Below are positions 1 to 36,597 of a stretch of DNA of 36,597 nucleotides, piece by piece. The notes beneath the pieces are model-generated. The model saw only the letters and a program-made list of their open reading frames with translations. It was not told where the DNA came from and searched no databases. The position numbers and the translations under genes are program-made. Numbering within the stretch: position 1 is the stretch's first letter; each line of letters starts with the position of its first letter. Origin of the DNA: Pseudomonadota bacterium (GTDB taxonomy: Bacteria > Pseudomonadota > Gammaproteobacteria > Burkholderiales > JAJZQI01); contig JAJZTZ010000010.1 in assembly GCA_021847305.1 (NCBI GenBank), forward strand, positions 1 to 36,597. The letters are read 5' to 3'.

Positions 1-1
1 G

Positions 2-526
2 CGCCTGCATCACCTGGAACGCATGGTGCAGGATATGCTTGGCTTCGTGCGGGGGCGGTCGGGCTTGTTGCGCGAGTCGGTTGAGCTTGCTGAACTGATG
101 GCGGACCTGAATCAGATCGTGCAGCCGCTGATGGTAGATCGGCAGATTGATTACCATATCGGTGCGCCGTCCGACCGGCTGGTGCTGCAGGTCGACCGCA
201 AAGCCCTGCTTGGCGCGCTGGTGAATGTGCTGGAAAATGCCATGCAGTTTTGCGGCAAACCGGGCCGGATCGAATTGCTGGTGCAAACCGATGCGGACAG
301 AATTTGCTGGCGAGTGAAGGACAATGGCGCTGGTTTGTCCGAGAGCGTCATGAACCGCCTGTTCGAGCCGTTTGTGACCACCCGCAGCGAGGGGACCGGT
401 CTGGGATTGGCGATTGTGCGTAATGTGGTCACGGCCCATGGTGGTCGAGTTTCTGCCAGCAATGCAGAAGATGGCGGCGCGCAGATTGAAATCTGTCTGC
501 CGCTTGGCGGAAGTCTTGAGGTGTAA
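2..526 (+). CDS. sensor histidine kinase, FleS/FlrB-like, C-terminal part (5' truncated by window)
   Basis: Frame open from window start: RLHHLERMVQDMLGF (HisKA-like) then HATPase motifs ENAMQFC, DNGAGLS, GTGLGLAIV; directly upstream of a sigma54 regulator and fliE. Confidence 0.85.
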   Translation, partial: RLHHLERMVQDMLGFVRGRSGLLRESVELAELMADLNQIVQPLMVDRQIDYHIGAPSDRLVLQVDRKALLGALVNVLENAMQFCGKPGRIELLVQTDADRICWRVKDNGAGLSESVMNRLFEPFVTTRSEGTGLGLAIVRNVVTAHGGRVSASNAEDGGAQIEICLPLGGSLEV

Positions 527-529
527 AGA

Positions 530-1870
530 GTGAGTTCATTGCCGGTATTGGTGGTAGAAGATGATGCGCCACTGCGCGAGGCGCTGTGTGACACGCTGCA
601 GTTGGCGGGGTATTCGGTCATTGCAGCGGCCGATGGGGGCGAGGCGCTAGGGCTGTTGCAGCAGCAGTCCGTCGGCATCATCGTCAGTGATGTGCAGATG
701 CAGCCCATGGACGGTTTGACCCTGCTACATCGGGTACGCGAACTGACGCCGCATATTCCGGTGCTGATGATGACGGCGTTCGGCGACATTGATCATGCGG
801 TAAAAGCCATGCAGGCAGGGGCGTGTCATTACCTGGCAAAGCCGTTTGAGCCGCAGCGGCTGCTGTCCGAAGTTGCCCGTTTCATGCTGACCGCCGGTAA
901 TGATGTGGCAGGTGAGGCGCTGACTGAAGATGCCAGAATGGCCGAAGTGCTCGGGCTGGCAAAGCGCGTTGCCCTATCCGATGCAACCGTGCTGATTACC
1001 GGAGAAAGCGGAACAGGCAAGGAAGTGCTGGCCCGCTATATTCACCGTCACAGTACACGCGCGGACAAGCCTTTTGTGGCAATCAACTGTGCCGCTATTC
1101 CTGAAGCGTTGCTGGAAGCCACATTATTCGGCCATGAAAAGGGCGCCTTTACCGGTGCCGCTCAGGCGCAGGCCGGCAAATTCGAGCAAGCGCAGCATGG
1201 GACCCTGTTGCTGGACGAGATTTCGGAAATGCCGTTGCTGCTGCAGACCAAACTGCTGCGGGTTTTGCAGGAGCGTGAGGTTGAGCGGGTAGGGGGGCGC
1301 GCTACTATTACTCTGGACATCAGGGTCGTTGCTACATCCAACCGGAACATGGCTGATGAAGTGGCAGCGGGTCGCTTCCGCGAGGACCTTTACTATCGGC
1401 TCAATGTTTTCCCTCTCGAACTGCCGCCACTGCGGTTGCGTCGGGCCGATATTCTGCCGCTTGCCGTTCAGTTTTTGCGCCGCTACGCTCAGAAAATGCA
1501 GCGTGGGACAATGGAACTGGCCGCCACGGCCGAACAGGCGCTGCTGCAGCATAGCTGGCCGGGAAATGTACGTGAGCTGGAAAATGTGATTCAGCGGGCG
1601 GTTATTCTTGCTCCGGCGAATACCATTGAGGTGGCGCATCTATTCTTGCCTTCAAGCGGGCAGGTGGAGGCGCCAAAGGTCGCGGCGCTGGCGCCAGAGC
1701 CGGCTACGGATATGAAATCGCTGGAGCGGCAGCATATTCTCGATGCGCTCAAGGCGGCCAATGGTGTGCGCAAGGTGGCGGCCGAAAGGTTGGGGATGAG
1801 TGAACGCACCTTGCGGCACAAATTACAGCAATACAAATCCGAGGGCTGGTTGCAGGAAGAGGGGAACTGA
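530..1870 (+). CDS. fleR: sigma54-dependent response regulator, FleR/FlrC-like
   Basis: REC domain (VVEDDAPLRE...), AAA+ with GESGTGKE and GAFTGA motifs, C-terminal Fis-type HTH; GTG start. Confidence 0.9.
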   Translation: MSSLPVLVVEDDAPLREALCDTLQLAGYSVIAAADGGEALGLLQQQSVGIIVSDVQMQPMDGLTLLHRVRELTPHIPVLMMTAFGDIDHAVKAMQAGACHYLAKPFEPQRLLSEVARFMLTAGNDVAGEALTEDARMAEVLGLAKRVALSDATVLITGESGTGKEVLARYIHRHSTRADKPFVAINCAAIPEALLEATLFGHEKGAFTGAAQAQAGKFEQAQHGTLLLDEISEMPLLLQTKLLRVLQEREVERVGGRATITLDIRVVATSNRNMADEVAAGRFREDLYYRLNVFPLELPPLRLRRADILPLAVQFLRRYAQKMQRGTMELAATAEQALLQHSWPGNVRELENVIQRAVILAPANTIEVAHLFLPSSGQVEAPKVAALAPEPATDMKSLERQHILDALKAANGVRKVAAERLGMSERTLRHKLQQYKSEGWLQEEGN

Positions 1871-1929
1871 GGTCTTTGCAGTGCGACCGCCGAGAAAATC
1901 AGCCCCCTCGCAACAGCCCCTTCAACAGC

Positions 1930-1959
1930 TTGGTGTTGCAGAAACAAGTCGGCTATAAT
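1930..1959 (+). promoter_or_regulatory. candidate sigma70-type promoter upstream of fliE
   Basis: TTGGTG (1930-1935) N18 TATAAT (1954-1959). Confidence 0.4.
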
Positions 1960-2032
1960 TGACCGGAATACGGTTGTGGTCGGCGCACAAAAAGGCGCGT
2001 CGCAAAGGCACGCTGTGCAGCGGGAGAGGCGT

Positions 2033-2362
2033 ATGGATACACAGGGTATTGATCAGTTACTGGCGCAAATGCGAACCGCGGCCGCGATGGCGGCTGGCGA
2101 AAAGCCGTCTTCTGCCGCTGCGGCGACCGGAGCGGATGCGCCTGATTTTGCTGCAATCCTGAAGGGGTCTCTCGACCAGGTGAATGCGCAGCAGCAGCAG
2201 GCGGATTCGATGGCCAAACAATACGAACTGGGCAATCCCGATGTGCCGCTGCACGAAGTCATGATGTCATTGCAAAAAGCGAACCTGAGTTTCCAGACCA
2301 TGGTACAGGTGCGCAATCGTCTGGTGACGGCTTATCAGGAAGTGATGAATATGCCTGTGTAA
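2033..2362 (+). CDS. fliE: flagellar hook-basal body protein FliE
   Basis: MDTQGIDQLLAQMR...; C-terminal VPLHEVMMSLQKANLSFQTMVQVRNRLVTAYQEVMNMPV typical of FliE; RBS GGGAGAG. Confidence 0.95.
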   Translation: MDTQGIDQLLAQMRTAAAMAAGEKPSSAAAATGADAPDFAAILKGSLDQVNAQQQQADSMAKQYELGNPDVPLHEVMMSLQKANLSFQTMVQVRNRLVTAYQEVMNMPV

Positions 2363-2550
2363 GGCAGGTGCTCGCTGTCCCGCGCTGAAATTATAATTAC
2401 AACGATTTAGGAAAGCCTGAAAGACGTGTCAGATTCAGGATGGGGTTGGAGTGGTCATTTTTTTTTCGGACACGAAGGTGCGCCCGGCGTGAGGCCAGGT
2501 ATCAGGAGCGTTAGCGCTATTCTTCAGGTCGCTGGCTTGGTGAGGTTCTG

Positions 2551-4188
2551 ATGGCGCTTGCACCACAGGATATTCTCAATCGATTGAGAGCCAACCTTTC
2601 CCGGATGGGGAACGGCCAGAAGGTTGCGCTCATGCTCGGCGCGGCCGCCTCGATCGCCATTATTGCTGCGCTCTGGATGTGGGCCAAGACACCAGATTAC
2701 CGGGTGCTTTACAGCAATCTGTCGGAAAAAGATGGCGGCGATATCATCACGTCGCTGCAGCAGCAGAATATTCCCTACAAGATTGAAGGCGGCGGTGCCG
2801 TCATTTTGGTGCCTTCCTCGCAGGTGTACGACCTGCGCTTTAAAATGGCTGCTCAGGGGTTGCCCAAGGGGGGCAATGTAGGTTTTGAGTCGCTGCAGAA
2901 TCAGAAACTCGGTGTCAGTCAGTTCCTCGAACAGGTCAATTACCAGCGCGCGCTGGAGGGCGAACTGGCCCGCACGATCGAATCGCTTTCGGCGGTTGAT
3001 GGTGCGCGTGTGCATCTGGCGATCCCCCGCCCCAGCGTGTTTGTGCGCGAACAGGAAAAACCGAGCGCGTCCATCGTGCTGTCGCTGCGCGCGGGCCGGG
3101 TGCTCGATCCGGGGCAGGTTAACGGCATCATTCACTTGGTGGCGGCGGCCGTACCCGATTTGCCTGCCTCCAACGTTACGGTGCTGGACCAGACCGGTGC
3201 CATGCTCAGTCGCAATACCGATTCGTACACCCAGGACGGGCTGAATCCGACGCAGCTGGAATACCGTCATGCGGTAGAGCAGAGCTATATCAAGCGCATC
3301 ACCGGTATTCTTGAGCCCATTGTCGGGCCCGGTAACGTCAAGGCCCAGGTGTCTGCTGATCTGGATTATGCCCAGTCAGAGCAGACTTCCGAGATTTACA
3401 AGCCGAATCCGACTCCTGCCGACAGCGCGGTACGCAGTCAGCAAACCATTGAGACCATCAGCGGTAGCGGCACTAATCCGTCGGGTGTGCCCGGCGCTCT
3501 GTCGAACCAGCCGCCGGGTGCGGCCACGGCGCCCATCACGGCTCCTGCGGGCGGGCAGCAGCCGGCAGCCGGCAGCACCGCGCCGGCTAGCAATATCCAC
3601 AAGGAAACCACGATCAACTATGAAGTTGATAAAACCATCCGTCACACCAAGTTGCCGGTCGGCGCTGTCAAGCGTCTGTCTGTGGCGGTTGTGGTCAACT
3701 TCAGGCAGATTCCCGATAAAGATGGCAAAACCACCTCCAAGCCCCTGTCCCCGGCTGAGCTGGATCAGGTGAGCAATCTGGTGCGCGAGGCCATGGGGTT
3801 TGATCCGTCACGCGGGGATTCGGTCAAGGTGGTCAATGCTTCCTTTGCACCGCCGGAGGCCGCGCCGGATGTGCCGATCTGGAAGGATCCGGACAATGTC
3901 TCGTTTGCCAAGGATCTGGTCAAGAACCTGCTGATTGCCGGGGTGATCCTGTATGTCGTATTTGGCGTGTTGCGTCCCATGCTGCGTACCCTGATGACGC
4001 CTCCGCCCCGTCCTGAGCCGGAAGAAGAGCAAGCGGAGGATATGGTTCATCTGGGCGGTGGCGGCGCTGAAGGCGGTTTGCCGCGCCACGTGAGCTATGA
4101 CGACAATCTGCGTATTGCCAAGGAACTGGCGAAGGAAGATCCTGTCATTGTGGCCAATGTGGTCAAAGAATGGGTGGGGCAGGAATAA
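2551..4188 (+). CDS. fliF: flagellar M-ring protein FliF
   Basis: 545 aa; DYRVLYSNLSEKDGGDI, SVFVREQEKPSASIVL, C-terminal TM; between fliE and fliG. Confidence 0.97.
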   Translation: MALAPQDILNRLRANLSRMGNGQKVALMLGAAASIAIIAALWMWAKTPDYRVLYSNLSEKDGGDIITSLQQQNIPYKIEGGGAVILVPSSQVYDLRFKMAAQGLPKGGNVGFESLQNQKLGVSQFLEQVNYQRALEGELARTIESLSAVDGARVHLAIPRPSVFVREQEKPSASIVLSLRAGRVLDPGQVNGIIHLVAAAVPDLPASNVTVLDQTGAMLSRNTDSYTQDGLNPTQLEYRHAVEQSYIKRITGILEPIVGPGNVKAQVSADLDYAQSEQTSEIYKPNPTPADSAVRSQQTIETISGSGTNPSGVPGALSNQPPGAATAPITAPAGGQQPAAGSTAPASNIHKETTINYEVDKTIRHTKLPVGAVKRLSVAVVVNFRQIPDKDGKTTSKPLSPAELDQVSNLVREAMGFDPSRGDSVKVVNASFAPPEAAPDVPIWKDPDNVSFAKDLVKNLLIAGVILYVVFGVLRPMLRTLMTPPPRPEPEEEQAEDMVHLGGGGAEGGLPRHVSYDDNLRIAKELAKEDPVIVANVVKEWVGQE

Positions 4189-5186
4189 TGCCGGACGGCC
4201 TGACTAAAAGCGCTATCCTGTTGCTGTCGCTGGGGGAAGACGAGGCAGCCGAGGTATTCAAGTACCTGTCGCCCAAGGAAGCGCAGAAGCTGGGTATGGC
4301 GATGGCGGCGCTCAGTAATGTTTCGCGTGAGGAAATTTCCGGCGTGTTGTCGGAGTTCCGTCACAAGGCCGCGGAAAAAACCTCGCTCGGCAGTTCGTCT
4401 GACGAGTATATCCGCTCGGTATTGACCAAGGCGCTGGGCAACGACAAGGCGGCCAACCTGATCGAGCGGATTCTGCACGGCGGCGACACCAGCGGGATCG
4501 AAAGTCTCAAGTGGATGGACGCAGCCTCGGTTGCAGAACTTATCCGTAACGAGCACCCGCAGATCATTGCCACGATCCTCGTGCATCTCGATCGCGATCA
4601 GGCCAGCGACATCATCAAATATTTCCCCGAGCGCTTGCGTACCGACGTGATTCTGCGTATTTCCACGCTGGAGGGCATTCAGCCGGCGGCCTTGCGCGAG
4701 CTCAATGATGTGCTCACCAAGGTGCTGGCCGGCGGCGACAAGATCAAGAAATCCGCCATGGGTGGTGTGCGCGCTGCGGCCGAGATTCTCAACTTTTTCG
4801 GTTCGCAGGATGAGGCGGCTGTGATCGCCGGAGTGCGCGATTTTGATCCCGATCTGGCGCAGAAGATTCAGGATGAGATGTTCGTCTTCGACAACCTGCT
4901 TGATCTGGATGACCGCGCTATCCAGCTGTTGCTGCGTGAAGTCCAGTCCGATTCGCTGATCGTTGCCATGAAAGGCACTCAGTCCGAATTGCGGGAAAAA
5001 ATCTTCAAGAACATGTCCCAGCGCGCCGCTGAAATGTTGCGCGATGACCTGGAAGCCAAAGGCCCGGTGCGTTTGTCTGAAGTCGAGGCAGAACAGAAAG
5101 AAATCCTCAAGATCGTACGGCGCCTGGCTGAAGAGGGGCAGATTGTCCTAGGCGGCAAGGGTGGAGAGGAAAGCCTTGTCGAATAG
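4188..5186 (+). CDS. fliG: flagellar motor switch protein FliG
   Basis: MPDGLTKSAILLLSLGEDEAAEVFKYLSPKE; EHPQIIATILVHLD; ATG overlaps fliF stop. Confidence 0.97.
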   Translation: MPDGLTKSAILLLSLGEDEAAEVFKYLSPKEAQKLGMAMAALSNVSREEISGVLSEFRHKAAEKTSLGSSSDEYIRSVLTKALGNDKAANLIERILHGGDTSGIESLKWMDAASVAELIRNEHPQIIATILVHLDRDQASDIIKYFPERLRTDVILRISTLEGIQPAALRELNDVLTKVLAGGDKIKKSAMGGVRAAAEILNFFGSQDEAAVIAGVRDFDPDLAQKIQDEMFVFDNLLDLDDRAIQLLLREVQSDSLIVAMKGTQSELREKIFKNMSQRAAEMLRDDLEAKGPVRLSEVEAEQKEILKIVRRLAEEGQIVLGGKGGEESLVE

Positions 5187-5820
5187 GGTTATTCCCAAAG
5201 AGCAACTCACCGCTTACCAACGGTGGGAATTGGGTTCCTTTACTGAAGGGGACGCGCCTCAGGAGCAGGGCGCCCTTGAGCCGGAAACCGAGTCGCCGCC
5301 TGTTGCCTTGCCCACCGCCGAGGAAGTGGAGGCCATTCACCAGCAGGCAAGGGATGAGGGCTACCAGGCCGGCTACGCTGAAGGGCATCAGGCCGGTGCA
5401 GAAGAAAGTCAGCGTTTGCATGACTTGTTGCAATCCGTTTCAGCCGAGTTGGCACAACTGCAGCAGCGTCTGGCGCAAGACGTGCTGACATTGTCACTGG
5501 ACCTGGCCGCCCACATGGTGCGTCAGGCGATCAAAGTGCATCCCGAACTGGTGTTGAATGTCGTGCGCGAAGCGCTTGAAACAATGGGCCACGCAACCCA
5601 GCCGTTCAAAATTCTGCTCAATCCGGCCGACGCCGATCTGGTACGGGCAACCTTGGCGGAAGAGTTGCCTCATGCCAGTTACGTGATTCTTGAGGACGCT
5701 GAAGTGGGAGCGGGCGGCTGCCGTATCGAAAGTACCCAGGGCGATATCGATGCCACTCTCCAGACAGCCTGGAAGCAGGCCCTCACAGCGCTTGGGCGCG
5801 ACGGTGACTGGCTGGAATGA
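5176..5820 (+). CDS. fliH: flagellar assembly protein FliH
   Basis: SNRVIPKEQLTAYQRWEL..., DEGYQAGYAEGHQAG; likely TTG start at 5176 with GGAGAGGA RBS; position between fliG and fliI. Confidence 0.88.
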   Translation: MSNRVIPKEQLTAYQRWELGSFTEGDAPQEQGALEPETESPPVALPTAEEVEAIHQQARDEGYQAGYAEGHQAGAEESQRLHDLLQSVSAELAQLQQRLAQDVLTLSLDLAAHMVRQAIKVHPELVLNVVREALETMGHATQPFKILLNPADADLVRATLAEELPHASYVILEDAEVGAGGCRIESTQGDIDATLQTAWKQALTALGRDGDWLE

Positions 5821-5823
5821 TGT

Positions 5824-7221
5824 ATGTCAGCCTTTCTCGGTGATATCACCACATTCCTGCATAACTGTTCCGAAGCCGTATCCGTTGCTCCACGACAGGC
5901 CAGCTGTGGCAGACTGACGCGCGTTGCCGGACTGGTGATGGAGGCCGTCGGTCTGCGTCTGGCGGTGGGCAGTGGCTGCCTGGTGTACTTGCCGGATGGT
6001 CACGCAGTCGAGGCTGAGGTGGTGGGCTTCTCCGGCGATAAACTGTTTTTGATGCCGTCGACCGATGTCTATGGCCTGACTCCGGGGGCGCGGGTGGTTG
6101 CTGCCGAGGCACCGGCCCTGTTTCCGCCCGTTGTGGGTGGGGGAATCGTCTCGCGCAAACGCATGAGTGACAAGGCCAAGCAGATCCCGGTTGGCGATGC
6201 CTTACTGGGGCGGGTAATTGATGGTGCCGGACGGCCGCTCGATGGCAAGCCGTTGCCGCCTTTGCCCGATAAGACACCGTTGCAGAGCCGTCCTTTCAAT
6301 CCGCTGGAACGGGTGCCCGTGCGTGATGTGCTGGATGTGGGTGTCAAAGCGATCAATGCGCTGCTGACAGTCGGGCGCGGACAGCGCATGGGGTTGTTCG
6401 CCGGTAGCGGCGTGGGCAAAAGCGTTTTGCTCGGCATGATGGCTCGTTATACCACGGCTGATGTGGTGGTGGTCGGGCTGATCGGCGAGCGTGGCCGCGA
6501 GGTAAAGGATTTTATCGAGAATATTCTCGGCGAAGAGGGATTGACCCGAGCGGTGGTGGTTGCCGCCCCGGCTGATACGCCGCCGCTGCTGCGCCTGCAT
6601 GGCGCATCCTATGCGACGGCCATAGCCGAGTACTTTCGCGATCGCGGCCTGAATGTGTTGCTGATCATGGATTCGCTGACCCGTTACGCAATGGCGCAAC
6701 GGGAAATCGCCCTGGCGATCGGCGAGCCCCCTGCAACCAAGGGCTATCCGCCTTCCGTATTTGCCAAGCTGCCGCAACTGGTTGAGCGGGCCGGTAACGG
6801 GCGCGAGGCGGGGGGCTCCATCACCGCTTTCTACACGGTTTTGACCGAGGGCGATGACCTGCAGGACCCGATTGCCGACAGTGCGCGCGCCATTCTTGAT
6901 GGCCACATCGTGCTGTCGCGTTTCCTGGCGGATCAGGGCCATTATCCGGCAATCGACATCGAGGCCTCCATCAGTCGGGTGATGACTGATCTGGTTACAC
7001 CGGATCAACTTGGGCAGATCCGGCGCTTCAAGCAGCTTTACTCGCGTTATCAGCGCAGCCGCGACCTGATCGCCGTGGGTGCCTATCAGCGTGGTAATGA
7101 CCCGATACTGGATGAGGCGGTGAGCCGTTATCCGCAACTGGAAGCATTTCTGACCCAGAACATGATGGAACGCTCGACATACGCAGAAAGCCGCAACATG
7201 CTTTCCATCGTGTTGCAATAA
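5824..7221 (+). CDS. fliI: flagellum-specific ATPase FliI
   Basis: Walker [40 protein letters not shown]. Confidence 0.97.
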
Positions 7222-7298
7222 TGGCGGCCCGGGACTTGCACGCCTGAGGGCGGGCAACTATTCTCGGATTACATCGCATATCAGCAAGAGAATCTCAG

Positions 7299-7751
7299 AT
7301 GGCGCAGCAGTTTCCCTTACAGGTGTTGTATGACCTGGCCAGCAGCAAGCTGGAAGAGGAGGCGCGTACCCTGATGGAGCTCAAGGCGCAGTGGCAGCAG
7401 GCCGAGGGCAAACTGCGGCAGTTGCAGGGCTATGAGGAAGAATATCGGACGCGGCTGCATCATTCGGCGCAGGGAGGATTTTCCGTATCCTTGCTGCGTG
7501 ATTACCAGACCTTTCTGGCGAAACTTGCTTCGGCTGTACAGTTGCAGGAGAGCGAGGTCGAGCGTTGCAAGTTGCGCTGGCAGGATCAGTATGGGGTGTG
7601 GCAGGCGGCAGACCGTCAGCTGCAAGCCTATACCGTGCTGCAAACCCGCTTCCAGCAGGAGCGTAATGCGCGGGAAAACCGGCTGGAACAGAAGGAGCTT
7701 GATGAGTGGGCGCGCAAGTTCTTTTATCAGCATCAGCAGAAAGATCATTAG
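7299..7751 (+). CDS. fliJ: flagellar export protein FliJ
   Basis: 150-aa coiled-coil, QFPLQVLYDLASSKLEEEAR, position after fliI. Confidence 0.88.
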   Translation: MAQQFPLQVLYDLASSKLEEEARTLMELKAQWQQAEGKLRQLQGYEEEYRTRLHHSAQGGFSVSLLRDYQTFLAKLASAVQLQESEVERCKLRWQDQYGVWQAADRQLQAYTVLQTRFQQERNARENRLEQKELDEWARKFFYQHQQKDH

Positions 7752-7825
7752 AGCAGCGACGTCACCCGTGGGGTCTGGCATGAGTCTTGCTGTAATCCTT
7801 GCAATGATTCGCTAGGAGGTTATCT

Positions 7826-8947
7826 ATGGCAGGCAAAATTCCCGCTGTTGTAGCCACCCCTGCTGCCGGTGCCGGTAGCATTCAGGTGGTTTCCACGGTT
7901 TCGGCCGGGCAGTCCGCGGCTGGAGCGGACGGACAGGCCATGTCATTCAAGGATGCTTTGTCGCAGGGGGTGGCTGATCTCAAGCTGGCCGGACTGGGGC
8001 AGCTGGCTCTTGCTGCGGGTGATAAAAATGCCGGGCAGGGGCGAAAAATGTCAGATAGCGAGGGTCAAGTGCTTGATCCTGCAGCCGATGCTGCGGCGCT
8101 TGCCGGGGCGGCGGCACTTCAGGCGGTGCCGTTGTTGCAGCAGCAGATTGTGCCGAATTCCGGGCAAGCAGGCTCGGCAATGGCCTCGTCGGACGGCAAA
8201 TCCATCGCGGCGCTGTCGCTTGCTTCAAGCACAACCTTGTCCGGCAGTGGGGCGGGTGTTAAGGCTCTGGATAAAGATGCGCTTTCAGTGGCTGCGGGCG
8301 CTATCGCGGCTGACGGTAAACTGGCTGACGGGCAAGGGGCGGTTGCGGCAAAATTTGCCGTATTGCATGACGGCGCGCAGGCGATTTTGCCGGCTAATCC
8401 GGCTGATCAGGCGGCTGCCCAGGGTGTTTCGATGCATGCCGGTGCGGTTGGGGTGAGTGGTAATTCGGCGGCGTTGCAGTCGCCTGCTCAGGTTAATCTT
8501 CCTGTTGCGCAGATTCCACAGCATGTACAGGCGCAGGGCTGGGATGCCGCACTGGGCCAGCGGGTTATCTGGATGGCGGGGCAACAGCACCAGGTGGCGC
8601 AGTTGCAACTGAATCCCCCCAATCTTGGGCCACTGGAAGTGCAGTTGAATATTCACAAAGGTGAAGCCAGTGCGGTTTTCCTGTCTGCTCACGCGCCTGT
8701 GCGCGAGGCAATTGAGAATGCTTTGCCGAAACTAAGGGAAATGCTGGCCGATAGCGGCATTAACCTGGCGAATGTGAATGTCAGCTCTCAGGACCCGCGG
8801 CGCGATCCGTCCGCCTTTTCCGGTGGACAGTTCGCTTCCGGTTATAGTCGCGGCGAGTCTGCGGATGACGCTGATCAGACTGCTTCGGTTGCGCCGACAA
8901 GCATGCGTCGCAGTTGGAGCAATGGTATGGTGGATACTTTTGTGTAA
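7826..8947 (+). CDS. fliK: flagellar hook-length control protein FliK
   Basis: Ala/Gln-rich N-terminus, C-terminal QLQLNPPNLGPLEVQLNIHKGEASAVFLSAHAPVREAIENALPKLREMLADSGI. Confidence 0.93.
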   Translation: MAGKIPAVVATPAAGAGSIQVVSTVSAGQSAAGADGQAMSFKDALSQGVADLKLAGLGQLALAAGDKNAGQGRKMSDSEGQVLDPAADAAALAGAAALQAVPLLQQQIVPNSGQAGSAMASSDGKSIAALSLASSTTLSGSGAGVKALDKDALSVAAGAIAADGKLADGQGAVAAKFAVLHDGAQAILPANPADQAAAQGVSMHAGAVGVSGNSAALQSPAQVNLPVAQIPQHVQAQGWDAALGQRVIWMAGQQHQVAQLQLNPPNLGPLEVQLNIHKGEASAVFLSAHAPVREAIENALPKLREMLADSGINLANVNVSSQDPRRDPSAFSGGQFASGYSRGESADDADQTASVAPTSMRRSWSNGMVDTFV

Positions 8948-9015
8948 TGCGGCGGCTGGCGTGAGGCCGGCTATTGCCGGTCAGGCTGGTCCGGTGGGTA
9001 GGTAAAGCTGGCCCG

Positions 9016-9057
9016 AAATTGAAAAACGCCCTTTGTTGGGCGTTTTTCAATTTTTTC
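9016..9057 (+). terminator. intrinsic terminator after fliK
   Basis: 16-bp perfect stem AAATTGAAAAACGCCC-TTTGTT-GGGCGTTTTTCAATTT followed by T-rich run. Confidence 0.9.
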
Positions 9058-9239
9058 GCCGTTCCGGCGGGTTGAAATTGTGATTGTCTCCTGGAAAGGA
9101 AAGTCTTTATTTTTTCACTCATTAACTCTGAATATGAGTAAACCACATAAACACTTTACTCAAAATGCTTGTTTTATAGTTTTTTTTGAGTTATAAACAA
9201 TTCAAAGATTAAGCTGGTCCGAATTGTAAGGGGGGGGGT

Positions 9240-9758
9240 ATGGCCAAAAAAGCCGCGGAGGCTGTCGCAGATGATGCGACAGAGGGCAAGAAAAAGGGTG
9301 GGCTGAAAAAGATAATCATAATTTCACTGATTCTTGTGCTGGTCATTGCTCTGGGGGTGGTCGCTGCGTTTATCCTGCATGCCCGCAATTCTGCAGATAA
9401 CCCGGGCGGCAAGGATGCGCATGCCGAAGAAGCCAAGCATGACGAAAAGCCTCCTGTGTATGAAAAGCTGGAGGTATTTACCGTCAATCTCAGCGGCGGT
9501 GGCAACTATCTGCAGACCGAAATTGCGCTCAAAGTGGCGGACGCAGGTGTGAGCGAACAGATCAAGCAGCGCATGCCGGAAATCCGCAATGCCATTATCG
9601 AGCTGTTGTCGAGCAAAACTCAGGCAGACCTGTCGACGGTCCAGGGTAAGCAGAAGCTGGCCGATCAGATTCAGTTGCAGGTCAATTCATTGCTGGAAGT
9701 AAAGACGGCAGAAGAGGGTGTGAGCAGGGTTTTGTTTAGCACCTTCATTATTCAGTAA
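9240..9758 (+). CDS. fliL: flagellar basal body-associated protein FliL
   Basis: N-terminal TM (KKIIIISLILVLVIALGVVAAF), VYEKLEVFTVNLSGGGNYLQTEIALKV; followed by fliM. Confidence 0.93.
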   Translation: MAKKAAEAVADDATEGKKKGGLKKIIIISLILVLVIALGVVAAFILHARNSADNPGGKDAHAEEAKHDEKPPVYEKLEVFTVNLSGGGNYLQTEIALKVADAGVSEQIKQRMPEIRNAIIELLSSKTQADLSTVQGKQKLADQIQLQVNSLLEVKTAEEGVSRVLFSTFIIQ

Positions 9759-9770
9759 ATCAGGTGAACC

Positions 9771-10775
9771 GTGGCTGACGATATCCTGTCACAAGAAGAA
9801 GTCGATGCGTTACTGCGCGGCGTAACCGGGGAAGAGGCAGAATCTTCCTCGGACGACTCCGCTGCAGGTGTGCGCTCGTACGACATCGGCCGACAGGAGC
9901 GGATCGTCCGTGGGCGCATGCCTACGCTGGAGTTGATCAATGAGCGGTTCGCCCGGTTGTTCCGCATTGGCTTGTTCAATTACATGCGCCGCAACGCTGA
10001 AATTTCTGTCAGTCCGGTCAAGGTGCAGAAATACAGTGAATTCGTGCGCAATCTGGTCGTCCCGACCAACCTGAATCTGATTCATGTCAATCCGTTGCGC
10101 GGCACCGGATTGTTCGTATTCGATCCCAATTTCGTTTTTCTGGTGATTGATAATTTGTTCGGGGGTGATGGTCGCTATCACATGCGCGTGGAAGGGCGGG
10201 ATTTTTCGCCGACCGAGCAGCGCATCATCATGGGCCTGCTTAACGTCGCATTCGAACAGTATGAGAAAGCCTGGGAAACGATTTATCCCATCAAATTCGA
10301 GTACGTGCGCTCGGAAATGAATACCCAGTTTGCCAACATTGCTACACCTACGCAGCTGGTGGTAACGGCAACCTTTACTATTGAACTGGGAGCCGGCGGC
10401 GGCGATTTTCATATTTGTCTGCCTTACTCCATGATTGAGCCGATTCGCGACACGCTGTACAGCAGCATGCAGGCTGACCGCGCCGAAGTGGATGACCGTT
10501 GGCTCAAACTGATGCAATCGCAAGTGCAGCAGGCTGAAGTGAATCTCGTGGCCAACCTGGCCCATGCACCGGTGACCCTGCGGCAAATCCTCAACCTTAA
10601 AGTGGGTGATGTGGTATCCTTGGATGTGCCGGAAGCGATTATTGCCGAGGTGGATGGCGTGCCTGTGCTTGAATGCAAATATGGTGTTCTGAACGGGCAG
10701 TATGCGCTGAAGGTAGACAAGATTCTCGCGGGTGAGGCGGCTAGCTGCAACGTGTTGGGTGCCAAGAATGGCTGA
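9771..10775 (+). CDS. fliM: flagellar motor switch protein FliM
   Basis: DILSQEEVDALLRGV; YDIGRQERIVRGRMPTLELINERFARLFRIGLFN; GTG start. Confidence 0.97.
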   Translation: MADDILSQEEVDALLRGVTGEEAESSSDDSAAGVRSYDIGRQERIVRGRMPTLELINERFARLFRIGLFNYMRRNAEISVSPVKVQKYSEFVRNLVVPTNLNLIHVNPLRGTGLFVFDPNFVFLVIDNLFGGDGRYHMRVEGRDFSPTEQRIIMGLLNVAFEQYEKAWETIYPIKFEYVRSEMNTQFANIATPTQLVVTATFTIELGAGGGDFHICLPYSMIEPIRDTLYSSMQADRAEVDDRWLKLMQSQVQQAEVNLVANLAHAPVTLRQILNLKVGDVVSLDVPEAIIAEVDGVPVLECKYGVLNGQYALKVDKILAGEAASCNVLGAKNG

Positions 10776-11241
10776 AGAAGACGATAAAATCAGTGCCGAT
10801 GACTGGGCTGCGGCTTTGGCCGAGCAGCAGCCGGCCGCTGCCGGTGACTCGGCGGCGGATGACTGGGGTGCCGCACTTGCAGAGCAGGCCGCTTCTGATG
10901 CGGCTGCACAGCCTGAGGTCAAGCCTGCCGCCAGTCAATTGTTTCAGCCATTAAGTCAGGAACAAATTGCTGCCGCACCGGGCAATCTGGAAATGGTGCT
11001 GGATATTCCGGTCAACCTCACCGTTGAACTTGGACGAACCAAAATTGCCATTCGTAACTTGTTGCAGCTGGCCCAAGGCTCGGTTGTCGAGCTTGATGGT
11101 CTGGCCGGCGAACCGATGAGCGTGCTGGTCAACGGCTGTCTGATTGCGCAGGGCGAAGTGGTTGTTGTGAATGACAAATTCGGTATTCGTCTGACCGATA
11201 TCATTACCCCTTCCGAACGTTTGCGGCGCTTGCAAAAATGA
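10768..11241 (+). CDS. fliN: flagellar motor switch protein FliN
   Basis: NLEMVLDIPVNLTVELGRTKIAIRNLLQLAQGSVVELDGLAGEPMSVLVNG; ATG at 10768. Confidence 0.96.
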   Translation: MAEEDDKISADDWAAALAEQQPAAAGDSAADDWGAALAEQAASDAAAQPEVKPAASQLFQPLSQEQIAAAPGNLEMVLDIPVNLTVELGRTKIAIRNLLQLAQGSVVELDGLAGEPMSVLVNGCLIAQGEVVVVNDKFGIRLTDIITPSERLRRLQK

Positions 11242-11678
11242 AAATCCGGTATTGCACCGGAGCCGGAACCTTTCTGTTGTTCTCTCCCGCTGTCCATGCT
11301 CAGGCCGGGCAGGTTGTTGGTCAGTCCCCGTCGATCAGTATCTTGCAGGTGGCGTTTGCCCTGTTTCTGGTACTGGGCGCGATCGTCCTGTTTGCCTGGC
11401 TGTCACGCCGATTTTTGCCGGGGCAGGGGGGCAGCCACACCGCCGGCGGGCTCAAGGTGGTTGGCGGTTTGCATGTGGGAACGCGGGAGCGCATTGTTGT
11501 CGTCGAAGCGGGTGACACCTGGCTGATCCTGGGCGTTAGCGCAGCCGGCATCAGTACCCTGCACAGCATGCCGCGTCCGGCGGACTGGGATGTTAATAAC
11601 AAGAAAACCGATGCTTCTGCATTCTCGGACTGGCTGCAGAAGGCATTGAGCAAATCACCGAAAGGAACACAGACGTGA
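11238..11678 (+). CDS. fliO: flagellar biosynthetic protein FliO
   Basis: Signal/TM protein between fliN and fliP; LKVVGGLHVGTRERIVVVEAGDTWLILGV. Confidence 0.9.
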   Translation: MKIRYCTGAGTFLLFSPAVHAQAGQVVGQSPSISILQVAFALFLVLGAIVLFAWLSRRFLPGQGGSHTAGGLKVVGGLHVGTRERIVVVEAGDTWLILGVSAAGISTLHSMPRPADWDVNNKKTDASAFSDWLQKALSKSPKGTQT

Positions 11679-12421
11679 GGCACGCATTGCGCGCTCTGGT
11701 GCTGCTGTTGTTATTTGCCTTGCCCGGCCTGGCCTTTGCCGAAGCCGGTCTGCCTGGCTTTACCAGCACGCCTCTGCCAGGTGGCGGGCAGAGTTATTCC
11801 CTCAGTTTGCAGACGCTGATTTTCCTCAGTCTGCTGGGTTTTTTGCCGGCTATTTTGCTGATGATGACAGCGTTTACCCGCATCGTCATCGTTCTGTCGC
11901 TGTTGCGCATGGCGCTCGGCACTGCCCAGTCACCGCCGAATCAGGTGATCATCGGCTTGTCCCTGTTTCTCACCTTTTTCGTCATGGCACCGGTACTCGA
12001 CAAAGCTTATGTCGATGCCTATCAGCCTTTTGTGGAAAACAAAATGGATTTGCCTCAGGCGCTGGAAACCGGGGTGAAACCGTTCAAGCAGTTCATGCTG
12101 CGGCAAACCCGGCAGGAAGATCTGGCCCTGTTTATCAAGCTGTCCAACAGCCCTCAGCCGAAAGGGCCGGAGGACATTACTCTGCGGGTGCTGGTGCCGG
12201 CTTATGTGATCAGTGAGCTGAAAACCGCCTTCCAGATTGGTTTTGTGATTTTCATCCCGTTTATCATTATCGATATGGTGGTTGCTTCGGTACTGATGTC
12301 GATGGGTATGATGATGCTGTCGCCGGTAATGATTTCGCTGCCGTTCAAGCTGATGCTCTTCGTGCTTGTCGATGGCTGGAATCTGTTGATTGGTTCGCTT
12401 GTACAGAGCTTCTACACATGA
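11675..12421 (+). CDS. fliP: flagellar export protein FliP
   Basis: MMTAFTRIVIVLSLLRMALGTAQSPPNQVIIGLSLFLTFFVM. Confidence 0.97.
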   Translation: MRHALRALVLLLLFALPGLAFAEAGLPGFTSTPLPGGGQSYSLSLQTLIFLSLLGFLPAILLMMTAFTRIVIVLSLLRMALGTAQSPPNQVIIGLSLFLTFFVMAPVLDKAYVDAYQPFVENKMDLPQALETGVKPFKQFMLRQTRQEDLALFIKLSNSPQPKGPEDITLRVLVPAYVISELKTAFQIGFVIFIPFIIIDMVVASVLMSMGMMMLSPVMISLPFKLMLFVLVDGWNLLIGSLVQSFYT

Positions 12422-12687
12422 CCCCCGAAACTGTGATGACCATCGGCCGGCAGGCCCTGGAAGTGATGATGCTGGTATCCGCCCCGATGCTGCTTTCCGC
12501 ATTGGCAGCGGGTTTGCTGGTAAGTATTTTTCAGGCCGCCACGCAGATCAATGAAATGACCTTGTCGTTCATTCCCAAGCTGGTGGTGGCCTTTATCTCG
12601 ATGGTTGTATTCGGGCCCTGGATGATCGAGCAATTGGTGGACTTCACCCGGCGACTGATTACGAGCATTCCTCAACTGGTGGGCTAG
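12418..12687 (+). CDS. fliQ: flagellar export protein FliQ
   Basis: MTPETVMTIGRQALEVMMLVSAPMLLSALAAGLLVSIFQAATQINEMTLSFIPK. Confidence 0.97.
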   Translation: MTPETVMTIGRQALEVMMLVSAPMLLSALAAGLLVSIFQAATQINEMTLSFIPKLVVAFISMVVFGPWMIEQLVDFTRRLITSIPQLVG

Positions 12688-12697
12688 ACGCCGTACC

Positions 12698-13489
12698 ATG
12701 CTGACTTTTACGACAGCTCAGTGGGACCAGCTGATCGCCCTCTATTTCTGGCCTTTTGTCCGGATTCTGGCCATGTTCATGGCTGACCCGGTTTTTGGCA
12801 ACCGTGTGATTCCCAATCGGGTAAAGGTGGCGCTGGCAGTGTTTGTCAGCCTGGCCATCACCCCTCTGCTTGACCCGCCACCACTGATTCCACCTGCCAG
12901 CGCCATCGGTTTGTGGGTGCTGGCGCAGCAAATACTGATCGGCGTGGCAATCGGGTTTTCAATGCGCATTGTCTTTGCCGGAATCGAGCTTGCCGGCAGC
13001 CTGATCGGGCTGCAGATGGGGCTGGGCTTTGCCACCTTTTTTGATCCCATGAATGCGGCTCAGGCGCCGGTAGTGGGGCAGTTTTTCGGTATCCTGGCAG
13101 TGCTGTTCTATTTTACTTTCGATGGACACCTGCTCACGTTGGCGACTCTGGCGGAAAGCTTTCATTTGCTGCCTGTGCAGGCGACACCACTCAAGGCAGT
13201 GGCCTGGAGCATGATTGCCCAGTCCGGCGGCCAGATTTTTCTGATCGGCATAGTTCTGTCCTTGCCGGTGGTCGGCGTGCTGCTGGTAAGTAACGTCGCA
13301 ATTGGCATCATGACCCGTGCGGCACCGACACTGAATTTGTTTGCCATCGGGTTTCCGATCACCCTCATGGTAGGGATGCTGATGATGTATGCGGCCCTGC
13401 CTTATTTTGTTCCTGTACTCGACCAGACCTTGCACGCAGGAATCGAGATGATTCTCGAAATGCTGCATGCGATGGGCGGTGCGCCATGA
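12698..13489 (+). CDS. fliR: flagellar export protein FliR
   Basis: Multi-TM protein, SMRIVFAGIELAGSLIGLQMGLGFATFFDP; end of fliPQR. Confidence 0.96.
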   Translation: MLTFTTAQWDQLIALYFWPFVRILAMFMADPVFGNRVIPNRVKVALAVFVSLAITPLLDPPPLIPPASAIGLWVLAQQILIGVAIGFSMRIVFAGIELAGSLIGLQMGLGFATFFDPMNAAQAPVVGQFFGILAVLFYFTFDGHLLTLATLAESFHLLPVQATPLKAVAWSMIAQSGGQIFLIGIVLSLPVVGVLLVSNVAIGIMTRAAPTLNLFAIGFPITLMVGMLMMYAALPYFVPVLDQTLHAGIEMILEMLHAMGGAP

Positions 13490-14019
13490 TGCTCCAGCCC
13501 CTCGGCGAAACGCCATCGGAATGGGTGATGCGATGGGCGGACCGTATTGCTCCGGGCGGAACTGTACTTGATCTTGCCAGCGGCCGGGGGCGCCACAGCC
13601 GTTTTTTACAGCGACTCGGTCACGGCGTACTGGCTGTTGACCGGGATGCCCAGGCATTACAGCTGTTGGCCGGTGAGCCGCAAATCGAAACCCTGGTATT
13701 TGATCTGGAGCAGGGTGTCTGGCCGTTTCCAGAGCGGCGCTTTGCTGCGGTTGTTGTTACTAATTATCTGCACCGCCCTCTTATGGAGCATTTGCGCGAG
13801 TCGCTGCAACCCAATGGTGTGCTTATCTATGAAACGTTTGCCGCCGGCAATGAACAATTTGGCCGGCCTGCCAATCCGGCATTTCTGCTGCGCCCCGGTG
13901 AACTGCTGGATCTTTGTCACCCGCATCTTCATGTTGTCGCCTATGAACACCTTCAGGTGAGCCTGCCAAAACCCGCGGTAATTCAGCGAATATGCGCTAT
14001 AAACAAATTGGGAGGTTGA
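13486..14019 (+). CDS. class I SAM-dependent methyltransferase
   Basis: GTVLDLASGRGRHSRFLQRLGHGVLAVDRDAQAL (motif I/II); ATG overlaps the fliR stop by 4 nt. Confidence 0.82.
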   Translation: MMLQPLGETPSEWVMRWADRIAPGGTVLDLASGRGRHSRFLQRLGHGVLAVDRDAQALQLLAGEPQIETLVFDLEQGVWPFPERRFAAVVVTNYLHRPLMEHLRESLQPNGVLIYETFAAGNEQFGRPANPAFLLRPGELLDLCHPHLHVVAYEHLQVSLPKPAVIQRICAINKLGG

Positions 14020-14165
14020 ATTTGATCCGTCCGGATCCATATAAGCGATAAGAGTCGGTTGATCTGCAGCTGGTCACCGGGGCATAAAGCTTGCTTGGTT
14101 AAAGTTTGGCCAGGTATGCCGATAATATGAGTAACAGCCAGCAGGTTTATAAAGGAGAGAACATC

Positions 14166-14393
14166 ATGGTTACGGTAATCGATATGTGCTCCAGAGATGA
14201 GGAAGAGGGCGGCTGGATTTGTGTGCGCAACGCCGAACCGTTGGCCGCAAAACTGATGACCGACCCGGCACCGGATAGCACTCCGGCGTATGTCGCACCT
14301 GCATTGCAGCAATGGGCGCACGAGCAAAGTTCCGCTACGGTTAATGCAGTCGAAATCGTGTCTGGCTGTCTGGAGAATATGTTCCGCGAATAA
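14166..14393 (+). CDS. hypothetical small protein (75 aa)
   Basis: ATG at 14166 with AAAGGAGAG RBS; no recognised family. Confidence 0.5.
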   Translation: MVTVIDMCSRDEEEGGWICVRNAEPLAAKLMTDPAPDSTPAYVAPALQQWAHEQSSATVNAVEIVSGCLENMFRE

Positions 14394-14490
14394 GGCAAAT
14401 CCGGGTGTGAGCGGCTTGCCAGAATCCGCTTTCTGGTATATCCTTCCGCTTCTTTTTGCAGCGCCGTCCAAACGGCTCCGCAACACACCT

Positions 14491-14581
14491 GGAGAGGTGG
14501 ATGAGTGGTTTAAGTCGCACGCCTGGAAAGCGTGTTTAGGGTAATACCCTAACGCGGGTTCGAATCCCGCCCTCTCCGCCA
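14491..14581 (+). tRNA. tRNA-Ser (anticodon GGA), CCA encoded
   Basis: Acceptor GGAGAGG/CCTCTCC, anticodon arm CACGC-CTGGAAA-GCGTG, long variable arm TTTAGGGTAATACCCTAA, T-arm GCGGGTTCGAATCCCGC, GCCA end. Confidence 0.96.
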
Positions 14582-14584
14582 AAT
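14520..14584 (+). repeat. attL: 65-bp direct repeat inside the 3' part of tRNA-Ser
   Basis: CGCCTGGAAAGCGTG...CTCTCCGCCAAAT identical to 27435-27499; integrase lies beside the distal copy. Confidence 0.95.
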
Positions 14585-14650
14585 CAATGAGTTATGCTCA
14601 TTTTGCTTAACAGCAATTAGCATGATTTAACAGCGCTTGGCACAGTTCAC

Positions 14651-14670
14651 TGTGCCACCATTGTGCCAAA
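14651..14670 (+). repeat. candidate integrase arm-type site, left end
   Basis: TGTGCCAccatTGTGCCAaa, two TGTGCCA units 11 bp apart; near copy at 27368-27387 with the same spacing. Confidence 0.6.
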
Positions 14671-14696
14671 CATAGTTAAATAGTGCTTTACCCTGT

Positions 14697-15158
14697 TCAG
14701 GGTTTATCTACATCCCGAGATTGCTGGCGTATTTGACTTTTAAGATTTGCCACCATGTCTTCCAACAGCTCAGGATTTCTTTCAAGCTGTATTGATCTGG
14801 TTTCTCTTTCGATGAGCTCATTCCAGGTGCCGGGCGCCCAAAATCTGGGCGTTATCGGCCCCAGTCTCTCTAGTTCAGCTTCGGCTCCCTCGCCGCGTCC
14901 GAGGAGGCCCATCCTGATGGCTGCATCGTGCATTACTTTGAATGTCGAGGAATTGGGAGTCTGTTTGCCGGCCTTATACCGTTGCCAAGCGCCGTAGTCT
15001 GCGCCGAGGCTTTCTGCCAGTCGGCGGTCAGGGTCTTGATTTTTTCCTCGCCCTCCTTTTCCTGGTTCAATTCCGGCCCTGGACGCAATTTTTAGTGCCC
15101 AGTTTTTTGTCCAGGTTAGCAAATACTCTTCATATGTTGTGATGATGTTGTTATCCAT
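14697..15158 (-). CDS. hypothetical protein, possibly HTH-like
   Basis: MDNNIITTYEEYLLTWTKNWALKIASRAGIEPGKGGRGKN...RRLAESLGADYGAWQRYKAGKQTPNSSTFKVM (putative XRE-like stretch). Confidence 0.55.
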   Translation of the reverse strand: MDNNIITTYEEYLLTWTKNWALKIASRAGIEPGKGGRGKNQDPDRRLAESLGADYGAWQRYKAGKQTPNSSTFKVMHDAAIRMGLLGRGEGAEAELERLGPITPRFWAPGTWNELIERETRSIQLERNPELLEDMVANLKSQIRQQSRDVDKP

Positions 15159-15381
15159 TGCCAGTTTCCTGAGTTCCGGGCAGTTTCTTGGAGATTTGCT
15201 GGTCAGCAGCAGTTGCAAGTAGCTCGATCATGGCTCTTTTGCTTACCTTGTGATGTTTGGAAAGCCGGTCGAGCGCTTCTGCTGCTTCTGCAGTGATCCA
15301 CGTGTTTATTCGTTTATCCCCACCTGCATTTGCGCGAGCTGCTCTGTATTTGGCTTGTCTCTCTGCGCCTGTTTTTCCCAT
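15151..15381 (-). CDS. small ribbon-helix-helix-like DNA-binding protein
   Basis: MGKTGAERQAKYRAARANAGGDKRINTWITAEAAEALDRLSKHHKVSKRAMIELL: RHH-like pattern. Confidence 0.65.
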   Translation of the reverse strand: MGKTGAERQAKYRAARANAGGDKRINTWITAEAAEALDRLSKHHKVSKRAMIELLATAADQQISKKLPGTQETGNG

Positions 15382-15417
15382 CTTAACCTCATGAATCATT
15401 CTTATTGACTTACATAA

Positions 15418-15432
15418 CGTTACTGCGTAACG
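15418..15432. promoter_or_regulatory. candidate operator palindrome
   Basis: CGTTAC-TGC-GTAACG perfect inverted repeat in the divergent region upstream of the RHH-like gene. Confidence 0.4.
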
Positions 15433-15560
15433 GATAAAAAGTCAAAACAATCTATTCCTCAATAATACGCTTGACGCCACTTTTGAAGTTTTTGGCGGGT
15501 GCATTATTCAGTCATCAGCAGCGCGTTTGTGCACTTAGCTGCGTTTTGGAGATTGAGGAA

Positions 15561-15860
15561 ATGCAATATCAGCAGGACGACATTTTGACAATTGATGCAG
15601 TGGGTTTAGCAGCCTTACTGCACCTTTCTGTCGCGACCGTCAGGGCAGATGTGTCTCGCCGGCCTTGGACGCTTCCTCCCTTTGTCAAGATCGGAACGAA
15701 GACCATTTGGCTGAAATCCACAGTTCTGGAATGGCTAAAGGAGAAAGAGATTGCTGCATCTAAGCCTCGCTGCAGCGAGCCAGAACAGAAGGGAAGGGGC
15801 CGTGGCAGACCTAGAATTTCTGAGATTGTTGATCGTGATCGGCATGGAGGTGGTAAATGA
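15561..15860 (+). CDS. AlpA-like/HTH DNA-binding protein with AT-hook-like tail
   Basis: ILTIDAVGLAALLHLSVATVRADVSRRPWTLPPFVKIGTKTIWLKSTVLEWLKEKE; C-terminal GRGRGRPR. Confidence 0.65.
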   Translation: MQYQQDDILTIDAVGLAALLHLSVATVRADVSRRPWTLPPFVKIGTKTIWLKSTVLEWLKEKEIAASKPRCSEPEQKGRGRGRPRISEIVDRDRHGGGK

Positions 15861-15970
15861 AAAAATTTTGGTTGTTGTCAGAAATCAAGGAATGGATTGA
15901 TCAACGGCGGCAGGCGAGAAAGCAGGGGAAAAACAGCGGCAGGCCAGCCAAGGTAAAGATGGGCAAATAA
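15857..15970 (+). CDS. small basic protein (37 aa), not in ORF track
   Basis: MKKFWLLSEIKEWIDQRRQARKQGKNSGRPAKVKMGK; ATGA overlap with the upstream gene, stop 1 nt before the next ATG. Confidence 0.45.
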   Translation: MKKFWLLSEIKEWIDQRRQARKQGKNSGRPAKVKMGK

Positions 15971-15971
15971 A

Positions 15972-16811
15972 ATGTCAGGGATCATTCACCACGAGGGTCG
16001 GCCTGTTTTCTCTGTCCCGCTTCATCGGGCTGTTATTCGAGACGTTCGCCTGAGCTGGGGAGCACGAGGGCTGTTTGTCTTTCTGTGGGACTTGCCAACT
16101 GGTTGGGCAGTATGCATTGAGCACCTCTGCACAATGTCTCCAGAGGGGAGGGACGCGGTACGGTCACGCCTGAAGGAACTTCAGACCGTTGGGGCGCTGA
16201 GAATAGAGGGTATCAGGGGAGAGTCGGGGCTGCTGAATGGGAGGCGGTGGGTGATTGTTTCCCCAGAATCGTGGGCAAAAGAATTTCCTCTTTCCATACA
16301 GCAGGGCCAGGAAGAACAAAGCCAAACCACCGAAAAGCGGGTTTTCCGATTTTCGGTTAACCCGACTATCGGGGAATCCAACACTAAGGGTCTCCAAGTA
16401 TTTAAGGTTCTGCAAGAAGAAGCAGCACTCGCCACAGTCAACCAAAGCCAAAGTGCTGCTGCACCTGAGAGGAAAAAGAGAAGGCTAAGAAGATCTGGGA
16501 TAGTGACCTGGACACCTGAGGACCAGGAACAGGCCGGCCTGGTCGAGCAGAGCAGCGGCGAGCATGAAATCTTGGCTGCAGTTCAAGCCCTCGTAGCTGC
16601 AGGCAAGGAGCCTGTTCCGGGGCTTGTTCAGCAGCAAATTCAAAAGCAACAACTCACCCAAAAGAAACAAGACCAGCAGAGGGCCGCAGAGGCCGCTCAC
16701 GCGGCCGCGCTTGCTCGTGGCATGGATCATGACCCAGAGGCCCTGGCTAAAGGCCAGCAGCTCATTGAAAAGGTCAGGAATGGCAAGAGATCAGGTGAGG
16801 CGACCACATGA
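15972..16811 (+). CDS. winged-helix/HTH protein, possible replication- or mobilization-associated
   Basis: N-terminal wHTH-like region (LSWGARGLFVFLWDLPTGW...DAVRSRLKELQTVGALRIEGIRGESGLLNGRRWVIV), Gln/Lys-rich C-terminus. Confidence 0.5.
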   Translation: MSGIIHHEGRPVFSVPLHRAVIRDVRLSWGARGLFVFLWDLPTGWAVCIEHLCTMSPEGRDAVRSRLKELQTVGALRIEGIRGESGLLNGRRWVIVSPESWAKEFPLSIQQGQEEQSQTTEKRVFRFSVNPTIGESNTKGLQVFKVLQEEAALATVNQSQSAAAPERKKRRLRRSGIVTWTPEDQEQAGLVEQSSGEHEILAAVQALVAAGKEPVPGLVQQQIQKQQLTQKKQDQQRAAEAAHAAALARGMDHDPEALAKGQQLIEKVRNGKRSGEATT

Positions 16812-17317
16812 AAAAAATCCCATTCATTTTTGTAACCCTCCTGGTCCTGGCTGTCTCAACCAGCCCAGCACTGGCGTTTGATCGCAGCTCTGCACTGGTT
16901 GACTGCCAGTCGATAAAGGATGCAGCCACAGCCGCACAGCACAGATACGTTCAGATATATCAACCCCAGATAGACCCTACCAAGACATTCGATGATGCAA
17001 CAGCGTCCTGCGTCTCCACCATTCAAAACGTAAATTTGAGCATTCCCAGTATCTGGGATGGTGTGCTGCAGGGGGTGGCCAATCAAGTCCTCAACAGGGC
17101 CTGTCAGGCTGCACAGGCGCAGTACAACAAGGCCGTGAACGACGCGATGCAGTCTGTTAATGGCACGCTTGGGCAGATCCCTGGAGCTGGCGTGTCGGCT
17201 CAATACGGCGGGCAGCCGGGAACGTCCCCGTCTACCACGGTTACAACCGATAACGGCGCGGCCATGAAGGGTGCGGCCACAAAGTCTGTCGACCGTGTAA
17301 TCAATTTTTTTCAGTGA
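16808..17317 (+). CDS. secreted/periplasmic protein of the mobilization operon
   Basis: Signal peptide MKKIPFIFVTLLVLAVSTSPALA; ATGA coupling with upstream gene. Confidence 0.6.
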   Translation: MKKIPFIFVTLLVLAVSTSPALAFDRSSALVDCQSIKDAATAAQHRYVQIYQPQIDPTKTFDDATASCVSTIQNVNLSIPSIWDGVLQGVANQVLNRACQAAQAQYNKAVNDAMQSVNGTLGQIPGAGVSAQYGGQPGTSPSTTVTTDNGAAMKGAATKSVDRVINFFQ

Positions 17318-17324
17318 GGCAAGA

Positions 17325-17642
17325 ATGAGCGCCGGTGAACTTCAAAAGCTCAGGGAAAAACGCGAAAGAATTGAGCGCCGCATGCGCCAGATTCAATCCC
17401 GCCAGAAAGCCCTGGACCGGAAAGCCCGTACCCACAAATTAATCCTCTGGGGAATCGTCGTGGAGGGGTTACTTCAAGATCAAATTTTAGAGACTGAAGA
17501 GTGGATTTCCGCGTGTAAGAAATACCTCAAATCTGACCGCCAAAAATCAGAGGCGACAGCAAATCTCCTTTCCTGTTCTTCAGAACAGGCGCACTTACCT
17601 GTTTTTCCTGCTGAAAAACAGTGCGGGCCTGCAGCCGGCTAA
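17325..17642 (+). CDS. mobilization accessory protein, TraD/MobC-like coiled coil
   Basis: LREKRERIERRMRQIQSRQKALDRKARTHKLILWGIVVEGLL resembles small TraD-type mobilization proteins upstream of MobA/MobL relaxases. Confidence 0.55.
   Translation: MSAGELQKLREKRERIERRMRQIQSRQKALDRKARTHKLILWGIVVEGLLQDQILETEEWISACKKYLKSDRQKSEATANLLSCSSEQAHLPVFPAEKQCGPAAG
17572..17621 (-). other. candidate oriT, IncQ/RSF1010-type nic region
   Basis: Minus strand: CTGTTTTTC-AGCAG-GAAAAACAG-GTAAGTGCG/CC; perfect 9-bp inverted repeat (17599-17607/17613-17621) next to the nic-like core; second 8-bp inverted repeat (17572-17579/17582-17589) on the other side; relaxase starts at 17658. Confidence 0.75.
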
Positions 17643-17657
17643 AAACAGGGGCGAATC

Positions 17658-19937
17658 GTGGCCGATGGTTTTTATCACCTCAGCATTAGGCGTGGCAGCA
17701 GATCACAGGGTCTGCTGGCAGCGCGAAAGCATGATTACATCATGCGGCTGGGTGATTTTGCCAAGCGTCACGAGGGGGCGCTGGCATTTTCTGAAAGTAG
17801 AAATATGCCTGCGTGGGCGGCTGACAATCCCCGCCAGTTCTGGACGGCCGCAGATGAATTCGAGCGTGCAAATGCAACTGTTTACCATGAAGTTGAATTT
17901 GCCTTGCCTCTCCAGCTGAGTTTCGACCAGCAAATTGAGGCCGTCAGAGAATTTGCCAGTCAAATCTGCGGTGAAAGTCACCCGTACAGCCTGGGCTTAC
18001 ACGACAACCAAGGCAACCCACATGTGCACTTGATGTTCAGTGGGCGGATGCTCGATGGCGTAGAGCGCTCGGCGGAGCAATTTTTTAAAAGGTACAACTC
18101 AAAGTCACCAGAAAAGGGCGGCTGCAAAAAAGCCGCGAGCGGGGAGGCGCGCGGCCAGGAATGGGTCCAAGAAGTGCGTGCTGCCTGGACACAGGTCGCA
18201 AATCGCCACCTGCAAAAGGTGGGCGCAAAAGAGCGAATTGACCACAGGTCATATGCCGATCGTGGAATTCAAAAAACACCAGGCAAACACGTTGGCCGTA
18301 AGGCCGCCGGCATGGAAAAGCGCGGCAAAGTGAGCCGGCGCGGCCTTAAAAACCGCGAGATTCAACATCTTTCCAGCCAACTTGATCACACCCAAAAGGA
18401 GATCTCAAAATATGAGCGTCACGAACGAACTGGAGCAACACGTCGCCCAGCAGCAAGATCCAGTAACACCAAACACCCCCGCCATTTCACTGCATGGAGA
18501 AACGACCGCCCTGCGGATCGTCCAGGATTGCGGACTAGCAGGGCTCGTGCAGTCCATATGCCTGTCCTGCGATCACAGAGTATTGGCCAGGGACACAAAC
18601 AAGCACGCGACACTCTATTGCAAAGAACTATTCAGGGATTTGGAGGGGGTGGCGATCGTGGACTGTACCAGTCACAGCCAGAGCAGCGAGTAATCGACTG
18701 CGCTGGCGATCCGGCACGTCGCCAACTGTTCAAAGCCAAGCTATTGCAAACGGCCTACCGTCAGCAAATCAGCGTAGAGCTAAAAGAGCGCCTGCACTTC
18801 GTGGACGCAACAAGGAACGATCAGATTCTGATCCGCCTTAAAACCCAAAATGGCATCACCACCATTACGGACCATGGGGAAAGAATGGCAGCCAGTTCTG
18901 ATGACCGTGTAACGGTCATCAGCATGGTCCAACTCGCCCGCGCAAAGGGCTGGACCCGCTTATCCATTAACCCCGGCAGCACCCCTCAATTTCGTGCAGC
19001 ACTGCAAGCCGAAGCGGTCGCCCAGGGCTTGCAAATCATTGACCCAAGTTCATCCACCACTCTCAAGGAGGAGAAGACCATGAGTGAAAAACAAGGTGCA
19101 GCAGCAGGCATGGGCATGATGCCCATGCCCGGCGCAGCCGAGCCAGAAAAGAGACAGGACAGCACCACCCCAGCCTGGGTGGTGCCGCTTTCCATCAAAC
19201 TGGAAGAATTAAACCGCCAAGCCGAGGAGTACAGCCGCCGCCGGCGCGAGCTTGGTGAAGCTGAGGACCTCAAAAACGTGCGTCTGAATGCCGTGCTGGC
19301 GCACGCCGACGAGGCCGCCAGGGCGGCATTCGATGAATTCGACAAGCTGCCCCAGCCTGGCACACAAAAAGGCGTTCTTTCCTTCCTCAATCGCGCAGCT
19401 GAGCAAAAGACTTTTGCCGCCGCAAAAGCTCGCGCCGAGGCGCATTGGAATCGAACCTGCCAACACCCCGAGGTGGTGGCCACGATCAAGGCGGCAAAGG
19501 CCAGAAACGACGAACGATTCCAGCTTCAACAATTCCAGATCCCTCAGACCGAACTGGCTATCAAGCACGCCCGTCGCCTGTTGGCAGACCCCGCCGCCGG
19601 CGACAAAGAATTACGCGCCAGCTGGGCGCGATCAAAAGCCATGAAAACCCCGCTGCCTTCCTGGCAGGAAGAGGTCATTGCCCCGATTTTCAAAAGCGAG
19701 GAAGACGGACGTCAGGCCGAGCTCGATGCAGCCTTCAAGCAGCGCCGCGAGCTGGAAGACTCCCACCAAGCCAAAGCCGATGCCCTGCAAAAGCAGCTCG
19801 ACGCCGGCAATCTGCCCGAAGACGTGCAGCAAGAGCTGCAGCAACGTGTGAAGTTTTACCAGGCGCTGGCCGACGGTCGCACCCCGGAGGAGGCCGAAGA
19901 AATTTCAAAAAAATCTGATGCCCCACGCCCGCGATAG
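17658..19937 (+). CDS. mobA: MobA/MobL-family (MOBQ) relaxase with LPD7-like domain
   Basis: Candidate catalytic Tyr27 (KHDYIMRLGDF), ATVYHEVEFALP, HxH motif NPHVHLMFSGR; LPD7-like RLHFVDATRNDQILIRLK...QLARAKGWTRLSINPG. Confidence 0.85.
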   Translation: MADGFYHLSIRRGSRSQGLLAARKHDYIMRLGDFAKRHEGALAFSESRNMPAWAADNPRQFWTAADEFERANATVYHEVEFALPLQLSFDQQIEAVREFASQICGESHPYSLGLHDNQGNPHVHLMFSGRMLDGVERSAEQFFKRYNSKSPEKGGCKKAASGEARGQEWVQEVRAAWTQVANRHLQKVGAKERIDHRSYADRGIQKTPGKHVGRKAAGMEKRGKVSRRGLKNREIQHLSSQLDHTQKEISKYERHERTGATRRPAARSSNTKHPRHFTAWRNDRPADRPGLRTSRARAVHMPVLRSQSIGQGHKQARDTLLQRTIQGFGGGGDRGLYQSQPEQRVIDCAGDPARRQLFKAKLLQTAYRQQISVELKERLHFVDATRNDQILIRLKTQNGITTITDHGERMAASSDDRVTVISMVQLARAKGWTRLSINPGSTPQFRAALQAEAVAQGLQIIDPSSSTTLKEEKTMSEKQGAAAGMGMMPMPGAAEPEKRQDSTTPAWVVPLSIKLEELNRQAEEYSRRRRELGEAEDLKNVRLNAVLAHADEAARAAFDEFDKLPQPGTQKGVLSFLNRAAEQKTFAAAKARAEAHWNRTCQHPEVVATIKAAKARNDERFQLQQFQIPQTELAIKHARRLLADPAAGDKELRASWARSKAMKTPLPSWQEEVIAPIFKSEEDGRQAELDAAFKQRRELEDSHQAKADALQKQLDAGNLPEDVQQELQQRVKFYQALADGRTPEEAEEISKKSDAPRPR
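18412..18693 (+). CDS. candidate ORF nested out of frame in the relaxase gene
   Basis: ATG at 18412 preceded by AAGGAG (18396-18401, 10-nt spacer); 93 aa MSVTNELEQHVAQQQDPVTPNTPAISLHGETTALRIVQ.... Confidence 0.3.
   Translation: MSVTNELEQHVAQQQDPVTPNTPAISLHGETTALRIVQDCGLAGLVQSICLSCDHRVLARDTNKHATLYCKELFRDLEGVAIVDCTSHSQSSE
19081..19937 (+). CDS. candidate in-frame internal translation product of the relaxase gene (C-terminal 285 aa)
   Basis: AAGGAGG (19065-19071) 9 nt upstream of ATG 19081; product starts MSEKQGAAAGMGMMPMPG. Confidence 0.45.
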
Positions 19938-19967
19938 GCCCGCGTGGGGCTGTTCATTTTCTTTTTT
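19920..19967 (+). terminator. candidate intrinsic terminator/attenuator after relaxase
   Basis: GCCCCACGC (19920-19928) / GCGTGGGGC (19942-19950) then TGTTCATTTTCTTTTTT; stem overlaps the relaxase stop. Confidence 0.6.
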
Positions 19968-19981
19968 GCCCGGAGATTTTT

Positions 19982-20224
19982 ATGAAAACCAAAACTCAAA
20001 TTCGCCGCAATCAGGTCTCGATCAGCCCGGTCCTGGTGGAGGATCTGTTTCACCAGATCCCTGGCTGTGAGCACCAGCCTCCAGCTTATGCTGCAGCGAT
20101 GGCCGCGCTGGTACACGAAGATCTGCAAACAATTGCGACTGCATACCGCCATTCCTGCACCACGCGCACAGGCCGCGAGATGGCAAAGCTGTTTATGCAA
20201 AACATGATTCAGGGGGATGAGTGA
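19982..20224 (+). CDS. hypothetical protein (80 aa)
   Basis: ATG 19982, in operon, overlaps next gene start. Confidence 0.55.
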   Translation: MKTKTQIRRNQVSISPVLVEDLFHQIPGCEHQPPAYAAAMAALVHEDLQTIATAYRHSCTTRTGREMAKLFMQNMIQGDE

Positions 20225-20688
20225 TGGGACTGATGACTAAAGTTGGCAAGGGAGCCGGCTGGGTGGGGCGCAGCTGGGCATACTCAATTGGCCTGACCAG
20301 CCTTGCCGGCAGCTTTGCCCGAATCGGCCGCAGCATGTCTGCTGCGGTGCGGGCCGGAGCCGGAGTTAGCAAAAAACAGTACCGGGTTGAGACCTTCCAG
20401 GCCGCTGTCGAACGGCTCGCCCTGACGGATAATGATCTGGCCGAGCGGTTTTCACAGCTTTCCGGTATCTCGTTTTTATATGGACTTGTTACTGTGATTG
20501 CACTGGTGTTTTTTCTTCTCACCCCATTGTCTCAACATCCCATCAACAATTTCATGATGAGCCTGGGTGTGGCGTGGATGTCCGGTGCGAAATTCGTCAC
20601 AACCCGCTTCAGAATGGCGCAGATCCGCTCGCACGAGCTGTTTGGGTTTGGCGATTGGTTTTTCGGACGGACTGGAGGCAAAAAATGA
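20224..20688 (+). CDS. TraX-like conjugation membrane protein
   Basis: FQAAVERLALTDNDLAERFSQLSGISFLYGLVTVIALVFFLL; small TM protein upstream of TraY/DotA as in IncI traX-traY order. Confidence 0.5.
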   Translation: MGLMTKVGKGAGWVGRSWAYSIGLTSLAGSFARIGRSMSAAVRAGAGVSKKQYRVETFQAAVERLALTDNDLAERFSQLSGISFLYGLVTVIALVFFLLTPLSQHPINNFMMSLGVAWMSGAKFVTTRFRMAQIRSHELFGFGDWFFGRTGGKK

Positions 20689-20849
20689 AAATCATCAAGC
20701 TCAAAGCGCCGCTCATCAAAACCCGTATTGCCCGCCAGTTGCACAGCCCTGTGCCTCTCTGGCTGGCCAACTTCGCCGTTGGCTTGCTGGGAGTCTCGGC
20801 CTGGGTCATCCTGATCTTGGACTGGATGGGCAAAATCCATGTCTACTAA
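20685..20849 (+). CDS. small single-TM protein (54 aa)
   Basis: MKIIKLKAPLIKTRIARQLHSPVPLWLANFAVGLLGVSAWVILILDWMGKIHVY; overlaps both neighbours. Confidence 0.6.
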   Translation: MKIIKLKAPLIKTRIARQLHSPVPLWLANFAVGLLGVSAWVILILDWMGKIHVY

Positions 20850-23106
20850 ATTTTTCAAATTTATCACTACCACCGCGCTGCTGGCCGTCGCTGGCAGCGC
20901 TTTTGCCGCCGATGGCGGATTACACGCCTTCACTCCGCCACCAGGGGATGCTGCGGTTGACGTGTTGGCGCAAATCTTCGGTTCATCCATCATTTCTTCC
21001 ATCATTGGAGGAGGTGACGGCGGGGCAAACGATACTGTGCTCGGTTCAGCCATGCGTGTGTTCAATGGAGCCGTCCTTTTCCTGGGTATGATTTTTGTGG
21101 GATACACAACCATTAAAGGGACGCTCGACAGCGCACACGATGGCGTCTTGTTGGGCCGCAAGATGTCCTCTTTGTGGGTTCCGCTCAGAAACGTTGGATC
21201 CACGGCTTTTTTATTGCCCTTGTCTTCTTCTGGTTATTCGCTCATTCAAATCACCACCCTATGGCTTTGCCTTCAGGGTATTGGCATGGCCGATGCTGTC
21301 TGGTCAGCTACTATGAGCAGCCTACAGCGCGGCAATACGCTCGCGCCGGTGTCCGTGCCTTCGGCCAGATCCTTGGCCGCATCTATCCTGCGGTCTGAAG
21401 TCTGTATGGAGGCCTATAACGCCCAGATAAAAGCCGGCGGCGGCAATGATCCGCTTGTTAAGGTGGTGAGAAGCACTCAAACATTATCCAATACCGGGGA
21501 AATCAACGGCGGTGGCGTAGCGGGGGCGATGTCGCCTGCGTATGGCTTGGCCCAGCTGGCATCTTCAACGGCCAACTCGGTCTATTCAGTCACAACCTAT
21601 TCCTGGGCGTCTGACGGCTATGTGAATAAGGATATTTGCGGCTCACTCTCCTGGACAGAGTCGGCTCAATCCGCCATGGGGGCGGGTGATGCAAACGTCG
21701 CTAAGACCCCCATCCTCAATGCGCAATCACGCGCGGTGGAGCAACTGCTTGCTGAGCTGCAGCCGGTGGCTGCTGGCATTGTGTCCAGTGGCGGCAAACT
21801 GCCGGCACCGGGCGTACTCGAACAAGCCGCAGCGCGGTATGAGCAGACAATCGCGAAAGCTGCATCGCAAGCCGTGGCTCAAGGCCCGGAAGCAGGCAAG
21901 ACGCTGTTTGAATCGTATGCCAAGGATGCCGGGTGGCTGTACGCGGGCACCTGGTACAACTCCATTTTAAGATACCAGAACGCAGTGCAATCCAGCGTGA
22001 ACACGTTGCCTGTGACCAAGCCAGTTGCCCTCGATCCTGCTGCTCAGCAAATCATGATCATGATGCCAGGGTACTCGGATTTCATGAATAAGACCGAGGA
22101 ATATATCAAGGACCGCTCAGCCGCCCCACAGGCGGCGGTGGATGCTGAGACGATGGACGCCTCTCAGATCCGCAGCGCTGACGATGCCTGGCGACTTTTG
22201 AGCGCCCCTGTGTTGAGCCTTGTTTCCAAGACAACCAAAGCGATTGCCGGAGCCAACACCAGCCCCTTGTTGCAGATGCAATCCTTGGGCAATGATCTCG
22301 TCTCGGCTGGGGTCGCGGTCAAGGGTATCCAGTTTACCGTCGCAGGCCTGGCCGGCTCGCGGGCTGCGGATTGGACCATCGGCAATGCCTTTAACGTGTC
22401 CCGCGCATTCGAGACCACATACGATTCAATAAGGGTGATTACAAACGGTCTTTGGGTCGCGGGTGTTATTTTGGCGTATTACTTGCCGGCAATGCCCTTT
22501 ATCTACTGGATAACTGCTGTAGCTCGATATTTTATTAGCGTTTGTGAGGCCGTTTTGGCCTCTCCGCTAATGGCCGTATTTATGGCAGCGGAAGGCCATG
22601 ATGTTGTGGGTCGATCTGGGCCGGGTATGCTTTTGTTATTGAGCGTTATTATCACACCCACCCTCCTGTTATTTGGTCTGATTTTCTCCATTTCTTTGAT
22701 GAGTCCCTTGGCGGGAGTGGTGAACAATGGATTTCTGTTGCTGGTTTCTCAAATCACGGGCAGCGGGTTTCTAGGCTTGTTCGGATATATGGCCGTATGC
22801 GTCTTATATGCCGTCATCATGGTTACTGTGATCCATTTTTGCTTGGCCCTCGTGCATGGGCAGACAGCCACGGCAGTGATTCGATGGGTGGCATCACAGG
22901 CTGGAGCAGATGGGGCTGTCCAGGGAGAGCAAGCCAATAGACAGCTCAATGCGGTGGCCAACATGGGTGGGCAGATGGGGGCGGTGAGTCCTCAGCAGGG
23001 GGGCGGTAGTAAGCAAGGGCGCGATGGAGGCGAATCTACAGGGGTTTCTGCGTTGGGGAAAAATGGGGTCTCTAATGCGGATCTGATCAGTGGCCCGAGG
23101 GATTGA
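20839..23106 (+). CDS. DotA/TraY-family type IVB conjugation membrane protein
   Basis: 755 aa, signal peptide, multiple TM; VFNGAVLFLGMIFVGYTTIKGTLDSAHDGVLLGRKMSSLWVPLRNVGSTAFLLPL and C-terminal YYLPAMPFIYWITAVARYFISVCEAVLASPLMAVFMAAEGHDVVGRSGPGMLLLLSVIITPTLLLFG are DotA/TraY-like. Confidence 0.82.
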   Translation: MSTKFFKFITTTALLAVAGSAFAADGGLHAFTPPPGDAAVDVLAQIFGSSIISSIIGGGDGGANDTVLGSAMRVFNGAVLFLGMIFVGYTTIKGTLDSAHDGVLLGRKMSSLWVPLRNVGSTAFLLPLSSSGYSLIQITTLWLCLQGIGMADAVWSATMSSLQRGNTLAPVSVPSARSLAASILRSEVCMEAYNAQIKAGGGNDPLVKVVRSTQTLSNTGEINGGGVAGAMSPAYGLAQLASSTANSVYSVTTYSWASDGYVNKDICGSLSWTESAQSAMGAGDANVAKTPILNAQSRAVEQLLAELQPVAAGIVSSGGKLPAPGVLEQAAARYEQTIAKAASQAVAQGPEAGKTLFESYAKDAGWLYAGTWYNSILRYQNAVQSSVNTLPVTKPVALDPAAQQIMIMMPGYSDFMNKTEEYIKDRSAAPQAAVDAETMDASQIRSADDAWRLLSAPVLSLVSKTTKAIAGANTSPLLQMQSLGNDLVSAGVAVKGIQFTVAGLAGSRAADWTIGNAFNVSRAFETTYDSIRVITNGLWVAGVILAYYLPAMPFIYWITAVARYFISVCEAVLASPLMAVFMAAEGHDVVGRSGPGMLLLLSVIITPTLLLFGLIFSISLMSPLAGVVNNGFLLLVSQITGSGFLGLFGYMAVCVLYAVIMVTVIHFCLALVHGQTATAVIRWVASQAGADGAVQGEQANRQLNAVANMGGQMGAVSPQQGGGSKQGRDGGESTGVSALGKNGVSNADLISGPRD

Positions 23107-23564
23107 TCGTGCGCATCGATCGCATCGATCTAAAGGTGAACGTTTATGGGGGCACCCGTTCACGCGGGCCGGCCCTCCTTGCCTCTTCGCTCCCACTCGT
23201 GGCTTTGCCACCAGTTCCGCTGCGCGCGCTGCTTGCCGGGTTTGGAATCACCCTGCCTGCGACAGCGTGATGCCGAGAAGGACACGTTTTTTCGCACAGA
23301 GAGCGTACCACTCAACGCAAATCATCTCGCCGTGCCGTCCCAGACTCAAGGCACCGCTTCGCTTTCGTCCTCACCCGGTCCCCTACGGGGCTGCGGCTTC
23401 CGGGGCGAATCCTTGATTCTGTGTCGTCCCGTCGAGCTGATAGCTCATCGTGGTTCGCTCCGCGAAAAAATGTGGGAAGGGCAACAGCCAACCATCGGGT
23501 AAGTTAATGGTGGTGGTTCGCCAAGCAAGCCACGGCTCTGCCGGTTTGCTTGTCTCTATAACGG

Positions 23565-23700
23565 TGCGAAATGTCGCAACGAAATTAGAGAAAAACGGGA
23601 TGAAAGGGAATTCCGTTGCGCAATGCCGCAACAAAATTCAGTCGGTTCGCTCAGGAATCGGTGGAATTTCGAATTTCAGTGCGCAATAGCGCAACAAATT
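23565..23700. repeat. three palindromic ~22-bp repeats
   Basis: TGCGAAATGTCGCAACGAAATT (23565), TGCGCAATGCCGCAACAAAATT (23617), TGCGCAATAGCGCAACAAATT (23680); each with a hairpin-forming core. Confidence 0.75.
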
Positions 23701-23711
23701 GGAGGTGGATG

Positions 23712-24188
23712 ATGAGTGTACGAATTATTCGCGGTGAGCTGACCGTCACAGGGCCTTATAAAGACCACGGAGGCAGTGAGCCGAGTGCACGCTATGACTA
23801 CATGCGTTTCGTTGAATCGGGGCGCCAGGTTTATCTGCAAGACGTGGTTGTGCCGGCTTACATTGACTCCTTCATTCGTGCCGGTGTCCGTGCTGTATTT
23901 TATCTGGTTGAGCTGCGGTACCCGACGCTTTTCTTCTGCCGCAAATCGGTCTGGATGATGTATGGGGTGGAGATGGACGGCCAAGTGCACGAAGCGGTTT
24001 CTAAGGTGGCTCGGCGCGTGAGTGGTGGCAATCTGTGGGAGGCGGTGCAATACGCGCTTGTAGGCCTTGTTACCCTGCCTTTGGCGGGGGTTGGAATACT
24101 CCTGCTGATCCTTGCCGCCAGGACGCTGGCTGTGACCTTGCCTGTGGTGAAAATGCGGGCAGCCCTGGCTGATGGGGGCGGGGTATGA
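23712..24188 (+). CDS. membrane protein downstream of TraY (position analogous to excA)
   Basis: GGAGG RBS at 23701; MSVRIIRGELTVTGPYKDHGG...; TM LVTLPLAGVGILLLILAARTLAV. Confidence 0.6.
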   Translation: MSVRIIRGELTVTGPYKDHGGSEPSARYDYMRFVESGRQVYLQDVVVPAYIDSFIRAGVRAVFYLVELRYPTLFFCRKSVWMMYGVEMDGQVHEAVSKVARRVSGGNLWEAVQYALVGLVTLPLAGVGILLLILAARTLAVTLPVVKMRAALADGGGV

Positions 24189-24469
24189 AACGGGGAATTT
24201 TGTTGGTAGGTTTATTGGCCTGCGTGTCGGTGGCCAACGCTGACTCGGGTGCAGCAGCCGCAGATCAAGCTGCGAGCCTGGCTCAGGTGCAAGCCGGATA
24301 CCAGATCAATTGGGAAAAAATTCAAACGGCGTGCGGTCAAGCGCCTGACGGATTGTCTTGCGGCACAAACAATCCCTGTACAGAGGAAAAATTGGAGCAA
24401 TCACGCGCCTGGACGAAATGCGCGATGGCGCAGCTCATGCCCACTCCGGCTGATGTATTGGCGAAATGA
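24185..24469 (+). CDS. small secreted Cys-containing protein
   Basis: Signal peptide MKRGILLVGLLACVSVANA; four Cys in the mature part; ATGA overlap with the upstream gene. Confidence 0.6.
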   Translation: MKRGILLVGLLACVSVANADSGAAAADQAASLAQVQAGYQINWEKIQTACGQAPDGLSCGTNNPCTEEKLEQSRAWTKCAMAQLMPTPADVLAK

Positions 24470-24484
24470 TGCGGGTTTTGTGAA

Positions 24485-24712
24485 ATGAGTCCTAATGCCA
24501 AATTGCGCATACGTGTGGCGCATCTCAAGGAGGTGCTGGACTGGCCGAACACACAACTGATCGAGTTAATACTGTCCACTCGCTCAAATCGGGGCAAAAT
24601 CCCTGCAGAAATAATCGATCGGTACCGGCTGTCCGTCGACTTGGCTCAACAGGTAGAAAGGCTGATTGTGTTTCCGCTGAAGCGGCTTGGACCGATGCCG
24701 CGAAGATGGTGA
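24485..24712 (+). CDS. hypothetical protein (75 aa)
   Basis: MSPNAKLRIRVAHLKEVLDWPNTQLIELILSTRSNRGKIPAEIIDRY. Confidence 0.5.
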   Translation: MSPNAKLRIRVAHLKEVLDWPNTQLIELILSTRSNRGKIPAEIIDRYRLSVDLAQQVERLIVFPLKRLGPMPRRW

Positions 24713-24713
24713 G

Positions 24714-24742
24714 TTATCCACAATTTCTGTGTACAAATTGTG
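24714..24742. promoter_or_regulatory. DnaA-box consensus overlapping an inverted repeat
   Basis: TTATCCACA (24714-24722) and CACAATTT-N8-AAATTGTG (24719-24726/24735-24742). Confidence 0.4.
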
Positions 24743-24807
24743 TGAATGAGCCTATTACGCCTTGTTGGAATTGGGTTTTTTGCGCTGCGTGCAAATTAGG
24801 CAAAATA

Positions 24808-24830
24808 AAAGCCGCGACTGGCGCGGCTTT
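24808..24830. terminator. candidate terminator between convergent gene blocks
   Basis: AAAGCCGCG-ACTGG-CGCGGCTTT perfect 9-bp stem between plus-strand operon and minus-strand genes. Confidence 0.6.
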
Positions 24831-24862
24831 GGGAGGCTTAACAAATTCTTAGGCCATACCTT

Positions 24863-25306
24863 TTAAAGGGCGAGAGTGGGGCTATGCTTTACTCTTAATT
24901 TACCTGCCACCAACTCTTCACCGTCAGCGATGACCTTTGCTATCAAAGTCATTTCATTTTCAATCGCAAATGGAACGATATTCAGATTGGCGCCAATTGT
25001 TAGAATGGTTATGGGATCTTCTGGCGATGTATTCTCCACCGCTTGGGCACTGAGGGTCGCCAGTTCGCTGCCAGGTAGTTCAATATCTTGTAAAATCGTG
25101 CCATTTGACCAAGCAACCACTATTTTCATTGATTTGAATGGTTGGTCTACTTCGGTTGTGCAATAAATGGCGAGAGACAGTTTGGGTAAAAAAGTAGGCA
25201 TGATGGGGACGTGCAATTCCCCGCGATACATGCCCATTAGGCTTAATTTGTTACCTACTTCAGCCCGAATGTCGTCACAGAAATGACAATACGCGTACCT
25301 GTTCAT
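24863..25306 (-). CDS. DUF6941-like protein (element cargo)
   Basis: MNRYAYCHFCDDIRAEVGNKLSLMGMYRGELHVPIMPTFLPKLSLAIYC. Confidence 0.55.
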   Translation of the reverse strand: MNRYAYCHFCDDIRAEVGNKLSLMGMYRGELHVPIMPTFLPKLSLAIYCTTEVDQPFKSMKIVVAWSNGTILQDIELPGSELATLSAQAVENTSPEDPITILTIGANLNIVPFAIENEMTLIAKVIADGEELVAGKLRVKHSPTLAL

Positions 25307-25308
25307 GT

Positions 25309-25779
25309 TTATTTGGCCTCAGCGATGATTTCAGGCTTGCGAGTTGCCTCGACGATCCTCCATAGGTCGTCCATGCTAATGCCAAGGGCACCTGAGAGCT
25401 TATGAGCTGTATCAAATTTTATGTTAATCAAGCCAGCTTCAATTTTTGCTACATGTGGTTGGCTTGTTCCGATCAATTCTGCCAGCGCGCTTTGTGATAG
25501 ACCCTTAGCCAAACGTGCCTTCATAAATGAATCTGCCGGCGAGACTTCATGAATCTCATTTGCCAGCTGTTTTCTGGCGACCAGCATTCCTGCCCGAAAT
25601 TCGGGATTGCTCTTTTCACGCTCATTGATCAAGCTGCTAAGTGAACGACGCTTCCCGTGGGAAGACAGTTTTTCCTGAACTTTGCATTCCTTGAGTGCGA
25701 GCGCATCCGACGTGGCAAATGATGGCTGCTTAAATACATTTACAAGCTCAGTTAATTTTTGGTAAGCCAAGCTGCTCAT
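25309..25779 (-). CDS. HigA-like XRE antitoxin
   Basis: ARLAKGLSQSALAELIGTSQPHVAKIEAGLINIKFDTAHKLSGALGISMDDL; downstream of a RelE/HigB-like gene. Start uncertain (ORF open to 25842). Confidence 0.75.
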   Translation of the reverse strand: MSSLAYQKLTELVNVFKQPSFATSDALALKECKVQEKLSSHGKRRSLSSLINEREKSNPEFRAGMLVARKQLANEIHEVSPADSFMKARLAKGLSQSALAELIGTSQPHVAKIEAGLINIKFDTAHKLSGALGISMDDLWRIVEATRKPEIIAEAK

Positions 25780-26203
25780 ACTCGGCCATAACTCGTTTTG
25801 TGATCCAGTGGTTAGGCTCATAGTCATAGTAATACTCTCCACTCAAATCTACTTGTATTTGCTGGTCTTCTGGTTTTTTTACAACGACAGCTAACAAATA
25901 TATTTCTTCTTGTTGCCCATCATACGCATATAAAACCCTGTATTTGCTTAATCCTTTGAAAAAAGGCCTTAGTCTATATACATTAAATCCACGTCGTTGA
26001 AAAAGCACCACTCCACGGACTGAAAAATGCGGACTGTAGTGTTCCGTTTTCAATTTTGTCAGAGACCACTGGGCGTCTTCATTGGCTACCAATTCACTCA
26101 AGAATGCCTCAATAAGGTGTTCGTCGCCCCTCCGATATTCCCTTTTTGAGGTAATACCTGCCAGGTCCTTATAAAAGTAGTCGCCCGGATAAAGATCAAT
26201 CAT
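25748..26203 (-). CDS. RelE/HigB-like toxin
   Basis: RRGFNVYRLRPFFKGLSKYRVLYAYDGQQEEIYLLAVVVKKPED; overlaps antitoxin. Confidence 0.65.
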   Translation of the reverse strand: MIDLYPGDYFYKDLAGITSKREYRRGDEHLIEAFLSELVANEDAQWSLTKLKTEHYSPHFSVRGVVLFQRRGFNVYRLRPFFKGLSKYRVLYAYDGQQEEIYLLAVVVKKPEDQQIQVDLSGEYYYDYEPNHWITKRVMAEYEQLGLPKIN

Positions 26204-26322
26204 TATATCATCTAGTATATATTTTAAACATTTAAAATTCTACCCGCTAGTGTCGGCCGATGCGAGATCGAAAATGTCCCTATTTCCATTGTTTTCTGAG
26301 TGGTAATGTAATGAAATTTATG

Positions 26323-27351
26323 CTAACCGAGTTTCTTTGCCAGATCCTCGACCCTGAAATGTGTATACCGTTTCAACATTTGAAGCGTCTTGTGTCCACT
26401 GACGGTGGCAAGCTCAAGTAACGAGAAGTCGCCCCGCTCGGCTAGGCGTGACAGCGCCTCATGCCGGAGATCATGAAAAGTGTAGTCCTTGATTCCGGCT
26501 CGACTGCAGGCGTAGCTAAAGGCATGGTATAGAGTCATGCGCTGAACGGGGAGGACGGCTCCTGACAGGCTGGACGGTAATGCATTCAAGACGGCGATAG
26601 CCATGCTAGATAGAGGAACGGCTCGCGGTTCCTCGTTTTTGATCTTCTCCGAGTCTGTCAGCATGGCGAGCTGCCTCTTCTTGTCGATTTGCCGCCATGT
26701 CAAAGAGAGTAGCTCCCCTTGACGCATGGCTGTTTCGACGGCCAGCTGTACCGCAGGCCACAGCCATGGATTGCGTGAAGCTCTGCACTCTTTCTCGAGT
26801 GTCTTCCATTCTTCCGCAGAAAGCCGGCGATCACGGCCTTTGCCATCAGAGGGTTTGCGGATTTTTTTGATCGGGTTGCCGCGCGGGAGCACAATTCCCT
26901 TTTCGTTCTGAGCAAAGCCCAGCACCTTTGAGAGCATGTACAGCTCTTTTCGAACCGTTGATTCTCCGACGGCCGGGCGGTCATCGCTGCCTTTGAGTCG
27001 TTTGTCGCGATAGCTGGCGATCAGTTTTTGATCCAGAGCGGAAAGGCTGTAGTCGCCGAGTGCCTCATCCAGCCTGGCGAGCTGGTACCGCCAAGCTTCC
27101 TTTTCGTCAGTGCGTATACGGTAGTGCTGTGGGGCAAACTCGGCTTTGAAATCCGCGATTAAATCCCGCAAGGTAGTTCGCTCTGAGTCGCTGGTGCTGG
27201 TGAAGGTGCCGGCATCCATTTCCCGCTCTGTGGCGCGAGCCCATTTTTCGGCGTCCTCTCGATACATGAATGTCTTCGTTTGGCAAGGGAATCCCTTTCT
27301 GCGGATTTGGACATGCCACTGGTAATCGCCTTTTTTTCGGATGGTAGCCAT
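26323..27351 (-). CDS. int: tyrosine recombinase/integrase
   Basis: MATIRKKGDYQWHVQIRRKGFPCQTKTF; catalytic-region motifs ETAMRQGELLSLTW, FHDLRHEALSRLAERG, SGHKTLQMLKRYTH; adjacent to attR. Confidence 0.95.
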   Translation of the reverse strand: MATIRKKGDYQWHVQIRRKGFPCQTKTFMYREDAEKWARATEREMDAGTFTSTSDSERTTLRDLIADFKAEFAPQHYRIRTDEKEAWRYQLARLDEALGDYSLSALDQKLIASYRDKRLKGSDDRPAVGESTVRKELYMLSKVLGFAQNEKGIVLPRGNPIKKIRKPSDGKGRDRRLSAEEWKTLEKECRASRNPWLWPAVQLAVETAMRQGELLSLTWRQIDKKRQLAMLTDSEKIKNEEPRAVPLSSMAIAVLNALPSSLSGAVLPVQRMTLYHAFSYACSRAGIKDYTFHDLRHEALSRLAERGDFSLLELATVSGHKTLQMLKRYTHFRVEDLAKKLG

Positions 27352-27367
27352 GAAATTCTCCCCGTAG

Positions 27368-27387
27368 TGTGCCAAAATTGTGCCAAT
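27368..27387 (+). repeat. candidate integrase arm-type site, right end
   Basis: TGTGCCAaaatTGTGCCAat; same spacing as the left-end pair at 14651-14670. Confidence 0.6.
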
Positions 27388-27434
27388 AAATAATAAAAAC
27401 GTCTACAGCTGGCTCCAATAAAGGCTTCATTGCT

Positions 27435-27499
27435 CGCCTGGAAAGCGTGTTTAGGGTAATACCCTAACGCGGGTTCGAATCCCGCCCTCTCCGCCAAAT
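27435..27499 (+). repeat. attR: 65-bp copy of the tRNA-Ser 3' part
   Basis: Identical to 14520-14584. Confidence 0.95.
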
Positions 27500-27501
27500 A
27501 C

Positions 27502-27530
27502 AAAAACCGGCCCGCGTGGCCGGTTTTTTT
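27502..27530. terminator. bidirectional-looking terminator downstream of attR (probable native tRNA-Ser terminator)
   Basis: AAAAA-CCGGCC-CGCGT-GGCCGG-TTTTTTT. Confidence 0.8.
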
Positions 27531-27682
27531 ATTTGTGGTGCAGGGCATCGGATGAGAACCCTGTTCGACTAGGCGAGCCTGTCTCGCCTGGACGCGCGTG
27601 AGCGCGGTCCCGAGGCCTTGCCGAGGGATGGCTGGACTGCCAAAGCAGTCCCAGACACAATCCCGCCCTCTCCGCCAGATAC

Positions 27683-27712
27683 AAAAAACCGGCCCTTGTG
27701 GCCGGTTTTTTT
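27683..27712. terminator. second copy of terminator, 3' of the sensor kinase gene
   Basis: AAAAAA-CCGGCC-CTTGT-GGCCGG-TTTTTTT. Confidence 0.8.
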
Positions 27713-27733
27713 ATTTGTGGTGCAGGGGCGCCG

Positions 27734-29119
27734 CTACGAGCGAATTGGCAGACTGACGGTAAATGTGGTGAGGCCGTGGGAGGAACAGGCAGAGATGTGG
27801 CCTTTATGTGCACGGATGATGCTTTCCGTGATCGCCAGGCCCAGACCGGCGCCATCTGGAGAGGCGCTGCGTGAGGGATCGAGCCGGTAGAAACGGTCAA
27901 ATATCCTGTCCAGCTGCTCAGGTGGAATGCCTGGTCCGGGATTCTGGATCGAGATTTTCAGCTGGTCGGTTTGCTGCGTAAGTGTCACCTTAATCTCGCC
28001 TCCGAATGGGGTATGCGTGATGGCATTGGACAGCAGATTGGCCAGTGCTCTTTGCAGCATAATGCGGTCGCCGAGAACCCGGCCTGTGCCATTCACGGTG
28101 ATGCTGACTCCCTGTTCTTCGATTACAGGGGAAAAATATTCAAGCAGATGTTCAACTTCAACGTTGAGATCGACGTCGTCCTGGGCGGCAGTCATCAGCC
28201 CGTTGTCTGCCTTGGCCAGGAACAGCATGTCGGAGATCATGCGGGCGAGGCGGTCGAATTCTTCCAGGTTGGAGGCGAGGGTGTCCCGGTATTCCTCGTT
28301 GCTGCGGCTTTTCGACAGAGCAACCTGGGATTGGATGATCAGGTTGTTGATCGGGGTGCGCAATTCGTGAGCGATATCGGCTGAAAAGTCGGTCAGACGC
28401 TGGAAGGCATTTTCCAGGCGCGCCAGCATGTCATTGAAGGCGATGGCGAGGGTGCGCAATTCCTGCGGCACACTTTCTACTGCCAGACGTTCGGCCAGCT
28501 GGCTGGCAGAAATTTTTCCGGTGACTGCCGCCATGTGGCGAATGGGCAGTAGGCCGCGGTAGGCAATGAACCAGCCGAGGGCCGCCGCCGCACTCATGCC
28601 GAACAGCAGGGCGAGCAACAGCATGTGGTGGAAATGGACGAGGAAACGACGGTGTTCTTCGGTCTGCACCGCAATGCGGATGGTGTAGCGCGGGGCGCCG
28701 GACTCGGCAGACGCGACTTGAGCGGCGATACCGCGAAATATGTTGCCGTTACGCTGCCAGGTGAGCATAGCGGGGAATTGTGGCTGGCTGCCGGCTGGCA
28801 GGGTTGTGTGCTGCGCCGGGAAGCTGAAATGTCGACTGGCAAACAGGGGCTCTCCCGAAGGCGTGTTTATCGCGACGAACAGGTAAGGGTGCCCGACCAG
28901 GGCAGACTGCAACAGCTGGGGGAGGGCCTGCCTGTCGGCGGGGGTCCTGATATGCTGGACGAGGTTGCCGGTCAGTTGCCATTTGCCATAAATCTCGGTC
29001 CAGTCCATTTCGGCCAGATGGGACTCTACCGAGCGGCTGAGGAAATAACCGATGGTGGCCAGAACCAGCAGGGTGGCCAGGGCAAAGAGTGAGGCGAGTC
29101 TGAAGGTGATCGAGCGCAT
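27734..29119 (-). CDS. heavy-metal sensor histidine kinase, CusS/CopS-like
   Basis: HAMP, DFSADIAHELRTPINNLI, N box and GAGLGLAITESIIRAHKG; paired with regulator and copper genes. Confidence 0.9.
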   Translation of the reverse strand: MRSITFRLASLFALATLLVLATIGYFLSRSVESHLAEMDWTEIYGKWQLTGNLVQHIRTPADRQALPQLLQSALVGHPYLFVAINTPSGEPLFASRHFSFPAQHTTLPAGSQPQFPAMLTWQRNGNIFRGIAAQVASAESGAPRYTIRIAVQTEEHRRFLVHFHHMLLLALLFGMSAAAALGWFIAYRGLLPIRHMAAVTGKISASQLAERLAVESVPQELRTLAIAFNDMLARLENAFQRLTDFSADIAHELRTPINNLIIQSQVALSKSRSNEEYRDTLASNLEEFDRLARMISDMLFLAKADNGLMTAAQDDVDLNVEVEHLLEYFSPVIEEQGVSITVNGTGRVLGDRIMLQRALANLLSNAITHTPFGGEIKVTLTQQTDQLKISIQNPGPGIPPEQLDRIFDRFYRLDPSRSASPDGAGLGLAITESIIRAHKGHISACSSHGLTTFTVSLPIRS

Positions 29120-29121
29120 TC

Positions 29122-29799
29122 TCAGTCGTCTCGCAGTTCCATGACGTAACCCATGCCGCGAACGGTATGGATCAGCTTGGGCTCGAACGGGTCGTCGATT
29201 TTTGCGCGCAGGCGGCGCACCGCTACTTCAACAACATTGGTGTCGCTATCGAAGTTCATGTCCCACACTTGCGAGGCAATCAAGGTGCGTGACAGGACTT
29301 CTCCCCGGCGCCGCAGGAACAGGGTCAGCAGTACAAATTCCTTGGCTGTCAGGTCGATACGCTGGCCCTGGCGGGTAGCGCGGCGGCGAATCAGGTCGAC
29401 TTCAAGGTCGGCCAGGCCGAGGACTTCCGGTTCGGTCTGCTTGCCGCGCCGCAACAGGGTGCGGACGCGCGCCAGCAGCTCGGAAAAGGCGAACGGTTTG
29501 ACCAGATAGTCGTCTGCCCCGAGTTCGAGACCTTTTACCCGGTCATCCACCTGGTCACGTGCTGTCAGGAAGAGTACCGGCATGTCCTTGCCGGCCGTGC
29601 GCAGCGTGCGCAGGACGGACCAGCCATCAAGGCCCGGCAGCATGACATCAAGAATGATCAGATCGTAGTTTTCCGTCAGTGCCAGATGCTGCCCGTCGAT
29701 GCCATTCGCCGCCAGGTCAGTGACAAATCCCGCCTCACTGAGCCCTTGCTTGAGGTAGGTGCCGGTCTTGGTTTCGTCTTCTACAATCAGAATTTTCAT
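29122..29799 (-). CDS. OmpR-family response regulator, CusR/CopR-like
   Basis: [31 protein letters not shown]-terminal winged helix [38 protein letters not shown]. Confidence 0.92.
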
Positions 29800-29838
29800 G
29801 TTCTTATTATCGCTTGTCTCTAACGGCATATGGGAAAG

Positions 29839-29854
29839 ATTACGGTTTTGTAAT
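29839..29854. promoter_or_regulatory. candidate CopR/CusR-type box
   Basis: ATTAC-GGTTTT-GTAAT in the divergent region between regulator and DUF411 gene. Confidence 0.45.
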
Positions 29855-29920
29855 TTTTTTGTCAGTCTTGTGACCGAACGCTCGGGTAATGATGTACACA
29901 ATCCGCTGCAAGGAGTTGTG

Positions 29921-30361
29921 ATGAATAAATCGAGCGTTGTATTGAGCGTGTTTCTGTTACTGAGCGCCAATGGAGTGCGGGCAGAGTCAGCGGCTGAGAT
30001 TGTCGAAGTGTATAAGAGTCCCTATTGCGGGTGCTGCACGAAGTGGATTGCCCATTTGCAGCAGGCCGGATTTACCGTCAGGGCGCACGATGTAGCCGAT
30101 GTGGCGCAGGAACGGCAGAAGTTGGGCATGCCAGGCCGTTTCGCCGCCTGCCACAGCGCCAGGGTCGGCAACTATGCGATTGAGGGCCATGTGCCGGCCG
30201 CCGATATCCGGCGTTTGCTGCAAGAACAGCCGCAGGCAACCGGCCTCGCCGTACCGTCCATGCCTCCCGGTTCGCCGGGCATGGAAGGCGCTTATGCTGT
30301 GCCTTATGAAACGTTACTGGTGCAGGGCGACGGCAGCTATCGCATCTTTGCCAGACATTGA
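29921..30361 (+). CDS. DUF411 protein (copper-associated)
   Basis: Signal peptide; [30 protein letters not shown]. Confidence 0.9.
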
Positions 30362-30409
30362 AACGGACGTTGTTTGGCGTTCATCATTACCTGATGTAAG
30401 GAGTAAACC

Positions 30410-30727
30410 ATGAAAAAAACGAGTCTGATTCTGACCGCGCTGACCGTTATGTGCGGATTTGCTTTGCCTGTTTTGGCGCAGACAGGAATGGCCAATATGC
30501 AGGGGATGGGGCAAATGGATATGCGCCAGGGCATGCAAAACGCCCCCGCCAGTGCTACGCAAGCACTGCCGCAGGGTGGAAACATGAAGGGTGCGGGCAT
30601 GCAAATGAACGGCAGCGGCCAGATGAGCATGGGGCAAGGCGGGCAAATGAATCCTGCAGCCATGAATAACAGTGCCATGCCATCCGGCATGCAGATGAAC
30701 GGTGCCATGCAACAGCTATCCAGATAA
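30410..30727 (+). CDS. secreted Met-rich small protein
   Basis: Signal peptide MKKTSLILTALTVMCGFALPVLA; mature region about 17 Met in ~82 residues. Confidence 0.75.
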   Translation: MKKTSLILTALTVMCGFALPVLAQTGMANMQGMGQMDMRQGMQNAPASATQALPQGGNMKGAGMQMNGSGQMSMGQGGQMNPAAMNNSAMPSGMQMNGAMQQLSR

Positions 30728-30740
30728 GGCTGGTCAGGGC

Positions 30741-31103
30741 ATGGAGCACCCCGTACGTTCCGCCTTGAGCCGGGCATTTGTGCTGGCGCGCCGGTTTCGA
30801 CTGGCTCAACCCTTGCCGGCAGCGTTAAGGCAACGGCTGGCTGAAATGCCGGGGGTGCAGGAACTGGAGACAGTAAAAACGGGCCGCTATCTGATAGTCC
30901 GCTATGATGTTTTGTGCCTTACCTACGGCCTGCTGCAGCAGGCGCTGCTGGAGGGGGGCGCAAGCCTGCACAACGGGTTGGGGCAACGGCTGCGGGCGGC
31001 CTGGTATGGCTATGTGGATGACAATGCCCGCCACAATGCCGGAGCGCGCGGTGGAGCGTGCTGCAGCCAGCCGGACAAGGTTTATCTGAGCAGACATAAA
31101 TAA
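30741..31103 (+). CDS. HMA-like (heavy-metal-associated fold) small protein lacking CxxC
   Basis: PGVQELETVKTGRYLIVRYDVLCLTYGLLQQALLEGGASL; C-terminal ACCSQPDK. Confidence 0.5.
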   Translation: MEHPVRSALSRAFVLARRFRLAQPLPAALRQRLAEMPGVQELETVKTGRYLIVRYDVLCLTYGLLQQALLEGGASLHNGLGQRLRAAWYGYVDDNARHNAGARGGACCSQPDKVYLSRHK

Positions 31104-31141
31104 ACAGCAGCGAACAGAAACAGAAGGAGTTTACGCGCATT

Positions 31142-33169
31142 ATGAGAGACGATATTGCACTGCAGTTGCCCGCCAATTTGTCTCGGCGACGTTTTGTACA
31201 GGGTCTGGCCGTGGGCGGTGCCTTGTTGGGCTTGGGGGGGCGTTCGGCCTGGGCGTTCAATTCCGGCAGCCAGCCGCAGGAACTGCGCGGAACCGAATTC
31301 CATCTGGAAATCAGCGAAATTCCGGTCAATTTTACCGGTCAGCCGCGCATGGCGACGGCGATCAATGGCCAGATTCCCGGGCCAACCTTGCGCTGGCGCG
31401 AGGGCGATACGGTGACCATTCACGTGACCAACCGCATGAATCACACCACGTCGATCCACTGGCACGGCATTATCCTGCCCAACGCCATGGATGGCGTGCC
31501 CGGCCTGACCTTCAACGGCATTGCGCCGGGAGAGACATTCACCTACCGTTTTCCGGTGCAGCAGAGCGGCACGTACTGGTATCACAGTCATTCGGGTTTT
31601 CAGGAACAGACCGGTTTGTATGCACCGCTGGTGATCGAGCCACGTGCTGCGGCGCCGTATTCTGCTGATCGCGATTATGTGGTGATGCTCACCGACTGGA
31701 CCGACGAAGACCCGAACCGTGTGTTTGCCAATCTGAAAAAGGGTGACAGTTACTACAACTACGTCAAGCCGACGCTGGCCGATTTTCTCAATGAAGCGCG
31801 ACAGAAAGGCTGGTCTGCTGCCTGGCAGGAGCGCGCCATGTGGGACGCCATGCGCATGAGTCCACGCGATCTGGTCGACGTAAGCGGGGCAACCTATACC
31901 TATCTGCTCAATGGTACGACGCCGGCGGGCAACTGGACCGGCTTGTTCCGCAAGGGAGAGCGTATCCGCCTGCGCTTTATCAACGGTTCATCCATGAGCT
32001 ATTTCGATGTGCGCATACCGGGTTTGTCGATGACGGTCGTGGCAGCCGACGGCCAGAATGTCCACCCCGTGACCGTGGACGAATTCCGCATGGCGGTGGC
32101 GGAAACCTATGACGTCATTGTGCAGCCGCAGGATGACAGTCCTTATACGATTTTTGCCCAGTCGATGGATCGGTCCGGCTATGCGCGCGGCACCCTGGCG
32201 CCGCAGATGGGGCTGGCCGCCGAAGTGCCGCCAATGGACCCGGTGCCGACACTGACCATGGCCGACATGGGGATGGGTATGCACGACATGGGCGCCATGA
32301 ATGAGATGCCGGGCATGTCGATGCCGGCTTCTGCCGCTGCCGCCAGCAGCACCATGGCGACGGGGGCCGCTCCGGCTAAGGACGACGCCATGGCCATGGG
32401 GGACAATATGGCAGGCATGGATATGTCCGGCATGGCAGCGAGTCCTCAGGCTTCTGCAGCGCCGGAACACAGCCACATGGCGCATGAACATACCGGGCAT
32501 GCCGGTCACACGGCTGCGCCTGCCAATCCGCATGCCGGACACAACATGGATGGCCTGGCCGGGATGGATATGAGTAGCGACAGCATGGCAAATGGCTCCG
32601 ACATGCAGGGTATGAATATGGCCAGCCAGCGTAAGCCGGATACCATGGAAGTGACACACCATCCGGTTACGGAAAACGGCCCCGGCGTGGATATGCAGGC
32701 CAGCGTTGTTTCCACTCGGCTGGATGATCCCGGGGTGGGGTTGCGCCACAATGGCCGGCGTGTCCTGACCTATGCCGATTTGCATAGCCTGGATGGCTCG
32801 CAGGATCTGCGCGAGCCGAGCCGCACCATCGAACTGCATCTGACCGGCAATATGCGGCGCTACATGTGGTCCTTCGATGGGGTGGAATATGCCGACGCAC
32901 AGCCGATCAGGCTGCAGTATGGCGAACGAGTGCGTTTTGTGCTGATCAACGACACGATGATGGAACATCCGATTCACCTGCATGGCATGTGGAGCGAACT
33001 GGAAAACCAGGATGGCGGCTTCCAGGTACGCAAGCACACCATCAGCGTTAAACCCGGGCAGTCGCTGTCGTATCGGGTGCTGGCGGATGCGCGGGGGCGC
33101 TGGGCGTACCACTGCCATCTGTTGTATCACATGATGGGCGGCATGTTCCGCGAGGTGAATGTGGCATGA
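31142..33169 (+). CDS. copA: CopA-type multicopper oxidase
   Basis: Tat signal SRRRFVQGLAVGGALLGLGG; IHWHGI, YWYHSHSGFQ, HPIHLHG, HCHLLYHMMGGM; Met/His-rich insert. Confidence 0.95.
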   Translation: MRDDIALQLPANLSRRRFVQGLAVGGALLGLGGRSAWAFNSGSQPQELRGTEFHLEISEIPVNFTGQPRMATAINGQIPGPTLRWREGDTVTIHVTNRMNHTTSIHWHGIILPNAMDGVPGLTFNGIAPGETFTYRFPVQQSGTYWYHSHSGFQEQTGLYAPLVIEPRAAAPYSADRDYVVMLTDWTDEDPNRVFANLKKGDSYYNYVKPTLADFLNEARQKGWSAAWQERAMWDAMRMSPRDLVDVSGATYTYLLNGTTPAGNWTGLFRKGERIRLRFINGSSMSYFDVRIPGLSMTVVAADGQNVHPVTVDEFRMAVAETYDVIVQPQDDSPYTIFAQSMDRSGYARGTLAPQMGLAAEVPPMDPVPTLTMADMGMGMHDMGAMNEMPGMSMPASAAAASSTMATGAAPAKDDAMAMGDNMAGMDMSGMAASPQASAAPEHSHMAHEHTGHAGHTAAPANPHAGHNMDGLAGMDMSSDSMANGSDMQGMNMASQRKPDTMEVTHHPVTENGPGVDMQASVVSTRLDDPGVGLRHNGRRVLTYADLHSLDGSQDLREPSRTIELHLTGNMRRYMWSFDGVEYADAQPIRLQYGERVRFVLINDTMMEHPIHLHGMWSELENQDGGFQVRKHTISVKPGQSLSYRVLADARGRWAYHCHLLYHMMGGMFREVNVA

Positions 33170-33921
33170 GCGGGAAAAAAATGATGCAGTGGCAAAAATG
33201 GGTGCTGGCCTGTGCGATGGGGGTGGCGTTGCCTGCTTATGCAGCCGATATGGATATGTCGCACGATATGGCACATGACCACGTCAGCCCGAATCTGACC
33301 AAGTTCATGCTGGACCGGCTGGAAGCGCGAAGCTCGGATGCCGGTACGGTGACTTATTGGGAAGCACAGGCATGGGCCGGCAGCGATATCAATAAACTGT
33401 GGCTGAAAACCGAGGGCGACATGCTCAAGGGCTCGACCGAGGAAGCCGATGTGGAGCTCTTGTACAGCCGCGCCGTGCTTCCTTTCTGGGATGCGCAGCT
33501 GGGGGTGCGGCATGACATGGAAGTGGGCGGAAAACCTGCGCGCGACTGGGCGGCTTTCGCATTCAAGGGGTTGGCTCCGTACTTGTTTGATGTGGATGCC
33601 ACTGTGTATGTCGGAGACAGCGGTCATACCGCCGCACGCCTGAAAGGCGAATACAACTTGTTGCTCACCCAGCGTCTGGTGCTCATGCCGGAAGCGGAGG
33701 TCAATCTTTACGGTCAGTCAGATGCCGCCCGCAGGCTGGGGTCTGGTGTTTCTTCGCTGGATATTGGGTTACGCCTGCGCTATGAGATTCGTCGCGAGTT
33801 TGCTCCGTATGTCGGTGTGGTATGGACGCAAAAATTTGGCGGTACAGCCGATTATGCCCGCCAGGCCAGCGAGGCCGTACGCGATACCCAGTTTGTCGTG
33901 GGTGTGCGCGCCTGGTGGTGA
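33166..33921 (+). CDS. copB: CopB outer membrane copper-resistance protein
   Basis: [60 protein letters not shown]. Confidence 0.93.
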
Positions 33922-33995
33922 TGGCTCTGGAACAACCGGGGACAACGCAGGTCACATGTTATGGAGCCTGCCAATTGCAAGAGGAGAGTTGGGTC

Positions 33996-34388
33996 ATGTA
34001 CGGATTTTCGACTGTGTTGCAGGTGCCGTTTGCCACGGCGGTGGATAAAACGATTGCGGCGCTGAAAAGTGAAGGCTTCGGTGTGCTGACCGATATCGAC
34101 GTGCAAGCCACCATGAAAGCCAAGCTGAACGTCGATGGGCGGCCCTATCGTATCCTGGGGGCATGCAATCCGCCGCTCGCCCACAAAGCCATCGAGGCCG
34201 ACCCGGATATCGGCCTGCTGTTGCCGTGCAATGTGGTGGTGCGCGAAGAAGCCGACGGCAGGGTAACCGTGGCGTTCATGGATCCCGCTGCGGTATTGCA
34301 ACTGACCAATCGGCCAGACATCGCCGAGCTGGCTGCAGAGGTAAAGGCGCGTCTGCAACGCGCAAGCAGCAGCCTGACATCGGCATGA
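33996..34388 (+). CDS. DUF302 protein
   Basis: [44 protein letters not shown]...[16 protein letters not shown]. Confidence 0.88.
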
Positions 34389-34415
34389 CCGGCGTCAATC
34401 TGAAGGAGGTGCGCT

Positions 34416-34691
34416 ATGTATGGACCCGGACCGTATGATCACAGTTGGATGTTCGGCGGGGGGATGCTGTTTGGCGGACTGGGAATGATCCTGGTTTGGG
34501 CCATTCCCGTTCTGCTGATTCTTGCCCTGGTGAAATACCTGATTTCCAAGCCCCGTCAGGATGGCCACCCGCCCTCAGCGCAGCAGGAAACCGCACTGGA
34601 GATTTTGCAAAAGGCCTACGCCCGCGGTGACATTAGTCGGGAAGAGTATCTGGCCAAACGGGATGATTTACTGGGCAAAACGACTGATTGA
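34416..34691 (+). CDS. SHOCT-domain small membrane protein
   Basis: TM segment then ALEILQKAYARGDISREEYLAKRDDL. Confidence 0.85.
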   Translation: MYGPGPYDHSWMFGGGMLFGGLGMILVWAIPVLLILALVKYLISKPRQDGHPPSAQQETALEILQKAYARGDISREEYLAKRDDLLGKTTD

Positions 34692-34700
34692 GCAGGGCGC

Positions 34701-36597: not shown

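Follow-up and report, generated by a model that had tools for sequence, protein, structure and literature searches.

A predicted RSF1010/pSC101-type transfer origin in a tRNA-Ser IME that encodes TraX- and TraY-like proteins

The plasmids RSF1010/R1162 (IncQ1) and pSC101 have a transfer origin (oriT) in which a hairpin is followed by TAAGTGCG/CC on the strand opposite the relaxase gene, and their relaxases have the same six catalytic residues. pSC101 also has a 3' inverted repeat. The RSF1010 sequence CAGTTTCTCGAAGAGAAACCGGTAAGTGCG/CCCTCCC is cleaved in vitro by MobA (PMC4814116). The IncP island of Burkholderia glumae 5091 and GISul2 (PMC5704250) are helper-dependent IMEs that lack a full T4SS and encode a polytopic channel subunit with a putative exclusion gene nearby. 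They carry a MOBP relaxase or no relaxase and TrbJ/TrbL of MPF_T; the IncP island is the one with its own relaxase (PMC5704250). SGI1, whose helper is IncC, encodes an alternative channel subunit of the VirB6 type and F-type TraN/TraH/TraG; neither a relaxase nor a relaxosome protein can be recognized in it. The mobilizable 19-kb Xanthomonas plasmid pXCV19 (NC_007505) has a MOBQ relaxase and oriT and a lone DotA/TraY gene. R64 (IncI1) is fully conjugative and has the gene order traX, traY, small membrane protein gene.

We analyzed 36,597 nucleotides of a Burkholderiales genome (the window) that contain an element sharing features with each of these systems. The element has the hairpin, core, and six catalytic residues of RSF1010/R1162 and pSC101, but it is a chromosomal IME rather than a replicon, its relaxase has an LPD7-type C-domain, and it encodes TraX- and TraY-like proteins. 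Like the IncP island, it has its own relaxase, and like that island, GISul2, and SGI1, it encodes a channel subunit; it differs from them in combining a MOBQ relaxase with TraX/TraY of MPF_I. The relaxase of pXCV19 is 26% identical to the window relaxase and lacks the LPD7 C-domain, and its MobC-like gene is divergent. The window shares the R64 gene order, whereas its TraY is 22% identical to R64 TraY and ExcA is not recognizably related to a window product.

The element is bounded by a 65-bp exact repeat. The attL copy (14520..14584, plus strand) contains the 3' part of a tRNA-Ser(GGA) gene (14491-14581), and repeat comparison places attR at 27435..27499 (plus strand), giving an element of 12,915 bp. 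The site is empty in a genome of the same genus (G001), where the left and right flanks are joined directly at tRNA-Ser. A tyrosine integrase gene adjoins attR (26323..27375, minus strand; Phage_integrase 1.7e-22), and its product is 41-47% identical to those of elements in G225, G062, and C157. The integrase, the direct repeats at a specific site, the empty site, and an own relaxase and oriT without a complete T4SS identify the element as an IME. A near-colinear element in G225 contains the integrase, a gene at the Exc position, TraY, TraX, the relaxase, the MobC-like ORF, and the same oriT. A cassette on the integrase side (24863-26203) holds a Gp49-like gene (weak match), an HTH_3 gene, and a gene for a 147-aa protein, and may include a HigBA-type toxin-antitoxin pair; relatives of the HTH and 147-aa genes lie beside the G062 integrase (38-39% identity).

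The oriT at 17572-17621 on the minus strand was proposed in a sequence-only reading of this DNA, and its coordinates and letters were reproduced on re-reading. It lies 69 nt upstream of the MobA/MobL relaxase gene. Minus strand 17621-17572 reads CTGTTTTTC-AGCAG-GAAAAACAG-G-TAAGTGCG/CCTGTTCTGAAGAACAGG, with CCTG following the predicted nick. An inverted-repeat search located the distal arm of IR1, CTGTTTTTC, at 17613..17621 and the proximal arm, GAAAAACAG, at 17599..17607 (both minus strand); the arms match at 100% across a 5-nt loop, in agreement with the perfect 9-bp hairpin described in that reading. The nic core TAAGTGCG (17590..17597, minus strand) is letter for letter the core that MobA cleaves in RSF1010 (PMC4814116), and its position at 17597-17590 predicts a nick between 17590 and 17589. 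Three features had been overlooked. A perfect 8-bp palindrome, CCTGTTCTGAAGAACAGG, with the structure CCTGTTCT-ga-AGAACAGG, lies directly 3' of the predicted nick (17572..17589, minus strand). At the hairpin's 5' edge, CGCACT (17620..17625, minus strand) is complementary to AGTGCG in the core and may form an outer stem. Finally, the oriT sits within the 3' end of ORF 17325-17642.

This overlap fits the idea that hairpin and core arose by chance or as a coding feature of the ORF, or that they form a transcription terminator, which we find scarcely credible. A core preceded by an equally good hairpin was found in 0 of 300 simulated first-order Markov windows, which held 465 occurrences of the bare core. 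The layout is also conserved across MOBQ loci that differ in their hairpin arms, and a terminator at this position would truncate the co-directional ORF around it. The window contains TAARYGCGC once. Folded as ssDNA, the oriT region has a free energy of -16.2 kcal/mol (z = -4.95), and none of 200 shuffles was equally stable. A core-only search (12 letters, 2 mismatches) was not significant; thus, the significance of the oriT rests on the combination of core and hairpin and on conservation. The tRNA was the sole match in an Rfam scan, and a blastn comparison of the oriT region with plasmids yielded chance matches only.

The oriT was compared with those of IncQ1 plasmids (L056-L060), pSC101 (L054), five MOBQ loci from genome_contigs (L004/L006, L008, L009, L010, and L023), and the orthologous G225 island (L042), which belongs to another family. 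At all loci a hairpin or inverted repeat is followed by TAAGYGCG/C on the strand opposite the relaxase gene, and the window site has the MOBQ1 arrangement of an inverted repeat followed by TAARTGCG/CC on that strand. pXCV19 shows a matching layout by eye. The same core and hairpin or inverted repeat thus occur in the IncQ1 plasmids and pSC101, in keeping with the RSF1010/R1162 and pSC101 layout given in the sequence-only reading, and the G225 orthologue retains both. The 3' inverted repeat is significant (p at most 0.002) in the window, G225, pSC101, and L004, and suggestive in L009 (p = 0.036). In IncQ1 the 3' repeat is, by eye, a bulged version, CCCTCCCGTAC-aaa-GTACGG-t-CGGG, that the score used does not credit. 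The CGCAC/GTGCG complementarity has p values of 0.027 in the window, 0.006 in G225, 0.003 in L008, and <0.001 in pSC101, and it is absent from the IncQ1 oriTs examined. In L023 the core has GCGCG and the flank CGCGC (p = 0.07), which is a compensatory change. The predicted nick on the minus strand at 17590/17589 agrees with the sequence, with the published cleaved RSF1010 substrate, and with conservation in the orthologous element. These comparisons and the element boundaries indicate that the site is very probably an RSF1010/pSC101-type (MOBQ) oriT in an IME. Among MOBQ systems such an oriT is ordinary; what differs is its setting.

The ORF that overlaps the oriT (17325..17642, plus strand) encodes a small 105-aa coiled-coil protein that is 57% identical to its G225 orthologue. 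Alignment with IncQ1 MobC by hhalign gave E 1.4e-5 (prob 80) for this coiled-coil protein, and DUF3847 matched weakly. Kinship to IncQ MobC, judged from this hhalign match, is moderately supported. A tblastn search of plasmids with the ORF returned no relatives.

The relaxase gene (17658..19937, plus strand) encodes 759 aa with a MOBQ catalytic domain (about 1-242) and an LPD7 C-domain (Pfam MobA_MobL 1.6e-32, LPD7 6e-12). The N-domain matches the MobA R1162 structure 2NS6 with E 4.9e-46. Residues Y27, E78, E80, H115, H122, and H124 correspond to MobA Y25, E74, E76, H112, H120, and H122 in the catalytic set taken from PMC6856555, and all six are invariant between the window and G225 relaxases. 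The gene next to the oriT therefore encodes a MobA-type relaxase with the Y, E-x-E, and H...HxH signature of MOBQ1. The N-domain is 64% identical to G225, 43% to IncQ1, and 39% to pSC101, and the C-domain is 34% identical to G225. The shared oriT core, the 43% identity of the catalytic domain, and the MobC-like neighbor would also be expected of a canonical IncQ/RSF1010 mobilization region, that is, an integrated IncQ plasmid or its remnant. This origin is very unlikely. No IncQ replication genes (RepA/RepB/RepC) were recognized among the element ORFs, and the integration is site-specific with clean att repeats. The MobC-like gene is co-directional with the relaxase gene and overlaps the oriT, whereas IncQ1 mobC is divergent, and the C-domain is of the LPD7 type rather than MobA-RepB'. 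Hence, the IncQ/RSF1010-type oriT upstream of a MOBQ relaxase that the sequence-only reading proposed stands as a MOBQ oriT and relaxase, but not as part of an IncQ plasmid: the tRNA-Ser IME, the non-IncQ C-domain, the orientation of the MobC-like gene, and TraX/TraY all differ.

On contig C51 of the same MAG (L033), a sister element has a MobC/NikA-like gene and, after it, a gene for an 850-aa relaxase whose N-domain is of the MOBP type (Relaxase 5e-17). The C-terminal half of this protein is 39% identical to that of the window relaxase, and its gene is followed by relatives of TraX and TraY that are 34% and 46% identical to those of the window. The two loci thus differ in the catalytic part of the relaxase and in the oriT, and they have the remainder of the transfer block (C-domain, TraX, and TraY) in common. 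Pairwise identities among the window, G225, and C51 C-domains are similar. Searching 387 class-level genomes with the A1 profile gave no additional copies of the C-domain, the C-domain showed no similarity to R64 NikB, and no relative of the relaxase was found in viral_contigs. A G067 relaxase with a Toprim domain (L043 1120-3945) contains a 63-residue stretch that is 47% identical to the window C-domain, a third catalytic context. Several GCGCTTCGCTTG copies upstream of the C51 MobC/NikA-like gene (L033 6500-6650) may be part of a MOBP-type oriT.

The relaxase gene is followed by homologues of I-type T4SS genes. The TraX/IcmV-like gene (20221..20688, plus strand) matches NF038219 (IcmV) with E 2.2e-7 at 31 bits, below the NCBIfam curated cut-off of 100; it lies next to traY, and relatives of its product occur in 42 plasmids, mainly of Pseudomonas/Xanthomonas. 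The DotA/TraY family protein (20839..23106, plus strand; 755 aa) matches TIGR04346 with E 1.5e-106. It is 39% identical to TraY of a Pseudomonas MPF_I plasmid, and its best plasmid matches are in the Pseudomonas/Xanthomonas MPF_I group; no relative was found in viral_contigs. Thus, the element has selected MPF subunit homologues that include a polytopic channel protein. Upstream of the MobC-like gene, 16808..17317 (plus strand) encodes a protein with a likely signal peptide that is kin to a protein encoded beside IcmW in Pseudomonas/Xanthomonas MPF_I plasmids (38% over 152 aa to Xanthomonas plA; relatives in 39 plasmid records). The closest relatives of this protein and of the TraX-like protein are in those plasmids. 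TIGR02525 (TraJ) was dropped as a marker because it is non-specific, with matches in 13 of 14 control genomes.

A small membrane protein is encoded after traY, at the excA position (23616..24188, plus strand), and is 31-32% identical to a C157 protein and 30% to a G225 protein. It showed no similarity to R64 ExcA by hhalign (E 0.21, prob 0.3) and had no plasmid relatives; it is a candidate exclusion protein by position only. The next gene (24185..24469, plus strand) encodes a small protein with a likely signal peptide that is 65% identical to its counterpart in the C157 element. Between traY and these genes, about 370 bp (window 23180-23546) are 85% identical to C157 (L034 1078-1451), compared to at most about 69% in detectable nearby coding DNA. 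This stretch has no Rfam match and was found in none of 12 relatives searched; it may be a regulatory or recombination site.

TraY was found in 14 of 400 genomes of the order, and 12 of these 14 lack TraU, a count that would fall if some TraU were too divergent to be found or lay on missing contigs, although the G216 assembly is one contig and that of G225 two; only G278 and G327 have both. A search with R64 TraU found nothing in the source genome (G000), G001, G062, G225, G067, or pXCV19, and it found two control plasmids near 1e-90. These counts suggest that TraY alone is a poor marker of a conjugative system. Some lone TraY genes lie near MOBP relaxases in G062 and G259 and near a NikB-like relaxase in G176, and pXCV19 unites lone TraY with a MOBQ relaxase. 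A related IME in G062 (L036; G062:C34, 2500-17500) encodes TraX, TraY, a VirD4-type coupling protein of its own, a MOBP relaxase that lacks LPD7, and an AAA_25 ATPase similar to an IncQ RepA helicase. The few MPF_I genes left on the window element and a truncated TraY fragment in G001 could mean that an integrative conjugative element lost its other MPF_I genes and left TraX and TraY behind as decaying remnants, with a relic or opportunistic oriT. We judge this unlikely since the 755-aa TraY ORF is intact, the G225 and C51 elements retain relaxase, TraX, TraY, and integrase as a set at a divergence of at least 50%, and lone TraY recurs on islands with differing relaxases and integrases and on pXCV19.

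The course of transfer, namely nicking, transfer itself, and the identity of the helper, is one that we infer. The tyrosine integrase would excise the IME from tRNA-Ser(GGA), and the MOBQ domain of the relaxase would bind the proximal arm of IR1. The relaxase would then cut the minus strand after TAAGTGCG (17590/17589) via Y27 and remain on the 5' end. The strand would exit leftwards, the attL side first and the integrase next, and the relaxase gene would enter last, as the sequence-only reading had predicted from the orientation; the published RSF1010 substrate and conservation in the orthologous element agree with this order. Because the element encodes no mating channel, the complex would depend on a helper, for which an I-type (MPF_I) conjugative system is the likeliest candidate. 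No T4CP was detected in the element, so the T4CP of the helper would have to serve. No helper T4SS was found in the source genome, an 85%-complete MAG. In G327, of the same order, TraU and two TraY genes lie within about 28 kb of one contig (L096, G327:C6:1318001-1337999), a candidate I-type conjugative helper.

The TraX- and TraY-like proteins of the element probably replace or supplement the copies of the helper and so improve its own transfer. By analogy, there is about an even chance that they remodel the helper channel, a reading based on three precedents. In SGI1, TraG takes the place of the IncC subunit, remodels the channel, and disables entry exclusion (PMC5389848). IncI ExcA targets TraY (PMC11493245). 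The traX-traY-excA genes have diverged together between pOXA-48 and pCTX-M3, two plasmids that do not exclude each other (PMC12365149). Escape from the TraY-directed entry exclusion of the helper is possible, though less likely. TraX and TraY could instead be defensive and, rather than aid transfer, keep out incoming I-type plasmids or titrate the helper. IMEs with exclusion factors but no channel parts are known (PMC11493245), and a small membrane protein gene follows traY. We consider a defensive role quite unlikely, since TraY is the donor-side target in known systems rather than a recipient-side exclusion factor, and the small membrane protein lacks similarity to ExcA.

The element extends the non-canonical MPF-carrying IMEs (PMC5704250) by combining MOBQ with MPF_I, as opposed to MOBP or no relaxase with MPF_T or F-type parts. 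A search of papers from outside subscription journals found no description of TraY-bearing IMEs. We tentatively propose a recurrent class of helper-dependent elements in which a solitary TraY of the DotA class, in many cases accompanied by TraX, may re-key I-type/IVB channels and bypass TraY-directed exclusion, and in which the oriT and catalytic domain may form a swappable MOBQ/MOBP cassette on a conserved LPD7 C-domain. This setting would extend T4SS subversion, shown for SGI1 and the F-type IncC system and proposed for IncP islands and MPF_T, to I-type/IVB systems. ExcA-TraY exclusion is genetically defined in these systems, and the idea is directly testable there. The MOBQ and MOBP relaxases that share this C-domain are a natural experiment for which part sets the choice of oriT and which the choice of channel.
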